From Ardenticatena maritima (lineage in GTDB: Bacteria > Chloroflexota > Anaerolineae > Ardenticatenales > Ardenticatenaceae), in contig NZ_LGKN01000009.1 in the NCBI RefSeq assembly GCF_001306175.1, positions 62,001-126,000 on the forward strand: DNA of 64,000 nt, read 5' to 3'. Made by a program: the position numbers and the translations under genes. The notes under the pieces are model-generated. The model was not told the DNA's origin and searched no databases. It worked only from the letters and a program-made list of their open reading frames with translations. This document shows positions 1 to 64,000 of the stretch, in pieces (within the stretch, counting starts at the first letter, position 1; every line of letters starts with the position of its first letter).

Positions 1-3000
1 TGTTTGAAAAAGCCCGCCAGGGCATTACCGACCCCACAGCCTACATTCCCTGGGTGTTCATTGGCAGCGTCGCGGTGGGGCTTTCGGCGCTCGCCGGGCA
101 TCCCGAAATGTTCTACTACAACGTGCTGGTGGGCGCCCTCTACGGCGTCTGGCATCTGGTCGGGTTGTGGCGCGACCAACGCAGCGCGCATCCATGGCGC
201 ATGGTGAACCTTGTGGCGTTCTGGGGCGTCGCGCTGGCATGTGTGGGGGCGCTGTTAGGAGCGGCGCAACTTGTCCCCCTGTATGAATTGGTACGCGCCA
301 ACTTCCGCGAAGGCAGCGCCACACTTGCCGAAGTGCGCAGTTGGGCATACCCACCCCGCCAATTGATGGCGTTCCTCATCCCCGATTTCTGGGGCAACCC
401 TGCACGCCACCAGGTGTTCGATATTGTGGCGCGCACATGGCGCCCCATCATCACCCAAAACGTCATGGGGCAAACGCTCAACTACGTCGCCTGGACGCAA
501 GGCTTGCCCACGTGGAAGAACTACGTCGAAGGGGCGGCGTATCTCGGCGTTTTCCCACTCCTGCTGGCAAGCCTGGGGGCGTGGTGGGGACGCCGTCGGC
601 GCACGCCGCTTTTCTTTACCGTGCTGATTGTGGTCAGCATGCTCTTCATCTTTGGCACGCCTTTCTACGCCGTGCTCTACTACGGCTTGCCCGGCTGGAA
701 GCAACTGCACACCCCCTTCCGCTGGGTGTACCCGTACACGGTTGCCGTCAGCGTGCTCGCGGCGTATGGCTGGCACGCTCTCTGCACCGAAAGCCAGCAC
801 TTGCACACCGCGGCGCGCTGGCTGGGGCGGCTGGCGCTCGCGGGGGCGCTTGGCGGGCTGGCGCTGTTGGGGCTCATGCTCATGGTGCCCACGCCTTTCG
901 TGCGGCTTGCCGAGCGCGTCATGCAGGCGAGCGAATTGACACGCGTGGCGTTCGGCGGGGACCCGGCGCTGTTGGTGAGTTATCAATGGCGCAATTTTGC
1001 CTGGTTCGGCGTCTTCCTGGCGGGAAGTGGGCTGGCGTTGCTGGCGCTGCTGCGTCGTCATCGTTTTGCTCCCCATCTCGCGCTGGCGGTGGTTTTTGCC
1101 GACCTCTTCATTGCTGCCTGGGGGTTCAATCCCGCCACCTCACCCGATTTGATTCACTTCACCCCACCTGAGATTGCCTGGCTGACCGAGCAATTCGACC
1201 CTACAACGCCCTGGCGTCTCACCTCGCTGGATGGCGAGGGACCACCCGTTTTCATCGCCAACACGCCCTGGTTCTACGGCTTGCACGACGTTCGCGGCTA
1301 CGATTCCATCATCATCAAGCATTATGTCGAGTTCATGGAGCAAGTCGAAGGGCAAGGTCAACTGCTCTACAACCGCATCTCGCCGCTCTTTTGGGAAGGC
1401 TCATTGGATAGCGCCTTGCTCGACCTGCTGAATGTGCGCTATGTGCTCACCCTGCAATCGGTGGAGCGCCCCGGTTGGCGGCTAGCCTACGAAGGCGCGG
1501 TACGCATTTACGAGAACGAAGACGTGTTGCCGCGTGCGTTCATCTTGCCGGCGGCGCAAGCCGAAGTGCGCACACATGAAGAGATCATCGCCAACTTAAA
1601 ATCGCTTGACCCGCGCCGCGAGGTGTGGCTGGAAGCGACCGACGACGCCCGCCCTGCGCTCGCTGAAACGAACGCTACGCGCATGGACGCCGTCCCCGCG
1701 TCCATCCTGCGCTACACCGAAAACGAAATCGAAATGGCAGTTGAAACCGAAGCGCCGGCGGTGCTGGTGCTCGCCGACGTGTGGTTTCCCGGCTGGCGGG
1801 CGTTCGTGCGCCCCGCGGAAGGCGGCGAAGAGCGCGAAATCCCCATCTGGCGCGCCAACGGGGCGCTGCGGGCGGTGGAAGTGCCCGCCGGGGCATGGGT
1901 GGTGCGCTGGAAATACAGCCCCAACTCGGTGAAAGTGGGCTTTTTCGGCAGTTTCCTGGGCACCGTTTTGCTGGTGCTTGCCGCAGCCTACTGGTTGTGG
2001 GGGCGCATCTACCAGGAACAACCCGACGAGCACGCCGTGCGGCGCGTCGCCAAGAACAGCCTGGCGCCCATGGCGCTCCAACTCCTCAATAAAGTCGTAG
2101 ATACTGTTTTCGCCGCCTTCACCGCGCGCATCCTGGGACCGGCGGGCTTGGGGGCGTATGCCTTCGCCATCGCCATCATCTGGTACTTTATCATCTTCTC
2201 GAACTTCGGGCTGGGTACGCTGCTCACGCGCGAAGTGGCAAAAGACCGTGAAGCCGCCGACCGCTATCTGGCAAGCACTATTTGGGCGCGTTTGGGGCTG
2301 TTCGCGCTCTCCGCCCCTGTGCTCTTCGCCATCATCTGGGTGTGGGAAACGCAATTTGGCTTGAGCCGCACCACCAGTTGGGCGATTGTCCTGCTGGCGA
2401 TTGGATTGATTCCCAGCAACCTCGCCGACGCACTCACAGCGGTTTTTCGCGCCTTTGAGAAGTTTGAAATTCCGGCGCTCATCTCCACCATCACCACCAT
2501 TTTGAAAGTGAGCATCGGAGCGGGCGCACTGCTGGCGGGCTACGGTGTCATCGGGTTGGCGGCGACTTCCATCATCACCAACATCATCACGCTGGGCTTG
2601 CTGGCGTTCTTGCTCATTCGCCAGGGGCTGGTCTCGCGCCCGCGGCTGACGTTTGATTGGTCGTTCCAGCGCACAATGCTGAGCACAGCCTTCCCACTCA
2701 TGTTGAACGACTTTCTGAGCACGGCATTTTTCCGCATGGACGTGGCAATTCTCCAACCGATGAAGGGCGACACGGTTGTAGGGTGGTATAACGTCGGCTA
2801 CAAATTCATTGACGGGCTGAACATCATCCCCAGTTCGTTCACCCTCGCCATCTTTCCCGTCATGGCGCGCTACGCCGAAGGCGCGCGCGACGCCCTTTTG
2901 CGTACAACGGTGCTTTCCCTGCGCTGGCTGGTCATGCTGGCATTGCCTATCTGCATCCTGACAGTGCGCTACGCGGACGGCATCATCCTCGCCTTCGGTG

Positions 3001-3509
3001 GTCCCGAATACCTGCCCCACTCAGCGACCGCCTTGCGCCTGCTCATCTGGTTCTTGCCATTCAGTTTCATCAACTCGGTTGTGCACTACGTCTTGATTGC
3101 CGTGAACCAACAGCGCTATCTCACGCGCGCGTTCGTCATAGGGGTTGGCTTCAACCTCGTGGCGAACCTTGCCCTTATTCCGCGCTTCTCCTATCAAGCC
3201 GCCGCCGTCAACACTGTGTTGAGCGAAATCGCTTTGCTGCTCCCCTTCTACTACCTGTTGCGTCAACACGTGGGCGCAATTCCGTGGCGGCATATTTTCG
3301 GCGCGCCGCTGCTGGCGTCGGCGCTCATGGCGTTGCCGCTCTGGGTGGGGGGCTTGCCGTTTTACGCCGCCATTCCACTCGCAGGCGTTGTGTACCTGGT
3401 GGGGTTGTTCAGCCTCAAAGCCTTCACCCCCGACGATTGGGGGGTGCTCATGCGCTTGTTGCCCGCACGCTTCACGCCTTACGTGGAACGGCTGCAAGCC
3501 CTTTCGTAA
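1..3509 (+). CDS. YfhO-like membrane protein fused to an oligosaccharide flippase (5' end outside window)
   Basis: The reading frame is open at the left edge (first whole codon at base 3), so the N-terminus is missing; the first start-like codon inside is GTG at 54. Counting from that GTG, residues 1 to about 655 form a multi-membrane-segment half followed by a soluble part with YfhO-family features: LRGYDSI-like VRGYDSI, LNVRYVLT, and a C-terminal LADVWFPGWRAFV segment. From about residue 662 a second protein type begins (KNSLAPMALQLLNKVVDTVF, then AARILGPAGLGAYAFA-like sequence) with about 12-14 hydrophobic segments, typical of Wzx/MATE-fold polysaccharide flippases. YfhO proteins act in cell-envelope glycosylation and flippases move lipid-linked sugars across the membrane, so the fusion probably couples the two. 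The join is in frame with no stop or internal start signal. Domain calls are by eye. Confidence 0.85.
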   Translation, partial: FEKARQGITDPTAYIPWVFIGSVAVGLSALAGHPEMFYYNVLVGALYGVWHLVGLWRDQRSAHPWRMVNLVAFWGVALACVGALLGAAQLVPLYELVRANFREGSATLAEVRSWAYPPRQLMAFLIPDFWGNPARHQVFDIVARTWRPIITQNVMGQTLNYVAWTQGLPTWKNYVEGAAYLGVFPLLLASLGAWWGRRRRTPLFFTVLIVVSMLFIFGTPFYAVLYYGLPGWKQLHTPFRWVYPYTVAVSVLAAYGWHALCTESQHLHTAARWLGRLALAGALGGLALLGLMLMVPTPFVRLAERVMQASELTRVAFGGDPALLVSYQWRNFAWFGVFLAGSGLALLALLRRHRFAPHLALAVVFADLFIAAWGFNPATSPDLIHFTPPEIAWLTEQFDPTTPWRLTSLDGEGPPVFIANTPWFYGLHDVRGYDSIIIKHYVEFMEQVEGQGQLLYNRISPLFWEGSLDSALLDLLNVRYVLTLQSVERPGWRLAYEGAVRIYENEDVLPRAFILPAAQAEVRTHEEIIANLKSLDPRREVWLEATDDARPALAETNATRMDAVPASILRYTENEIEMAVETEAPAVLVLADVWFPGWRAFVRPAEGGEEREIPIWRANGALRAVEVPAGAWVVRWKYSPNSVKVGFFGSFLGTVLLVLAAAYWLWGRIYQEQPDEHAVRRVAKNSLAPMALQLLNKVVDTVFAAFTARILGPAGLGAYAFAIAIIWYFIIFSNFGLGTLLTREVAKDREAADRYLASTIWARLGLFALSAPVLFAIIWVWETQFGLSRTTSWAIVLLAIGLIPSNLADALTAVFRAFEKFEIPALISTITTILKVSIGAGALLAGYGVIGLAATSIITNIITLGLLAFLLIRQGLVSRPRLTFDWSFQRTMLSTAFPLMLNDFLSTAFFRMDVAILQPMKGDTVVGWYNVGYKFIDGLNIIPSSFTLAIFPVMARYAEGARDALLRTTVLSLRWLVMLALPICILTVRYADGIILAFGGPEYLPHSATALRLLIWFLPFSFINSVVHYVLIAVNQQRYLTRAFVIGVGFNLVANLALIPRFSYQAAAVNTVLSEIALLLPFYYLLRQHVGAIPWRHIFGAPLLASALMALPLWVGGLPFYAAIPLAGVVYLVGLFSLKAFTPDDWGVLMRLLPARFTPYVERLQALS

Positions 3510-3568
3510 GCGGCTTGCTTCATTCAAAGGGCGTTCTATAATCGCCCCAGGAAGGAAAGGAGACGTCT

Positions 3569-3805
3569 ATGCGTGCCTGGTCGCAATTGGACTTACCCAC
3601 CAAAATCGGGATTGCAACGGCGCTTGCCGCTATGGCGCTGAGCCTTCTGGGCATTGCGCGCAACCCCGAGATTGACTTCAATGTGCGCACCTTTTTTGTG
3701 GCAACGGTCATCGCCGGTAGCACGTGGGGCTTTATCGCCTGGGGGATTGCGGTTGCCATCATGGACATTGAAGAAGAGGAGACCAATGAACACGACGCCG
3801 CCTAG
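3569..3805 (+). CDS. Small two-helix membrane protein
   Basis: A 78-residue protein with two hydrophobic segments (about residues 12-27 and 42-66) and an acidic C-terminal tail (DIEEEETNEHD). A strong ribosome site (AGGAAAGGAG) precedes the ATG. Its 3' end overlaps the next membrane-protein gene by 20 bases, so the two are likely co-translated. No family is recognised; a role as a small partner of the next protein is only suggested by the overlap. Confidence 0.7.
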   Translation: MRAWSQLDLPTKIGIATALAAMALSLLGIARNPEIDFNVRTFFVATVIAGSTWGFIAWGIAVAIMDIEEEETNEHDAA

Positions 3806-4241
3806 GACGTCCCAGCGCGCCCGCCGCACGTTTGTGTGGTATGGCGTCGGGGGACTGGTGCTCGGCACGCTCTTCTGCCTGCTGACATGGCTCCTCAGCG
3901 CGCCAACATCGTGGCTGGCGTTCTTGTCTCCGGAGCGTCTTGGTTCGCCCTGGCCTACGCGCATTTTGCTGTTTGGCTTGGGGCTGATTGTGGTCAGCGA
4001 AATCCCCATGATGCTCTGGGTACTCATCCGCATGGCAAAGGAACGTCAGGTGCGCTTCCTCACCAACCTGACTCACGCCACGTACACGGCTTTCCCCGGC
4101 GTGTACGCCTTGATGGGCGGCCTGTTGACCGGGCAACGCTGGTGGGCATGGCCGATGCTCTTCATCTGTGTGTTTCGTTTCACCGTCAGCACATTAGCCG
4201 TTCCTCAACATCTGCACATTCAGACCAACATCGAGGCATAA
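3786..4241 (+). CDS. Hypothetical four-helix membrane protein
   Basis: A 151-residue protein with about four hydrophobic segments (roughly residues 17-40, 55-82, 100-115 and 120-138). The ATG at 3786 is preceded by GAGGAG inside the end of the upstream gene; longer in-frame extensions upstream would sit wholly inside that gene and are not used here. Its stop lies three bases before the ATG of the HAD phosphatase, so the three genes read as one operon. I do not recognise the family. Confidence 0.7.
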   Translation: MNTTPPRTSQRARRTFVWYGVGGLVLGTLFCLLTWLLSAPTSWLAFLSPERLGSPWPTRILLFGLGLIVVSEIPMMLWVLIRMAKERQVRFLTNLTHATYTAFPGVYALMGGLLTGQRWWAWPMLFICVFRFTVSTLAVPQHLHIQTNIEA

Positions 4242-4244
4242 CAC

Positions 4245-5051
4245 ATGGGACATCTTGGCGCTGTCAAAGGGTATCTGCTGGACATGGACGGCGTGCTCTA
4301 TCGGGGCAACACAGTGCGCCCCGGCGCACGCGAATGGATTGCATACTTGCATGAGCACAACATCCCCTACTTGTGTGTGACGAACAACGCCACACGCACC
4401 TCCGCCGAATACGAAGCCAAACTGGCGCGGCTTGGGATTCCCATCACCGCGGAGCGTATTTTGGGCTCGGCGGAAACCACCGCCGCCTGGTTGCAACGCC
4501 AGGCGCCCGGTGCAACTGTGTATGCTATCGGTACCGAAGGGTTGCGCTCAGAACTTCGGCGGCACGCCTTGCAGGTGGTGGACGGCGTTCCCCCCTCTGA
4601 GGTGAATGCCGTTGTGGTTGGGCTTGACCCAACACTCACGTATGAGAAGTTGAAAATCGCCACGCTTGCCATCAACGCGGGCGCGACATTCATCGGCACC
4701 AACCCGGACGCCACCTACCCCAGCGAAGAAGGGCTTGCCCCAGGATGCGGCGCAATTTTGGCGGCGGTGGAACGCGCGACCGGGCAACGCCCCATCATCA
4801 TCGGCAAACCCGAGCCAATCATCTTCCGCGAAGCCCTGCGCCGATTGGGGCTACAAGCCGAAGAGGTGGCTATGGTCGGCGACCGCCTTGACACCGACAT
4901 CGAAGGCGGCCACCGCATGGGCATGACCACGATTCTCATTCTGGGGGGCGTGACCAGTGAAGAGGAGTTGGAAATCACTCCCATCTTGCCCGATTACGTC
5001 TTCGCCGATTTAGGCGAGTTGCTGCGTGCTGTGCAAGAAGGGCGCGCGTAA
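4245..5051 (+). CDS. HAD-superfamily subclass IIA phosphatase (NagD-like)
   Basis: This 268-residue protein begins with the HAD motif I in LLDMDGVLYRG (nucleophile Asp13, acid/base Asp15), followed by the motif II segment CVTNNATRT, the IIA cap region, then KPEP (motif III Lys) and MVGDRLDTDIEGG (motif IV acids). The arrangement and length match NagD and 4-nitrophenylphosphatase-like enzymes that dephosphorylate small metabolites such as nucleotides, 2-phosphoglycolate or glycerol phosphate; the true substrate cannot be read from sequence. It is the last gene of a short operon and is followed by a strong terminator. Confidence 0.9.
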   Translation: MGHLGAVKGYLLDMDGVLYRGNTVRPGAREWIAYLHEHNIPYLCVTNNATRTSAEYEAKLARLGIPITAERILGSAETTAAWLQRQAPGATVYAIGTEGLRSELRRHALQVVDGVPPSEVNAVVVGLDPTLTYEKLKIATLAINAGATFIGTNPDATYPSEEGLAPGCGAILAAVERATGQRPIIIGKPEPIIFREALRRLGLQAEEVAMVGDRLDTDIEGGHRMGMTTILILGGVTSEEELEITPILPDYVFADLGELLRAVQEGRA

Positions 5052-5074
5052 GCACCAAAACGTCGGCATAGCAG

Positions 5075-5105
5075 ACCGCCCCCGCCATGTGCGGGGGCGG
5101 TTTTG
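5075..5105 (+). terminator. Rho-independent terminator after the HAD phosphatase gene
   Basis: A perfect GC-rich stem (CCGCCCCCGC / GCGGGGGCGG, loop CATGT) is followed by TTTTGC. The same 31 bases (5076-5106) occur unchanged at 7383-7413, on the other side of the next gene. Confidence 0.85.
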
Positions 5106-5140
5106 CGTCGAAGGGACTTTTGTTTGAGAAGCATGTGCTT

Positions 5141-5168
5141 TTGAGCATACCGCCAGCCTCGCTTTAAT
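5141..5168 (+). promoter_or_regulatory. Candidate sigma-70 promoter for the 683-residue protein gene
   Basis: TTGAGC (5141-5146) and TTTAAT (5163-5168) are separated by 16 bases in the relatively AT-rich stretch between the terminator and the next start codon. This is a visual match only; no experimental or statistical support. Confidence 0.35.
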
Positions 5169-5309
5169 TTGCACATTCTTACAAACTTCCCTGTACACCT
5201 CCGTCCAACGCCAGAAAAGCACTGTTGGATGCCGTTTAGAGTTGTGCAGTGTTGGAATGGCGCCACAACCTGCTCGTCCCCCAATCAGATGTGTTGAAAG
5301 GAGTCTCGT

Positions 5310-7361
5310 ATGGCTGCAAAGAAATCCCGCCGACGGAAGCAGACATCCCCCGCAACTGAGATGAAAATGTTGCCCATTGGCAATATCCGCGCCAAACGGC
5401 TTGCGATGGCGTACCCTATCGACCACAAAGAGGTTTTGGACAAACAAGTGGAAGACCTGTCCAAGATCTTGCCCCCCTTCGTTGACTGGCGCTGGAAACA
5501 AGTATGCGGGCAAGTCGTCAAACGCGATCCGGCCACGGGTGAACTTCATCCTGTTCCATTCGCCACTGTTCATGTCTACGATACCGACTGCTCATTCTAC
5601 TTGTACGCCCCTTCGGGGTGGCCTTGGGTATGGCTCTACCCCTTCAACTGTCACCAGGAAGAAATTGCAACTGTGCAAACGGATGCTTGTGGCAACTTCT
5701 GCGTCTGGATTCCTCGTTGGGAAATTGACACCATCCTGCGCTGGCGGCGTGAACGTTTTTGCGTCCCTTGGCTTGTTCGCCCCACCATCAAAGACTTGTT
5801 GCCCAATTTCGAACAGCCCATCCCTCGCCGTCCGCCCTTCCCACCAACACCTAGACCCCTTCCCGACCCACTCCCCATCCTCGAAGAAGCCAAAGCATCG
5901 CTGGAACGCCTTGGTGCAACCGAAGCCATTCAACGCTTGGAAAAGGTGGCCGCCAATATGGGAGCAGGCGCGCCAACGCATTTGTACCAGCAAACGCTCA
6001 ACGCGCCATTGTTCCCCGAGCCACTCGCTCCACCAATGCCCGCTGCCATTCCTGAGGAAGCCTATCGGTACATGAAAAAGGGCGGCACCGTTTCCCTCAC
6101 CCACGCCGAAAACGCCGACCGGCCAGACGACCTTCTTGCACTACGTGCAAATTTCATCGGACCGTTCATGCGCTGCTACGACATCTTTTTACCAGAATGG
6201 ACCAAGATTGTTGATGTGCCCGACATCACCTTCAAAGTGACGCAAGACGTTGATAACGATGGCGATGAAGAGGTGATTTACAGCGAAACCCTCTTCGATG
6301 TACGCTGGGACAGTAGCGATCTGGATGCTCCTGTGACGTTAGAAGCCAACGCTATGGCAATTGCGGCGGATATTTGCGACGCCCCTGAGATTGAATGTAC
6401 AGATATTGGCATTCTCATGGTAGGGCTGATGAGCCTGCACACAGATTACCATGACCCAAACACGGGCTACGCCAAGCGCCCCAATCGCCCCCATCCCACA
6501 GGAACATGGGCAAGCCTGCCTCCCGGTGCTACGGAAATTGCCACTGCACCCTACCAGGGGACTTTGCAACTGTATGGATGCAACCATCACAAAGGTGCCG
6601 ATTTCTACCGACTCCTCTACTCCATTGATAACGGAGCCACCTGGGTACCTTTCACCGGACATACGTGGAAAGTGTGGCGTTGGAGTGGCGGACTTGTCCA
6701 CCTTACCGTTGCCCCTGATACGGCCGGATGGTACGACATTCTTTCCGATACCGATGGGTGGATGCCCGCCCATTTACTCCTCAATTGGCCTACAACGGCA
6801 TACGCCAACGGGCGCTACCTCGTCAAAATGGAATTTGGGAATGCAAGCAAAAACGTCATTCACACCACCCAGCCTATTGCATTCCGCATTGACAACAGCA
6901 AGCCCGCGGTCAGCGTGCAGGTTGAATATAAGCGCGCCAGTGATACTTCCTGGCATTCTCTGCCTACAATCTGCCCCGTCATTTATCGCACAGGCATGGA
7001 GCAGGTGGACTTCCGCGTCACGTTCACGACCACCGCGCAACACCTGCTCAAAGCACGTATCGGTGCGGGTGGTTGTGGGGCTGGTGGCATTACATTGACT
7101 TCGCCAACTCCCGCCGGATGGGAAGTTGAAAGCAACACCATCTTGCGCCATTGGCACCAACACAGCGCCGATAATGCCTTCTCGTTTACATTGGAATATC
7201 AACTTGCGGCTGGTAGCGCAGCAGGAACCTACCAATTCTTCAGCACAGCATGGGAACGCTCATTCAATCCCGCCGGTGGTGACAGTGGGTTGGCCAACGA
7301 TTGGCTCTATGACACCAGTCATATCTGGACGCATGTACCCATTCATTTTTCCGTCTTCTAG
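5310..7361 (+). CDS. Unrecognised large soluble protein with a carboxypeptidase-regulatory-like N-terminal part
   Basis: A 683-residue protein with a strong ribosome site (GAAAGGAG) before the ATG. It has no signal peptide or membrane helix; the N-terminus is basic (KKSRRRK). Residues about 60-130 (VCGQVVKRDPATGELHPVPF, later TDACGNFCVWIPRWEID) look like a beta-sandwich of the carboxypeptidase-regulatory type, with several Cys (CGQ, DCSF, NCHQ, ACGNFC). A Pro-rich hinge follows at about residues 172-190. The C-terminal half is rich in Trp, Gly and Thr and has an acidic DVDNDGDEEV segment that could bind calcium. It is monocistronic, bounded on each side by the same terminator, and its base composition looks less GC-rich than its neighbours. 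I know similar unannotated proteins in other bacteria but no function. Confidence 0.8.
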   Translation: MAAKKSRRRKQTSPATEMKMLPIGNIRAKRLAMAYPIDHKEVLDKQVEDLSKILPPFVDWRWKQVCGQVVKRDPATGELHPVPFATVHVYDTDCSFYLYAPSGWPWVWLYPFNCHQEEIATVQTDACGNFCVWIPRWEIDTILRWRRERFCVPWLVRPTIKDLLPNFEQPIPRRPPFPPTPRPLPDPLPILEEAKASLERLGATEAIQRLEKVAANMGAGAPTHLYQQTLNAPLFPEPLAPPMPAAIPEEAYRYMKKGGTVSLTHAENADRPDDLLALRANFIGPFMRCYDIFLPEWTKIVDVPDITFKVTQDVDNDGDEEVIYSETLFDVRWDSSDLDAPVTLEANAMAIAADICDAPEIECTDIGILMVGLMSLHTDYHDPNTGYAKRPNRPHPTGTWASLPPGATEIATAPYQGTLQLYGCNHHKGADFYRLLYSIDNGATWVPFTGHTWKVWRWSGGLVHLTVAPDTAGWYDILSDTDGWMPAHLLLNWPTTAYANGRYLVKMEFGNASKNVIHTTQPIAFRIDNSKPAVSVQVEYKRASDTSWHSLPTICPVIYRTGMEQVDFRVTFTTTAQHLLKARIGAGGCGAGGITLTSPTPAGWEVESNTILRHWHQHSADNAFSFTLEYQLAAGSAAGTYQFFSTAWERSFNPAGGDSGLANDWLYDTSHIWTHVPIHFSVF

Positions 7362-7382
7362 CAGCAGAAGACGGCTCCCCCG

Positions 7383-7411
7383 CCGCCCCCGCCATGTGCG
7401 GGGGCGGTTTT
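7383..7411 (+). terminator. Rho-independent terminator, identical copy of the one at 5075
   Basis: Stem CCGCCCCCGC / GCGGGGGCGG with loop CATGT and a following TTTT. It lies 22 bases after the stop of the 683-residue protein gene. Confidence 0.85.
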
Positions 7412-7439
7412 GCATGTGCCCCGCTTTCACACACACGAT

Positions 7440-7495
7440 TTGCCTGATTGCCACATTTGGATATAACTAGCACACCTAACTATTGCGGGGTGCTA
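7440..7495 (+). promoter_or_regulatory. Promoter and probable operator of the MarR/ABC-exporter operon
   Basis: TTGCCT (7440-7445) and TATAAC (7462-7467) with a 16-base spacer form a plausible sigma-70 promoter. Directly after the -10 is an inverted repeat, TAGCACACC (7468-7476) and GGGGTGCTA (7487-7495), matching at 8 of 9 positions. The right arm also covers the likely ribosome site of the MarR gene, whose ATG is at 7500. A MarR protein binding here would block both transcription and possibly translation, so autoregulation is inferred. Confidence 0.55.
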
Positions 7496-7499
7496 ATAA

Positions 7500-8000
7500 A
7501 TGTCAGCAAACAACTTTTTGCCACACGATGAACCGTCGGCTGAAGAACTCGCCGCCCACCTCATCAACATCGTGCCGCCCATTATGCATGCCGTCAGCAT
7601 CGAAATGCGGCGCGAAGCCACGGTGGGCTTCCAAATGGCGCACTACCGCCTGTTGCGGCTCATTGCACAAGCGCCGCGCACCGTGAGCGAACTGGCAGCC
7701 AGCCAATCCGTCTCGGTGCCCACCATGTCGCGCTCCGTCTCCGTGTTGGTGGAGCGTGGTCTGGTGCGTCGTGTCGAAGACCCGCACGACCGCCGCCGCA
7801 CGCTGCTCGAAATCACTGACGAAGGCGAAGCGCTTTTTGAGCGACTGCGTCGGCAGTTGCAACAACGCCTGGCGGAACAATTGGAAACACTCACGCCCCA
7901 AGAACGTCGGCTCGCCCTTGCGGGGCTTGAAGTGCTGGAAAAAGCCTTGCTCCTCTCCACAGAAAACAAATCTCCAACTACTGCAACAAAGGAAGCGTGA
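7500..8000 (+). CDS. MarR-family transcriptional regulator
   Basis: A 166-residue protein with the winged-helix pattern of MarR: TVSELAASQSVSVPTMSRSV (recognition helix, about residues 60-80), then VERGLVRRVEDPHDRRRTLL (wing, about residues 83-102, with the usual DxRR), and a C-terminal dimerisation helix. It precedes two ABC exporter genes by 3 bases, so it heads their operon and most likely controls exporter expression in response to a small hydrophobic ligand. The ligand is unknown. Confidence 0.9.
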   Translation: MSANNFLPHDEPSAEELAAHLINIVPPIMHAVSIEMRREATVGFQMAHYRLLRLIAQAPRTVSELAASQSVSVPTMSRSVSVLVERGLVRRVEDPHDRRRTLLEITDEGEALFERLRRQLQQRLAEQLETLTPQERRLALAGLEVLEKALLLSTENKSPTTATKEA

Positions 8001-8003
8001 ACC

Positions 8004-10247
8004 ATGCGACGTCTCTTGCGCTACTTTCGCCCGTTTGTCTGGTCAATCGTTGCCGCTATCGTTCTGCTCTTCATCCAGGCCAACGCCGACCTCGCCCTGC
8101 CCGACTACATGTCGCGCATCGTCAACGTTGGGCTGCAACAAGGCGGCATTGAACGCGCACTTCCCGAAGCCATGCGCGCCACGACATGGCAACACCTGGC
8201 GCTCTTCATGCCCCAAGAGAGCCAAAACACCGTTCTGGCGCACTACACACGCCTGGAACCCACCTCGCCGGACGCCGCCGCCTACGTGGAACGCTACCCG
8301 GCGCTCGCCGAAGAAGCCATCTACATCTTGAACCCTGTTGACGATGCGACACGCGACGAACTTGAAGCGCTGTTGAGCCGCCCCCTGCTCATGGTGGCGG
8401 GTTTGCAGATGCTGGCCGAAAACCCCGAGCAAGCCGCGGCGCTCTTCCCCAGCAGTGGCGGCTTCGACCTGAGCAAGTTACCGCCGGGCACAGACATTTT
8501 CGCGCTGGTGGCGCGCATGCCCGAAGACCAGCGGCTGGCGCTGCTGGATGCGATTGACACGCGCTTTGAGACGCTCGGCGGAGAACGGGGTATTGTGCAA
8601 GCAGCCACCCGCGCTGTTCGCGCCGAATATGAAGCGCTCGGTATGGACGTCGGCGCCATTCAGAACCGTTACATCATTCGCGTCGGCGGCTTGATGCTGC
8701 TCGTCGCGGCGATTTCGGCAATTGCCACCATCGTTGTGGGCTTGCTCGCCGCTCGCGTCGCCGCCGGGCTGGCGCGCGATTTACGCCACTACCTCTACGA
8801 GCGCGTGATGCGCTTCTCCGGCGCGGAATTCAACCAATTCTCAACTGCTTCGCTGATTACGCGCGCCACCAACGATATCACTCAAATTCAAACCGCCGTC
8901 GCCATTCTGATTCGGCTGGTCTTCTACGCGCCGCTCATCGGTATCGGCGGCATTATCCGCGCGCTGGATAAAAGCCCATCCATGTGGTGGACGATTGCGC
9001 TGGCGGTCTTGCTTCTGCTGGGGTTGATTGGCACGGTCTTCGCCATCGCTATCCCCAAATTCAAACTCATGCAGGAGTTGATTGACCGGCTGAACCTGGT
9101 CGCGCGCGAAAACCTGGTGGGGATGATGGTGGTGCGCGCGTTCAACCGTGAAGCGTTTGAAGAAGAACGCTTCGACCGCGCCAACCGCGACCTGACGCAA
9201 ACTACGCTCTTCATCAACCGCGTGTTTGTGGTCGTCTTCCCCGCGATGATGCTCCTGCTCAATGGCTCGATGATTCTGATTCTCTGGGTGGGCGCTCATC
9301 AGGTGGCGCAAGCCAGCATGCAAGTGGGCGATATGATGGCGTTCATGCAGTACGCCATGCAAATTGTGTTCGCCTTCATGATGCTCTCAATGGTCTTCAT
9401 CCTCTTCCCACGCGCCGATGTTTCGGCGAACCGTGTGGCGGACGTGCTGGAAACGCCCATCACCATTCTCGACCCGCCCAATCCCAAACCGTTCCCCGAA
9501 CCGTTTGAGCCAAGTATCGAATTCGACCATGTGTCGTTCCGCTATCCGGGCGCTGAGGAAGACGTGCTGCACGAGATTTCATTCCGTATCGAGCCGGGGC
9601 AAACAGTGGGCATTATGGGCACCACCGGTTCGGGCAAATCCACCGTGGTCAACCTCATTCCGCGCTTTTTTGACGTGACGGATGGCGCGATTCGCGTCAG
9701 TGGCGTGGACATTCGCGAAGTCTCGCTCCGCGAGTTGCGCGACAAAATTGGCTACGTGCCGCAAAAGAGCAACCTGTTCAAGGGAACGATCGAGAGCAAC
9801 TTACGCTTTGCCGATGAGAACGCCGACGAAGAGACGCTCATCAAAGCCCTGCGCATTGCCCAAGCCGACTTTGTCTTTGAATTGCCGAACGGGTTGCAAA
9901 CAGAGGTGGCGCAGGGTGGCGTGAACTTCTCCGGCGGGCAACGGCAGCGCCTGACGATTGCGCGCGCGCTGGTGAAACGCGCCCCTATCTACATTTTCGA
10001 CGACAGCTTCTCGGCGCTTGACTACAAAACCGATGCCCGTTTGCGTGCCGCATTGCTCCGCGAACTGAGCGACAGCACAGTCATCATCGTCTCGCAGCGC
10101 GTCGCCACTGTGAAAAACGCCGACCAAATTCTGGTCTTCGACGCCGGGCGCTTGATTGGACGCGGCACGCATGAGGAACTGATGCAAACGTGTGACGTCT
10201 ATCGCGAAATTGCCGAATCGCAGTTGAAACAGGAGGCGCTGCAATGA
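8004..10247 (+). CDS. ABC exporter half-transporter with degenerate ATP site (subunit 1 of heterodimer)
   Basis: A 747-residue membrane-ATPase fusion. After the first membrane helix (about residues 12-28) there is an unusually long loop of about 170 residues before the second helix near residue 227. The ATPase domain has Walker A GTTGSGKST (539-547), signature FSGGQ (642-646) and Walker B IFDDS (664-668). The usual catalytic Glu after the Walker B Asp is Asp667 here. This pattern is known from the first subunit of TM287/288-type heterodimeric exporters, whose own ATP site is inactive or weak. The partner gene overlaps by four bases. Likely role: export of drugs, lipids or peptides; substrate not predictable. 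Confidence 0.9.
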   Translation: MRRLLRYFRPFVWSIVAAIVLLFIQANADLALPDYMSRIVNVGLQQGGIERALPEAMRATTWQHLALFMPQESQNTVLAHYTRLEPTSPDAAAYVERYPALAEEAIYILNPVDDATRDELEALLSRPLLMVAGLQMLAENPEQAAALFPSSGGFDLSKLPPGTDIFALVARMPEDQRLALLDAIDTRFETLGGERGIVQAATRAVRAEYEALGMDVGAIQNRYIIRVGGLMLLVAAISAIATIVVGLLAARVAAGLARDLRHYLYERVMRFSGAEFNQFSTASLITRATNDITQIQTAVAILIRLVFYAPLIGIGGIIRALDKSPSMWWTIALAVLLLLGLIGTVFAIAIPKFKLMQELIDRLNLVARENLVGMMVVRAFNREAFEEERFDRANRDLTQTTLFINRVFVVVFPAMMLLLNGSMILILWVGAHQVAQASMQVGDMMAFMQYAMQIVFAFMMLSMVFILFPRADVSANRVADVLETPITILDPPNPKPFPEPFEPSIEFDHVSFRYPGAEEDVLHEISFRIEPGQTVGIMGTTGSGKSTVVNLIPRFFDVTDGAIRVSGVDIREVSLRELRDKIGYVPQKSNLFKGTIESNLRFADENADEETLIKALRIAQADFVFELPNGLQTEVAQGGVNFSGGQRQRLTIARALVKRAPIYIFDDSFSALDYKTDARLRAALLRELSDSTVIIVSQRVATVKNADQILVFDAGRLIGRGTHEELMQTCDVYREIAESQLKQEALQ

Positions 10248-12112
10248 GCCAGGTTCGCAAAGAAGAGACCCGCACCGCACCACCCGCGCCGCGCGGTCCG
10301 ATGGGGCACATGGCCGGTATGGCGCCTGTCGCCAAACCGCGCGATTTTGGCGGCACCCTGCGCAAGCTTGCCACCTACCTGACGCCCTACCGCTGGAAAA
10401 TCATGGTGGTGTTTGTGCTCGCCATCGGCTCCACCGCATTCGCGATTGTTGGGCCCAAAATTCTAGGGCGCGCCACCACTGAGCTCTTTGAAGGCATTCT
10501 AGCGCAACTGGCGGGTACAGGCACCGTTCCCTTCGACACGATTGGGCGCATTCTGCTCATCGCGTTGGGGCTTTACATCTTCTCAGCCATTCTGAGTTAT
10601 CTGCAAGGCTGGCTCATGACCGACGTCGCCGTCAAGGTGACGTACCAGCTGCGTCGCGAGCTGATGGAAAAAATCAATCGCCTGCCCTTCCGCTATTTTG
10701 ACGGCACGACCCACGGCGAAACGCTTTCACTGCTCACCAACGACGTTGACACCATCAACCAGACGCTCAACCAAAGCCTGACGCAAATCATCACATCGTT
10801 CGTGACCGTTGTAGGCGTGCTGGGCATGATGCTTTCGATTTCATGGCAAATGACGATTGTGGCGCTGCTCATCGTGCCGCTTTCGATGGTGGTGGTGATG
10901 CTCATCATTCGCCAGTCGCAAAAATTCTTCCGCCAGCAGCAGGATTATTTGGGGCATGTCAATGGGCAGGTGGAAGAGACGTTCAGCGGGCATGTCATCG
11001 TCAAAGCGTTCAATGGAGAAGAAAAGAGCATTCGCGCGTTCGATACGTATAACGAAACGCTTTATGGCGCGGCGTGGAAAGCGCAATTTTTCTCCAGCAT
11101 TATGATGCCGGTGATGCGCCTCATCAGCAATCTGGGATACGTGGGTGTGGTGGTGCTGGGGGGCTGGCTCGCTATTCGCCGCACCATCACCGTGGGTGAT
11201 ATTCAGGCATTCATCCAGTACGTGCAATCGTTCACGCAACCCATTACCCAGCTGGCCAACGCCTCGAATGTTCTGCAAGGAACTATCGCCGCTGCCGAGC
11301 GTGTCTTTGAGTTTCTCGAATTGGAAGAAGAAGAGCCGGACACGGAGTCGCCGGTGCAGATCGAAACGGTTCGCGGCGAAGTGGAATTCCGCAATGTGGT
11401 CTTTGGGTATGAACCTGGGAAGCCGGTCATCAAGGGCTTTTCGGCGCATATCCAGCCGGGGCAAAAAGTGGCGATTGTGGGACCAACCGGTGCGGGGAAA
11501 ACCACGCTGGTGAAGCTGCTGATGCGCTTCTACGACGTGGACGAAGGCGCTATTTTGATTGACGGGCATGACATTCGCACCTTCCGCCGCGCCGATTTGC
11601 GCCGCCTGTTCGGGATGGTGTTGCAAGACACATGGTTGTTCAGCGGCACCATCATGGAAAACATCCGCTACGGGCGCCCGGATGCCACCGATGAGGAAGT
11701 CATCGCCGCCGCGCAAGCCGCCCACGCCGACCATTTCATCCGCACGCTACCGGGGGGGTATCACTTCGAGCTGAACGAGGAAGTGACAAATATCTCGCAA
11801 GGGCAAAAGCAGTTGATTACGATTGCGCGCGCCATTCTTGCCGACCCACCGATGCTCATCCTTGACGAGGCGACCAGTTCGGTGGATACGCACACTGAGC
11901 TGCTCATTCAGCAAGCAATGGACCGTCTGATGGAAGGACGCACCAGTTTTGTGATTGCGCACCGCCTGTCAACCATTCGCAACGCCGATTTGATTCTGGT
12001 GATGCGCGATGGGAACATTGTGGAACAAGGGACGCACGAGGAATTGCTCCGCCAAGGCGGTTTTTATGCCGAGTTGTACAACAGCCAGTTTGAATCCGTG
12101 GCGGCAGCGTAA
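10244..12112 (+). CDS. ABC exporter half-transporter with consensus Walker motifs (subunit 2 of heterodimer)
   Basis: A 622-residue protein whose ATG overlaps the stop of subunit 1 (ATGA), preceded by CAGGAGG. An N-terminal Pro-rich cytoplasmic tail precedes six membrane helices. The ATPase domain has Walker A GPTGAGKTT (413-421), the altered signature ISQGQ (517-521) and a complete Walker B LILDE (Asp541, Glu542). In known heterodimeric exporters the altered LSQGQ-type signature faces the degenerate site of the partner, while the consensus Walker motifs here pair with the partner's normal SGGQ signature. The complementarity shows that the two genes encode one transporter with a single fully active ATP site. 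Confidence 0.92.
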   Translation: MSQVRKEETRTAPPAPRGPMGHMAGMAPVAKPRDFGGTLRKLATYLTPYRWKIMVVFVLAIGSTAFAIVGPKILGRATTELFEGILAQLAGTGTVPFDTIGRILLIALGLYIFSAILSYLQGWLMTDVAVKVTYQLRRELMEKINRLPFRYFDGTTHGETLSLLTNDVDTINQTLNQSLTQIITSFVTVVGVLGMMLSISWQMTIVALLIVPLSMVVVMLIIRQSQKFFRQQQDYLGHVNGQVEETFSGHVIVKAFNGEEKSIRAFDTYNETLYGAAWKAQFFSSIMMPVMRLISNLGYVGVVVLGGWLAIRRTITVGDIQAFIQYVQSFTQPITQLANASNVLQGTIAAAERVFEFLELEEEEPDTESPVQIETVRGEVEFRNVVFGYEPGKPVIKGFSAHIQPGQKVAIVGPTGAGKTTLVKLLMRFYDVDEGAILIDGHDIRTFRRADLRRLFGMVLQDTWLFSGTIMENIRYGRPDATDEEVIAAAQAAHADHFIRTLPGGYHFELNEEVTNISQGQKQLITIARAILADPPMLILDEATSSVDTHTELLIQQAMDRLMEGRTSFVIAHRLSTIRNADLILVMRDGNIVEQGTHEELLRQGGFYAELYNSQFESVAAA

Positions 12113-12154
12113 GCCGCCGGTGCGCTGTTTTCCGCCTGCGTTCATCTTTTCGGC

Positions 12155-12189
12155 AAGCCCGCTGGTGACGATCAACAGCCAGCGGGCTT
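12155..12189 (+). terminator. Stem-loop after the ABC exporter operon
   Basis: Perfect 11-bp arms, AAGCCCGCTGG (12155-12165) and CCAGCGGGCTT (12179-12189), with a 13-base loop. The T-tract is poor, so termination is less certain than the stem. Confidence 0.5.
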
Positions 12190-12259
12190 GTTGATGGAGA
12201 CAATTCGGCTATTGTGGTGTACGTGCAAAGAGATGCTTGTTCACAATGAGGTTTGTTGA

Positions 12260-13162
12260 ATGAATCAAGAAAATGCAATGCAAACATGGGGGGCTTTTGC
12301 CCTTGTTTTGTTGGCCGCGAGTGGGCTGGCATGGGCAGGAAGCCAGGGCGGCGCGTTGGTGTATGGCATGACGCTATTTGCGCTGGCCGTTGCGTTTGCG
12401 TTTGTCATCAATTGGCTGGCATTCATCCCCGCCTGGCGGCAGCGCACCGAAAAATTTTTCGACTTGATGGGGGGAATCACCTTCATCAGCACGATCGCTC
12501 TCGCCCTGCTTCTCACACCCCAGCGCGACGCACGCGCCTGGCTTCTCGCCGCGATGGTCAGTGTGTGGGCGCTCCGCTTGAGCCTGTTTCTTTTCTGGCG
12601 TATCCGCAAAACGGGTGAAGATGCCCGTTTTCGCGAGTTGAAGGCATCCTTTGCACGCTTTTTACTCACGTGGACGCTTCAGGGGCTGTGGGCGGCGGTC
12701 ACACTTGCGCCGGCGCTCGCGGCTATCACCGCACCACGCGGCAACGGGTTGGACGGTTGGGCGTGGTGCGGCCTGGTGGTGTGGGGAGTGGGGTTTTTGA
12801 TCGAAGCGGTGGCGGATTGGCAAAAGAGCCGCTTCAAAGCCAACCCCGCACATGCGGACGCCTTCATTCAAGAAGGGCTTTGGGCGTGGTCGCGCCATCC
12901 GAACTACTTTGGCGAAATCGTTCTGTGGATTGGCGTTACGTTGGTGACACTGCCCACACTGGACGGTTGGCGCTGGCTCACGCTTGTTTCACCGCTGTTT
13001 GTCATCCTTCTGCTCACACGGGTCAGCGGCATTCCCCTGCTCGAAGCCCGCGCCGATGCAAAATGGGGTGGGCAAGCCGACTACGAAGCCTATAAAGCTC
13101 GCACTCCCGTGCTGATACCACGTCCCCCAAAGTCAAAACCACGCAACAATTCACATTCATAA
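12260..13162 (+). CDS. DUF1295 / steroid 5-alpha-reductase-like membrane protein
   Basis: A 300-residue protein with about seven hydrophobic segments. The C-terminal part contains the family hallmark LWAWSRHPNYFGEIVLWIG and a final EARADAKWGGQADYEAYKAR segment, both typical of DUF1295 proteins, which share a fold with steroid 5-alpha-reductases and isoprenylcysteine methyltransferases. These act at the membrane on lipid-like substrates, often with NADPH; the substrate here is unknown. The ATG at 12260 follows a GAGG at normal distance. It stands alone between the exporter operon and a tRNA. Confidence 0.85.
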   Translation: MNQENAMQTWGAFALVLLAASGLAWAGSQGGALVYGMTLFALAVAFAFVINWLAFIPAWRQRTEKFFDLMGGITFISTIALALLLTPQRDARAWLLAAMVSVWALRLSLFLFWRIRKTGEDARFRELKASFARFLLTWTLQGLWAAVTLAPALAAITAPRGNGLDGWAWCGLVVWGVGFLIEAVADWQKSRFKANPAHADAFIQEGLWAWSRHPNYFGEIVLWIGVTLVTLPTLDGWRWLTLVSPLFVILLLTRVSGIPLLEARADAKWGGQADYEAYKARTPVLIPRPPKSKPRNNSHS

Positions 13163-13213
13163 CCGCCAATAAAAAGCCGCAGGCCACTCTTGCAGCCTGC
13201 GGTGCGGTTGAAA

Positions 13214-13286
13214 CGCGCCCGGAGGGATTCGAACCCCCGACCTACGGATTCGAAGTCCGTTGCTCTCTCCTCTGAGCTACGGGCGC
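13214..13286 (-). tRNA. tRNA-Arg (anticodon TCG)
   Basis: Read on the minus strand, the 7-bp acceptor stem GCGCCCG/CGGGCGC, a D-arm starting TAGCTCAGAGG, anticodon stem ACGGA/TCCGT with loop CTTCGAA (anticodon TCG) and T-arm with GGTTCGAATCC are all present. 73 bases, no encoded CCA. It reads CGA and other CGN Arg codons. Confidence 0.95.
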
Positions 13287-13342
13287 ATAGCGGGGCGGAT
13301 TGTAGCATAAGAGCCTATTTGTTTCAAAGTACGCTCCGCAGA

Positions 13343-16300
13343 TTAACGCGCAACCAGCGGGAGATAAACGTTGTGCGATGCAACGGTCAACGTCACGGGC
13401 ACCGGAGCAATCGCATATGGCGACGTGTTGTCCAGCCGCAGATACGCCGAGTATGTCGTAAAATCCAACCCCGTGGTGTCGAAGGTGAGCCACATGGTCA
13501 CTTCTTCGTGCGGCGGCACAACAACCTGATTGGCGGAAAGCGTCAACCACGGTACCGCGTTCCACTCACAGGGCGACAATTCGCCCGACGTCACAATCAA
13601 GACCTCGTTATCATGCTGGTCGGCAATCGCCAGCGTGCCATCGCACAAGAGCGCCATCCCCGCCTGCCCAAAATCATCAAGCCCGGGCACATCAAAGCCG
13701 CCTAAAAGCGCGAAATCACGCGCAGCGTCGAGCACGTACACGTCAAAGCCCTCATCATCGTTCGCCAGCACAAACAGGTGTTGCGTGGTGGGGTTGATCG
13801 CCATCCCCGCCAGCGGTATGCCCACCGCCACCGAGCGCAACCGCCGCCCGGTCTCGTCGAATTGGTGAATCACACCATCGTTCCACGAGCCGCTGTAAAA
13901 AGTCGCTGTGCGCGGGTCATACGCCAGCCCACGCTGGCTTAGCCCCCACCCAGGACAAACACCTTCACCAACCTGCCCGGTCCGGGCATCAAGCGCCACG
14001 ACACAATCATCGCCTTCAACCGCAACCTGCCACAAACGCCCCTCGAAGGGGTGCCACACCGCACCCGCCCGAAACCGTGCCGGCGCATGCGGCACACGCA
14101 CTGTTGCTGTCAGTGGTTCTCCTGCCGCCGTGAACGCCTGCCATGTTGTACGCCCATCCTCGCTTGCAGAAACCCAGAGCGTCCCGCCAGGTTCTGCGGC
14201 CAGCCCCCATACACCATTCAAGCCGGTTGCCCACCGTTGGAGCACCTTGCCGCCACCAGACCACACAGGCGCATCCGGCGGGGGTGGAGCATACACATGC
14301 TCAGCCGTGCGATCCCCCAGATGTTTGGGAGAAATGCGCCGCATGGGGGGGGCGAATGTGTCGGCGGGTTCATTCAACGGTAAAGGCGCATTGATGCTGT
14401 TGATGGAGACTGTCAGCGTCAGCGCCCCCGTGTTGCCAATGGTGAGCGGGACAGCAACCTGCCTATCGCGGTCAAACACTAATGAAAATGCGGTTGGAGT
14501 GATGACCGGCCGTGGAGCGGGTAGCGCAAAATCCTGCCAAAGTGGAACGGCGTCCTGAATGGTGAGCGTGGTCTGTTGCGCGCCATAGCCGTTGTCACCC
14601 GTTGCCTGCACGGTATGCGTACCTTCCGGCAAAAAAAGCATGTAGAACCCATCCGCCAGCGCGGGGTCGGTTGTGGCTTCTGTTTGTACCGTCATGCTCA
14701 CACCAGCCGAAACCTGGGCATCCACAATCGGCTCGCCGGTGTTAGCATCGTACACATGTCCCATGAGGAACGCCCCCGCTACAGGCTCGCACTTAGGCAC
14801 ACTGCCAATTTGCACCGCATCCACCTGCCACCACCACTCAAAATCCGCGTCGAAGTAGTGGAAACGGGCTTGCAAAGTGGTTGCGCCTGCCGTCCGGTCG
14901 CTCAGGTCCAGACTAACACGCCCGTTGACATTGCTACTACCGCTCTTATTCTCCCAGACGGTTTGCCACGCGCCGCCGTCCACACGAACATCCACACGCA
15001 TGACTTCACTACTGTTCCGCTGGACATCCGTATTGAACGCCAGCATCACCCCATCCAGCCCCGCAATGTTGAGGACAGGCGTTCGTAATTCAGTGTCCTG
15101 GAAACTATTACGACCGTAAAAGTCGCTATCCACGATGGCAAACCCGCCAACGCTTCCCGTCAGGTTGCCGCGTCCACCTGGGTCATCGAAACGCCATACC
15201 GCCCCACCGCCGCGGTTATCGAGCACCTGCCAGCCCGTCGGCGTGGTCCCCGTCTCAAAGTGTTCATCCAGCACCAGCGTTTGCACCCGATGATAGCCCG
15301 GCGCGTTGCACGTTGTTTCATTCACCAGCAAGGCAAAATCTTCCTGCTGGGGGGCTGTCAGCGGTCCAACGGCGCGCCGTTCTGTGTTGTAGCCATCCAC
15401 CCACGCATGGACTTCAAAAGTGTAGGCGATTTGTGCGGCTAAGGTCACGCTGTAAAAGCCGGTAGTGGGATTGGTCCACACAGCCCCCACAGGGGCTTGG
15501 GGAATGAGAATTTGGGCGTACAGCGGTTGCCCGGTGCGTGCATCGCGCACGGTGCCGCTCACCACGTAGGTGGGGGCGCTTGTGAGCGTGAAGGCAAGCG
15601 TGGTTGTGATACCATCGCTGACCACGACGTTGGTTTGCGTCACCGGCACGTACCCATACGCCGAAACCGTCACGGTATACGTGCCCGTGGGGACATTCTC
15701 CAACCGAAAGTGCCCATCGCTCTGCGATTCGGCCGAGAAGAACCCAATCTGAACGCGCGCCCCCACAACAGGCGTCCCATCTGCTTCACGCACAGTACCC
15801 GCCACGGAGCCCGTAGGTCCGGTTGTGCAGGTTGGAAAGCGAAACGCCCCAATGCGTGTACGCCAGTTGGACGTTCCCGGCGCTGCGTAGTACTCCTGCG
15901 TGTACCAGAACGTGCAATCATCCTGTGGGTCGAGCGTGAGCATGCTGTAATCCCCAAAACGCCCCGAGGACGACATTTGATAGCCGCCACCTTCGACCAA
16001 CGAGGCTTCAGCAAGCGTCATCTCCCCCAGCGGGTCGCCCGCAAAACGCCCCGTGTAGCGCACCGAGGGGGATGTCGTCGGGCTGCTGACAGCGTACCCT
16101 AAAGCGATGTTCCCCTGCTTGTCCATGGCGATACTGCCCATCCAGCGGTGGGCGCTATCAGGTGCGAACGTACCTTGTTGGTAAATGTTCCACGTCCCGG
16201 CGACGTGCCGCAATTCATACCATCGAATCCCCGCATGGTCGCTTCCGTCGGCGTCCACCGTATGGTTGAGCACCATTGCGCCATAGGAACCGAACCAGCG

Positions 16301-17488
16301 ATACGCCGCGCGATACATCAGACGGTCGGCAATCGCATCAAGCGGCACCCCGCCTGGTTGCGGAATGCAATTGCGGCTCCCGCCACATATGCTGGCGTCA
16401 AATGGCTGCGTATCCAGAATTTGATTGGGCGCTCCATCTACGCCAAAAGTGGCACTTTCAGGGGCGTTCCAGTCCACTGAGAGATGCCAGAGACTCAAAC
16501 GATCGGTTGCCCATCCCCAGGCATCATCATCCATTTCGACAAAGACGGCGGGCGTGCCAGACGGCGGCGGGGGACCATCCAGATCAGCGGGCAACATGCC
16601 GCCAAAGTTGGGGTTGACATCGTACAAATCGAAGAAGACCATGCGCGCATTTTGCCCCTCAAGCATGCGCGCACGCTCCAAAGCCGCTACACCTTGCCCA
16701 CGCCATGCCAGCGTCGAACCGTCAAACTGGTTCACGGTGAGCAAGTACGCATTAGGCCAAACCGCCAGTTTGGGGTAATCATTCATGGCATCGCCCATGT
16801 CGAAATCGTAGCGATACCATGCGCCGGTGGGGTCGGCTGTTTGTGAGACCGCCAGGCACTGGTGGAAGTTCGAGGGAAAATCGAGCGCAAATTGCCCCAC
16901 AAGCCAGCGCTGCGCCAGATGGTCGAACAAGACAATCGGGTCGCCGTCGTTGTTGGTTTCACACAACCCGCCAAACCCCGCCCACAGGGTATTGCCCGCC
17001 ACCGGTCCAATCAACAAAGTGGGGGTGAGCGTGCTCACATCCCAAATCGCGAACGCCGTGTTCACCCACTGCATGAAGAACTTGCGCCCCGTCGCAGCGT
17101 CATACCCAATCGCCCCGCTGGGGTCAGGCGGGAGAATGGTGGTGAGGTTGGCAATGCCATCGAAACTCATGAGCGGTTCCGGCATGGTGATGTCGGGCAT
17201 AACCGTCTGGACAACGGGGTCGCGTTGTCGGGCGAAGGGCGTTGGTGCAGTGGCGCTTGGCTTCCGCAAGTGCAGGCGTTCCCACGTTGATGGGGCGATC
17301 ATCGGCGCATCTTGCGCCAACGTGCCGAGAGGCGGCGACGTATCAAAACGCTCCGCATAGCGGACAACAGGCGCCAAGGTCGTGGATTGGGCATGCAAGG
17401 CGAGCGGGCGTTGCCACACGAACGGAATCAACACGCCCAGAAAACCAATCAGCACCACCAGGCTACGCTGCACTGCGGAACGAGGCAT
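13343..17488 (-). CDS. Large secreted protein with carboxypeptidase-regulatory repeats and a beta-propeller-like C-terminal half
   Basis: A 1381-residue protein with a signal peptide (basic start, hydrophobic core VVLIGFLGVLIPFVW, cleavage near LHAQS). I use the ATG at 17488, with GAGGAA upstream; a TTG at 17506 would add six residues. Residues about 100-530 read like a large catalytic-less propeller or sialidase-like domain with many Trp and Asp. Three carboxypeptidase-regulatory-like units follow (SVAGTVREADGTPVVGARV, VVSGTVRDARTGQPLYAQI, LMGHVYDANTGEPIVDAQV), with a jelly-roll-like segment between the second and third. The last 300 residues contain repeated propeller-like blades (YDPRTATFYSGSW, NPTTQHLFVLAND). 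The C-terminus HNVYLPLVAR is a short tail seen on many Chloroflexota secreted proteins. Probable role: cell-surface adhesion or polymer binding. Confidence 0.85.
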   Translation of the reverse strand: MPRSAVQRSLVVLIGFLGVLIPFVWQRPLALHAQSTTLAPVVRYAERFDTSPPLGTLAQDAPMIAPSTWERLHLRKPSATAPTPFARQRDPVVQTVMPDITMPEPLMSFDGIANLTTILPPDPSGAIGYDAATGRKFFMQWVNTAFAIWDVSTLTPTLLIGPVAGNTLWAGFGGLCETNNDGDPIVLFDHLAQRWLVGQFALDFPSNFHQCLAVSQTADPTGAWYRYDFDMGDAMNDYPKLAVWPNAYLLTVNQFDGSTLAWRGQGVAALERARMLEGQNARMVFFDLYDVNPNFGGMLPADLDGPPPPSGTPAVFVEMDDDAWGWATDRLSLWHLSVDWNAPESATFGVDGAPNQILDTQPFDASICGGSRNCIPQPGGVPLDAIADRLMYRAAYRWFGSYGAMVLNHTVDADGSDHAGIRWYELRHVAGTWNIYQQGTFAPDSAHRWMGSIAMDKQGNIALGYAVSSPTTSPSVRYTGRFAGDPLGEMTLAEASLVEGGGYQMSSSGRFGDYSMLTLDPQDDCTFWYTQEYYAAPGTSNWRTRIGAFRFPTCTTGPTGSVAGTVREADGTPVVGARVQIGFFSAESQSDGHFRLENVPTGTYTVTVSAYGYVPVTQTNVVVSDGITTTLAFTLTSAPTYVVSGTVRDARTGQPLYAQILIPQAPVGAVWTNPTTGFYSVTLAAQIAYTFEVHAWVDGYNTERRAVGPLTAPQQEDFALLVNETTCNAPGYHRVQTLVLDEHFETGTTPTGWQVLDNRGGGAVWRFDDPGGRGNLTGSVGGFAIVDSDFYGRNSFQDTELRTPVLNIAGLDGVMLAFNTDVQRNSSEVMRVDVRVDGGAWQTVWENKSGSSNVNGRVSLDLSDRTAGATTLQARFHYFDADFEWWWQVDAVQIGSVPKCEPVAGAFLMGHVYDANTGEPIVDAQVSAGVSMTVQTEATTDPALADGFYMLFLPEGTHTVQATGDNGYGAQQTTLTIQDAVPLWQDFALPAPRPVITPTAFSLVFDRDRQVAVPLTIGNTGALTLTVSINSINAPLPLNEPADTFAPPMRRISPKHLGDRTAEHVYAPPPPDAPVWSGGGKVLQRWATGLNGVWGLAAEPGGTLWVSASEDGRTTWQAFTAAGEPLTATVRVPHAPARFRAGAVWHPFEGRLWQVAVEGDDCVVALDARTGQVGEGVCPGWGLSQRGLAYDPRTATFYSGSWNDGVIHQFDETGRRLRSVAVGIPLAGMAINPTTQHLFVLANDDEGFDVYVLDAARDFALLGGFDVPGLDDFGQAGMALLCDGTLAIADQHDNEVLIVTSGELSPCEWNAVPWLTLSANQVVVPPHEEVTMWLTFDTTGLDFTTYSAYLRLDNTSPYAIAPVPVTLTVASHNVYLPLVAR

Positions 17489-17533
17489 AAGCACACGCTT
17501 CCTCAATCTTGTGTCAGGTTTGGGATAGGCTTC

Positions 17534-17561
17534 ATTGTATTGTCAGCCCAACAAGGCGCAA
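17534..17561 (-). promoter_or_regulatory. Candidate sigma-70 promoter of the large secreted protein gene
   Basis: On the minus strand TTGCGC (17561-17556) and TACAAT (17539-17534) lie 16 bases apart, about 45 bases before the chosen ATG. Visual match only. Confidence 0.45.
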
Positions 17562-17601
17562 ACTATTCTCCCATCCCACGGCGCGCGTCTCTTCAAAAAG
17601 A

Positions 17602-17632
17602 AGAAAAAAGGGCACCGCCGCAGCGGTGCCCT
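17602..17632 (-). terminator. Rho-independent terminator after the SCP2 gene
   Basis: On the minus strand a GGGCACCGC/GCGGTGCCC stem is followed by a run of T (TTTTTTCTTC). Confidence 0.85.
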
Positions 17633-17657
17633 TGCTGAAAAGCCCAGTTCAGCTGGC

Positions 17658-17983
17658 TTAGCCGGGGAAATTGAACCATGATTGCGACGCCATCAGTGTC
17701 TGCAAATCACCCTCGGCTTTCAGTTTGCCGGTCATGAACGCCACGGCACCGTTGACATTTCCGCTCAAAATGCCTTTCCACGTTTCGCTATCCACCGTGA
17801 CTTTCACATCGGCGTTGTCCACGGTGCCTTCTTCAACGGTCAACTCACCGTCTGAACACGCACCACATAATCGCCGGCTTCGTCCCCGGTAATGTGGAAC
17901 TGCACGACCTTGTTGACACCTTGAATCTTGTCCTTGTTGACGTACTGGGGCATGGATTCAAAAATTTCCTTGATTGTGGGCAT
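17658..17983 (-). pseudogene. SCP2 sterol-carrier domain protein, interrupted by a one-base frameshift
   Basis: A strong ribosome site (GGGAGG) and ATG at 17983 start a frame reading MPTIKEIFESMPQYVNK, then VVQFHITGDEAGDYVVRVQ, then a stop within four codons. The next frame carries straight on with DGELTVEEGTVDNADVKVTV and ends in the family's ASQSWFNFPG. The break is near 17852-17855, where CAG-GAC would be expected and one G is missing. Repaired, the protein has 108 residues, a normal length for a stand-alone SCP2 domain that binds lipids or sterols. The downstream half keeps an intact reading frame and the gene has its own terminator, so this may be a very recent mutation or an undercalled G in the sequence rather than an old pseudogene. 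Confidence 0.85.
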
Positions 17984-18079
17984 GGGGTTCCTCCCTTATT
18001 GTGTGTCAGTTGCCGGACGACGTGTTCATTATACCGTGCCTCACGCCCACTGCCAAATCATAACCAAACGTTTGTTTGG

Positions 18080-19084
18080 CTAGGCGGATTCGCTGTACAA
18101 CGCTTCCTGGATATTCGCAATTTCCTGGCGCAACGCGGCAATCATCTCAGCATTGCCATTTTCATTCCCCAAAAGCCGAAACTGCCGCTTTTTGAACGCC
18201 AATTCTGCCGCGAGCAAGCAAATTTTATCAAGCAACCGCGCACGCTGGCGTTGCCCGTTGCGCATCAAATGATTGCGGGCTTGCATGCGGGCACGATAAC
18301 TCGCCGCCGCTTCCACTTGCCGGGGCGTGAGCAAGCCGCTTTCCACTTCGTCTTGCAATTCTTGCCGAATGAGCCGTGCTTCCTCTCGCAACGCCCACCA
18401 CACAAGCGCCAACCAGCCCAACACACCGCCCCACGCCACAAACAACGACCCCAAACAAATCAAAGACCCCGTGCTGTTGAGGAAGTTATGCAACATGTGA
18501 ATGAAAATTGCGAGCGCCAACCCGCCCAGCGGCGCCAATGCGCGCGTTGCTTGTGAGGTGGCGTACCGCGCTAGCGCCAGCCCAAGCCCAAACATGGAAC
18601 TATACAGGGCATGGTTCAGCCCAAAGACGAAGGCTCGCAGCACAATGGTGCCCAGAAAAGCCGCCCCACCTTGTGATGAGCTTCCCAAGAAGTAAAAGAA
18701 GTTCTCGGTCATCGCAAAGCCAAAGCCCACCAGAGCGCCATACAGCAACCCATCCATCAACCCATCAAATTCATGGCGGAAGAAGATGAAGATGAACACC
18801 AGGGGGATGGCTTTGAAGATTTCTTCTACAATTGGAGCAATCAGCGCCACGCTCAAGAAACCCGCATTGGGGGAAGAAAAGGCAAGCCGCAAAGGGACGT
18901 CAAACAACAATTCGGCAAACAAGGACAAAACAACTGCGGGGACCGCCCCCCACAAAAAAGTGACCGCCAACAACCATAACGGTTCTTTTTCGTGGTGATC
19001 AAGCGACCACGCCACATAGGCATAGAAAAGCATGGGGATCACCGCCGCCACAAATGAAACCAACGCAACGATCAGCAGCATCAT
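18080..19084 (-). CDS. PrsW-family intramembrane metalloprotease
   Basis: A 334-residue protein with about eight hydrophobic segments. It carries the PrsW/CAAX-protease type motifs: IVEEIFKA (Glu87, Glu88), FRHEFDGLMDGLLYG (about 102-116), TENFFYF (Glu127) and later His in LNHALYSS and HMLHNF. Members cut membrane-anchored proteins such as anti-sigma factors; the target here is unknown. The C-terminal 90 residues are a charged cytoplasmic tail with heptad-like Leu/Ala spacing, probably a coiled coil. AGGAGG precedes the ATG. It follows the PHP gene by 18 bases in the same direction, so the two are likely co-transcribed. Confidence 0.85.
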   Translation of the reverse strand: MMLLIVALVSFVAAVIPMLFYAYVAWSLDHHEKEPLWLLAVTFLWGAVPAVVLSLFAELLFDVPLRLAFSSPNAGFLSVALIAPIVEEIFKAIPLVFIFIFFRHEFDGLMDGLLYGALVGFGFAMTENFFYFLGSSSQGGAAFLGTIVLRAFVFGLNHALYSSMFGLGLALARYATSQATRALAPLGGLALAIFIHMLHNFLNSTGSLICLGSLFVAWGGVLGWLALVWWALREEARLIRQELQDEVESGLLTPRQVEAAASYRARMQARNHLMRNGQRQRARLLDKICLLAAELAFKKRQFRLLGNENGNAEMIAALRQEIANIQEALYSESA

Positions 19085-19102
19085 AGATGGGGCCTCCTAC
19101 GG

Positions 19103-19765
19103 TCAGGTTTGGCGTGGGGGGCGCACTTTGCGCAGAATTTTGGGCCATGTCGAGTACCATTTGACATGCCATCCACTTGGCCGCCCACCCCAACGCCCCC
19201 GACGCAGCGCATCAAGAAACGTTTGCGGTGAGGTGAAGGGGGGAATATCCACGTATCCGTTACCAATTTCACTGGGGTGATGGGCATCGCTCCCTGCGCT
19301 CAGCGGTTTGCCATACTCGGCTGCAATCGTCCGCGCCTGTGCGTTGTCATCCTGCCGCAGGCACCGCGCATTGAACCCTTCAATAATATCCACCTGGTCA
19401 ATCACCCGCAACAACGCTTCACGCCCTATGGAAGATGAACCCCGCAACGTGTCGAGTGGGTGCGGTATCGCCACCAGCCCCCCCTGAGCGTGAATGCGCT
19501 CAATCGTCTCTTCCACAGACAAGCCGCGAGGGATTTCTTCCTCAATGAAGTACCCGATGACATCTCCCTCAGCAGTCGCGACTTCCTCACCGACAATCAC
19601 CGGAAAAGGTGCGCGCTCCCGCATTTCAAGCGCCCCCCGGATGGTATTGTGGTCGGTAATCGCGATCCCATCCAGACCACGCCGTTGTACAGCGGCAATA
19701 ATGGCCTCGTAGGTGCTCAGGCAATCCGGCGAGTGAAAGGTGTGCATGTGCAGGTCGAATTTCAT
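19103..19765 (-). CDS. PHP-domain phosphoesterase
   Basis: A 220-residue protein beginning MKFDLHMHTFHSPD (metal ligands His6, His8), followed by GIAITDHNT, a conserved Glu-His-containing GGLVAIPHPLD segment and SAGSDAHHPSEIG near the end. These are the four motifs of the PHP metal-dependent phosphoesterase family, which includes 3',5'-bisphosphate nucleotidases and histidinol-phosphatase-like enzymes. The ATG at 19765 is chosen because GAGGA precedes it and the HMHT motif then lies at its usual place; a longer in-frame start at 19852 would add 29 residues without homology. Confidence 0.88.
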   Translation of the reverse strand: MKFDLHMHTFHSPDCLSTYEAIIAAVQRRGLDGIAITDHNTIRGALEMRERAPFPVIVGEEVATAEGDVIGYFIEEEIPRGLSVEETIERIHAQGGLVAIPHPLDTLRGSSSIGREALLRVIDQVDIIEGFNARCLRQDDNAQARTIAAEYGKPLSAGSDAHHPSEIGNGYVDIPPFTSPQTFLDALRRGRWGGRPSGWHVKWYSTWPKILRKVRPPRQT

Positions 19766-19800
19766 GGTTCCTCGTGCGTGAGTTTGTCCTTGCTGACCGG

Positions 19801-19822
19801 TATGATATCGCAGTGTATCATA
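19801..19822. repeat. Inverted repeat in the divergent PHP / glycosyltransferase promoter region
   Basis: TATGATA (19801-19807) and TATCATA (19816-19822) form a perfect 7-bp inverted repeat around TCGCAGTG. It lies about 36 bases upstream of the PHP start and could be a -10-like element or a repressor site. Confidence 0.4.
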
Positions 19823-19879
19823 TTCGCTTTTTGATGCCAACGCGGTGACCAATGGTCAAACATGGTTTCACACAAGCGT

Positions 19880-19909
19880 TTGCCGCAACATTGCAAGTAC
19901 GAGTACAAT
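19880..19909 (+). promoter_or_regulatory. Candidate sigma-70 promoter of the GT2 gene
   Basis: TTGCCG (19880-19885) and TACAAT (19904-19909), 18 bases apart, about 70 bases upstream of the start codon. Visual match only. Confidence 0.4.
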
Positions 19910-19980
19910 GTGCGCCACACATGGCAGAACAAGCCGTCCGCGTGCGTCTGAGAAGACGAGCGCGTGAAGGAGGAAACCGA

Positions 19981-21063
19981 ATGAAAGAAGAAAGCCCTAC
20001 TCTCTCGGTTATTGTTCCAATTTATAATGAAGAGGTGGTGATTCCCGAGCTCTACCGCCGACTTACGAGCGTTTTAGAGCGCATTGGCGAATCATTTGAA
20101 GTTATCTGCGTGAATGACGGGAGTCGCGATAACTCATTAGCCCTTTTACACGACATTCACCGCCGTGATGCACGTTGGAAAGTCATTAGCTTTGCACGCA
20201 ACTTTGGACACCAGGCCGCCATCACCGCCGGCCTTGATTATGCACGGGGACAAGCGGTTGTCATCATTGACGCCGACCTGCAAGACCCCCCCGAATTGAT
20301 CGCTGACCTGCTCGCCAAATGGCGCGAAGGGTACGAGGTCGTGTACGCTGTGCGCACCGAGCGCGAAGGTGAAACGTGGTTCAAAGAGTTTACCGCCAAA
20401 CTCTTCTACCGACTCATGCACGCTATTACCAATGTCGAAATTCCCATTGATACGGGCGATTTTCGCTTGATGGACCGCACCGTTGTGGAAACATTGCGCG
20501 CCATGCGCGAACGCCACCGCTTCATGCGCGGCATGGCGGCCTGGGTGGGTTTCCGCCAAATTGGCGTGCCGTACCGCCGCCATGCACGCTACGCCGGCGA
20601 AACCAAATACCCCCTTCGTAAAATGCTGCGCTTCGCGCTGGACGGCATCACCAGCTTTAGTTACTTTCCACTGCAACTTGCCACCTATTTTGGCTTTGCC
20701 ATCGCCCTGCTCAGCGTCATCTTCATTGTTGTTGTGGTCGCAATGCGCCTCTCCGGCTTACATGCTTTTGAAGGGCAAGCCACAACGCTTATCGCCGTCC
20801 TCTTCCTGGGGAGCATTCAACTCATCTCGCTGGGGATTTTAGGCGAATATATCGGGCGCATCTACGAAGAAAGCAAAGGTCGGCCGCTCTACGTGGTCGC
20901 CCAAGCATGGGGGCTCGACCGGCCGATGATTTCGCTCATGCCGCCCCACTCGCACATCACGGACGTGAGCGCCTGGCACGATCAGACGCGCCACAGCACA
21001 CCAGATGAAACTGACAAAATACCCGAACAGAATGTTCTTCCTAATTCGCGAAGCAACAGCTGA
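19981..21063 (+). CDS. GT2-family glycosyltransferase (polyprenyl-phosphate sugar transferase type)
   Basis: A 360-residue protein. The catalytic domain has [11 protein letters not shown] at the N-terminus, [10 protein letters not shown], and [13 protein letters not shown] (the DxD metal/nucleotide-sugar site, about residues 93-105), then the GDFRLMDR and ETKYPLRKM segments. Two C-terminal membrane helices follow (about residues 228-255 and 265-290). This matches GtrB/DPM1-like enzymes that load a sugar from UDP- or GDP-sugar onto undecaprenyl phosphate. The ATG at 19981 has a strong AAGGAGG. The 70 C-terminal residues after the helices are an extension of unknown role. Confidence 0.9.
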
Positions 21064-21538
21064 GGACATCCCAGCCATTCAACACGTGCATCGGTGCGCC
21101 TTCGCTCCCAGCACTACAGAAGCGAAGTTGGTGGCCGCGCTCTACGATGCTGGCGCTTGGGACGTATCGCTCGTAGCATTCGTGCAGGAACAGGTTGTCG
21201 GACACATTCTTTTTTCGCCTGTCACACTTACTCCACCTGCGCCCCATCGTGTGGGCGTTGGGCTTGCACCACTTGGCGTTCTGCCAGCGTGGCAAAAACG
21301 CGGTATTGGGAGCGCACTTGTTCGCGCGGGGTTGCAAGCAGTGCAACGCAACGGAGCAACCTTTGTCGTCGTTTTGGGCGCTCCGCAGTATTACACACGG
21401 TTCGGATTTGAATGCGCTTTATCCCATGGAGTACAGAATGAATTCGGGGCTGATGATGCATTCATGGTGATGTGGTTTGACGCCACCACACGAGGCACAG
21501 GCACCGTACACTATCACCCCGAGTTTGCCAAGATGTAA
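21032..21538 (+). CDS. GNAT-family N-acetyltransferase
   Basis: A protein of about 168 residues starting [20 protein letters not shown], the usual first strand and helix of the GNAT fold. [20 protein letters not shown] is the acetyl-CoA-binding motif (Q-x-x-G-I-G-x-A). The later [20 protein letters not shown] matches the YjhB/predicted N-acetyltransferase YhbS subgroup. No clear ribosome site is present; its start overlaps the end of the GT2 gene by 32 bases, and a second in-frame ATG lies at 21005. Translation is probably coupled to the upstream gene. Substrate unknown. Confidence 0.85.
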
Positions 21539-21590
21539 GAAAACAAATATTTTTGTGAGCACATTGGCACGATTCGGCGACACGCTCCCA

Positions 21591-21619
21591 TTGACCTGTG
21601 CCTTGAAAGTCTGTACAAT
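21591..21619 (+). promoter_or_regulatory. Strong sigma-70 promoter of spoVS
   Basis: TTGACC (21591-21596) and TACAAT (21614-21619) are exactly 17 bases apart, the best promoter match in the first half of the window. About 100 bases of 5' leader separate it from the ATG. Confidence 0.65.
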
Positions 21620-21725
21620 AGTACCACTGGCCTATCTGGCTGAGGGATGCGCAGCAGACCGGGTAAGGTACATGCCTGACCACCCGACGCCTCAATCGAA
21701 CATCGCACAACGGAGGAGGATTCAC

Positions 21726-21989
21726 ATGGAAGTTTTGAAGGTCTCTGCTCGTTCGCGCTCAACAGCAGTCGCTGGTGCGATTGCGGGCGTCATCCGCGAA
21801 GGGAACGTGGCCGAAGTGCAAGCGATTGGCGCAGGTGCAGTCAATCAAGCCGTCAAAGCCGTCGCCATTGCGCGGACGTATCTTGAAGAAGATGGCATTG
21901 ACATTGTCTGCATCCCCTCGTTTGTCGAAATTGATATTGATGGTCAGGAACGTACCGCCGTCAAACTCACGGTCCGCCGCGCTTCCTAA
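21726..21989 (+). CDS. spoVS: Stage V sporulation protein S (SpoVS)
   Basis: An 87-residue protein, MEVLKVSARSRSTAVAGAIA at its start and a conserved GAGAVNQAVKAVAIAR core, matching SpoVS over its whole length. SpoVS is a small Alba-like protein first known from endospore formation in Bacillus, but it is common in Chloroflexota and Deinococcus-Thermus species that do not make endospores, where its job is unclear. The start at 21726 is set by GGAGGAGG eight bases upstream. It has its own promoter and terminator. Confidence 0.95.
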   Translation: MEVLKVSARSRSTAVAGAIAGVIREGNVAEVQAIGAGAVNQAVKAVAIARTYLEEDGIDIVCIPSFVEIDIDGQERTAVKLTVRRAS

Positions 21990-22018
21990 CAGAAGAAATG
22001 CAACGCAGCATTGCAAAC

Positions 22019-22053
22019 AAAAAGGCCCATCATTGCATGGAGATGGGCCTTTT
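22019..22053. terminator. Bidirectional terminator between spoVS and mgtE
   Basis: AAAGGCCCATC (22021-22031) and GATGGGCCTTT (22042-22052) form a perfect stem with T-tracts on both strands, serving the two convergent genes. Confidence 0.85.
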
Positions 22054-22063
22054 GTGTATGTTC

Positions 22064-23419
22064 CTACATCAAAATCAAACGCGCAATGGTGAAATAAATC
22101 GCCAGCCCCGTCGCATCCACCGAGGTGCTAATAAACGGGCCTGAAATCACTGTGGGGTCAATTCCCAATCGGTCGGCCACTAACGGAATCATCGCCCCGA
22201 TGATGGCCGCCCACACTGTAATGAAGGGCAACGATAACGCCACGACCCAGGCGATTTCATACCCTGTGTGCCACAATAACGCCCGTACAAATGCAATCCC
22301 CCCCAAAATCAACCCTATTGTAGAAGCGGTTGTCGCCTCGCGCAGAACCACATGAAAAATCTCGTGGAACTCCACTTCCCCCAACGCCAACGCCCGAATA
22401 ACCGTCGCCACGGTTTGCGAACCAGCATTGCCCCCTGTCCCAATCAGCAGCGGAATGAAAATCGTCAGCGCAGTAAATTGCGTTGTAATGTCCTCGAACA
22501 AACGAATAACACTGCCAGTCAACGTGCCCCCCACAAAAAGCAGCATGAGCCACCCAATCCGCTTGCGAATCATGGTACGAATGGGTGTGGCAAAATAGGC
22601 GGTCCCCAGCGGCTCCGACCCACCCAAACGTTGAATATCCTCCGTCGCTTCCTCTTCCAACACGTCCACCAGGTCGTCAATCGTAATGACACCCACAAGG
22701 CGCTCTTCACTATCCACCACCGGCAAGGCAACAAAGTTGTACTTGGCTGCCAGGTCGGCGACAATTTCCTGGTCATCAAAAACATTCACACGCACCACAT
22801 TGGGTGTCATGATTTCGCGAATCGTCTTCTCCGGCGCCGCCGTCACCAACGCCCGCAGCGGCACCACCCCCACAAGATGGTCGTCCTCGTCAACAACATA
22901 GAGATAGTAAACGGAGCCTAGCGTTTGCGCGGCATGGCGCAAATAATCCAGTGTTTCGGCGACAGTCCAGCGGCGGCGCAAACGCACAACATCCGCCGTC
23001 ATCAAGCGCCCTGCACTGTTTTCGGGGTATGAAAGCCGCTCACGCACATCTTCGGCTTCTTCGGCTTCCATCAGGGCGATGACTTCTTCACGCAAGGCAT
23101 CGGGCACATCTTCCAGCAAAGCCGCTGCATCATCATCCTGAATATCTTCGAGAATATCCGCCAGGCGCTCCGGCGAGATGTCATCCAGGATTTCACGCGC
23201 GCTGCTCTCTTCCATTTCCGCCAGCACTTCGCCGGCCACTTCGTCGGGGAGCAAGCGCAAAGCAAGCAAACGCTCCGACGGCTCAAGGTCTTCGAGCACT
23301 TCCGCAATATCGGCGGGGTGCCAGCGAAGCAAGTCAACCGATAAGGTGCGATATTTGCGTTCACGGAGTAATTGACGCACATGCGTCACGCGGGATGTTT
23401 CCATGCGCATCTCGGGCAT
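22064..23419 (-). CDS. mgtE: MgtE magnesium transporter
   Basis: A 451-residue protein with the full MgtE layout: an N-terminal alpha-helical superfamily domain (about residues 20-130, with repeated LLxDVxDxLRE-like units), two CBS domains (about 135-255), a plug helix, and five membrane helices (about 285-450) including the pore segment PLLIGTGGNAGSQTVATVIRAL. MgtE is a Mg2+-gated channel that closes when cytosolic Mg2+ is high, sensed by the N and CBS domains. AGGAGG precedes the ATG. No Mg-sensing leader RNA is evident in the 130 bases upstream. Confidence 0.96.
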   Translation of the reverse strand: MPEMRMETSRVTHVRQLLRERKYRTLSVDLLRWHPADIAEVLEDLEPSERLLALRLLPDEVAGEVLAEMEESSAREILDDISPERLADILEDIQDDDAAALLEDVPDALREEVIALMEAEEAEDVRERLSYPENSAGRLMTADVVRLRRRWTVAETLDYLRHAAQTLGSVYYLYVVDEDDHLVGVVPLRALVTAAPEKTIREIMTPNVVRVNVFDDQEIVADLAAKYNFVALPVVDSEERLVGVITIDDLVDVLEEEATEDIQRLGGSEPLGTAYFATPIRTMIRKRIGWLMLLFVGGTLTGSVIRLFEDITTQFTALTIFIPLLIGTGGNAGSQTVATVIRALALGEVEFHEIFHVVLREATTASTIGLILGGIAFVRALLWHTGYEIAWVVALSLPFITVWAAIIGAMIPLVADRLGIDPTVISGPFISTSVDATGLAIYFTIARLILM

Positions 23420-23502
23420 ATGACCCTCCTCAGGGGAACATTCACTGGGCGCAACGAAAGCATATCCTAAACGCTATGATGACAAAATAAAAGCCACGGC
23501 AA

Positions 23503-23529
23503 CAAAAAAGGCGGGGATTGCTCCCCGCC
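23503..23529 (-). terminator. Rho-independent terminator of the secreted-protein gene
   Basis: On the minus strand GGCGGGGA / TCCCCGCC forms a stem followed by TTTTTTG. Confidence 0.85.
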
Positions 23530-23549
23530 GCTCACCGGCTTTGCACGCC

Positions 23550-24250
23550 TTACGGTTTTTGCACAGCCGGCAAAAACGCGCCAAACAGTGGCGGTGGTGT
23601 GTAAAACACGCGCATCCCACACAACTGCATAGTGCTTCCACTCACAACGGGGCGCCAGTTCAACACATAACTAAAACTTTCATAATCCACCGTGTCAGTG
23701 AAATAGGTAGTGGTGAACCCGAATCCAGACTCACCATTACTCGACACCGACCATTCCTGTTCGATATTCCCATACAAATCATACTTGGTCACCCACGCTG
23801 TTGAGTTGGATAGAGACGTGTCATTGTAGTACAATCGCACGCCCTGAATGGTAGAACCATAGGGAAGGTTCAAATTCGCATTGAAAACTTCAGCGGTAGA
23901 ACCAGATGAGTGGTAAATGCATCCACCGCTCCGTGAATATCCGACACTACTCACGCGAGGGCGAAACACCAAGCCCGCGACACGATACGAACGCCATGTT
24001 ACGCCCAGTAGACTATTGGGGTCATTGGTGTTATCTTCAAGCCCAACATGGGCTGTCTCGGGGCTATCAGGTGGGCTTGCCATTTCAGTCGTCACTGTCG
24101 TCGGGTCGGCATCACTGGCAGGCACACCTTTTTGATCAACCGTGGGGGCTGGTCCTTGCGCCACAACATGTGAATGCAACGCCAGCACGTACCCACCGCT
24201 CAAAAGAGCAACTGCCAATACGAAGGGGAATAACATCTTCTGAAAATCAT
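23550..24250 (-). CDS. Secreted beta-domain protein, start region apparently frameshifted
   Basis: The mature part is about 200 residues, rich in Ser, Tyr and Gly (GVTWRSYRVAGLVFRPRVSS, GSTIQGVRLYYNDTSLSNST) and ends GAFLPAVQKP, related to the YLPLV-type tail of other secreted proteins here. A good ribosome site (AAAGGAG, 24264-24258) stands seven bases before an ATG at 24250, but that frame stops after 16 codons. If the four-T run just after this ATG had five T, the reading would be MIFQKMLFPFVLAVALLSGG, a normal signal peptide joined to the long frame. Without the change, in-frame ATGs are at 24278 (no good ribosome site) and 24236 (signal peptide lacking a basic start). I therefore give 24250 as the likely real start. 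Function unknown, probably cell surface. Confidence 0.65.
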
Positions 24251-24413
24251 GGGAGGGCTCCTTTCGCACACTGTGCATAGAACAAACCGCCGCAAGCAGA
24301 CATCCATGGCTAAAAAGGGGAGATTTGTTGGATGCCATTCCACTAAATGCAAAAAGGCGTTGTTTTGTTTCTTTCAAAAAAACATGCGCTTGATTTACTA
24401 GAATTAAAAACCA

Positions 24414-25130
24414 ATGAAACTGATTTTATTTGACATTGATAAAACTATCCTCGACGCCCACGGTGCAGGACGACGGGCGTTGGAACGCACCTTGCTCCAC
24501 ATTCTGGGGCATACTGCGGGGCTCGATCAGGTCGCGTTTGGTGGCAAAACCGACCCCATGATTGTGCGCGAAGCGTTGGCATTGGGGGGGCTTCCATCCG
24601 CTGACGTGCCCCACCTCTCACGCCAAATCCTGCGCCACTATCCGGGCGAACTCGCCCGCGAATTTGCCGCCACACCCGCCAACAGGCGCATCACGGTGCT
24701 GCCGGGAGCCCGCACACTGATTGAGACGCTTTCAAAGCGCGATGATGTGCTCCTGGGTTTGCTGACCGGAAATCTCGAAGCCTGTGCATGGCTCAAACTC
24801 CAGGTAGCCCATCTGCATACTTTCTTCACGTTTGGTGCATTTGGCGACGATGGCGAAACGCGCGACGATTTGCCCACGGTGGCCTTACAACGCGCCTGGG
24901 AAGAAAGCGAACACCATTTCAAAGCAGCCGATGTTATCCTCATTGGCGATACGCCGCGCGATGTGCGTTGCGCACACATCATTGGCGGGCGGAGCCTCGC
25001 CGTCGCCACAGGGCCGTTCAACGCCGAAGCGTTGCGCGCCGCGGGCGCGGACATTGTGCTGCCTTCACTTGCCGACACAGAACAGGTCATGCAAGCCCTC
25101 GGGCTTGCTGAGCCCCCCCAAGCGGAGTAA
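24414..25130 (+). CDS. HAD-superfamily phosphatase (phosphoglycolate-phosphatase-like)
   Basis: A 238-residue protein starting MKLILFDIDKTILDAHGAG (Asp7 nucleophile, Asp9), then a helical C1-type cap, LLGLLTGNLE as motif II (Thr), and DVILIGDTPRDVRCAH as motif IV. The layout fits phosphoglycolate phosphatase and beta-phosphoglucomutase-like enzymes. The start codon has no obvious ribosome site. Its stop lies seven bases before the ATG of the EcfT-like gene, so the two are likely co-transcribed. Confidence 0.88.
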   Translation: MKLILFDIDKTILDAHGAGRRALERTLLHILGHTAGLDQVAFGGKTDPMIVREALALGGLPSADVPHLSRQILRHYPGELAREFAATPANRRITVLPGARTLIETLSKRDDVLLGLLTGNLEACAWLKLQVAHLHTFFTFGAFGDDGETRDDLPTVALQRAWEESEHHFKAADVILIGDTPRDVRCAHIIGGRSLAVATGPFNAEALRAAGADIVLPSLADTEQVMQALGLAEPPQAE

Positions 25131-25137
25131 GGCGCCC

Positions 25138-25896
25138 ATGTTCTTCGACCTGTACTGCCCCCAGCGCGGCTGGCTTCACAGACTCGACCCACGCACCAAA
25201 TTTGGGGTCGCCCTGTTTGGCGCGACCCTCTACATCACCCAAAACGATGTGCGCCTGCTTGTCGCGTTGCTGGCGCTCCAGCATCTGCTCTTCCTCAGCG
25301 GCCGTATTCCCATGGCGCGCCTGCTCTGGGTTTGGCGGCAACTCGTGCGCTTGCTCCTCTTCATCATGCTCGTGTGGCCCTGGTTCGCCGGACGCGGTGG
25401 GCACGTTTGGGTAGAAATCGGCCCCTTGGCGCTGACATCCGCCGGCGTGGCGGACGCCGCCGCCATTGCCATCCGCATTGTCGGCATGTCATTGTGGGTC
25501 TTCTTCATTCTCTTCACCACGCGCCAATCGCACCTTGTCCAAGGGCTTGTACAACTCGGCCTGCCCTTTGAGTGGGGGCTCATTCTGGCGATTGCCCTGC
25601 GCTACATTCCCACCTTCTTCTTCACCATCCAACACATTCGCGACGCCCAAGCGGCGCGCGCCTGGGAGCCACGCGGTAATATCGTGGAACGCTTGCGCGG
25701 GATGATTCCGCTTCTGGTCGCCTTTATCGTCAACGTGGTACGCACAGGCGACACACTCGCCATGGCGCTCGCCACACGCGGCGTTGGGCGCGGCACACCG
25801 CGCACCAGCCGCATCCAACTGCGTATGCACCCACTCGATTGGAGCATGCTCAGCGTGAGCCTCATCCTCGCCATCACACTCACCCTTTTGGCCTGA
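25138..25896 (+). CDS. EcfT-type transmembrane component of an energy-coupling-factor transporter
   Basis: A 252-residue protein with about five membrane helices. The two cytoplasmic coupling motifs of EcfT/CbiQ are visible: AQAARAWEPRG (about residues 169-179) and ALATRGVGRG (about 206-215), the Ala-Arg-Gly pattern that contacts the ATPases. EcfT links two ATP-binding EcfA proteins to a substrate-binding S component for vitamins, Ni or Co. Neither EcfA nor an S component is next to it, so it may use ones encoded elsewhere. The ATG at 25138 is chosen because the family's N-terminus (LHRLDPRTK) then falls at its usual place. Confidence 0.85.
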   Translation: MFFDLYCPQRGWLHRLDPRTKFGVALFGATLYITQNDVRLLVALLALQHLLFLSGRIPMARLLWVWRQLVRLLLFIMLVWPWFAGRGGHVWVEIGPLALTSAGVADAAAIAIRIVGMSLWVFFILFTTRQSHLVQGLVQLGLPFEWGLILAIALRYIPTFFFTIQHIRDAQAARAWEPRGNIVERLRGMIPLLVAFIVNVVRTGDTLAMALATRGVGRGTPRTSRIQLRMHPLDWSMLSVSLILAITLTLLA

Positions 25897-25990
25897 AGAT
25901 CGCCGCCGCGGGAACACTTCACCCACCTTTGACGTTCCATTGGCGCAATCGCTTGCCTGTCAACAAATACCCAGCAAGAAGGAGTGTTTT

Positions 25991-27508
25991 ATGTCAACAA
26001 AAATCGTTTCACGTCTGGTCAGGCAATTGTTCCTGGTTGTGTTGGTCTTTGTCGGCGCATGCAGCCTCGTCAAAGAGACATCCCAACCCACGCCAACGAC
26101 CACCACCAGCTCGCGCCGCGCACCGGAGACAGATTCCGCCGGCTTGATCCCCAGCGCTCAAGCCCAAAACGAAAACATGGCGCTCACCGTCTACAATCAG
26201 GATTTGGCGCTCGTGCGTGATGTGCGCTCGCTTTCGCTCAGCGCCGGCGTCAACGAAGTGCGGTTCGCCGATGTGGCCGAGCGAATTGACCCCACAAGTG
26301 TGCATGTGCGCTCCCTCACCGACCCCACGGGCACACGCATTCTGGAACAGAACTTCGATTATGACCTCGTCGGGAGCCAAAAGGTGCTCGAAAAATACAT
26401 TGACCGCGCCATTGGACTGGTCACCGACGACGGGACAACCTACGAAGGCACGCTCTTGTCGGCGCAAAACGATATCGTCTTGCAAACGGAAACAGGCATC
26501 GTCGTGGTACGCCGCGACGCTATTCGCCAATTTGATTTTCCTGAACTCCCCGAAGGGCTGATTACACGCCCTTCGCTCGTCTGGCTGGTTGAGACCGAGC
26601 AAACGGGCGAACAGGACATCGAAGTCACGTACATGACCGGCGGCATTTCCTGGCGCGCCGATTATGTGGTGCAACTCAACGAAGACGACACCCAAGCCGA
26701 CCTGAACGGCTGGGTGACGGTTGAAAACCAGAGCGGCGCCACGTATGAAAACGCCAAATTGAAACTGGTGGCGGGAGATGTGAACGTCGTCCAAGAGAAG
26801 TTAGGCGTCATGCGCGACGTCATGGCTGAAGAAATGGCCGTCGCAACGCCCCAGGTCGAAGAACGCCAACTCTTTGAGTACCATCTCTACGATGTCCAGC
26901 GCCCGGTCACCGTCCGCAACAACCAGACCAAGCAAATTGAATTTACCAGCGCCTCAGGCATCAACGTCGAAAAAATCTTCGTGTATGACGGCGCGCCCGG
27001 CTTTGGCTTCTACGGCTACGCCATCACCGACCCATCCTATGGGGCATCCTCAACCCCCGATGTGAACATCTACCTGGACATGGCAAATTCCGAAGAGAAC
27101 GGGTTGGGCATTCCGCTTCCCGCAGGGCGCGTCCGTGTGTACAAAGCCGACGTGGACGGCACGTTGCAATTCATCGGTGAAGACGAAATTGACCACACGC
27201 CGCGCGATGAACAAGTGCGCCTGCGCTTGGGCAACGCATTCGACATCGTTGGCGAACGCCGCCAAACCAACTTCCGCAAACTGGGCGATGATGTGATTGA
27301 AGAATCGTTCGAGATTACCATTCGCAACCACAAGGACGAAGCCGTGGAAGTGCGGGTTGTTGAACACATGTTCCGCTGGAGCGAGTGGGAAATTACACGC
27401 GAAAGCGCCGAGCACACCAAACTCGACCAGGGGACGGTTGAATGGCGTGTGAATGTGCCGGCGAACGGCGAAGCAACCGTCACGTACACCGTGCGCTACG
27501 AATTCTAA
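25991..27508 (+). CDS. DUF4139-domain lipoprotein
   Basis: A 505-residue protein with a lipoprotein signal (VVLVFVGAC, lipidated Cys about residue 24) after AAGGAG and the ATG at 25991. A Thr/Pro/Ser-rich linker follows. LTVYNQDLALVRDVRSLSL begins the N-terminal strand-rich part, and ISWRADYVVQLNEDD with NGWVTVENQSGATYENAKLK is the hallmark of the DUF4139 domain, which continues to TVTYTVRYEF at the C-terminus. DUF4139 proteins are predicted outer-surface beta proteins with no known activity. The gene is followed by a terminator. Confidence 0.88.
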   Translation: MSTKIVSRLVRQLFLVVLVFVGACSLVKETSQPTPTTTTSSRRAPETDSAGLIPSAQAQNENMALTVYNQDLALVRDVRSLSLSAGVNEVRFADVAERIDPTSVHVRSLTDPTGTRILEQNFDYDLVGSQKVLEKYIDRAIGLVTDDGTTYEGTLLSAQNDIVLQTETGIVVVRRDAIRQFDFPELPEGLITRPSLVWLVETEQTGEQDIEVTYMTGGISWRADYVVQLNEDDTQADLNGWVTVENQSGATYENAKLKLVAGDVNVVQEKLGVMRDVMAEEMAVATPQVEERQLFEYHLYDVQRPVTVRNNQTKQIEFTSASGINVEKIFVYDGAPGFGFYGYAITDPSYGASSTPDVNIYLDMANSEENGLGIPLPAGRVRVYKADVDGTLQFIGEDEIDHTPRDEQVRLRLGNAFDIVGERRQTNFRKLGDDVIEESFEITIRNHKDEAVEVRVVEHMFRWSEWEITRESAEHTKLDQGTVEWRVNVPANGEATVTYTVRYEF

Positions 27509-27522
27509 CCACACACGCGCGC

Positions 27523-27557
27523 AAAAAGGAGGGGCAACGCTGCGTGCCCCTCTTTTT
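27523..27557 (+). terminator. Rho-independent terminator after the DUF4139 gene
   Basis: AAAAAGGAGGGGCA and TGCCCCTCTTTTT form a stem with a T-tract. Confidence 0.85.
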
Positions 27558-27645
27558 GCTTTTTCAGCATGCTTTGACACCCACCTACCCATACAGTACA
27601 ATCGGGCGCGCTTTGAAGAATCAACATACAGAAACCGAGTTCTCG

Positions 27646-28578
27646 ATGTCATCAGAATTCAACTACGGCGGACAAGCGGTCATCGAAGGGGTCATGATGC
27701 GTGGCGCGCGCCATATGGCGGTAGCGGTGCGCGCACCCAACGGCCGCATTGAAATCCTGAGCGAACCGCTTACGTCCCCGATTTACACCAGCCGCTGGGG
27801 CAAACTGCCCTTTGTGCGCGGTGTCGCCCTTTTGTGGGACGCGCTCGGTCTGGGTACACGCGCGCTCATCTGGTCGGCGAATATCGCGCTTGAGGAGGAA
27901 GAAGAGGCACAGCAACTTGAAGGGGCCAGCGCCTGGGGAATGGTAGCGGTTTCACTCTTGTTGGGGATTGGCCTTTTCTTCGTCGTGCCCTTGCTCATCA
28001 CCCATTGGCTGGACCAATTCATCACCTCGCCACTGGTCAGCAACCTTGTGGAGGGGCTGATTCGGCTTGCCATGCTGATTGGCTACATCGCCGCTATTGG
28101 GCGCATGGAAGATGTGCAACGTGTATTCGCCTATCACGGCGCAGAGCACAAAACCATCAACGCCTTTGAAGACGGCGCACCTCTGACACCCCAACATGTG
28201 CGCCCGTACAGCCTGCTCCACCCCCGTTGTGGAACCGGCTTCTTGCTGGTGGTAGTGGTTGTCAGCATTCTCGTGTTTGCCCTGCTGGGACGCCCTGCCT
28301 TGCCGGCGCGCCTTGCCTCGCGCATTGGACTGATTCCACTGATTGCCGGCATCAGCTACGAATTCATCCGTTGGAGCGCCCGGCACAGCACAAACCGCTG
28401 GGTGCGCCTGCTCATCTGGCCCAGCCTGATGCTGCAAAAACTCACAACCCGCGAGCCGGACGACAGCATGCTGGAAGTTGCGATTGCCGCGCTGCAAGAC
28501 GTCCTCGCGCACGAAGGTGTGCACGAGGACGAAAGCCGTGACGCCGTATCGCCGCAAACCGTTCTGACCCAATCATAA
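27646..28578 (+). CDS. DUF1385 (YqhQ-like) membrane protein
   Basis: A 310-residue protein beginning [20 protein letters not shown], the signature of DUF1385, with [18 protein letters not shown] and [17 protein letters not shown] in the middle. Four or five membrane helices lie between residues about 95 and 260. In Firmicutes and Chloroflexota DUF1385 genes often sit near prfA or rpmE; that is not the case here. The His/Glu pattern (YHGAEHK) suggests a metal site but no activity is established. The start at 27646 is set by the conserved N-terminus; the ribosome site is weak. Only 23 bases separate its stop from icd. Confidence 0.88.
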
Positions 28579-28601
28579 CATCACAGCAAAGAGGAGGCGC
28601 T

Positions 28602-29849
28602 ATGGACTTCAAAACATTCACCGTTCCAAGTGAAGGCGAACGTATTACGTGGGAAGGCGACCGCCTGGTCGTCCCTGACAAACCCATCATCCCCTTCATC
28701 ATGGGCGACGGCATCGGCACAGACGTGACGCCCGCCATGCAACGCATTCTGGATGCCGCCGTCGAAAAAGCCTACAACGGCGCGCGCAAAATCGTCTGGG
28801 TGGAAGTCTATGCCGGTGAACGCGCCCGCGACAAAACGGGCGAATGGCTGCCCGACGAAACGCTGAAAGCCTTTGAATACTTCTACGTCGGTATCAAGGG
28901 GCCGCTCACCACGCCCGTCGGCGGCGGTATTCGCAGCCTGAATGTCGCCATTCGCCAGCGGCTCGACCTGTACGCCAACGTGCGCCCGGTTTACTACATC
29001 CCCGGTTTGCCCAGCCCGGTGAAGCACCCCGAAAAGATGAACATGGTGCTCTTCCGCGAAGCCACCGAAGACGTGTACGCCGGGATTGAATGGCAAGCCG
29101 GCACGCCCGAAGCCGTGAAATTCCTCACGTTCTTGCGCGATGAAATGGGCGTGAACCTTGACAACATCGAAGCCACCGGCGTGGGCGTCAAGCCCATCAG
29201 CGAATTCAAGACCAAGCGGCTGGTGCGCCAAGCCATTCGCTACGCCCTGCAACGCAACCGCTCCAGCGTGACCCTGGTGCACAAAGGCAACATCATGAAA
29301 TTCACTGAAGGCGCCTTCCGCGACTGGGGCTACGAACTGGCGCGCGAAGAATTTGGCGACCAGACCATCACCGAAGATGAGTTGTGGGAAAAATACAACG
29401 GGGAACGCCCGGCAGGCAAAGTTGTCATGAAAGACCGCATCGCCGACAACATGCTCCAACAGTTGCTCACCCGCACCGACGAATACGACGTGCTGGCGCT
29501 TCCCAACCTCAACGGTGACTACCTGAGCGACGCCGCCGCTGCACAAGTCGGCGGTTTGGGGATTGCCCACGGCGCTAACATTGGCGACCGCGTGGCGGTC
29601 TTTGAAGCCGTCCACGGGACAGCCCCCAAGTATGCCGGGCAAAACAAGGTCAACCCCACAGCGCTCACGCTCAGCGGCGTAATGATGCTGGAACACATGG
29701 GCTGGGACGAAGCCGCGCAATTGGTGCGCAAGGGGATTGCCGCCGCCATTCAAGACAAGGTGGTGACGTATGACCTCGCGCGCCAAATGGAAGGCGCGAC
29801 CAAAGTCGGCACTGCCGAATTTGCCGACGCGGTCATCGAACGCATGTAA
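28602..29849 (+). CDS. icd: Isocitrate dehydrogenase, NADP-dependent
   Basis: A 415-residue protein closely like E. coli Icd: oxidises isocitrate to 2-oxoglutarate and CO2 with NADP+ in the TCA cycle. The isocitrate-binding set is present (Ser112, Asn114, Arg118, Arg128, Arg152, Tyr159), in [21 protein letters not shown] and [10 protein letters not shown]. The segment [16 protein letters not shown] keeps the Lys-Tyr pair that fixes the 2'-phosphate of NADP in E. coli, so NADP use is likely. Ser112 is the residue phosphorylated by AceK in E. coli; no aceK is visible here. AGAGGAGG precedes the ATG. Followed by a strong terminator. Confidence 0.97.
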
Positions 29850-29867
29850 AAACCGCCGCACAGCAGA

Positions 29868-29900
29868 ACGGGCACCCTGACAGGGTGCCCGTTTTTATTT
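29868..29900 (+). terminator. Rho-independent terminator of icd
   Basis: ACGGGCACCCTG (29868-29879) and CAGGGTGCCCGT (29881-29892) form a perfect 12-bp stem followed by TTTTATTTTT. Confidence 0.92.
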
Positions 29901-30008
29901 TTGCGCAACATGGGTGGGAGCAGCCGCCCGACATTCATCTTCAATTTGGCGCATTTGCCACTCTTCATATGCTCTCGACGGTACATGCACCGAGCCCAGG
30001 AGTCATCT

Positions 30009-31268
30009 ATGACCACACACGACCATACGGAGCCTATCGGCTATCTGGAACTTATTCGCGAAAACCGTAACTTTCGCGCCCTTTGGCTGGGGCAAATTGT
30101 CAGCCTGCTGGGGGATTGGTTCAACCTGATTGGTTCCGCCTCGCTCGTTGCCACGCTCACCCAATCGGGGTTTGCCGTAGGCGGTCTCTTCATCGTGCGC
30201 ATGCTGGCGCCCTTCATCGTGAGCCCGGTGGCGGGGGTGGTCGCCGACCGCTATAACCGCAAGCAGGTGCTCATCATCACCGACCTGGCGCGCGCTGTGA
30301 TCGTGCTGGGGTTCTTGCTGGTGCGCCGCCCTGAACATGTGTGGTTGCTGTACGCCCTCACCGCCCTGCAACTCAGCGTCAGCGGCTTTTTCTTTCCCAC
30401 CCGCTCCGCCATTCTGCCGGACATCGTCCCACGCAACGGGCTGGGCGCCGCCAACGCCATCAGCTCCGCCACCTGGTCGGTCATGTTGTCGCTTGGCGCG
30501 GCGTTAGGGGGGCTGGTCGCCGGGCAATTTGGTATTTACACCGCCTTTGTGGTGGACGCGCTCACCTTTCTTCTGTCGGCGTTCTTCATTATGCAAGTGC
30601 GCTATACCAGCGTCCCCACGCTTGACGGCACCATGACGCTTGCCACCGCCATACGCGATTACATCGAAGGGCTGGCGTATCTGCGGCACCATTTCGATAT
30701 TTTGATGATTGCCCTGCAAAAAACCTTCGTCGCGCTGGCTGTTTCAGGCGGGTTTCAAGTTGTGCAGGTTGTGATGGCGGAGCAGATTTACCCCATCGGC
30801 GAAGGCGGCAGCACCAGCTTGGGGCTCATGTACGCCGTCGTGGGGGTCGGCACGGGCGTTGGGCCCATTTTGGCACGCGCATTCACGGGCGACCGCGAAT
30901 GGCCCTTGCGGTGGGCTATCCTCGTCTCCTACTTCCTCTCGGCGGTTGGATTGCTCCTCATTGCGCCGCTGGGCGCGTTTTGGGTGGTGCTTCTGGGCAT
31001 GTTGTTGCGCGGCGTGGGGGGCGGCATTGGGTGGGTCTTCTCCACCCAGCTCCTGCTCGACCTGTTACCCGACCGTGTGCGCGGGCGTGTCTTTTCCACC
31101 GAGTTTGCCATGTTCACCCTCGCCAACGCCGTCGGCGCGGCTGTGGTGGGGCGTGCGCTAGACCTTTCGATCTCGCTCAGTCTGCTCATGCTGGCGATGG
31201 CGGGGCTTTCGATTGTGTCGGCGCTGGTCTGGGGCGCGTGGTTGTTGATGATGCGCCGCCGAGCATAA
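30009..31268 (+). CDS. MFS efflux transporter
   Basis: A 419-residue protein with 12 hydrophobic segments. It starts with FRALWLGQIVSLLGDWFNLIG, and the loop between helices 2 and 3 reads GVVADRYNRKQVLIITD, the G-x-x-x-D-R-x-x-R-K/R motif A of the major facilitator superfamily. The sequence most resembles the EntS/macrolide-efflux (MefA-like) subgroup. AGGAG precedes the ATG at 30009. The substrate cannot be inferred. It stands alone between icd and the convergent P450 gene. Confidence 0.9.
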   Translation: MTTHDHTEPIGYLELIRENRNFRALWLGQIVSLLGDWFNLIGSASLVATLTQSGFAVGGLFIVRMLAPFIVSPVAGVVADRYNRKQVLIITDLARAVIVLGFLLVRRPEHVWLLYALTALQLSVSGFFFPTRSAILPDIVPRNGLGAANAISSATWSVMLSLGAALGGLVAGQFGIYTAFVVDALTFLLSAFFIMQVRYTSVPTLDGTMTLATAIRDYIEGLAYLRHHFDILMIALQKTFVALAVSGGFQVVQVVMAEQIYPIGEGGSTSLGLMYAVVGVGTGVGPILARAFTGDREWPLRWAILVSYFLSAVGLLLIAPLGAFWVVLLGMLLRGVGGGIGWVFSTQLLLDLLPDRVRGRVFSTEFAMFTLANAVGAAVVGRALDLSISLSLLMLAMAGLSIVSALVWGAWLLMMRRRA

Positions 31269-31308
31269 AAAAAGACCTGTCAGGCGCATACGGCTCGACC
31301 TGACAGGT
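31265..31308 (-). terminator. Rho-independent terminator of the first P450 gene
   Basis: GACCTGTCAGG (31273-31283) and CCTGACAGGTC (31298-31308) form a perfect stem; the T-run (seven T) is on the minus strand and overlaps the MFS stop codon region. Its core resembles the terminator stem at 39974. Confidence 0.88.
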
Positions 31309-31330
31309 CGCCATGTTGCGAGCAAAAGCG

Positions 31331-32713
31331 TTATCCATCGCGAAGACGCAACACCCGCAAGCGAAAATCTTTGCCTGGGTTGGGCAACGGTAGCGGCTTC
31401 ACGCTGGCGGTAAAATCCGGTGGGTCCAGTGCCAGCTCAGCCGTGTGCAGAATGGTCGCGAACGTCATCATCAGCTGCAATTCCGCAAACCCCGCCCCCA
31501 GGCAGGTGTGCGTCCCCAGTGAGAACGGTGTAAACACCCCAGGACGGCGGTGCTCGGCGCGCTCCGGCGTATAGCGGTCAATGTCGAACACCTCAGGGTT
31601 GGGGAAAAATTCGGGGAGCATGTGCGTGACGCCCGTCGCAAACATCACTTCAACGCCGGCGGGAATGTCAACGCCTTCGATTTCAAACGGTTCAACCACA
31701 ATGCGCGGCGTCACCGGCACCACGGGATACATGCGCATCGTTTCCAAGGCGAGCCCATACAGCGCCGAGCATGCTTTGAGCGTATGGCGGTCAATCGCGT
31801 CCAGCGGCATCGCAAACAATTTCTCGACATCTTCGCGGACACGTTCCAGAATGTGCGGATGCTTGAACGCGGCATACAACATAAAACTGAGCGTGCTCGC
31901 CAAAGTGTCGAGGCTGGAAAAGAAGACCCCCGCAAATGATTTCGCCAACGCCGACTCTGGAATAGGACGCCCATTCTCATCACGAAAAGCCAGCACATGC
32001 GCTGCAAAGCGTGATGGCAACGGCTCGCCACGCGCCAATCGCTCGCGTTCAACCGCTATCAAGCGGCGCATGTAAGCCCAGACGCGCCGCTTGGCTCGCA
32101 CATACGGCGGCCATTTGGTGAAAATGGAGGGCACCAACGGGATAGAAGAGGTGCGAATTGCCATAGCGAAGACCAGACGCACATCTTCAAAAATTTCTTT
32201 GGAAGAATGCCCCAGCACAGCGTGCCCAACCTGCTCACACGCAATCCGTTGCACCTCATCCACCACGGGGATACTCGTTCCAGGTAGCCACCGCTCGCGA
32301 ATATGCGCCTGCGTGAGCGCCACCATCTGCGGAATTTGTCTTTCGTACACCTCGCGCTTGTACCCCGGTGCATGGGCTTTCCGCAATTGCCGATGCCATG
32401 CCCCATCTTGCGCCAGCAAAAAGTATTCCGGCGCGCCCAATTCAGCCCCCATCTTCCATAAACTGCGACTGCTCAAACACCGGTCGCCGTCACGCGCCAA
32501 AAACTGATTGGCTTCCAACCCAGCCAACACCCAATACTCCCGATTCAACAACCGAATGCGATACACGGGACCATAGGTCTGGTAGTGCTGCACACAGAAC
32601 CCCAGCACATCGCGTGCGAATGCCGGCAAATTCCCCAAGAGGGGCACCCCAGGGACAAGCGGGGGACGTGTACGTGCCACAGCCCGCGCAGGACGAACCG
32701 CCAAACGTGACAT
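31331..32713 (-). CDS. Cytochrome P450 (first of two paralogues)
   Basis: A 460-residue P450. The haem-binding loop is FSLGTHTCLGAG (Cys404 as thiolate ligand), the K-helix ExxR is ETMR, and the meander has the usual PERAEHRRPGVFTPF. The I-helix reads FFSSLDTLAS: the acid-Thr pair is kept but the normal Ala-Gly before it is Ser-Ser. No signal peptide or membrane anchor is present, so it is a soluble bacterial type needing separate ferredoxin and reductase, which are not encoded nearby. It aligns easily with the second P450 over its length (same VPGVPLLGN-like start and CLGAG-AE-QLM-TFATILHTAELALDPPD-like end). AAAGGAG precedes the ATG. Substrate unknown. Confidence 0.94.
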   Translation of the reverse strand: MSRLAVRPARAVARTRPPLVPGVPLLGNLPAFARDVLGFCVQHYQTYGPVYRIRLLNREYWVLAGLEANQFLARDGDRCLSSRSLWKMGAELGAPEYFLLAQDGAWHRQLRKAHAPGYKREVYERQIPQMVALTQAHIRERWLPGTSIPVVDEVQRIACEQVGHAVLGHSSKEIFEDVRLVFAMAIRTSSIPLVPSIFTKWPPYVRAKRRVWAYMRRLIAVERERLARGEPLPSRFAAHVLAFRDENGRPIPESALAKSFAGVFFSSLDTLASTLSFMLYAAFKHPHILERVREDVEKLFAMPLDAIDRHTLKACSALYGLALETMRMYPVVPVTPRIVVEPFEIEGVDIPAGVEVMFATGVTHMLPEFFPNPEVFDIDRYTPERAEHRRPGVFTPFSLGTHTCLGAGFAELQLMMTFATILHTAELALDPPDFTASVKPLPLPNPGKDFRLRVLRLRDG

Positions 32714-32960
32714 GGCATTGCTCCTTTCTCAGTTGATTGCACAGGTACGGGAAAAGTCGCCCATCCTTGGGCGCAAGAAGAGAGGGAACGTCTTTCAATC
32801 TATGCGCTATCAGAGTTGTACAAGAGCAAGAAAAGCGTAGAACAACAGAGGAGAGTGCCAAGCATTTTTATTTTAAAACCCTCAAAAACTATATTCCATT
32901 TCTTGAAATGTTCAAATAGGAACAAACGCCAATACCCGGCAGACTTTTGACACCACACAG

Positions 32961-32998
32961 CAAGCGGGGCGACGCACGGTTGCGGTACGTCGCCCTTG
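32961..32998 (-). terminator. Weak stem-loop after the second P450 gene
   Basis: GGGCGACG (32967-32974) and CGTCGCCC (32988-32995), extended by CAAG/CTTG, form a stem just past the second P450 stop, but no T-tract follows. The rest of the 288-base gap (32714-33002) is AT-rich and probably holds the first P450 promoter; nothing else is recognised. Confidence 0.35.
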
Positions 32999-33002
32999 CG
33001 GC

Positions 33003-34367
33003 TTACGCCTTGATATCCAGCACACGCATTTTGAAATCGAAGCCGGGGGTTGGAAGCGGCGAAAACTTCATGCGCACCGTGGTATCGGGTGGGTCGAGCG
33101 CCAGTTGCGCCGTATGCAAAATGGTGGCAACAGTAATCATCAGCTGCGCTTCGGCAATGCCCGCCCCCAAACAGGTGTGCGGTCCCAGTGTGAAGGGGGC
33201 GAAAACGCCCGGTTGGCGATGCTCAGCGCGTTCAGGCGTGTAGCGGTCAATGTCGAACGTGTCCGGGTTCGGGAAGTATTCTTCCAGCATGTGCGGCAAC
33301 GCATTCGCCACCAGAATATCCACCCCTTTGGGAATTTCGTAGCCGGCAAATTCAAATGTTTGCGCCACCACACGTGGCGTAATGGGCGCAACGGGAAACA
33401 TGCGCAAGACTTCCAGCACAAAGCCGTAAAGCGCTTGTGCGTTTTTGAGCGTCTGGCGGTCAATCGTCTCCGGCGGCTGAGCCAATAAGGCTTCCGCATC
33501 CGCCAGCACTCGCTCCAACACCCCCGGAAACTTGTGCGCCGCGTAGAGCGCAAATGTCATCGTGCCGGCTACGGTGTCCATCCCCGCAAAATAGACGCTC
33601 ACAATCGAAGCCTGCAACGCTTCTTCAGGCACGGGGTTGCCATGCTCATCACGAAACGCAAGCAAATCCGCCACCAAACGGCTCGAAGGCGCTTCTCCCC
33701 GCGCCACACGCGCCCGCTCCAATTCCAGCAATTTCGCCCCCAGACGCTGCACACGTTGTTTGGCGAAGAGATACCGCGGCCATTTCGTCAAAAACGACGG
33801 CGCCAGCGGAATAGTCGAGGTGCGAATCGCCATGTTGAGGTAATACCGGATATCCTCGAAAAATTCGGGGGGCGGTGGATACCCCAGGATGATTTCGCCC
33901 AACTGCGCCGTGATAATGCGTTGCATCTCGTGCATGACGGTGATACGACTACCGGGCTGCCATTCACGCACAAAGCGGCGTGTGATTTCAATCGCGCGCG
34001 GTATCTCCTGCTCATACACCCGCCGATTGTAGCCGGGGCTCAACAAGCGGCGCAGGGTGCGGTGCCATTCGCCATCCTGCGCAATCAAGAAGTAATCAGC
34101 ATGCCCCAACTGTTCCCCCAAGGGGTAGAGGTTGCGACTACTCAAAACGGTGCCATCGGCACGCGCCAGAAACTGATTGGCTTCAACACCTGCTAAAACC
34201 CAGTATTCTTTTGTGAACAATTTCACTCGAAAAACAGGCCCGAATGCACGATACTGTGTGCGCAGAAAACCAAGCACATCGCCCAAGAAGGCAAAGGCGT
34301 TGCCCGCCACAGGAACGCCCGGCACACGTGGAACATCACGCGCAGCAGGAGTAGTTGTTGTATTCAT
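33003..34367 (-). CDS. Cytochrome P450 (second of two paralogues)
   Basis: A 454-residue P450 with haem loop FTLGPHTCLGAG (Cys399), K-helix EVLR, and a normal I-helix oxygen-activation motif, FAGMDTVAG. It clearly shares recent ancestry with the neighbouring P450 at 31331: the C-terminal 60 residues differ at few positions. Its ATG overlaps the stop of the sulfotransferase gene (ATGA), so the two are translated together. The intact I-helix suggests this is the standard monooxygenase of the pair. Redox partners are not encoded in the window. Confidence 0.94.
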   Translation of the reverse strand: MNTTTTPAARDVPRVPGVPVAGNAFAFLGDVLGFLRTQYRAFGPVFRVKLFTKEYWVLAGVEANQFLARADGTVLSSRNLYPLGEQLGHADYFLIAQDGEWHRTLRRLLSPGYNRRVYEQEIPRAIEITRRFVREWQPGSRITVMHEMQRIITAQLGEIILGYPPPPEFFEDIRYYLNMAIRTSTIPLAPSFLTKWPRYLFAKQRVQRLGAKLLELERARVARGEAPSSRLVADLLAFRDEHGNPVPEEALQASIVSVYFAGMDTVAGTMTFALYAAHKFPGVLERVLADAEALLAQPPETIDRQTLKNAQALYGFVLEVLRMFPVAPITPRVVAQTFEFAGYEIPKGVDILVANALPHMLEEYFPNPDTFDIDRYTPERAEHRQPGVFAPFTLGPHTCLGAGIAEAQLMITVATILHTAQLALDPPDTTVRMKFSPLPTPGFDFKMRVLDIKA

Positions 34368-35458
34368 GCGCTCACTCCTTCTGCTTGATAGCCCCAGCGG
34401 TCGAGCAAAAAGCCAAGGTGGCTTTCAACCAGGGTGCGGTCGCGCTCGCTGGGGGTGAATTGATTGGTTCGGTAATCGCCCAATTGGCGCAAGTAGGCTT
34501 CCCACTTCGGCACAACCGGTGTGGGGTCAAGTCCCAGGTGTGTGTAGATGGCGCGCAATGTTGGGATTGGTTCCGCCACCAGCCGCTCATACGGTACTTC
34601 GATGACGCGCGCGGGGTCAATCATGGGCATATCGCGATACCAGCGCTGCATCACCTGGGCGTAGGATTCCAGAATATGGCGTTCTATATCTTCATCGCTC
34701 ACACGGTGCCACCAGGCCGGCGGCATGATTTTGCGGAACATGTGCCGCATCGAGCGAAACACGCGGTGCGGATTACGGTAAATGTGAATGAAGCGCGCCT
34801 GCGGGAACAGACGGAGCAAGTGCCCCGCACGCCCGGTATGCGTGGGTGCTTTCAACACGAGCGGTTTGCCGCCGTGCAGGTATGTGGCGGTTTTGAGCAC
34901 GTACAACCAGGCTTCGCGCCATTCGTTGTACTCATGCAATGGTATCTCATCCAGCAATGTGTATTTGCGGAACAGACGCCCACTCCACCGTGGCACAACA
35001 AGCTGGTAAATGACGCTATGCACACTCACATTCGCCAACGCCACTTCATCTTCCTGCGGCGCATCCAGCCGCACGGCGACGTTGTCCATGGGGCGCGTTG
35101 CCGGCAACAGGCGCGGCAACAAGCGCTCAAAAGCGGGTCCCGCGGTGTTGATGAAGGTGGGAATGAGGGCTTGCAAGGTCGAAACGTAGCCGTAGCGTGG
35201 GTCGAGCGCCAGCAAGTTGTGCAGGTGGGTGGTGCCACTCCGCGCCTGCCCCACAATGAAAATCGGTTCGGGGTGAATGTCCGTGGCAAGGATGCGCGGC
35301 GCGTAACGCTGGCGTTCCCAAAGACGCAAAGGTTCGGTCAGCGCCGAAACGGCGAGCGATTGGGCGACACGCGGCCAATACCGTTTTTCGATGGTTGGCG
35401 ATTGCTGCAAAAGCCGCACCCAATTTGCCAGGCGATTGAAGATGAGTGGCGAAGTCAT
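34364..35458 (-). CDS. Sulfotransferase-family protein
   Basis: A 364-residue protein with the 5'-phosphosulfate-binding loop PIFIVGQARSGTTHLHNLLA (about residues 88-107), and RFIHIYRNPHRVFRSMRHMF, which carries the Arg and Ser that bind the 3'-phosphate of PAPS in the Sulfotransfer_3 group. VIEVPYERLVAEP is also typical. Such enzymes move sulfate from PAPS to hydroxyl groups of lipids, steroids or glycans. The ATG at 35458 follows GAGG; a GTG two codons earlier is possible. It is the first gene of an operon with the second P450, which suggests hydroxylation followed by sulfation of the same substrate. Confidence 0.88.
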   Translation of the reverse strand: MTSPLIFNRLANWVRLLQQSPTIEKRYWPRVAQSLAVSALTEPLRLWERQRYAPRILATDIHPEPIFIVGQARSGTTHLHNLLALDPRYGYVSTLQALIPTFINTAGPAFERLLPRLLPATRPMDNVAVRLDAPQEDEVALANVSVHSVIYQLVVPRWSGRLFRKYTLLDEIPLHEYNEWREAWLYVLKTATYLHGGKPLVLKAPTHTGRAGHLLRLFPQARFIHIYRNPHRVFRSMRHMFRKIMPPAWWHRVSDEDIERHILESYAQVMQRWYRDMPMIDPARVIEVPYERLVAEPIPTLRAIYTHLGLDPTPVVPKWEAYLRQLGDYRTNQFTPSERDRTLVESHLGFLLDRWGYQAEGVSA

Positions 35459-35484
35459 ATACACGCCTCAACCGGTTGATGGAT

Positions 35485-35513
35485 TTGAGCAAGTTGTTGC
35501 TTCTGGATATACT
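35485..35513 (+). promoter_or_regulatory. Sigma-70 promoter of the TetR-paaABCD operon
   Basis: TTGAGC (35485-35490) and TATACT (35508-35513) are exactly 17 bases apart. The expected transcription start falls inside the palindrome that begins two bases later. Confidence 0.6.
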
Positions 35514-35514
35514 G

Positions 35515-35540
35515 TTTCCTAACAAGTGTTTGTTAGGAAA
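35515..35540. promoter_or_regulatory. Perfect palindrome, probable TetR operator
   Basis: TTTCCTAACAA (35515-35525) and TTGTTAGGAAA (35530-35540) are perfect 11-bp inverted arms around GTGT. The site lies between the divergent sulfotransferase and TetR genes, directly after the -10 of the TetR promoter, as expected for a repressor site. Size and symmetry fit TetR-family dimers. Confidence 0.7.
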
Positions 35541-35596
35541 TGAGGAAGTATGAGCAGAAAACTTTTTTAAGAAACAGCAACGCAGGAGAGTATACA

Positions 35597-36196
35597 ATGC
35601 CTTACGGAGAACGCAAAACCCAAATTATTGAGACAGCCGCACAATTATTCAGCGAACGAGGCTATCATGCCACCTCGGTTCGGGATATTGCCGCGGCGCT
35701 GGATTTGCAAGGCGGGAGTCTCTACGCGCACATTCAAAGCAAAGAAGAAGTGCTCTGGTTGATTGTGGAGCGTGCCGCGGAGCAGTTTTTTGAGGCGGTG
35801 CGCCCCTTAGCCGAAAGCGACCTGCCCCCCGATGAAAAATTGCGCCGCGCCGTACACGCCCATATCCGCGTCATCACCGACGACCTCGCCGCCGCCACGG
35901 TCTATTTCCACGAATGGCGCTTTCTGGAAGAAGAGCACCGCAACACGTTCCTGGAACAACGCCGCGAATATGAGCACCTCTGGCGGGAGATGGTGCGCGA
36001 AGGGATGGAGAAGGGCGTTCTGCGCAATGACGAAGACCCCAAGTACATGGCGATTCTGATTCTGTCCGCGATGAACTGGCTCTACCACTGGTATCGCCCG
36101 GACGGTCCGCTGTCCCCGGACGAAATCGCCGAGCGGTTCTGGCGTATGCTTCTCGAAGGCTTGCAAGCGCCTGTGTTTGAAGTCCCAACAGCATAA
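35597..36196 (+). CDS. TetR-family regulator of the paa operon
   Basis: A 199-residue protein. The N-terminal helix-turn-helix is typical (IIETAAQLFSERGYHATSVR, then DIAAALDLQGGSLYAHIQSK), followed by an all-helical ligand-binding domain with a C-terminal FWRMLLEGLQ segment like acyl-CoA-responsive regulators. It is the first gene of the paaABCD operon (21 bases to paaA). In Thermus, a TetR-type PaaR represses paa genes and is relieved by phenylacetyl-CoA; an analogous role is inferred here. CAGGAG precedes the ATG at 35597. Confidence 0.9.
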   Translation: MPYGERKTQIIETAAQLFSERGYHATSVRDIAAALDLQGGSLYAHIQSKEEVLWLIVERAAEQFFEAVRPLAESDLPPDEKLRRAVHAHIRVITDDLAAATVYFHEWRFLEEEHRNTFLEQRREYEHLWREMVREGMEKGVLRNDEDPKYMAILILSAMNWLYHWYRPDGPLSPDEIAERFWRMLLEGLQAPVFEVPTA

Positions 36197-36217
36197 ATGC
36201 GAAGGAGGGAGAGTGCC

Positions 36218-37207
36218 ATGAGTAGCCCGCAAACCGACCCGCGCTATGAAGAAAAGTTAGCCGAATTTGAAGCCCGTATCGCCCGTGGCGAGAAAATCGA
36301 GCCGGACGACTGGATGCCCGATGAGTATCGCCGCCAGCTGATTCGCCTCATTCAGCAACACGCCAACAGTGAAGTGATTGGCGCCCTGCCTGAAGGGACG
36401 TGGATTCCATACGCCCCCACGTTCAAGCGCAAGAAGGCGCTGGTGGCGAAGGTGCAGGACGAAGTGGGGCATGGGCTGATGCTCTACCGCGCCGCTGAAA
36501 CGCTGGGCAAGCCGCGCGAAGAGATGATCGAGGAGATGCTCTCAGGCAAGTCCAAGTGGTCGCTGGTGTTTGCCTATCCCGCCGAAACGTGGGCGGACGT
36601 GGCGATCATCGCCTGGTTGATTGACGGCGGGGCGATTGTCAATCAGACCATCATGGCAACGGGCTCATATGCGCCCTACTGCCGCGCCCTGAAACGCATC
36701 ATCTACGAAGAATCATTCCACCTGAAACATGGGTTCGACATGGTGGTGACGCTCGCCGAGGGCACGAAACGCCAGCGCGATATGCTCCAAGACGCGCTCA
36801 ACCGCTGGTGGGAACCCATCATCATGTTCTTCGGGCCGCCCGATACGCTCTCGAAGCATACACCCGTGTTGAAACGCTGGGGCGTCAAGCCGAAGACGAA
36901 CGACGAGCAACGCCAGATCTTCTTGCGCAAGTTTGTGCCCCAAATCCTCGACCTGGGGCTCACCATTCCCGACCCCAATCTGCGCTACGATGAAGAAAAC
37001 GACCGCTGGCTCTACACCGAACCGGACTGGGACAAGTTCTTTGACATCATCCGCGGCAATGGGCCGATGAGCAAGGAACGCCTGGCGGTACGCCGCCTGG
37101 CGCACGAAGAGGGGCGCTGGGTGCGCGAGGCGCTGGAAGCAACAGGCATCGCCCGCCAATTGCGCGAGGCGGCTGTTGCCGCGCCTTCATCGAGTGTGGT
37201 GGCGTAA
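36218..37207 (+). CDS. paaA: Phenylacetyl-CoA epoxygenase subunit PaaA
   Basis: A 329-residue protein matching PaaA, the catalytic diiron subunit that epoxidises the aromatic ring of phenylacetyl-CoA with O2. The diiron ligands lie in the two helix motifs [13 protein letters not shown] (Glu-x-x-His) and [14 protein letters not shown] (Glu-x-x-x-His type), with a further Glu expected near MIEEML. The substrate pocket segment [15 protein letters not shown] is also conserved. The ATG at 36218 follows GGAGGGAG. It is the first structural gene of paaABCD. Confidence 0.95.
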
Positions 37208-37221
37208 GAAAGGAGTGAACC

Positions 37222-37605
37222 ATGTCGCCCAAAACCTGGCACTTCAACCCATACCATCAACGCATTGACGAAGCCATGCAGTTGATGGACAAACCGCCCC
37301 ACGCCGATACGGAGTGGATTTTGTTCGAGGTATTTGTGCGTGAAAAACGGGGCGAGCACCCCGTCCATGTGGGTGCACTCCACGCCCCCGACCCCGAAAT
37401 GGCGATTATCCTCGCCAAAGAGCAGTATCTGCGCCGTGGTGAAGCCGTGCAGTTGTGGGTTGTGCCTTCAGCCTGCATCACCGCAACGCCCATCGAAGAA
37501 GCGGACATTTTCACGCACACGACCGACAAGAGCTACCGCGAAGCCTACGGCTACCGCGTCGCCGAACGTGTGCGCCAATTGCGCGGGGAGGAGAAAGATG
37601 AATGA
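37222..37605 (+). CDS. paaB: Phenylacetyl-CoA epoxygenase subunit PaaB
   Basis: A 127-residue protein with the PaaB core WILFEVFVREKRGEHPVHVG, HAPDPEMAIILAKEQYLRRG and SLWVVPS-like LWVVPSACI. PaaB is a small non-catalytic subunit that bridges PaaA-PaaC heterodimers. The N-terminal 25 residues and the C-terminal YREAYGYRVAERVR are slightly longer than in the E. coli protein. GAAAGGAG precedes the ATG; its stop overlaps the paaC start by 8 bases. Confidence 0.93.
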   Translation: MSPKTWHFNPYHQRIDEAMQLMDKPPHADTEWILFEVFVREKRGEHPVHVGALHAPDPEMAIILAKEQYLRRGEAVQLWVVPSACITATPIEEADIFTHTTDKSYREAYGYRVAERVRQLRGEEKDE

Positions 37606-38392
37606 GATGACACCGGCTTACAAAGCCGCACTCATCGAGTATCTCTACATGCTGGCAGATGATGAGCTCTTGCTGGGGCATCGCGCCTCAGAATGGACGG
37701 GCATTGGTCCCATTTTGGAAGCTGATATTGCCCTGTCGAGTATCGCCCAGGATGAGATGGGGCACGCCGAGGTGCTCTACGGGTTGCTGGAAGCGTTGGG
37801 CGAAGGTCATCCCGATGAGCTGGCGTTTGCGCGCGACCTGCCGTATTGGCGCAACGCCATTTTCAGCGAACTTCCCCGCGGCGATTGGGGGTTCACCATT
37901 GTGCGCCACTACTTGCACGACGTTGCCGAACAGGTGCGCTGGCAAGCGCTCGCCGCGTCGTCATACGCGCCGCTGGCGCAGGTGGCGCGCAAGTTGCTGG
38001 TGGAAGAAAAGTACCACCTGGTGCACAGCCAAACGTGGGTGCGGAAACTGGGGAACGCCACAGAGGAAAGCCATCGCCGCATGCAAGCCGCACTCGACCG
38101 CGCCTTTCCCTACGCGCTGGGGCTGTTTGAACCGACCGAACTGGAAGCGGTGCGCGTGAGCGAGGGGATTGCCCCCGCCGAAGCAGACCTGCAACAACAA
38201 TGGTTGAACGAAGTCGTGCCTTTCCTGCAACAAGCGGGGTTGCACGTGCCCGCCGAAGAGACCGCCGAGGGCTGGCGTCCCACTGTCGAACCAGTGTACG
38301 GGGGGCGGCAAGGCACGCACACGGAATACATGGAACAGCTGCTGGACGCGATGCAGTTTGTCTATCGGCTGGAACCGGGGGCGAAATGGTAA
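37598..38392 (+). CDS. paaC: Phenylacetyl-CoA epoxygenase subunit PaaC
   Basis: A 264-residue protein resembling PaaC, the structural partner of PaaA. It has the same ferritin-like four-helix fold (YLYMLADDELLLGHRASEWT, SSIAQDEMGHAEVLYGLLEA, LLVEEKYHLVHSQTWVRKLG). The start at 37598 overlaps the end of paaB and follows GGGGAGGAG; a second ATG lies three codons later. It may bind metal weakly since it keeps some Glu/His residues. Confidence 0.93.
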   Translation: MNEMTPAYKAALIEYLYMLADDELLLGHRASEWTGIGPILEADIALSSIAQDEMGHAEVLYGLLEALGEGHPDELAFARDLPYWRNAIFSELPRGDWGFTIVRHYLHDVAEQVRWQALAASSYAPLAQVARKLLVEEKYHLVHSQTWVRKLGNATEESHRRMQAALDRAFPYALGLFEPTELEAVRVSEGIAPAEADLQQQWLNEVVPFLQQAGLHVPAEETAEGWRPTVEPVYGGRQGTHTEYMEQLLDAMQFVYRLEPGAKW

Positions 38393-38431
38393 GCCCCCAT
38401 GCACGGTTGAGCCGCTCAAAAGGAGTTGCGC

Positions 38432-38908
38432 ATGATCAATGAAGAGATGGTGTGGCAAGCCCTGAATGAGGTCAAAGACCCCGAAATTCCCGTGGTCTCC
38501 GTGGTGGAAATGGGACTTATCAACAGCGTGGAAATAGAGGGCAACCATGTGGTGGTCAATATGACGCCCACGTTTGCCGGGTGTCCGGCACTGCACATCA
38601 TGCGTGACGAGATTTGCGCACGCCTGGCGGAACTGGGCGCGGAAGCCACCGTCAACTTTGTGTTTGATCCGCCATGGACATCGGACCGCATTCAGGAGAG
38701 TGCGCGCGAAAAGATGAAGACGATTGGACTGGCGCCGCCGGCGCGCCATGGCGGGCTGATAGAGGTGGACATGCTTGGGGTTGTTGCCTGCCCCTACTGC
38801 GGCTCGGACAACACCAATATGGAAAGCCCCTTCGGGACGACCATTTGCCGCGCCATTTACTACTGCCACAATTGCAAGCAATCGTTCGAGAAGTTCAAGG
38901 CGTTATAA
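38432..38908 (+). CDS. paaD: PaaD, Fe-S/zinc-ribbon assembly factor of the epoxygenase
   Basis: A 158-residue protein. The N-terminal two thirds is a MIP18/DUF59 domain (ALNEVKDPEIPVVSVVEMGL, TFAGCPALHIMRDEI with its conserved Cys). The C-terminus is a zinc ribbon, CPYCGSDNT and CHNCKQ. PaaD is needed for maturation of the PaaABCE complex. The ATG at 38432 follows AAAGGAG. A terminator follows; no paaE reductase gene is found in the window. Confidence 0.93.
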   Translation: MINEEMVWQALNEVKDPEIPVVSVVEMGLINSVEIEGNHVVVNMTPTFAGCPALHIMRDEICARLAELGAEATVNFVFDPPWTSDRIQESAREKMKTIGLAPPARHGGLIEVDMLGVVACPYCGSDNTNMESPFGTTICRAIYYCHNCKQSFEKFKAL

Positions 38909-38935
38909 CGCTATCGCCAGCACCACGCCGCAAAC

Positions 38936-38960
38936 AAAAAGCCCCCTATGGGGGCTTTTG
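38936..38960 (+). terminator. Rho-independent terminator of the paa operon
   Basis: AAAAGCCCCC and GGGGGCTTTT form a stem with loop TAT, followed by GCTTTTC. Confidence 0.88.
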
Positions 38961-39094
38961 CTTTTCTCCTGCTCTTCAATGCCACACCCGTATCCCCTGC
39001 GGATCGAATACGGCTGAAAGCATTCATGCCAAGCGCTATAAGCAAGTAATGTATAATGGTTTGAGTATCCCCCCGCACGGTGGCGCTCATGCGC

Positions 39095-39928
39095 CTATGG
39101 CTTGCACGCCCAGCCAATCACCGCATCCATCGGCAACACCAGCGTCCCATCACGGGCGCAATAGGTGCGCGCCTTTGCGCAGGCACACGCGCGCACTGCC
39201 GCATATTCGCGCGGCGTCAGTTGGTTCAGCAAGAGCGCCAGCCGCCCACTGTACGCGGTTTGCGTTTCCCAAAACGCTTCCACCGACGCAAACCGTCGCG
39301 GCAAGGGGATGTGCTCTTCCCCCAACGGCACAAACCCCGCCCGCCGAAACGCACCTGCCAACGCCCCCGGCGCACCAAACGAAAACCAAAGCGGTCCCTC
39401 ATCGCGCAGCAGGTGTGGGGCTATCTGCTCGATACATTCCACGATGATACCCAACGGGCGCACACGTTCACGCGCCCCCCACACACTGACAACCACCCGC
39501 CCGCCGGGGCGCAGCAGGTCATACCAGGCGCGCAAAGCGCGGTCGGGGTGGGGGAAGTGGATCAGTCCAAAGCGGCACAAGAGCGCGTCGGCAGAGGCGG
39601 GGGGCAAGGCGGGTGCTTCGGCATCCATGACAGCGCAGGCGATGTTGTCAAGCGCGTGGTGGTCGGCTTGCTCGGCGGCGACCTGCACCATACCTTCGGC
39701 AATATCCGCGGCAATCACCAGCCCATCGGGACGCACGCGGCGCGCCATTTCAAGCGCCGTCCAGCCCGGACCGCACGCCATATCCACCACTACCTGTCCG
39801 GGGCGCACGTGCAAATGGGGAAACATGCGCTCGCTGACGGGGCGCAAGCCATCGCCCCGTGCCAGCCAAATGCGCGCACGTTCCGAATAGGCGGCGGCTT
39901 CATCTTGCTTGAATGTGGACGCTCCCAT
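39095..39928 (-). CDS. SAM-dependent methyltransferase, class I
   Basis: A 277-residue protein with motif I VVVDMACGPGWTALEMARRV (about residues 47-66), motif II region CAVMDAEAP, and LRPGGRVVVSVWG as motif III, the standard order for class I methyltransferases of the UbiE/COQ5-like type. The C-terminal part is an insertion with FWETQTAYSG. The ATG at 39928 with GAGGGA is preferred over a longer frame that would run through the neighbouring terminator. Substrate unknown. It stands alone between two terminators. Confidence 0.88.
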   Translation of the reverse strand: MGASTFKQDEAAAYSERARIWLARGDGLRPVSERMFPHLHVRPGQVVVDMACGPGWTALEMARRVRPDGLVIAADIAEGMVQVAAEQADHHALDNIACAVMDAEAPALPPASADALLCRFGLIHFPHPDRALRAWYDLLRPGGRVVVSVWGARERVRPLGIIVECIEQIAPHLLRDEGPLWFSFGAPGALAGAFRRAGFVPLGEEHIPLPRRFASVEAFWETQTAYSGRLALLLNQLTPREYAAVRACACAKARTYCARDGTLVLPMDAVIGWACKP

Positions 39929-39964
39929 ACGGCTTCCCTCTCGTTCTGAACGGTTTTCGCAGAC

Positions 39965-40002
39965 AAAAACAAAAACTGTCAGGCTCGGCGAACCTGACAG
40001 TT
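39965..40002 (-). terminator. Rho-independent terminator of the long Asp23-FakA-recG-coaD operon
   Basis: AACTGTCAGG (39974-39983) and CCTGACAGTT (39993-40002) form a perfect stem; on the minus strand it is followed by TTTGTTTTTG. It marks the end of the leftward operon. Confidence 0.85.
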
Positions 40003-40029
40003 GGGCACGCAATACTCACAAAGGACAAT

Positions 40030-40482
40030 TCAGTGGTGTTTTTCTTGCAATTGCGCCAAACCGTTCTGCACCTGGCGGGAAAAACGTTGCAGATAAGCAT
40101 CCAAATCCTGCAACACACTAACGGCGTACTCGTCCGCTCCCCGTTTGATGTCTTCGGCTTCGGCGCGCGCCGCCGCCAAAATCTGCTCGGCTTGCGCCTG
40201 CGCCTGGCGCACAATCTCTTCCTCCGCGACCAGTTGTTGTGCTTTCAAGCGGGCTTCGGCAATAATGCGCTCCGCCTCTTTGCGGGCTTCTTCCAAAACG
40301 CGGTCGCGTTCTTGCATCAGCCGCTGGGCTTCGTGCAGTTCGCGGGGAATCGAAACGCGCATTTTGTCGAGAATGTTGAGAAACTCATCCTCGTCAATTA
40401 CCGCGTTCGTGGTAAACGGCACACGGTAGCCCCGCTCCAACAATGCTTCCAACTGGTCAACCAGGTACATGATGTCCGCCAT
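40030..40482 (-). CDS. Coiled-coil protein, DivIVA/ATP-synthase-b-like
   Basis: A 150-residue protein. After a short N-terminal part (MADIMYLVDQLEALLERGY, then VPFTTNAVIDEDEFLNILDK) residues about 45-120 form one long charged helix with Ala/Glu/Lys heptads (RVLEEARKEAERIIAEARLK). Such genes often lie beside coaD in Firmicutes and Chloroflexota and are annotated as DivIVA-like or ATPase-like; DivIVA proteins mark curved membrane and organise division or growth. The ATG at 40482 follows GGGGAGGAAG. Its position as the last gene of a core operon supports a housekeeping role, but none is proven. Confidence 0.75.
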   Translation of the reverse strand: MADIMYLVDQLEALLERGYRVPFTTNAVIDEDEFLNILDKMRVSIPRELHEAQRLMQERDRVLEEARKEAERIIAEARLKAQQLVAEEEIVRQAQAQAEQILAAARAEAEDIKRGADEYAVSVLQDLDAYLQRFSRQVQNGLAQLQEKHH

Positions 40483-40501
40483 GGCGGCTTCCTCCCCAAC
40501 C

Positions 40502-41032
40502 TCAGGTGTTGCGAATCGAAACGACTTCGACGGAGTCATCGCCGTTATCCCCCAGCTCGCGAATGCGCGCATACAAACGCTCGGCAACATGGGGCGGCAC
40601 AAACTCGCTCACATCGCCACCCAGCAACGCCACTTCTTTGACAATGCCACTGCTCAGGTAGGTGTGTTCGATATTGGTCATCAGACACACAAAATCAATG
40701 TCCGGTGCAAGTTGGCGGTTCATGAGCGCCATTTGAAACTCATGTTCAAAGTCGCTCACCACGCGCAAGCCCCGCACAATCGCATGTGCGCCAATCTGGC
40801 GCGCAAACTCCACCGTGAGGCCATCATACGCCACGACGGTGATGTTCGCAACATTTTTGAACGTTTGCTGCGCCATATCCACCCGCTCTTCGGCGCTGAA
40901 CAACACCTTGCGGTTGGGGCGCGCATAGACGCCAACCACCACCTCGTCAAAGAGTTTGGCGGCGCGCATGGCAATGTCAATCTGCCCGTTGGTGATGGGG
41001 TCGAACGCCCCCGGATAGAAAACTTTGGTCAC
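40502..41032 (-). CDS. coaD: Phosphopantetheine adenylyltransferase
   Basis: A 176-residue CoaD, which makes dephospho-CoA from 4'-phosphopantetheine and ATP. The nucleotidyltransferase motif reads FYPGAFDPITNGQIDI, where the normal second-motif His (His18 in E. coli, in T-N-G-H) is Gln17. The ATP-binding AIVRGLR, the DFEHEFQMALMNR segment and the YLSSGIVKEVALLGGDVSEF region (normally ISSS-VKEV) are otherwise preserved. Its ATG overlaps the rsmD stop (ATGA). It belongs to the long leftward operon. Confidence 0.93.
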   Translation of the reverse strand: MTKVFYPGAFDPITNGQIDIAMRAAKLFDEVVVGVYARPNRKVLFSAEERVDMAQQTFKNVANITVVAYDGLTVEFARQIGAHAIVRGLRVVSDFEHEFQMALMNRQLAPDIDFVCLMTNIEHTYLSSGIVKEVALLGGDVSEFVPPHVAERLYARIRELGDNGDDSVEVVSIRNT

Positions 41033-41634
41033 GGCTCGTGTTCCTCCTCTTCCGCACGCTGATCGTTCTCATCACGGGCTTCATAAATGGCAACCCGCGT
41101 GCGCCCATACTGGCGGTCGCGTAGCATGTGCAGGCGCCCCACGTGTTCGGGCAAATGCCCCAACTCACGCGGGTATTCCACCAGCACAATGGTACCCGGC
41201 TTGACAAACGGCGACACCGCCACCGCCGGCACCAGCCAGTTGTAATCCACTTCCTGGTAAGGGGGGGTGACGCTGATGAGGTCGAAAGGCTCGCTCGTTC
41301 CGAGTAAATGCGGTTTGGTGAGCACGTCCTCCACATTGCGGCGGTGCACCTGCGCCTGCTTGTCGAACCCCAGCGCCCGCAAATTCTGCCAGATAACCGC
41401 CACAGCGCGCGGGTCGCGTTCCACGAAATGGGCTTCCTCCATGCCGCGGCTCAGCGCTTCCATGCCCACAGCGCCCGTCCCCGAATAGAGGTCCAGCACG
41501 CGCCCATGCAAGGCGTCGAGATGCGTCAACATGCTGAAAACGGCTTCGCGCACGCGGTCCATCATGGGGCGCACATCCAACCCTTTGGGTGAAACCAGTT
41601 TGCGCCCTTTGGCGGTGCCTCCGATAATGCGCAT
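41029..41634 (-). CDS. rsmD: 16S rRNA (guanine(966)-N(2))-methyltransferase
   Basis: A 201-residue RsmD starting MRIIGGTAKGRKL, then RPMMDRVREAVFSML, and VLDLYSGTGAVGMEALSRG as the SAM-binding motif I. The catalytic D/N-P-P-Y motif is changed to TPPY (Thr123-Tyr126) in LISVTPPYQEVD; some family members in other phyla also vary here. RsmD methylates G966 in the 30S P site. It is followed by coaD with a four-base overlap, a pairing seen in many bacteria. A 30-residue acidic C-terminal tail (EEEEHEP) is unusual. Confidence 0.93.
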   Translation of the reverse strand: MRIIGGTAKGRKLVSPKGLDVRPMMDRVREAVFSMLTHLDALHGRVLDLYSGTGAVGMEALSRGMEEAHFVERDPRAVAVIWQNLRALGFDKQAQVHRRNVEDVLTKPHLLGTSEPFDLISVTPPYQEVDYNWLVPAVAVSPFVKPGTIVLVEYPRELGHLPEHVGRLHMLRDRQYGRTRVAIYEARDENDQRAEEEEHEP

Positions 41635-41645
41635 GGTTCGCCCCC

Positions 41646-44207
41646 TCAACTCAGGTCGCCCTGAGCGTTCGCCCAGAAGCGTTCCATGTGTTTGCGCAAC
41701 AAGGCGTGTTGCGGCGCGTCCAACGTGGGGTCGCGTTCGAGGATGGCTTGCGCCGCACGGCGCGCCAGGTCCAACGTGCGCGAATCGCCCAGGCGCGCCA
41801 CGCGCAAATCGGGTAAGCCGCTCTGGCGTGTGCCGAAAAACTCACCGGGACCGCGCATTTTCAGGTCTTCCTCCGCCAGGCGGAAGCCGTCGTTCGTTTC
41901 AGCCATAATGCGCAACCGCGCTTCACCTTCAGCGGAGAGGTTTTCTTCGGCAACCAGGATACAATAACTCTGGTACTGCCCACGCCCGACACGCCCGCGG
42001 AATTGGTGCAACTGCGCCAGCCCAAAACGGTTGGCGCTTTCAATGAGCATGACGGTCGCGTTGGGCACGTCAATCCCCACTTCCACAACAGCCGTAGAAA
42101 CGAGAATGTGAATCTCGCCGGCGTAGAACGCCCGCATGACCGCATCTTTTTCTTCGGCGCTCATGCGTCCGTGCAACAATCCCAACCGAAACTCAGGGAA
42201 CACCTCGCGGCTAAGGCGGGCATGTTCTTCCACCGCCGCACGGGCTTCGATTTTCTCGCTTTCTTCCACCAGCGGGCAAATGATGAACGCCTGGCGGCCT
42301 TCGTTCACCTGTTTGCGGATAAACGTGTACGCCCGCTCGCGCTCGCTGGCACGAATAACGTAGGTTTTGATGGGCTGGCGTCCCTTGGGCAATTCATCAA
42401 TGATGCTCAAATCAAGATCGCCGTAGATGGTCAACGCGAGACTGCGCGGAATGGGCGTGGCGCTCATCACAAGCATGTGCGGGTTATATCCTTTTTCGCG
42501 CAAGGTTGCCCGCTGGCGCACGCCAAAGCGGTGCTGTTCGTCCACAATCGCCAAGCCCAGGCGGTGAAAGTGCACATCGTCCTGAATGAGCGCATGCGTC
42601 CCCACAACGACATCCACCGCGCCGCTCGCCAGGTCTTCCAACACAGCGGCGCGTTCACCCGCCGAAAGGCTGCCGGTGAGCAACGCTACACGAATGGGAC
42701 GCCCATCAGCCAGCAAAGGCGTTTCGGGGTTGAGCAATTTTTCAAGCGAGCGTGCATGTTGTTCGGCAAGGATTTCGGTCGGCGCCATAAGCGCCCCTTG
42801 AAACCCGTTCGCCACAGCGTTGAGGAGCGCCGCAGCCGCCACAACCGTTTTGCCGGCGCCGACATCACCTTGCAACAGGCGGCTCATTGCCGACGGTTGC
42901 GCCATATCGTCCAGAATTTCGCGCAAAGCGCGCTGCTGCGCCCCCGTCATCTCGAACGGGAGCGACGCCTGAAAACGCGCCAGCGCGGCTTCATCGGTGG
43001 GAATGGGAACACCCTGCACACTCTTCCATGCTGCGCGCTGTTGCAACACCCCCAATTGGATGATGAGGAGTTCATCGAACGCCAGGCGGCGGCGGCCTTC
43101 TTCAATGTCGCTCTGCGTCTTGGGGGCGTGTACCTGGCGCAAGGCTTTGTGGAGCGTCGGCAGGTTGAACTGCTGACGCACCCACGCCGGCACGGGGTCG
43201 GGCAGGTGCGGCAGGAAAGCGTCCAACGTTTGGCGAATCGTCGCACGCAGCCATTTGATGGGCACGCCCTGCGTGAGCGGATAGACGGGCACAATGCCGC
43301 CCGTGTGCAGTTGCTCGCTGTCCAGCGGCTCCCATTCGGGGCTTTCCATGACAAGGCGTCCCATGTATTGCCCCACACGTCCACTCAGGCGCACCGCACG
43401 GCCGGCGCGCAATTGGCGCGCCAGGTGGGGTTGGTTGAACCACGTCGCCTGAATGACGCCGGTGCCATCGCTAATCAGCGAGGTGATGATGAGCGTCCCG
43501 CGCCGTTTGCCTTGGCGCGTTTGGGTCTGTTCCACCGTGCCGGTGATGGTCGCTACATCGCCGTACATGAGTTCGCTGATGGTTTTGAGGCGGCTGAAAT
43601 CATCGTAGCGGTGTGGCAAATGGTAGAGCAGGTCGCGCACGGTGTGGATGCCCAAACGCTGCAAATGTTTCGCCCATTTTGCCCCCACACGTGGCGCAGC
43701 GGTCACCGGTTCGTCAAAGCGGGCATCCGCCGCAAGTAAAGCGTCCGCGTCCACGGCGGTGGTTGCGGGCGCAGGCGCGGGTTTGGCTTTGGGGGCTGCC
43801 GAGGCAGCCGGCTTGGGCGCTTTCTGTTCAGGCGAAGGCGCAGACGGCGGCGGAGACGGCTCGGCAGGAGTTGGTTTGGTATGCGTTTCTTCGGTACGCG
43901 GTTGAGGTGGAGCGTCTTTCCGAGTGGAAGGCACCGGCGGCGCGGGGTATCCCAAACGGGTCAACACATCAGCGACCACGCGCGCCCGGTCCTCAGGAGA
44001 GAGCGCGCTGTAACTCCGAAGCGCCGTCACAATCTCATCCACACGCAACACGTCCTCGCCGCGCGCCGTTGCATGCGCTTCCTGAAACCAAAACGTCAAG
44101 AAACTATCAATGCCACCAATCACGGCGCTATTGGTATAGCCCCGCTGGACTTCCAATTGGAGAATTTTCACCAATTTGTCGTAAAGGTTTTTCATAGGTG
44201 TCGTCAT
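41646..44207 (-). CDS. recG: ATP-dependent DNA helicase RecG
   Basis: An 853-residue RecG, longer than the usual 680-700. RecG drives branch migration at stalled replication forks. The helicase core has Walker A GDVGAGKT, motif II DEQH (in place of DEAH/DEGH), and SATPIPRSLALTIYGDLDLS; the N-terminal wedge OB-fold (GDVATITGTVEQ) precedes it. The first ~180 residues are an added helical region (LYDKLVKILQLEVQRGYTNS) plus a long Pro/Ala-rich linker, a form known from Chloroflexota RecG. The first ATG (44207) and one four codons later are both possible. It lies within the long operon, 12 bases upstream of rsmD. Confidence 0.95.
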   Translation of the reverse strand: MTTPMKNLYDKLVKILQLEVQRGYTNSAVIGGIDSFLTFWFQEAHATARGEDVLRVDEIVTALRSYSALSPEDRARVVADVLTRLGYPAPPVPSTRKDAPPQPRTEETHTKPTPAEPSPPPSAPSPEQKAPKPAASAAPKAKPAPAPATTAVDADALLAADARFDEPVTAAPRVGAKWAKHLQRLGIHTVRDLLYHLPHRYDDFSRLKTISELMYGDVATITGTVEQTQTRQGKRRGTLIITSLISDGTGVIQATWFNQPHLARQLRAGRAVRLSGRVGQYMGRLVMESPEWEPLDSEQLHTGGIVPVYPLTQGVPIKWLRATIRQTLDAFLPHLPDPVPAWVRQQFNLPTLHKALRQVHAPKTQSDIEEGRRRLAFDELLIIQLGVLQQRAAWKSVQGVPIPTDEAALARFQASLPFEMTGAQQRALREILDDMAQPSAMSRLLQGDVGAGKTVVAAAALLNAVANGFQGALMAPTEILAEQHARSLEKLLNPETPLLADGRPIRVALLTGSLSAGERAAVLEDLASGAVDVVVGTHALIQDDVHFHRLGLAIVDEQHRFGVRQRATLREKGYNPHMLVMSATPIPRSLALTIYGDLDLSIIDELPKGRQPIKTYVIRASERERAYTFIRKQVNEGRQAFIICPLVEESEKIEARAAVEEHARLSREVFPEFRLGLLHGRMSAEEKDAVMRAFYAGEIHILVSTAVVEVGIDVPNATVMLIESANRFGLAQLHQFRGRVGRGQYQSYCILVAEENLSAEGEARLRIMAETNDGFRLAEEDLKMRGPGEFFGTRQSGLPDLRVARLGDSRTLDLARRAAQAILERDPTLDAPQHALLRKHMERFWANAQGDLS

Positions 44208-44216
44208 CGTTTTCCG

Positions 44217-45071
44217 TCACTTCTCATCATCGTCTGATGGCATGGGCAGAAAAGCAACCCCCACCGCACCAGGGCCCGCATGAGCCCCAAGCACCGCCCC
44301 CGCTGTGGTCTGTACATATTCAGTATCGGGCGAGATGTGCGATTGCACGCACTGCGCCAGTTGGTCCGCCAAATCGGGGGCGTCGGTATGCAAAACCGCC
44401 ACGCCAAAGTGGGGGCTTGATTCCGCCACCGCGGCGCACAGCCATTCTACAGCCTTGCGGCGGCTGCGCGTCCGCGCCATGAGTGTGACTTCGTTTTGCG
44501 CCACGCGCAAGATGGGTTTGATATTGAGCACACCCGCTACAAACTCGGCCAAGCGCCCCACGCGCCCACCACGCCGGGCAAATTCGAGCGTATCCAGCAT
44601 GGCGAGGAGGGCGGCGCGGTCGGCCAGCGCTTGCACCTCTTGCGCCAGCGCATCCAGCGCGACGCCCTGACGGGCGCGGCGAGCGGCGTAAATCGCCAGC
44701 CAGCCCAGCGCCATCGAAGCGGTGCCGCTATCCACAAAGGCGGTGGGAATGGGGAGTTCGCGGGCATACAATTGGGAGGCGCTCAACAGCCCACTGAACC
44801 CGCTCCCGATATGCACAGCCAGAATGCCGTCTGCGCCGCGTGCAAGGGCTTCTTGATACACAGCCGCAAAATCATCACCGCGCGGGAGCGATGTCTTCGG
44901 GAGAAATGCACCTTCCCGTAAGATACGAAAGAGGTGGTCACTTGTCAGTTCCACCCCTTCCCGATACGACTGCTCGCCGACAATCACCTGTGCCGGAACA
45001 ACCAGCAATCCCTCACGGTCGGCAATCTCCGGCGGAATATCGGCTGTGCTGTCTGTGAGCACCTGAATCAT
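44217..45071 (-). CDS. DegV-family (FakB-type) fatty-acid-binding protein 1
   Basis: A 284-residue DegV protein: MIQVLTDSTADIPPEI at the start, FLPKTSLPRGDDFAAVY (conserved Thr-Ser that hold the fatty-acid carboxylate), HIGSGFSGLLSASQLYA, VDSGTASMALGW and FARRGGRVGRLAEFVAGVL. DegV proteins of the FakB type carry a fatty acid to the kinase FakA. It is the third DegV in a row; the start is five bases after the preceding DegV stop. The C-terminal GAVLGAHAGPGAVGVAF is conserved in the family. Confidence 0.92.
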   Translation of the reverse strand: MIQVLTDSTADIPPEIADREGLLVVPAQVIVGEQSYREGVELTSDHLFRILREGAFLPKTSLPRGDDFAAVYQEALARGADGILAVHIGSGFSGLLSASQLYARELPIPTAFVDSGTASMALGWLAIYAARRARQGVALDALAQEVQALADRAALLAMLDTLEFARRGGRVGRLAEFVAGVLNIKPILRVAQNEVTLMARTRSRRKAVEWLCAAVAESSPHFGVAVLHTDAPDLADQLAQCVQSHISPDTEYVQTTAGAVLGAHAGPGAVGVAFLPMPSDDDEK

Positions 45072-45076
45072 GGGCG

Positions 45077-45919
45077 TTATTTCGCCACCACAGCGCAGAT
45101 ACCGACGGCGCCCGGACCAACGTGGCCACCCATTGCCACGCCGGTTTGCGCAATCAAAATGTTCTGGCGCGGGTGGACGTCGGCCAGCATATCAGCCAGT
45201 TTTTCAGCCATTTCAGGCGCATGCGTATGCATCACGGCAATATCCTCAAAGGGCGCCAGCTCGCGCGCCATCGCGGCGAGACGTTCCAGAGCACGCCCAC
45301 GTGTGCGCACTTTTTCCAGCGGCACCACCTTGCCGTCTTCAATCGCGAGAATAGGCTTCACATCCAGCACCGTTCCCAAAAACGCTTCGGCGGAACCAAT
45401 ACGCCCACCGTAGCGCACGTATTCCAGCGTTTCCAGGAAGCTGGGAATGCGCAAGCGCGGCAACATATCCAGGATAATTTCAACGATTTCATCGCGGTCG
45501 TCACCACGCATGGCGGCTTCGGCTGCGGCGATACACACCCACCCCAAGCACATCGACACGTTGCGCGAGTCAATCACCGTAATGCGGTCGGGCGCCAGTT
45601 CCTGCGCCGCCAACCGCGCGTTGTTGTAGGTGGTGCTAAACGCCGCCGAGACGTGAATGGAGATGATGTCGTCACCTTCATCAAGGATTTCCTGGTACAC
45701 TTTCATGAAGTCGGCGGGAGAAGGCGCCGACGTTTTCGGCAGGTTGGGGGCTTCGGCTTCCATGCGCCGATAAAATTCCTCATGCGTAATGTCAATACCT
45801 TCGCGATAGGTATCTTCCCCGAAATGAATGTAGAGCGGTACAACCGTGATATCGAGTGCATCGGCGACGGGTTGCGGCAAATCCGCCGAGCTGTCGGTGA
45901 CGATACGAATGTTGCTCAT
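45077..45919 (-). CDS. DegV-family (FakB-type) fatty-acid-binding protein 2
   Basis: A 280-residue DegV: IRIVTDSSADLPQPVA, NLPKTSAPSPADFMKVYQE, HVSAAFSTTYNNARLAAQEL, VIDSRNVSMCLGWVCIAAAE and YVRYGGRIGSAEAFLGTVLD. The residues around the acyl pocket differ from those of its two neighbours (HVSAAFSTTYNN against HIGSGFSGLLSA and HISREMSKTIEV), so binding a different chain type is plausible. Located 27 bases after DegV 3 and 5 bases before DegV 1. Confidence 0.93.
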   Translation of the reverse strand: MSNIRIVTDSSADLPQPVADALDITVVPLYIHFGEDTYREGIDITHEEFYRRMEAEAPNLPKTSAPSPADFMKVYQEILDEGDDIISIHVSAAFSTTYNNARLAAQELAPDRITVIDSRNVSMCLGWVCIAAAEAAMRGDDRDEIVEIILDMLPRLRIPSFLETLEYVRYGGRIGSAEAFLGTVLDVKPILAIEDGKVVPLEKVRTRGRALERLAAMARELAPFEDIAVMHTHAPEMAEKLADMLADVHPRQNILIAQTGVAMGGHVGPGAVGICAVVAK

Positions 45920-45946
45920 CCTTTAATCCCCCTTGACTCAAATTGA

Positions 45947-46837
45947 TTACACATCCCACGGGTTGTCGGTCAACCCTTCGGAAACCATCACGCCCAGCGC
46001 GTCTGGCCCCACATGCACAGCCAAAACCGGCCCGTACTCGCGCACATCAAGCGAGACATCCGGGCGCTGATTGCGAATCAGCGTAATCAGGTGTTCGATT
46101 TCGTTTGGGTCGCCATGGTGGTGCAGGATGGTAATGTGTTCGATATACCCAAACTCGGCGACAAACTCCGCCAACTTTTCAATGGCTTTCTCGCGCGTGC
46201 GCACTTTTTCAAGCGGCTCAATTTGCCCTTCTTCAATCATCAGGATGGGCTTGATGTTGAGCATCGTCCCCAACAAGACCTGCGCAGGCCCGATTTGTCC
46301 ACCACGTTGCAGAAAGTCCAGCGTTTCGACGAAAAAGACAATGTACACGTGATTGACAAGCCCGCGCAGCATGCGCACGGCCTCTTCAATCGAATAGCCG
46401 GCTTGGATCGCCTTGGCGGCCTCTTTCGCAAGCAACCCAAGCCCCACGCTGGTCAACCGCGAGTCCACAATGTGCACATTGGCACGCCCCACCATCTGCA
46501 ACGCCGCTTGCTGAGCGACTTCGATGGTTTTACTCATCTCGCGCGAAATGTGAAGCGAGATGATATCCACCACCTCGTTCGGGTCGTCGGTCAAAGCATC
46601 AACCGCCTGTGTGTACACATCCACAAACTGCTGTACCGTCGGCGGCGACGTGTAGGGCGTCGGCATGGACGGGTCGCGCAGCATGTGAAAGAACGACTCG
46701 CGGTCTAAATCAACGCCATCCTGATACACCTTGTCGCCAATGTGAATATTCAACGGGACAACGTGAATCCCAAACTCCGCTTGTTCAGCAGGTGTCAAAT
46801 CGGCTGTGCTGTCGGTGATAATCGCTATTTTGCTCAT
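45947..46837 (-). CDS. DegV-family (FakB-type) fatty-acid-binding protein 3
   Basis: A 296-residue DegV: IAIITDSTADLTPAEQAEFG, TPYTSPPTVQQFVDVYTQA, HISREMSKTIEVAQQAALQM, VDSRLTSVGLGLLAKEAAKA and FLQRGGQIGPAQVLLGTMLN. The pocket lid HISREMSKT is the most unusual of the three. It is the first DegV after fakA, 88 bases downstream, which may include a processing or promoter site. All three have the two-domain DegV fold and family length. Confidence 0.93.
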   Translation of the reverse strand: MSKIAIITDSTADLTPAEQAEFGIHVVPLNIHIGDKVYQDGVDLDRESFFHMLRDPSMPTPYTSPPTVQQFVDVYTQAVDALTDDPNEVVDIISLHISREMSKTIEVAQQAALQMVGRANVHIVDSRLTSVGLGLLAKEAAKAIQAGYSIEEAVRMLRGLVNHVYIVFFVETLDFLQRGGQIGPAQVLLGTMLNIKPILMIEEGQIEPLEKVRTREKAIEKLAEFVAEFGYIEHITILHHHGDPNEIEHLITLIRNQRPDVSLDVREYGPVLAVHVGPDALGVMVSEGLTDNPWDV

Positions 46838-46925
46838 AAACCTTCAATCTTCCTTACATCCCTGCAATACTTGCATGATTTTGTCTTCATTGTGTGCTAA
46901 ACGGCAAAATTGCCAAACGGCTGGC

Positions 46926-48623
46926 TTATTCCAGCGAGAAAAAGAAGTGGTAATTGGGTTGTCCACCATAGACCACTTCCATCTCCAACTCGGGGAACTC
47001 CGCCCGCAATGTTTCAATCACGCGGTGCGCTTCCTCTTCGGACAAATCCGCTCCATAGTAGAAGGTGGCAATCTCAAAGCGTGCAGGGTCGGCGGTTTTG
47101 AGCATCGAACGCACCACTTCCGTCAAATCTTTGGCGGCAACCACCAAACGCCCATCCAGAATGCCGATGAAGTCCCCTTCCTGCACTTCAACACCATCAA
47201 TTTGCGTGGTGCGCACCGCGCGGGTCACTTCCCCACTGACGACATGTTCCGCCGCTTCCTGCATATTTTGCACGTTGCTTTCAACATCGCTCTTGAAATT
47301 GAACGCCATCATCGCGGCGATACCTTGCGGCACTGTGCGGGTTGGCACGACATACACCGTTTTCTCGCTCAATTCCGCCGCCTGCTGCGCCGCAAGGATG
47401 ATATTCTTGTTGTTGGGCAACACAATGACTGTATCGCTTTCCACAGCATTGATGGCTTCCAGCAAATCCTGCGTGCTGGGGTTCATGGTTTGCCCACCAG
47501 GAACAATGGCGCTCACATTGAGGCTCTCAAAAACCTCGCGCAAACCATCCCCCGGCACAACCGCCACCGTCGCGATACCGGTTGCCGCTTCCGTACTCAC
47601 GCGCTTGGTGGGCATAGGGGGCGTAGTCGGCGCATGCTCGGCTTGCTGTTTGAATTGTTCATACTGTAAGTCCATGTTTTCGACCACAATATCATCGAGC
47701 ATGCCAAGGTTTGCCCCGTATTCCAACGCCGGACCGGGGTTGAGACAGTGCACATGCACCTTGACAACGTTGCTATCGCCGACCACCAGCGCACAATCCC
47801 CCATGCTGGTAATCACTTCACGGATGGCATCGACATCCAGGTTCTCACCCCGAATGAGGAACTGGATATCGTAGCCGTAGCGCCCGTCTGCCAGCGGTTC
47901 AGGCGGCGCATCCAATTCAGGCAAATGGTCGGGAATAGCGCTCGTTTCAGATGGTTGTTCCACAGGTTCTCCTTTCAAATAGCGCACCATCCCTTCAAAA
48001 AGGAAGACCAGCCCTTGCCCACCGCTATCCACAACACCGGCGTCTTTGAGCACTTGCAGCATCTCCGGTGTGCGGCGCAAGGCCTCTTGGGCAGCGTTCA
48101 ATACATTTTCAAGCAACTGCACAATATCATCGGTCGCTGCGGCGCTCCGTTCGGCTTCCTCAGCCGCTTCACGCGCCACGGTGAGGATCGTCCCTTCGAC
48201 GGGCTTCATCACGGCGCTGTACGCAGCCTTGCTCGCCATTTGGAAGGCAACGGCAATGTCCGCTGTGGTTGCTGTTTCCTTGCCTTCAAGCCCACGTGCA
48301 AACCCGCGCAGCAACTGCGAAAGAATCACCCCAGAATTGCCGCGCGCTCCCAGCAACGCCCCTTGCGCCACCACCTTCGCTACTTCATCCAGGCGCGTCG
48401 CCGGGCTCGCTTCCAGTTCCTTGAGCGCACTGCGCATGGTCAGGTTCATATTCGTTCCTGTATCCCCATCGGGAACAGGGAACACATTCAGCGCGTTGAC
48501 TTTTTCCTTATTGCGGTTGAGCCACGCCGCCGCGGCTTTGACCAATTCACGCAACAAGCCGCCATCCAACACGGTCAAAGATTCATGCACACGCAGGCTC
48601 GAAGGAGTTTTGTTGTCAGCCAC
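46926..48623 (-). CDS. fakA: Fatty-acid kinase FakA (DAK2-domain, YloV-like)
   Basis: A 565-residue protein. The N-terminal DAK2/DhaL domain has NVFPVPDGDTGTNMNLTM (Asp52, Asp54, Thr55, Asn58 bind Mg-ATP), GARGNSGVILSQLLRGFARG, and VDSGGQGLVFLFEGMVRYLK. A middle domain (YGYDIQFLIRGENLDVDAI) and a C-terminal DegV-like domain (NVSAIVPGGQTMNPSTQDLL) complete the FakA plan. FakA phosphorylates fatty acids bound to FakB for entry into phospholipid synthesis or lipid signalling. Its place after asp23 and rpmB, ahead of recG, is the arrangement of Firmicutes (yloU-yloV-recG). Confidence 0.95.
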   Translation of the reverse strand: MADNKTPSSLRVHESLTVLDGGLLRELVKAAAAWLNRNKEKVNALNVFPVPDGDTGTNMNLTMRSALKELEASPATRLDEVAKVVAQGALLGARGNSGVILSQLLRGFARGLEGKETATTADIAVAFQMASKAAYSAVMKPVEGTILTVAREAAEEAERSAAATDDIVQLLENVLNAAQEALRRTPEMLQVLKDAGVVDSGGQGLVFLFEGMVRYLKGEPVEQPSETSAIPDHLPELDAPPEPLADGRYGYDIQFLIRGENLDVDAIREVITSMGDCALVVGDSNVVKVHVHCLNPGPALEYGANLGMLDDIVVENMDLQYEQFKQQAEHAPTTPPMPTKRVSTEAATGIATVAVVPGDGLREVFESLNVSAIVPGGQTMNPSTQDLLEAINAVESDTVIVLPNNKNIILAAQQAAELSEKTVYVVPTRTVPQGIAAMMAFNFKSDVESNVQNMQEAAEHVVSGEVTRAVRTTQIDGVEVQEGDFIGILDGRLVVAAKDLTEVVRSMLKTADPARFEIATFYYGADLSEEEAHRVIETLRAEFPELEMEVVYGGQPNYHFFFSLE

Positions 48624-48642
48624 CGTTTCCGATCCTCCTCAA

Positions 48643-49023
48643 TTATTCAGTCGCCTCAACCGGCCGCACTGATTGAATATGGACATTGATTTGTTTGACC
48701 GGTATCCCCACGGTATTTTCAACCGCAAAGCGCACGTTTTCCTTGATATTATTCGCTACTTCGGACAAGCGGAGACCATACGCAAGAACGACGTAAACGT
48801 CAACTATCACCCCGTCATCAAGGCTGTGGACAATCACGCCGCGCTTGGAATGATCGCGGCTCAGCATCTCCACCAATCCATCGCGCAGGCTGGGAAGCGC
48901 CATGCCCACCACGCCATAGGTTTGCAACACAGCCCGCGACGCCACACCGGCAATAGCAGTTGGCGAGATCGTGATGGTTCCCAGGTCGGTCTGGATTTGG
49001 ATGGTATTCGCTTCTTTTGTCAT
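48643..49023 (-). CDS. Asp23/Gls24-family protein (YloU-like)
   Basis: A 126-residue Asp23/Gls24 protein: [40 protein letters not shown] and [20 protein letters not shown]. Members are membrane-associated envelope-homeostasis proteins in Gram-positives; the YloU subgroup always accompanies fakA. ATGs occur at 49035 and 49023; neither has an ideal ribosome site and I take the second because the first would leave only one base after AAAGGA. It is the first gene of the long leftward operon and divergent from rpmB, whose promoter must lie in the 120 bases between. Confidence 0.9.
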
Positions 49024-49143
49024 TTGCCGCCACATGTCCTTTATGATATAGTTTGTTGGCAGCCCCGTGGTCTTGCCTCGGGGCGTTTGTCTGTCATCGG
49101 CGAGCCGTCTGGCTCAAAACTAAGTAGCAAAGAGGTGATACCA

Positions 49144-49338
49144 ATGGCCAAATGCGAAGTTTGTGGAAAGGGTCCGGCGACTGGCCACAACGTCAGTCAC
49201 GCGCACAATCGCACCAAGCGTCTGTTTGCTCCGAACATTCAGCAGAAGCGCGTGTTCATCAACGGGAAGTTTCAACGTGTGAAAATTTGCACGCGCTGCT
49301 TGCGCACGCTGACGCGCAAAGGTTCGATTTCGGCGTAA
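49144..49338 (+). CDS. rpmB: Ribosomal protein bL28
   Basis: A 64-residue L28 with two zinc-binding Cys pairs (Cys4/Cys7 and Cys49/Cys52), i.e. the zinc-containing C+ form. [20 protein letters not shown] and [12 protein letters not shown] are the hallmark segments. AGAGGTG precedes the ATG. It is divergent from asp23 and followed by its own terminator. Confidence 0.97.
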
Positions 49339-49355
49339 GTCGCCCGAACGCTGAG

Positions 49356-49385
49356 AACGGCTCCCGCACGGGGGCCGTTTTTCTT
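49356..49385 (+). terminator. Rho-independent terminator of rpmB
   Basis: AACGGCTCCC and GGGGGCCGTT (one mismatch) with a GCAC loop, followed by TTTCTTT. Confidence 0.85.
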
Positions 49386-49424
49386 TGCTCCACTTCCGGC
49401 TTGTCAAGGTACATCCCCAATTCG

Positions 49425-50108
49425 TCATGAGACGCGCGCCAAGGCGTCTTCAGCACGTTGGCGCAGATGCTGAATGGCACCGGCGACGCCAAGCGGCGAC
49501 GCATACACCGCCGAACCGGCAACAAGCCAGCGCGCGCCGGCTTCCACCACGCGCGGCGCAGTTTCGGCGTTGATGCCGCCGTCCACTTCAATGGGCACAT
49601 CCGAGCGCCCCAGCGCGTCCAGCATGGTACGCAATCGGCGAATTTTTGGCAACATCGTTTCGATAAAGGCTTGCCCGCCAAACCCCGGATTGACGGTCAT
49701 CACCAGCACCAGGTCCACATCAGGCAAAATGTATTCGACGGCTTCGGGGGGCGTTGCCGGATTGAGCGCCACGCCCGCCTTGATGCCCCGTTGGCGAATG
49801 TGCTGGATTGTCCGATGCAGATGCCGGTCGGCTTCGACGTGGACGGTGAGGATATCAGCCCCCGCCTCAATGAAAGCGTCCACATAGCGCGCCGGCTCTT
49901 CAATCATCAGGTGCACATCCAAAGGCAAGCGGATGCGCTGACGCAACGCTGCCACAACCGGAATGCCGACTGTGATATTGGGCACGAAATGCCCATCCAT
50001 CACATCAATCTGGATAGCATCCGCACCGCCGCTTTCGGCGGCTTGGGCGGCTTCTCCCAACGCTGTGAAATCAGCGCTCAAGATTGAGGGAACAATCCAA
50101 ATGCTCAT
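49425..50108 (-). CDS. rpe: Ribulose-phosphate 3-epimerase
   Basis: A 227-residue TIM-barrel enzyme of the pentose-phosphate pathway, interconverting ribulose-5-P and xylulose-5-P. Motifs: [23 protein letters not shown] (metal and catalytic Asp), DVHLMIEEP (His/Asp), [13 protein letters not shown] (phosphate loop) and [11 protein letters not shown] (catalytic Asp). The ATG at 50108 has AAAGGATGG. It follows rlmN by 26 bases in the same direction. Confidence 0.96.
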
Positions 50109-50134
50109 GCGCCATCCTTTCGGTCTCGTCCGCC

Positions 50135-51280
50135 TCATGTATGCCGTCGGGCGGCGGCGCGCGCCGCTTCGGCATGGGTGGGATAGGCGTCAAGCGGTAC
50201 GATACTGCGACCGCGACGTTCCACCTGGGCATAGAGTTGCCCACACCCGGCGGCAATATCAATGCCACGCCGCACCCGCACGGTCACGGGGACGTTATAC
50301 GACGCTTGAAGCACGTCTGCAAATGCACGAACCCGCTCACGCGGGGAGCCTTGCCACGGCGAACCCGGTACCGCATTGAGCGGAATGAGGTTGACATGCG
50401 CCAGCATACCTTTCAGCAAACGCCCCAATTCGTGCGCCAGCGCCACATCGTCATTGATGCCGTCAATCATGGCATACTCGAACGTTACACGGCGGTTGGT
50501 TTTGCGAATGTACTCGCGCACGGCTTCCATAAGTTCGGCGATGGGATATTGCGCGTTGATGGGGAGCAACGCCGCGCGCAAATCATCACGGGGCGCATGC
50601 AACGAAATCGCCAGGTTGACCTGGAGCGGTTCTTCCGCCAGGCGGCGAATGGCGGGCACCAGCCCAACGGTGCTCAGGGTCATGCGACGCGCCCCAAACG
50701 CCATGCCTTCGCGATGATTGAGGATGCGAATGGCTTTCAGCGTCTCACGATAGTTGCTCAGCGGTTCGCCCATGCCCATGAAGACGATATTCGTCAACGC
50801 ATGACCCTCAGTGGGGCGTTCCCCCGCGTCGCGCAAAACGCGCTCGATATGCACAATTTGCGCCACAATCTCGCCGGCGGCAAGGTTGCGTATCAACCCC
50901 ATCTGCCCCGTGGCGCAAAACGCGCACGCATACGCGCATCCTACCTGCACGGAGATGCAGGCGGTGTTGCGCGTATCATATTCCATCAAAACCGCCTCAA
51001 TATGTTCGCCATCGGGTAAACGCAACAACCACTTGCGCGTATGCCCATCTGTGGATTGCAACTGCGTGACCGGCGTCAAAATGTCGAAGTCAAACGTCTC
51101 CGCCAGTCGGCGGCGCAACGCCTTGGGGAGATTGGTCATGGCGTCTGCATCACGCGCCAAATGGCGATAGAGCCACTGCCATATCTGGCGAGCACGATAC
51201 GCCGGCTCACCCCATTCAGCCAATACGTCGCGCCATTCTTCAAGTGTGAGAGTGTACGGGTTACGCAAAATGGTCTCCAT
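50135..51280 (-). CDS. rlmN: 23S rRNA/tRNA adenine-C2 methyltransferase RlmN
   Basis: A 381-residue radical-SAM enzyme. The [4Fe-4S] motif is CAYACAFC (Cys115, Cys119, Cys122); the methyl-carrying Cys346 lies in [13 protein letters not shown]; the early Cys108 is in [18 protein letters not shown] and NLIPLNAV are also typical. RlmN methylates C2 of A2503 in 23S rRNA and A37 in some tRNAs. The length (usual 340-400) and the start [11 protein letters not shown] are normal. The 27-base gap to rpe suggests an operon. Confidence 0.96.
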
Positions 51281-51448
51281 GCTCCCTACTCATACAAAAA
51301 GCGCACCACTCAACGATGCGCTTGTGATACGTTCATTGTAGCACGGGCGACGGGCTTGGGTCAATTTGGCACAGGCGCCTGCCATTTGCATCACCCAAAC
51401 AGTCCCCCTCTTGCTCACCCAAACGGACCATGCCTTTGAGCATGCGCA

Positions 51449-51477
51449 TTAGACAAACACTCTGCTCTCGATATAAT
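51449..51477 (+). promoter_or_regulatory. Sigma-70 promoter of the glycosyltransferase operon
   Basis: TTAGAC (51449-51454) and a perfect TATAAT (51472-51477) with a 17-base spacer, about 70 bases before the first glycosyltransferase ATG. The remaining part of the 267-base gap with rlmN has a small GCGCA/TGCGC stem and nothing else recognised. Confidence 0.65.
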
Positions 51478-51547
51478 CTGCTCTTGTGAATGCACTCGCA
51501 CTTCAACAAACTGGAAACTTTTTCGCCAAGAGGACAGCGTAGCACGC

Positions 51548-52687
51548 ATGCGAATTGGAATTGATGCACGCATCCTGGCCTATCGGCGTGCGGGGATTGG
51601 GCAATACACCCTACGCCTCGTCGAACATCTTGCCAGGATTGACCGCAACAACGAGTACATCCTCTTGCAAAGTCGCAAGGACCCTTCCATCTACGTCTCT
51701 CAGCCGAATTTCAAACGCGCAACACTCTGGACACCCAGCCACCACCGTTTGGAACCATGGGCGCTTTCCCTTGAAACTGCGCGGCTGGGACTCGATTTGC
51801 TTCATTCACCGGATTTTATTCCGCCGTTTTGGCGTACCTACAAGTCGGTCATCACCATTCACGATTTGGGCTTCCTCATCTTTCCCCACTTTGTTCAGGA
51901 AGACGCCGCCCGCCACTATGGCAAAATTGACCGTGCGGCACGCCACGCCGACCATATCATCGCCGTCTCGCACAGCACCAAGCAAGACATCATGAAGTTG
52001 CTGGGGGTCCCGTCCGACCGTATCACGGTGATTCACGAAGCCGCCAACCCCATCTACCGCCCGATTCAGGACCGCGAGCAACTGGACGCCGTTCGCCGCA
52101 AGTACAATTTGCCCGAAACCTTTGTGCTCTTCGTCAGCACCATTGAACCACGCAAGAACCTGCCCACGCTCTTGAAAGCCCTGCACCGCCTGAAAAACGA
52201 GTATCGTACCGAACTGGTGCTGGCGGTTGCCGGCGAAAAAGGCTGGCTCTATGAAGACGTGTTCCAACTGGTGCATCGTCTCAAATTGGGCAAACAAGTG
52301 CGCTTTCTTGGGCGCGTCCCGCTGGAAGACCTGCCACTGCTCTACAATGCGGCGACCGTTCATGTGCACCCCAGTTATTACGAAGGCTTTGGGCTCACGC
52401 CGCTGGAAGCCATGGCATGCGGCACGCCCACCATCGTGAGCAACGTCTCCAGCCTGCCCGAAGTGGTGGGCGACGCCGGGTTGCGTGTGAACCCCGAAGA
52501 TGATGAGGAACTTGCCGTTGCGATCTGGCGCGTGCTGAACGATTCCGCCCTGCGCGATATGTTGCGTGAAAAAGGCTTGAAACGCGCCCGCATGTTCTCA
52601 TGGGAAAAAGCCGCCCGCGAGCATCTGCGTGTGTACATGCAGGTACTCGGCAAACCCTTGCCCGACACGCTTTCCACTGAGGAGTAG
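51548..52687 (+). CDS. GT4-family glycosyltransferase
   Basis: A 379-residue GT-B glycosyltransferase. N-terminal GIDARILAYRRAGIGQYTLR is the family's glycine-rich loop; FVLFVSTIEPRKNLPTLLKA begins the C-terminal nucleotide-sugar domain; VHPSYYEGFGLTPLEAMACG is the E-x7-E signature. This resembles mannosyl- or rhamnosyltransferases of capsule and O-antigen-like gene sets. GAGGACAGCGTAGC precedes the ATG, so the ribosome site is modest. It is the first of three glycosyltransferases. Confidence 0.92.
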   Translation: MRIGIDARILAYRRAGIGQYTLRLVEHLARIDRNNEYILLQSRKDPSIYVSQPNFKRATLWTPSHHRLEPWALSLETARLGLDLLHSPDFIPPFWRTYKSVITIHDLGFLIFPHFVQEDAARHYGKIDRAARHADHIIAVSHSTKQDIMKLLGVPSDRITVIHEAANPIYRPIQDREQLDAVRRKYNLPETFVLFVSTIEPRKNLPTLLKALHRLKNEYRTELVLAVAGEKGWLYEDVFQLVHRLKLGKQVRFLGRVPLEDLPLLYNAATVHVHPSYYEGFGLTPLEAMACGTPTIVSNVSSLPEVVGDAGLRVNPEDDEELAVAIWRVLNDSALRDMLREKGLKRARMFSWEKAAREHLRVYMQVLGKPLPDTLSTEE

Positions 52688-52693
52688 GCGTCT

Positions 52694-53935
52694 ATGCGTC
52701 TGCTCTTCATGACGCCGCAACTGCCGTATCCCCCGCATCAAGGCGCAAGCCTGCGGAATTGGGCGTTCATCCGTGAATTGGCGCGCCGCCACGAAGTCCA
52801 TCTGTTCACACTGCTTGCACCGGGGCAATCCATCGCCGACCACGCCACGCAAACCGTGCGCGACCATGTGGCGTCGCTGACGGCGTTGCCCCAGCCCACC
52901 CGCTCAACCGCACGGCGGCTCTGGCAACTGCTGGCATCCCCGCGCCCCGACCTGGCGCTACGGCTCTGGCATCCGCAGATTGCTTCCGCTTTGGCGCAGA
53001 CGTTGAGCGAAGGCGCGTTCGACATCGTGCAAGTGGAAGGGCTGGAACTCATGGCGCTCTGTGAACCCTGGTTGGGGCAAGCCCGTGGTCCCCGCTGGGT
53101 GTACGACGCCCACAACGCCGAAGCCGACCTACAAGCCAGCGCCTGGCACGCCGACCGGCGCAATCCTCGCCGCTGGCACGCCGCCGCCTACTCGTTCATT
53201 CAGTGGCACAAATTGCGCCGCTACGAAGCCACCATGTTGCCCCGCTTCGACGGGCTTACCTGTGTGAGCAACGCCGACGCCGAGAGCCTCGCCGCGTTGA
53301 GTGGACGCCAGCCCCTCGTCGTTCCCAATGGTGTGGACACTGCGCGCTTTGCGCCGGGGCGCGTGGCGCCTCACGCCAGACTGCGCGACCACCCCGCCGT
53401 GGTGTTCACCGGCAAAATGGATTTTCGCCCGAACGTGGACGCTGTGCTCTGGTTCGCCCATGAGATTTGGCCACGCATTCGCGCGGCTGTTCCGCAAGCC
53501 CGTTTCTGGATTGTGGGGCAACGCCCCACGGCGGCGGTACAGGCGCTGGGCGAGATAGAGGGCATCCACGTCACGGGGGCTGTGCCCGATATTGAGCCGT
53601 ACCTTGAAGGGGCGTCCGTCGTCATCGCGCCTTTGCGCATGGGGAGCGGCACACGGCTGAAGGTGTTGCAGGCGCTCAGCATGGCGCGCCCCATGGTGAG
53701 CACCACGCTCGGCTGCGCCGGGCTGGGTGTGCGGCACAATGAGCACCTTGCCATCGCCGATACCCCCGAGACCTTTGCGGCGCACACGATAGACCTGCTC
53801 ACCAATCCCAACGCCGCCCGTGCCATGGCCGCCCGTGGGCGTGAATATGTGCGCGCGCATTACGATTGGCGCGTGCTGGTGCCCCGTTTGGAAACGCTCT
53901 ACGAAACACTGCTCGAACACGCCCGCGCACCATGA
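52694..53935 (+). CDS. GT4-family glycosyltransferase (sugar transferase of the PEP-CTERM/EpsH-associated type)
   Basis: A 413-residue protein with MRLLFMTPQLPYPPHQGASL at the start, RWVYDAHNAEADLQASAW (donor-domain loop), VVFTGKMDFRPNVDAVLWFA and VVIAPLRMGSGTRLKVLQAL (the E-x7-E region replaced by the GSGTRLKVLQ type). This pattern fits the GT4 group often named stp1 or EpsH-associated sugar transferase. The ATG is six bases after the preceding stop, with GGAGTAGG. It overlaps the next gene by four bases. Confidence 0.9.
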   Translation: MRLLFMTPQLPYPPHQGASLRNWAFIRELARRHEVHLFTLLAPGQSIADHATQTVRDHVASLTALPQPTRSTARRLWQLLASPRPDLALRLWHPQIASALAQTLSEGAFDIVQVEGLELMALCEPWLGQARGPRWVYDAHNAEADLQASAWHADRRNPRRWHAAAYSFIQWHKLRRYEATMLPRFDGLTCVSNADAESLAALSGRQPLVVPNGVDTARFAPGRVAPHARLRDHPAVVFTGKMDFRPNVDAVLWFAHEIWPRIRAAVPQARFWIVGQRPTAAVQALGEIEGIHVTGAVPDIEPYLEGASVVIAPLRMGSGTRLKVLQALSMARPMVSTTLGCAGLGVRHNEHLAIADTPETFAAHTIDLLTNPNAARAMAARGREYVRAHYDWRVLVPRLETLYETLLEHARAP

Positions 53936-55092
53936 TACCCCTGCGCCCCCCCAACCTGCGCGCCACTGCGCGCCTGCTCCTGTTGCACGCCGCTGCACGT
54001 CTGGCGGCTCGCCGCCCCACACCACCACCGCCCGACACGCCGCGCCGACTCGTGCTCATCCGTCCCGACCATCTGGGCGACATTCTGTTCCTGACACCCG
54101 TTTTGCCGCTGTTGCGCGAAGCGTTGCCGCACACGCACATCACCGCGCTGGTGGGGCGTTGGGCGGCTCCACTGCTCACCGGTCATCCCGCGCTTGACGC
54201 TGTGGAAACGCTCGATTTTCCCTGGTTCGACCGCCAACCACGGCGCTCATTGTGGGACCCCTACGCGCGCCTCTTTCGCGCGGCACAGACGCTCGCCGGG
54301 CGCTTCGACACCGCCGTCATTCTGCGTTTCGACCATTGGTGGGGCGGCTGGTTGGCGGCACAAGCGGGTATCCCGCGCCGCATCGGCTACGCCACACCGG
54401 CGCTCGCACCGTTTCTGACCGACGCCGTTCCCTACACCGAGGGGCTTCACGAAGTGGTGCAGAACGCCCGCCTGCTGAACCGGTTTGGCGTTCCCGCCAC
54501 GCTTTCGCCGCACATAGCCCCACTCTTCTTCCCGCTCGACGACGCCGCCCGTGCACGGGCGCGCACCCTTCCAACACCCCCCGGCAGTGGTCCACTGGTC
54601 GCCATTCACCCAGGCAGTGGCGCGCCCGTCAAGCGCTGGCGTCCGGAAAAATGGGGGGCGCTCGCCACCATGCTCCACACCCGCTACGGGGCGCGGTTCG
54701 TGCTGACGGGGGGACCCGCCGAGCGCGACCTTGCCGCGGCTGTAGCCGCACACACAGACGCCCCGCTCGTCAACCTTGCCGGGCAAACCGACCTGCCCAC
54801 ACTGGCGGCGCTCTTTGAACGCTGCGCCCTCGTGATTGGACCAGACAGCGGTCCATTGCACATTGCGGTTGCCGTGGGAACGCCCACCGTGCATCTCTAC
54901 GGTCCCGTCAGCCCCGCCACCTTTGGTCCCTGGGGACCACCTGAGCGGCATCGCGTCGTCACACGCGCCCTCGCCTGCCAGTACTGCCACCGTCTCGATT
55001 GGCCTGAAGAGGTGCTTGCTGACCATCCCTGCGTCCACGGTATCTCCGTTGAAGCGGTGTTGGCGGCGGCGGAAACGTTATTGCGGGGCTAA
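53932..55092 (+). CDS. GT9-family (heptosyltransferase-like) glycosyltransferase
   Basis: A 386-residue GT-B enzyme: RRLVLIRPDHLGDILFLTPV (the GT9 N-terminal loop with the catalytic Asp), VAIHPGSGAPVKRWRPEKWG (nucleotide-binding), and VIGPDSGPLHIAVAVGTPTV (the conserved D-S-G-x-x-H). GT9 enzymes add heptose or other sugars to lipopolysaccharide cores, but also occur in Gram-positives and Chloroflexota. Its ATG overlaps the preceding stop (ATGA), so the three transferases are translationally coupled. Confidence 0.92.
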   Translation: MIPLRPPNLRATARLLLLHAAARLAARRPTPPPPDTPRRLVLIRPDHLGDILFLTPVLPLLREALPHTHITALVGRWAAPLLTGHPALDAVETLDFPWFDRQPRRSLWDPYARLFRAAQTLAGRFDTAVILRFDHWWGGWLAAQAGIPRRIGYATPALAPFLTDAVPYTEGLHEVVQNARLLNRFGVPATLSPHIAPLFFPLDDAARARARTLPTPPGSGPLVAIHPGSGAPVKRWRPEKWGALATMLHTRYGARFVLTGGPAERDLAAAVAAHTDAPLVNLAGQTDLPTLAALFERCALVIGPDSGPLHIAVAVGTPTVHLYGPVSPATFGPWGPPERHRVVTRALACQYCHRLDWPEEVLADHPCVHGISVEAVLAAAETLLRG

Positions 55093-55151
55093 CAGCACGC
55101 CCCGCTTTTGCGTTATGTCAACAAAATCGACAAATGGGTGAGAAGCAGAGC

Positions 55152-56666
55152 ATGGCAGAATCATTTTCCAGCACCATTTCCACCACAGCCGCCGAAGCCC
55201 CCTTCATCCTGAGCCTGGACATCGGCACATCTTCCGTGCGCGCCCTGCTCTTCGACCGCCACGCACGCCACATCGAAGGCACACTCGTGCGCGCCACCTA
55301 CCCTCTTCGCACCGCCACAGACGGCACCGCCGAAACCGACGCCGACGCCGTTTTGAACGCTCTATGCCACTGCCTCGACACGCTCACCGCCCAACACGCC
55401 CACCTGCTAAAACATGTCGCCGCGGTCGGCGCATGCACACTTGCCGCCACCATCGTCGGGCTGGATGAGCACCAACGCCCCCTCACACCTCTCTTCATCT
55501 ACGCCGACACACGCCCCGCTGCGGACGTTGAAACCCTGCGCCAGACCCTTCCGGAGCAAGAAACGTTCCAGCGCACCGGCTGCCCCTTCCACACCGCCTA
55601 CTTTCCCGCGCGCTTGCTCTGGTTGCGCCGAACAGCCCCCCATCTCGCGGCACGGGTGCGCACCTGGGCGACGATTGACGCGTACCTGATGGCGCGTTTT
55701 TTTGGCGAACTGCGCGTTTCACTTTCCAACGCGTCATGGCTGGGGATACTCAACCGCCACACGCTCACATGGGACACCCCGCTCCTCGCCGCGCTCGACC
55801 TCGCGCCACATGCCTTGCCCACGCTGACTGACGCCGACAACCCGCTCCACGGCTTGCGCGAGCCGTGGGCGCAACGCTGGCCGCACCTGCGCAGTGTGCC
55901 CTGGCTGCCTCCCATAGGCGACGGCGCAGCGGCGAATATCGGCAGTGGTTGTACCTCGCCCGCCCATGTTGCGCTTACCGTAGGCACATCCTCCGCCCTG
56001 CGTTTCATGACCACCACCCCGCCCGAAACCCTGCCCTGGGGGCTCTGGTGCTACCGCGTCACGCGCCGCCATGCGCTGATTGGCGGGGCATTGAGCGAAG
56101 GCGGCAATATCCTTGATTGGGCGCGCCGCACGTTCGCCCTGAACAGCGCCGATGTGCAAAGCATCCTCGAAACCCGTCCCGCCGATGGCCACGGGCTCAC
56201 CATCCTGCCGTTTTGGGCGGGGGAACGCAGCCCCGGCTGGCGCGCCGACGCCCGCGCCACCATCCACGGGCTAACCCTTGCCCACACCCCCGCCGACATC
56301 GTGCAAGCCATTCTCGAAGCCATCGCCTACCGCTGGGCGGCCATCTTCGACCGCTGCGCCCCCTTCCTTGCGCACAACGCCAGCGTGATTGGCAGCGGTG
56401 GCGCGCTTCAGCATCTGCCTGCATGGGCGGCAATAGCGGCAGACGTTCTCGAACGCCCCGTTGGGCTTCCACACCCCATCGAAACCTCGGCGCGCGGCGT
56501 CGCCCTGCTTGCGCTCGATACGCTGGGCGCGCTCACACTCGACGCAGCGCCTCCTCTCCCCCTCGCAAGGCGCTATCATCCGCGCCCAGAGCAGAGCGAA
56601 CGCTACCGCCAAGCCCGCCAACGTCAATATCGGCTGGATGAGCAATTGCACGCCAGGGTTGTTTGA
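55152..56666 (+). CDS. FGGY-family carbohydrate kinase
   Basis: A 504-residue kinase. FILSLDIGTSSVRALLFD is the ATP-phosphate loop; ADTRPAADVETL and CPFHTAYFPARLLWL are substrate-side segments; GDGAAANIGSGCTSPAHVAL holds the catalytic Asp; and SVIGSGGALQHLPAWAAIAA ends with the adenosine motif. Length and motifs fit gluconokinase/xylulokinase-like FGGY enzymes. The substrate is not assignable. The ATG at 55152 is preceded by GAGAAG; an ATG at 55134 is possible. It follows the glycosyltransferase operon by 60 bases. Confidence 0.92.
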   Translation: MAESFSSTISTTAAEAPFILSLDIGTSSVRALLFDRHARHIEGTLVRATYPLRTATDGTAETDADAVLNALCHCLDTLTAQHAHLLKHVAAVGACTLAATIVGLDEHQRPLTPLFIYADTRPAADVETLRQTLPEQETFQRTGCPFHTAYFPARLLWLRRTAPHLAARVRTWATIDAYLMARFFGELRVSLSNASWLGILNRHTLTWDTPLLAALDLAPHALPTLTDADNPLHGLREPWAQRWPHLRSVPWLPPIGDGAAANIGSGCTSPAHVALTVGTSSALRFMTTTPPETLPWGLWCYRVTRRHALIGGALSEGGNILDWARRTFALNSADVQSILETRPADGHGLTILPFWAGERSPGWRADARATIHGLTLAHTPADIVQAILEAIAYRWAAIFDRCAPFLAHNASVIGSGGALQHLPAWAAIAADVLERPVGLPHPIETSARGVALLALDTLGALTLDAAPPLPLARRYHPRPEQSERYRQARQRQYRLDEQLHARVV

Positions 56667-56727
56667 CAGACCTTCGCCTTGCTTCTACATTTAGGCAGAC
56701 AAACTATTTCACAGGGGGGAATCAACC

Positions 56728-57213
56728 GTGAACGAGTTAGAATTAGCCGCGAAGGTCATTGAAGTGGTGCCCTACCTTTCACGCAGCCTGAACGCCGCCG
56801 CACGTGAAGAGTTGGGCAACACGTTGACTTTACAGCAACTCCGTGTGCTGGCGTTTCTGCGCCGCCATCCAGGGTCGTCGTTGGGCGACCTTGCCCGCTG
56901 GCGTGATGTTTCCATGCCCACGATGAGCAAGATGATTCAAAGTTTGGTCGCCAGTGGGTATGTCAACCGCGAAACCAACGCCCAAAATCGGCGCACCCTC
57001 GTTCTGACGCTCACGCCCAAAGGTGAAGAAGTCTACCTCGCCATTTTGACGCGGCTCCAAAAGCGGCTTGCCGCCATGCTGGCTGATATTCCCCCCGAAA
57101 CACGCGAACGCATCGCCGATAGCCTTGAAGTGCTAGCCGACGCCGTCGCCGATGTCGGCGAAGTGCGCCAACATTTGCCGCTCATGACGCGTCATGCCCC
57201 CTCGCAGGAATGA
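56728..57213 (+). CDS. MarR-family transcriptional regulator (second in window)
   Basis: A 161-residue winged-helix protein with a GTG start after CAGGGGGGAA. LTLQQLRVLAFLRRHPGSSL, then DLARWRDVSMPTMSKMIQSL (recognition helix) and GYVNRETNAQNRRTLVLTLT (wing). The usual DxRR of the wing is NAQNRR. No operon partner downstream; it lies after the FGGY kinase gene, with a terminator at its end. Possible target: kinase or neighbouring genes. Confidence 0.9.
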   Translation: MNELELAAKVIEVVPYLSRSLNAAAREELGNTLTLQQLRVLAFLRRHPGSSLGDLARWRDVSMPTMSKMIQSLVASGYVNRETNAQNRRTLVLTLTPKGEEVYLAILTRLQKRLAAMLADIPPETRERIADSLEVLADAVADVGEVRQHLPLMTRHAPSQE

Positions 57214-57244
57214 AAAAAGCGCCCCGCACATGGGGCGCTTTTCC
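57213..57244. terminator. Bidirectional terminator between the MarR gene and pth
   Basis: AAAAGCGCCCC (57215-57225) and GGGGCGCTTTT (57232-57242) form a perfect stem with T-tracts on both strands. Confidence 0.9.
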
Positions 57245-57260
57245 ATGTCGCACAGGCGCT

Positions 57261-57830
57261 TCAGGTGTTGAAGCGGTTCATGGCGGCTTGCAACCCTTCG
57301 CGCAGCCATGTTTCGATGGCGTCCGCCGCCCGTTCGCGCACTTCTTCCATGATGGTTTCTTCGTCAGGCGAAAAGTTTTGCAAGACATACGCCGCCGCAT
57401 CCATGCGGCCGGGTGGGCGTCCAATCCCCACACGCAACCGCGGGAACACTTCCGTCCCCAAATGGTGGATGATGGACTGCATGCCGCGCTGCCCACCTGA
57501 GCCCCCTTTGGGGCGCAAACGCAAAGCCCCCTGCGGCAAATCCATGTCGTCGTACACCACCAACACCTGCTCAATCGGGATGTTGAAATAGCGCACCAAC
57601 GCCCCTACGGCTTCGCCGCTGTTGTTCATGTAGGTGAGCGGCTTCGCCAGAATGACACGCCGCCCATCAATGCGCCCTTCGGCCACCAAAGCGCGGTGCA
57701 TGGTGCGTGAAAATGAAAGCCCATGCCGCGCCGCCAGCCGGTCAAGCACCTGAAACCCAACGTTATGCCGATTGCGTGCATACTGCGGGCCGGGGTTCCC
57801 CAACCCAACAATCAGATACGGCGCCGCCAT
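57261..57830 (-). CDS. pth: Peptidyl-tRNA hydrolase
   Basis: A 189-residue Pth. Motifs: LIVGLGNPGPQYARNRHNVG (catalytic His and Asn), LAKPLTYMNNSGEAV, VVYDDMDLPQGALRLRPKGG (catalytic Asp) and GGQRGMQSIIHHLGT. It releases tRNA from peptidyl-tRNA dropped by the ribosome. The ATG at 57830 overlaps the stop of the upstream gene as TGATG, so translation is coupled; a longer upstream start would overlap that gene and is rejected. Confidence 0.96.
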   Translation of the reverse strand: MAAPYLIVGLGNPGPQYARNRHNVGFQVLDRLAARHGLSFSRTMHRALVAEGRIDGRRVILAKPLTYMNNSGEAVGALVRYFNIPIEQVLVVYDDMDLPQGALRLRPKGGSGGQRGMQSIIHHLGTEVFPRLRVGIGRPPGRMDAAAYVLQNFSPDEETIMEEVRERAADAIETWLREGLQAAMNRFNT

Positions 57831-58579
57831 CAGAGCATTTGCCTCAACACGCGGCGAATCAGGAGCAGCGCGCCGACGAAGAGGAAAATGGTCAACGTCA
57901 ATCCCGCCCCAAAGAGGCACGCCGAGCGAATTGCCGCAAGGCTAAACGCCGAGGTGACTTCGTCAATGTCCACGGGGGCGTTGGGCAAGGGCGCCGACGT
58001 GGGCGCAACCGCCACGGCTTCACGGGTGGCTTGCGGTGTGGCTGTGGGCGGTGCCTGAATGGTTGGCTGGCTGATGATGGGCGTTTGCGGGACAGGCGTC
58101 AACGTGGCCACCACGCCCGCCGGCACAGTCAACGTTGGTGGCGGTGTGGGCGTGCCTTCGGGGGTGGGTGTCGGCTCAGGGCCGCTGTTCTGCACGCTCA
58201 CCGGTCGCACGATGATTTCCTCGTAGTTGCCATCGCGCCGCACCACGCGCAGACGCAAACTGTAAGTGCCGTCGGGCACCGTCGCCGTGTTCCACACCGC
58301 CAACTGCCCATTCACCACCGGCTGCTCACTCACCAGCAAAACCGACCAGGCTTCGTTGGGTGGATTGAGCCCCGGCGCGAAATGGACTTCGTACTTCCAA
58401 AAATCGGGATGGGTGGCGGTGCCTTGAATGCTCACCGTGCCGCGCAAAACAGCGTTGGGGCGCGGCGATGTCACTTCGATATTGGCTTGCAAGTTGGGTG
58501 CGGCGGTTGTGACACGGGTTGAAACGGCAAACACCGCCACCACCAACAGGCTCAAAAGCAAAAGTAGTCGCTTGTTCAT
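57830..58579 (-). CDS. Secreted, membrane-anchored Pro/Thr-rich protein with Ig-like N-terminal part
   Basis: A 249-residue protein. A signal peptide (MNKRLLLLLSLLVVAVFAVS) precedes an Ig-like or bacterial-Ig beta domain (IEVTSPRPNAVLRGTVSIQG, then NTATVPDGTYSLRLRVVRRD). A Pro/Thr/Ala-rich linker (PTPTPEGTPTPPPT) and a C-terminal membrane helix (ACLFGAGLTLTIFLFVGALL) followed by RRVLR anchor it. I take the ATG at 58579 with GAGG; earlier ATGs at 58588 and 58594 are possible. It is an envelope protein of unknown role, coupled to pth. Confidence 0.8.
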   Translation of the reverse strand: MNKRLLLLLSLLVVAVFAVSTRVTTAAPNLQANIEVTSPRPNAVLRGTVSIQGTATHPDFWKYEVHFAPGLNPPNEAWSVLLVSEQPVVNGQLAVWNTATVPDGTYSLRLRVVRRDGNYEEIIVRPVSVQNSGPEPTPTPEGTPTPPPTLTVPAGVVATLTPVPQTPIISQPTIQAPPTATPQATREAVAVAPTSAPLPNAPVDIDEVTSAFSLAAIRSACLFGAGLTLTIFLFVGALLLIRRVLRQML

Positions 58580-58742
58580 AAGCGTCATCCTCATTCAACA
58601 GGTTGCCATCTCATGCACTCGTGTTCATCAAACGCGGTACGGCTCGTGTTTGGTGCACCGAGTATCAGGCAAAAGCGGGCGCAAGTGTAGCATGGGAGCG
58701 TAGAGCAAGCAAGGTTTTCAATCTTCATCGCATTCAACCATG

Positions 58743-58770
58743 TTCGCAAATCCCAATCTCGTGCTATACT
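58743..58770 (+). promoter_or_regulatory. Candidate sigma-70 promoter of the 427-residue lipoprotein-like gene
   Basis: TTCGCA (58743-58748) and TATACT (58765-58770), 16 bases apart, about 38 bases before the ATG. Confidence 0.4.
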
Positions 58771-58807
58771 TCGCGCTGGCAATTCAAGCAAGAGGTGGCT
58801 GTGTGCA

Positions 58808-60091
58808 ATGAGAATTCACAAGAGACCGTGGCATGTCTTCGTTGTCAGTCTATTGGCGATTTGGATGTCGGTGTGGGGCACGGCATGCGCCTTCACGCGC
58901 CCGGTGTTGTACGATGTGACCGTCGCCCCTGCTGAAATCACGCCCAACGCCGATGGCGACAACGATGTGACCGTCATCACGTATCATATCGGCAAAACCG
59001 CGCTGGTGACGATTACGTTTGAGCGCACAGACGGCGAGAGCGCCGGGGAACGTTATGTCTGGCGTGAAAACGCCCTGCGCTCGCCGGGGCGCTACGAAGG
59101 GTGGTTTTCGGGCGTCGTCAACGACCGCATGATTCCCAACGGCACGTACCGCGTCATCATCGAAGCCACACCCGTTGACCGCGACGGGCGCCCGACCGGC
59201 GATACGGTGCGCGCCGAAGCATCGCTCGTCATTCGCGACGCCGACACGCAAATGCCCGAAATTCTCAATCTCGATGTGTCGCCGCGCGTTTTCACTCCCA
59301 ACCGCGACGGGATTGATGACCGCGTGACCATTTCGTACTGGCTTGCCAAAGATGTGGACCGCCTCGAAGTCTATCTGCTTGGGCCGGACGGCGAGACCTA
59401 TCCAGTTCCTGAGGACAAAATTCACGAACCCAAAGCGGCGGGTCCACACATTCACGATTATGACGGCGGGGTTGATTTGGGGGCTGAACCACCGCCAGAC
59501 GGCGAGTATACCGTTGTTGTGGAAGCGCAAGACCGCGTGGGCAACCGCGTTGTGGCGACGGATACGCTGCGCATCGAGCAAGGCGGGGTGCCGCGTGTCG
59601 CCATCACACGCCACGATGTCATTTTCAACACCGACGCGGTGGTATTGGGCGAAACGATTTTCTTCACCACCACCGTCACCAATATCGGCAACGTCCCCGT
59701 GCGCACCCATGGTCCCGAACCAGGCACTATTTACACCACGCGCGAAAACTACAACAACAAAAACGAACCCATCAGCGATGGCTCCTTCCGCCTGGGGCTT
59801 GATTTTGAAGGCAATCTCACGCACAACGGGCGCGCCTACCCGTTCCGCTGGCAACTTGGGCGCGATGATGAACTCTACATTGACCCCATCACCGGCGAAA
59901 AATACCTCATGCCAGGGCAAACGGTCACGGTGTGGGGCGGGCTCACCATTCTGGACCTGCCGCCACGCGAAGAACCGGCGTTCTGGATTGGGCTTATTCA
60001 TGAAAATGTAGAAGTCGTCGAGAACCGTATTGGCAACACGTACATTCGTATCAGCGCCCCCATCACCGAGACAGAGAGCCAAACACCATGA
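58808..60091 (+). CDS. Secreted or lipid-anchored protein with FlgD/Ig-like repeats
   Basis: A 427-residue protein with a signal (HVFVVSLLAIWMSVWGTAC), in which a Cys after GTA may be lipidated although the lipobox is imperfect. Two related units follow: VTVAPAEITPNADGDNDVTV and LDVSPRVFTPNRDGIDDRVT, the P-N-x-D-G-x-x-D calcium-type start of gliding/FlgD-like Ig domains. The last 150 residues are a beta domain (VVLGETIFFTTTVTNIGNVP). The next gene overlaps by four bases (ATGA). Function: probably envelope or surface. Confidence 0.82.
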   Translation: MRIHKRPWHVFVVSLLAIWMSVWGTACAFTRPVLYDVTVAPAEITPNADGDNDVTVITYHIGKTALVTITFERTDGESAGERYVWRENALRSPGRYEGWFSGVVNDRMIPNGTYRVIIEATPVDRDGRPTGDTVRAEASLVIRDADTQMPEILNLDVSPRVFTPNRDGIDDRVTISYWLAKDVDRLEVYLLGPDGETYPVPEDKIHEPKAAGPHIHDYDGGVDLGAEPPPDGEYTVVVEAQDRVGNRVVATDTLRIEQGGVPRVAITRHDVIFNTDAVVLGETIFFTTTVTNIGNVPVRTHGPEPGTIYTTRENYNNKNEPISDGSFRLGLDFEGNLTHNGRAYPFRWQLGRDDELYIDPITGEKYLMPGQTVTVWGGLTILDLPPREEPAFWIGLIHENVEVVENRIGNTYIRISAPITETESQTP

Positions 60092-60750
60092 CACCAACAC
60101 TCGATTGGCAACTGATCGAACAACTGCAAGAGCGCCTGCGCCACCCACTGCCCGGTTTGCAAGCGCATCTGACCATGGCGCCCTCATCACGGGCGACACC
60201 TGAAAGCCTGCTGGTACAGGGGAAGCCCTGCCGTGAAGCAGCGGTGTTAGTGCTTCTTTTTCCTGTGGACGGTGCGCCGCATACACTGCTCACCGTGCGG
60301 CGCGCCCACCTCTCGCATCATGCGGGGCAAGTTTCATTTCCGGGTGGTCGGTGTGAAGAAGGCGAAACCTTTGCGCAAACTGCGCTGCGCGAAGCCCATG
60401 AGGAAATCGGCTTATCCGCCGAGAGCGTCAACCTGATTGGCACGCTCTCGCCGATTTACGTGCCACCTTCCAATTTTTGCGTTTATCCACAAGTGGCGCT
60501 CGCCGACACACCACCGCGCGTGCTCTCGGAAAGCGACGAAGTGCAATGTGTGCTGTTTGTGCCGCTGGCGCACTTTCTCACGCCTCGCCACATTGGCATC
60601 GAGCGCTGGAACTTGCGCGACGCGCCTGTGCATGTGCCGGTTTACTACGTTGAACCGTACAAAGTGTGGGGCGCAACCGCCATGATTTTGGCGGAACTCT
60701 TGACCATTCTCCGCGAACTCAGTTTGAAAACCAACCCAACGAATACGTAA
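60088..60750 (+). CDS. Nudix hydrolase, CoA-pyrophosphatase type
   Basis: A 220-residue protein. HHAGQVSFPGGRCEEGETFA leads into the Nudix box G-x5-E-x7-R-E-x-x-E-E (GRCEEGETFAQTALREAHEE). The HxGQVSFPGG context before the box matches the NudL/PCD1 group that cleaves CoA and its derivatives to 3'-phospho-ADP and phosphopantetheine. The N-terminal part VLVLLFPVDGAPHTLLTVRR is also typical. It overlaps the preceding lipoprotein gene by four bases and lies 14 bases before the next membrane-protein gene. Confidence 0.92.
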   Translation: MTPTLDWQLIEQLQERLRHPLPGLQAHLTMAPSSRATPESLLVQGKPCREAAVLVLLFPVDGAPHTLLTVRRAHLSHHAGQVSFPGGRCEEGETFAQTALREAHEEIGLSAESVNLIGTLSPIYVPPSNFCVYPQVALADTPPRVLSESDEVQCVLFVPLAHFLTPRHIGIERWNLRDAPVHVPVYYVEPYKVWGATAMILAELLTILRELSLKTNPTNT

Positions 60751-60764
60751 GGAGCACGTCAGGC

Positions 60765-61391
60765 ATGTTATTGGGGGCAGTATTCGGCCGTTTTTTACGC
60801 GACCTGTGGGATGAAGCCTTTTTGATTTTGCTGATGGGGATTGTCGGCGGTCTGCTTGGGATGACGGTGGTGCTCATTCCGCTGGTGCTCATGGCGCACG
60901 CCACACTGGCATGGCGCATCGTCAACGGTTATGCCGTCTCGTGGCGCGATTGGGTGAAGGGCGCACGCCAACACTGGATTTTTGGCTACACATGGGCGTT
61001 TATCGTGCTCGCCGTCACCATGGTGTTGCTCGTCAACTGGCAATTTTACGCCATCCGCGACGCCGCGTGGGCGCGCCTCATGCAAGGCATCATCGTTGGG
61101 GCGTTTTTCGTGGCGCTCGCCGTGCTCCCCATGGCGCCGCTCTTCTACGTCATCAACCAAACGCACCGCCTGGCGTGGCGCAATAGCGTGCTGTTGGGCA
61201 TTCGCGCAATGGGGTCTATGCTTCTGCTTTGGCTGTTCGTGGGGCTCGTCTCACTGGTGGTGTATCTGTTCGTGCCCCCCTTCATCGCCATTGCCCCGCT
61301 GCTCTTCTTCCTCGCAGGCGGGCACATGATTCGCGCCGTGCTCGACGCGCAAGAAAACGCCTCGGCAACCGACACCACCCGGACGCCATAA
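60765..61391 (+). CDS. Membrane protein, DUF624-like
   Basis: A 208-residue protein with about five hydrophobic segments, starting MLLGAVFGRFLRDLWDEAFL. The order of helices and the R-x-W-R-x-x loops (LAWRIVNGYAVSWRDWVKGA) recall the YesL/DUF624 membrane family, but I am not certain. The ATG at 60765 follows AAGGAG. It is the last gene of a three-gene run that starts at the FlgD-like lipoprotein. Confidence 0.7.
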   Translation: MLLGAVFGRFLRDLWDEAFLILLMGIVGGLLGMTVVLIPLVLMAHATLAWRIVNGYAVSWRDWVKGARQHWIFGYTWAFIVLAVTMVLLVNWQFYAIRDAAWARLMQGIIVGAFFVALAVLPMAPLFYVINQTHRLAWRNSVLLGIRAMGSMLLLWLFVGLVSLVVYLFVPPFIAIAPLLFFLAGGHMIRAVLDAQENASATDTTRTP

Positions 61392-61418
61392 GCACGCCCC
61401 GGTGGTGTCGGTCTCGCT

Positions 61419-62969
61419 CTATTGACGCACGCCCCATTCGCGGTAGAACGCATCCAGCGAACACGCGCACGCTTCTTCAAACGCATTCAACAATGCGTCG
61501 GGCGGCGCCAGGCGATATTGCCACTCGCGATAGTAGGTTTGCAACGCGGCGAAAAAGTGTTCATCGCCCAAACGCTCCCGCAACGCCTGGAAAAAGAGCG
61601 CCCCTTTGAGATAGACCACGACGCCATACGCTTCACCGCGCCCCTCAAACGCCGCCAAGGGCTGGGCAATCGGTTCCGCCCCTCGCGCTTCAAACTCTTC
61701 TACACGCTGTCGGTAAACGTCAAGCAGTTGCGTGTAAAAAGACGGGTCATGCACCTCGAAGTAGAGGAAGGATGAAAACGTGGTCAGCGCTTCATCTTGC
61801 CAGGGCGCCGCCAGCACATCGCTCCCCACCACAGCGTACCACCACTGATGAGCAACCTCGTGCGCCAGCGCCACCGGCAAAAAGCGCCGCCCGCCTTCCG
61901 TTTCGTACAGGTTCTGTGCGGCAATCGCCAAGCCCGGATATTCAACACCCGCCGCGGCTTGCATGGGCATTGCCGCGGCATCCAATTCGGCGTAGGGATA
62001 GGCGCCAAAACGCTCATCGAACAAGCGCAACGCGTCCACCGCCACACGCAACGCGCTTTCAGCCAGTTGCGTATCATCGGTGAAGCCCCAATGGTGAACG
62101 CGCACGCCATCTACCACTTGCTCGTGGTGCCGATACGCCGGCGACGCCAAAATCGTAAAATCGCGCGCAGGGCCACTCACCAGCACCTTCTTTGTTGGGG
62201 TTTCATCCAAAGCCACGCCTGTGCTCACAATCTGCCACTCCGGCGGGTGCTCAACCTGAACACGGTAGAGCGACGTCAGGCTGACAACGGCGTCCCCTTC
62301 GGCGTAAACCGGGCGCACATCCCACGCGCCATTGCGCCAGGCGGCAAGCATGGGATACCAGTTTGCAAGGGCGGCTATTGGTTCGCGGCGGCTCAGGTGG
62401 AAAATGCCGTAAATGTCGTCGGCGGGAAAATCAACAGGAAGCGTGCCGCGAAACGTCACATGCAACGTGTGCAGGGAGTCGGGCGCCAGCGGGGTATCAA
62501 GGGGAATACGCCACGCTGTTCCATCGTCCAATATCGCTTCTCCTGAACGGTTCACGCCATCCACCGCAACCGAGAGCAATTCCAGCGCGCCGCCGTAAAT
62601 CACATCAGCGTTGGGATAGAGCCGCAACACAATATCCGCGAGCGGTGCGCCACTCCCGTTGAGAAACGTGATGACGCCTTTGCCCTCATAAGTCCCCTCT
62701 TCAATCGAGCGCAAATCCAGCCAGAGGTCATAGCAGGCTTGCAAAGGCAACTGCTCCCACGCAAGCGCCACACCTTCACGCATGGCGTGCTGCTGCTCGT
62801 CCACAGGACAGGCTGCCAGCAGCCCTGTCTGAGCGTGGGAGGTAGGTGTCGGCGTGGGTGTGTTGGTGGCAGTTGGCGTCGCTGTGGGTGTCGGCGTGGG
62901 TGGTGTTTGGCGGCAGGCTACGCTCAACCAGAGCAGCAGAAGCAGAGATGTAGCCACTGTTTTGCGCAT
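61419..62969 (-). CDS. M1-family zinc metallopeptidase, lipoprotein
   Basis: A 516-residue lipoprotein: MRKTVATSLLLLLWLSVACR (lipidated Cys about residue 19) and a long Thr/Pro linker (TPTPTATPTATNT). The zinc site is HEVAH (370-374) with the third ligand Glu393 in WQDEALTTF, the HExxH-x18-E spacing of M1 aminopeptidases. The upstream GxMEN exopeptidase loop is replaced by AAGVEYPGLAIAAQ, as in some M1-like proteins. N-terminal beta-sandwich (GVITFLNGSGAPLADIVLRL) as expected. The ATG at 62969 has GGAG; longer starts run into the tRNA and are rejected. Likely a cell-surface peptidase. Confidence 0.92.
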   Translation of the reverse strand: MRKTVATSLLLLLWLSVACRQTPPTPTPTATPTATNTPTPTPTSHAQTGLLAACPVDEQQHAMREGVALAWEQLPLQACYDLWLDLRSIEEGTYEGKGVITFLNGSGAPLADIVLRLYPNADVIYGGALELLSVAVDGVNRSGEAILDDGTAWRIPLDTPLAPDSLHTLHVTFRGTLPVDFPADDIYGIFHLSRREPIAALANWYPMLAAWRNGAWDVRPVYAEGDAVVSLTSLYRVQVEHPPEWQIVSTGVALDETPTKKVLVSGPARDFTILASPAYRHHEQVVDGVRVHHWGFTDDTQLAESALRVAVDALRLFDERFGAYPYAELDAAAMPMQAAAGVEYPGLAIAAQNLYETEGGRRFLPVALAHEVAHQWWYAVVGSDVLAAPWQDEALTTFSSFLYFEVHDPSFYTQLLDVYRQRVEEFEARGAEPIAQPLAAFEGRGEAYGVVVYLKGALFFQALRERLGDEHFFAALQTYYREWQYRLAPPDALLNAFEEACACSLDAFYREWGVRQ

Positions 62970-63007
62970 GAGCATACTCCATGTGAGGTTTACGGGTTGG
63001 GGCGAAC

Positions 63008-63035
63008 AAAAAAAGCCACCCAGCACGGTGGCTTC
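63008..63035 (-). terminator. Rho-independent terminator of tRNA-Arg(CCG)
   Basis: On the minus strand AAGCCACC / GGTGGCTT form a stem followed by TTTTTTGTTC, six bases after the tRNA end. Confidence 0.85.
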
Positions 63036-63040
63036 AACAG

Positions 63041-63112
63041 TACCCCCGGCAGGACTCGAACCTGCGCACCCGGCTCCGGAGGCCGGTGCTCTATCCACTG
63101 AGCTACGGGGGC
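63041..63112 (-). tRNA. tRNA-Arg (anticodon CCG)
   Basis: On the minus strand the acceptor stem GCCCCCG/CGGGGGT (G1-T72 wobble), D-arm with GTAGCTCAGTGG, anticodon stem CCGGC/GCCGG with loop CTCCGGA (anticodon CCG) and T-arm GCAGGTTCGAGTCCTGC are all present. 72 bases, no encoded CCA. Reads CGG. Confidence 0.95.
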
Positions 63113-63258
63113 GTATCCGCTGCTTAGTATATTCAAAAGCAGGGCTTGTTCAAATTTTCAGCCGTAGAGATTTGTCTTTCACGGCATTCGCGCGCAACCT
63201 ACACATGCAGCGTTGCGTATGGCAAGCATGCAAACACAAGAGGAAAACAGGTGGGGCA

Positions 63259-63915
63259 ATGTCCACACGTGAAACCATTGAGCAGGAACTGGCGTGGGTA
63301 CAAGCCGCGTTGAATGGAGACGAAGCCGCATTTACGGCGCTCGTCGAAGCCTACGCGACGCCAGTGTACAACCTCTGCTATCGGATGCTGGGCGATGCGG
63401 CGGAAGCCGAAGACGCCGCTCAGGAAACGTTTGTTCGCCTCTACCGCCGACTGCACACATACGACCAAAGCCGCAAATTTTCTTCATGGGTGCTGGCTAT
63501 TGCCTCGCACCACTGCATTGACCGCCTGCGCCGTCGGCGCTTGAAACAGGTTTCGATTGAGGAACTTCCACCCTGGCAACCACTGGTCTCGCGCCGGGCG
63601 CGCCCGGAAGAGGTTGTTGCCGAGCGCGACCGCGACGAACGCCTGCAAGCGCTGTTGATGGAGTTGCCGGAGGATTATCGGCTCCCGCTGGTGTTGCACT
63701 ACTGGTACGGCTACTCCTACGAAGAAATTTGCGAGATAACCGGTTTGAGCCTGAGCGCGTTGAAAAGCCGCTTGCATCGCGCCCGCCATCGCCTGGCGAA
63801 ACTGATGCGCGAAAAAAGCCCAGACCTGCTCCCGCCGCATGCTCGTACAAACGGCAAAGACCGCTCATCACAGCCGGTCAATTCGACGAAACGACAAAAT
63901 GAAACGTATTCCTAA
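63259..63915 (+). CDS. ECF-type sigma-70 family RNA polymerase sigma factor
   Basis: A 218-residue sigma factor with region 2 (FTALVEAYATPVYNLCYRML, then EDAAQETFVRLYRRL and FSSWVLAIASHHCIDRLRRR) and region 4 (LPEDYRLPLVLHYWYGYSYE, LSLSALKSRLHRARHRL). Region 3 is absent, as in extracytoplasmic-function sigma factors. The ATG at 63259 has CAGGTGGGG. The gene after it begins with the features of a zinc-binding anti-sigma factor. Regulon unknown. Confidence 0.93.
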   Translation: MSTRETIEQELAWVQAALNGDEAAFTALVEAYATPVYNLCYRMLGDAAEAEDAAQETFVRLYRRLHTYDQSRKFSSWVLAIASHHCIDRLRRRRLKQVSIEELPPWQPLVSRRARPEEVVAERDRDERLQALLMELPEDYRLPLVLHYWYGYSYEEICEITGLSLSALKSRLHRARHRLAKLMREKSPDLLPPHARTNGKDRSSQPVNSTKRQNETYS

Positions 63916-63936
63916 GATGATTGCGTTGGGGGAACG

Positions 63937-64000
63937 ATGATGAGTGAGTTTACAACCAACACCATATCTTGTGATGAGGTGCAAATCATGATGTCGCACG
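63937..64000 (+). CDS. Start of a probable zinc-finger anti-sigma factor (3' end outside window)
   Basis: Two consecutive ATGs (63937, 63940) follow GGGGGAA. The 21 residues visible read MMSEFTTNTISCDEVQIMMS followed by His. The Cys-x(n)-MMSH pattern is that of the zf-HC2 domain that opens many ECF anti-sigma factors, and the position directly after an ECF sigma gene supports it. The rest is not in the window, so the call is provisional. Confidence 0.6.
   Translation, partial: MMSEFTTNTISCDEVQIMMSH

Follow-up and report, generated by a model that had tools for sequence, protein, structure and literature searches.

Upstream of the paaR-paaA-paaB-paaC-paaD genes of Ardenticatena maritima, in the 64,000 nt stretch of DNA analyzed here (“the window”), a perfect palindrome follows a promoter-like sequence at a distance of one base pair (Table 1). 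It is very likely the autoregulatory operator of the PaaR repressor encoded just downstream, and its release would be brought about by phenylacetyl-CoA. This reading draws on the DNA anatomy of the region, the gene order, conservation within the genus, an upstream motif found in several phyla, and the identity of a recognition-helix stretch; binding of PaaR to the palindrome, its ligand, and the exact transcription start are inferred. A PaaR dimer would sit on the palindrome, beginning one base past the -10 box and extending over the expected start at about position 35520. Because the dimer would cover this start, RNA polymerase would be kept from opening or leaving the paaR-paaA-paaB-paaC-paaD promoter. 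As phenylacetyl-CoA (the substrate of the PaaABC epoxidase) builds up, it would bind PaaR and free the DNA, and the operon would be transcribed. This is very probably a switch of an ordinary kind whose DNA site is unusually symmetrical.

Table 1. Features of the paaR upstream region and neighboring genes. Positions are those of the window.
Feature	Positions	Strand	Remarks
-35 box TTGAGC of the paaR-paaABCD promoter	35485-35490	+	Read from the sequence and a promoter scan
-10 box TATACT	35508-35513	+	Spacer of 17 nt from the -35 box
Putative PaaR operator	35515-35540		11 bp perfect inverted repeat, loop GTGT
Register A 14-mer, CTAACAAGTGTTTG	35519-35532		Relaxed CNAACRNNYGTTNG, 10/10; published CNAACGNNCGTTNG, 8/10 specified positions
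Register B 14-mer, AACAAGTGTTTGTT	35521-35534		Dyad is that of the 26 bp palindrome
Extra half-site GTTAG	35532-35536		4 bp beyond GTTTG (35528-35532)
paaR, TetR-family repressor	35597-36196	+	199 aa
paaA, phenylacetyl-CoA epoxidase subunit	36218-37207	+	TIGR02156, 441.6 bits (cut-off 280)
paaB	37222-37605	+	PF06243 over cut-off; TIGR02157, 80 bits, just below cut-off (85.45)
paaC	37598-38392	+	TIGR02158, 264.1 bits (cut-off 133.35); profile scan used 37595-38392; start codon ATG
paaD	38426-38908	+	TIGR02159, 166.1 bits (cut-off 108.15)
Divergent sulfotransferase gene	34364-35458	-	PF13469; possible GTG start at 35464
Cytochrome P450	33003-34367	-	PF00067
Second cytochrome P450	31331-32713	-	PF00067

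The paaR open reading frame could be extended upstream as far as 35540, but the start common to it and its sister-species counterpart is the ATG at 35597, which is preceded by a ribosome-binding-like GGAG. The predicted protein has a TetR_N helix-turn-helix domain (PF00440, 52.7 bits, cut-off 24) and a C-terminal ligand domain (PF17932 TetR_C_24, 148.4 bits, cut-off 26.4). It shares its family with KstR2, PfmR, and other solved TetR regulators (3dcf, E 2.1e-33; 3vpr, which we take to be PfmR, 9.5e-31; 4w97, 1e-25), whose target genes and ligands are unlike those of PaaR.

TTGAGC-17-TATACT is the sole promoter recognized between 35380 and 35650, with 9 of 12 consensus positions matched; the shuffled control for this region gave a mean of 0.4 (sd 0.6). 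TTGACA-like boxes are found at the equivalent place in several relatives, and TATACT itself recurs in L004/L062, L005/L063, and L010. The palindrome reads TTTCCTAACAA-GTGT-TTGTTAGGAAA. A first-pass annotation of this DNA had reported an 11 bp perfect palindrome behind a 17-spaced promoter, at a place where a TetR dimer would stop RNA polymerase; the palindrome is indeed present there and covers the expected transcription start. The gap to TATACT is a single G (35514), however, and not the two bases given in that annotation.

As a bare inverted repeat, the palindrome is less remarkable. Six perfect inverted repeats with arms of at least 11 bp and loops of up to 10 were found in the window, versus a mean of 0.245 for dinucleotide-shuffled versions (42 of 200 had at least one). 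The other five have arms at least half G+C; the one considered here has 3 G+C in 11 and lies on a promoter. Searched with up to three mismatches, its 22-letter pattern has a single occurrence in the window and none in 100 shuffles; in the whole genome there is one exact copy and one with three mismatches (C6:149274), with no occurrences of the reversed control. The chief argument that it is more than a product of chance is its conservation in the sister species of the same genus (G001), where it takes the form TTCCTAACAAGTGTTTGTTAGGAA: the two sites are identical at 24 of 26 positions, as against 72 of 114 alignment columns for the rest of the intergenic region. Sites of other Ardenticatenaceae and Chloroflexota (CTAACGAGCGTTAG, CGAACGATCGTTCG, CGAACGGTCGTTCG, and CAAACGTTCGTTAG) likewise lie 3' of the promoter-like sequence of the TetR gene preceding paaA. 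G002 comes without upstream DNA.

An 11 bp perfect inverted repeat with a 4 nt loop could also fold as RNA, and might then serve as an attenuator or as a stabilizing leader hairpin. Judging from the -10 box, however, transcription is expected to start within the left arm, so that the RNA would lack part of the stem; the terminator scan found no terminator-like site, and there is no Rfam match at the palindrome. What relatives conserve, moreover, are the half-site letters CNAAC/GTTNG, while the distance to the extrapolated gene start varies. A role at the RNA level is hardly credible on these grounds, and a DNA operator remains by far the preferred reading.

For a broader survey, the best 80 of 130 loci from a scan of named genomes were taken. 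With the window added and one locus with only two bases upstream (L064) dropped, these yielded 80 testable PaaR-type genes, in which the search covered 180 bp upstream of the gene start and the first 15 bp within the gene; starts were extrapolated from the alignment, and are inaccurate where the protein is shorter, as in Thermus. The published 14 bp consensus, CNAACGNNCGTTNG, is matched perfectly at 36 of the 80, and a relaxed version, CNAACRNNYGTTNG, with the inner G/C loosened to R/Y after the window's site was known, at 56; the relaxed motif had no perfect match in 40 shuffles per region. The other 24 genes have relaxed-motif scores, out of 10, of 9 (14 rows), 8 (8 rows), 7, and 6. The first-pass annotation had named relatives with the operon but without the site as evidence against an operator, and the perfect motif at 56 of 80 testable genes is not the distribution that this would predict. 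Four remoter TetR genes (L011-L014, 32-38% identical) have no perfect upstream motif, with best scores of 8, 8, 9, and 7 of 10.

In 62 of the 80 loci (again from the best 80 of 130), paaA is found no more than 400 bp downstream. The other 18 have none in the DNA fetched, the sequences of L132 and L139 stopping right past the TetR match. Nine of these 18 nonetheless keep a perfect motif, which therefore marks PaaR-like genes of other contexts too; either the regulators at these nine loci have another target, or paaA lies elsewhere. Eight of the nine are Meiothermus (L089, L092, L098, L101, L106, L112, L113, and L115), with no paaA within 5 kb downstream.

The best-studied counterpart is PaaR of Thermus thermophilus HB8 (TTHA0973), for which the following is taken from PMC6651687 and PMC9493321. 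It is encoded in a paaR-paaA-B-C-D operon (TTHA0973-TTHA0969; PMC6651687, Table 5), and acts by repression with phenylacetyl-CoA as effector (PMC9493321, PMC6651687); transcripts of paaA-D are increased in a TTHA0973-deficient strain, by log2 3.5-4.1 (PMC6651687, Table 5). Two 14 bp consensus sequences are given: CNAACGNNCGTTNG, derived from two promoters (Sakamoto et al., 2011, via PMC9493321 and PMC6651687), and AACnAACGTTnGTT, obtained by selection (PMC6651687). The protein binds the probe AACAAACGTTTGTT with a KD of 5.4 nM (PMC6651687, Table 1), and single changes at positions 6 and 7, to bases other than the window's, give 4.7 and 16.6 nM (PMC6651687).

In the window, AACAAGTGTTTGTT agrees with AACnAACGTTnGTT at 10 of 12 specified positions about an identical dyad, and with probe AACAAACGTTTGTT at 12 of 14, differing at positions 6 and 7 only. 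At the protein level, the window protein and PaaR of Thermus parvatiensis have the 15-residue recognition-helix stretch LQGGSLYAHIQSKEE in common without a single difference; T. parvatiensis PaaR stands in for TTHA0973, the latter not being among the loci compared. A protein tree, built after six short or interrupted rows had been left out, gives firm grouping within Ardenticatenia alone (5 rows, 98/95); the deep forks that separate the window protein from Thermus PaaR are weakly supported, and four added remoter rows fall inside. With the tree this weak, orthology to Thermus PaaR is argued from gene order, helix, and operator.

The two systems thus have in common a TetR-family regulator, the operon order, an operator at the regulator's own promoter, and the half-sites CNAAC/GTTNG. 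They differ in several respects. The operators known in T. thermophilus HB8, at TTHA0973 and TTHA0963, have other core letters between the half-sites than the window, whose site is a perfect 26 bp palindrome. The Thermus site lies a few bases before the start codon (-3 in Table 2 of PMC6651687; L093), whereas that of the window is 57-82 bp upstream; and the divergent sulfotransferase-P450 operon of the window locus sets it apart from the T. thermophilus HB8 system. PaaR of Burkholderia cenocepacia, as described in PMC9493321, is of the TetR type too and represses paa genes from an inverted repeat until a “compound II”, taken as phenylacetyl-CoA, releases it, but its operator, ACCGACCGGTCGGTT, is another sequence, which the window letters do not match.

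Other copies of the motif in the genome bear on which regulator recognizes the palindrome. Exact 14-mers number 37 in the A. maritima genome (G000; reversed control 23) and 50 in that of the sister species (reversed control 31). By a 26-column matrix built from the 56 perfect operators, and so partly from the window's own site, nine of the 37 score at least 19, and each of the nine is matched, at the equivalent position in the sister species, by an exact 14-mer; among the lower-scoring sites, 5 of 28 are. The nine are found at paaR; at genes for a paralogous TetR protein, an electron transfer flavoprotein (ETF), a FadB-like protein, an acyl-CoA synthetase, and a thiamine pyrophosphate (TPP) enzyme; in the gap between oligopeptide-binding-protein and permease genes; between subtilase and ribosomal S1-like genes; and at 18057-18082 of the window.

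The paralogous, FadR-like TetR protein (C6:238096) could conceivably be the one that binds the palindrome, in place of PaaR: it is 40% identical to the window PaaR, and its own promoter carries a site, CAACCAAACAATCGTTTGATTG, that likewise conforms to the degenerate 14-mer. Against this, the sites at the paralog, ETF, FadB-like, and acyl-CoA synthetase genes share the form CCAAAC-4-GTTTG with flanks unlike those of the window, whose outer arms CTAAC and GTTAG are shared by the L093 (Thermus) and L094 (Thermaceae) operators, and the paralog has another sequence, ILRGSLYHHIESKEA, at the equivalent helix. With regulators assigned to sites by position and sequence only, we regard the paralog as a very unlikely binder of the palindrome, and PaaR as the strongly favored one. 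The paralog appears to head a fatty-acid regulon, with the fatty-acid sites as its own. Its gene (L167, 3043-3704) is followed by one for an acyl-CoA dehydrogenase, and sites like CAACCAAACRATYGTTTGGTTG are found at the ETF, FadB-like, and acyl-CoA synthetase genes (L168, 2373-2402; L169, 2428-2457; L170, 2608-2637). All four sites, that at the paralog included, are conserved in the sister species.

Three further sites were noted in their own right. One of PaaR type lies in the oligopeptide-binding-protein/permease gap in both Ardenticatena species (L002, 1501-1526; L186, 1501-1526), in a poorly conserved intergenic stretch; it reads TTTCCAAACAAGTGTTTGTAAGG in G000 and TTTCCAAACAAGCGTTCGTAAGC in G001, and in G000 it has the 13-mer AACAAGTGTTTGT in common with the window operator. 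It is tentatively assigned to PaaR. A second, of PaaR/FadR type (AACCAAACGTTTGTTTGG; 18057-18082 of the window), extends across the end of a PrsW-like gene, lies some 550 bp upstream of a large minus-strand gene (13343-17506), and is kept in the sister species. The third, conserved and of the same type, is directly 5' of the TPP enzyme gene (L180, 1744-1773). This enzyme was considered as a PaaR-controlled phenylpyruvate decarboxylase, but is nearest to acetolactate synthase/2-hydroxyacyl-CoA lyase, and the suggestion was dropped.

A search for the palindrome before other paa genes had been proposed, and was negative for a paaF/paaG/paaH-like cluster (L166), whose families all fall below their cut-offs and which has no matrix match of at least 7 bits. 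PaaE (TIGR02160) has no match in the genome; it matched in 9 of 14 control genomes, none past the curated cut-off, so that a paaE gene may have been missed. The best PaaK match in the genome (TIGR02155) reaches 242.4 bits, below the cut-off of 646.3. Although paaABCD are present, no clear candidate thus emerged for the pathway's electron donor or its ligase.

A single PaaR site might in addition repress the divergent sulfotransferase-P450-P450 operon, which would be compatible with autoregulation. The intergenic region is 138 bp long, and the sulfotransferase ATG (35458) lies 57 bp from the near end of the palindrome; at this distance such control is physically plausible, and a minus-strand promoter would probably overlap the palindrome. 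The sister species has these genes head to head as well (L062; sulfotransferase 84% and P450 80% identical), and its -10 region, AGTATACT, reads identically on both strands. On the other hand, a simple sigma-70 consensus scan, which covers that promoter type alone, recognized no promoter on the minus strand. Sulfotransferase and P450 genes adjoin paaR in only 2 of 81 loci (the best 80 of 130, plus the window), namely the window and the sister species; a sulfotransferase match at E<=1e-20 is found in 3 of 60 genomes, A. maritima included, the third with 34% identity; and operators persist in relatives without sulfotransferase or P450 genes. Joint repression is possible, but we consider it somewhat doubtful. 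Of the two roles given to the palindrome by the first-pass annotation, that of a TetR operator thus very probably holds for the adjacent PaaR-like gene, while silencing of the sulfotransferase-P450 operon has proximity in its favor and neither a recognized minus-strand promoter nor wider linkage.

The half-sites of the putative PaaR operators show a further regularity. In 37 of the 56 perfect operators, which include related species and are not independent, a second half-site is found beyond the 14-mer, at an offset of 4 bp: 26 have a trailing TTNG and 11 a leading CNAA, with no operator carrying both. At 1/64 per side, chance would account for about 2 of 56. At the other offsets compared (1-3 and 5-8) there is one case only, at offset 8, although this comparison is partly constrained by the fixed letters. 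The 4 bp repeat occurs in Ardenticatenia, Meiothermus, Thermus, Actinomycetota, Sphaerobacter, and one Bacteroidota. Thermoflexus and the remaining Bacteroidota rows lack it; operators without it number 19 of 56 in all. The symmetry of the window palindrome is that of the outer register (CTAAC...GTTAG), whose half-site centers are 11 bp apart, or about one helical turn. Twelve Thermoactinomycetaceae loci (L066-L068, L071, L073, L077, L080, L084-L086, L091, and L099) have a core unlike the others, CAAGCGCTTG, which is symmetrical about the outer-register dyad.

The combined sequence CNAAC-4-GTTNG-TTNG holds the half-sites of both published consensus patterns, in registers 2 bp apart, and the repeat may represent alternative binding registers or the placement of two dimers. 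As a tentative and rather speculative synthesis, PaaR operators of several phyla could be built of GTTNG units at 4 bp steps with two overlapping dyads, each published consensus being one register of this element and the window palindrome an Ardenticatena form made symmetrical in the outer one, with PaaR of this genus acting on the oligopeptide transporter as well. No mention of a 4 bp repeat of the PaaR half-site was found in the literature within reach, nor of a PaaR site in Ardenticatena (PMC9493321, PMC9927371, PMC13186573, and PMC6651687 included, in their accessible portions), most subscription journals lying outside that scope. The repeat would offer a simple, testable reason why two laboratories arrived at two different 14 bp consensus sequences for PaaR.

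These observations would extend to Ardenticatena a PaaR switch that is known experimentally from Thermus, and the upstream motif would carry it further, to other Chloroflexota and to Deinococcota, Actinomycetota, and Bacteroidota. With the motif present across these phyla, the paa operons of many uncultured organisms could be annotated as probably PaaR-regulated.
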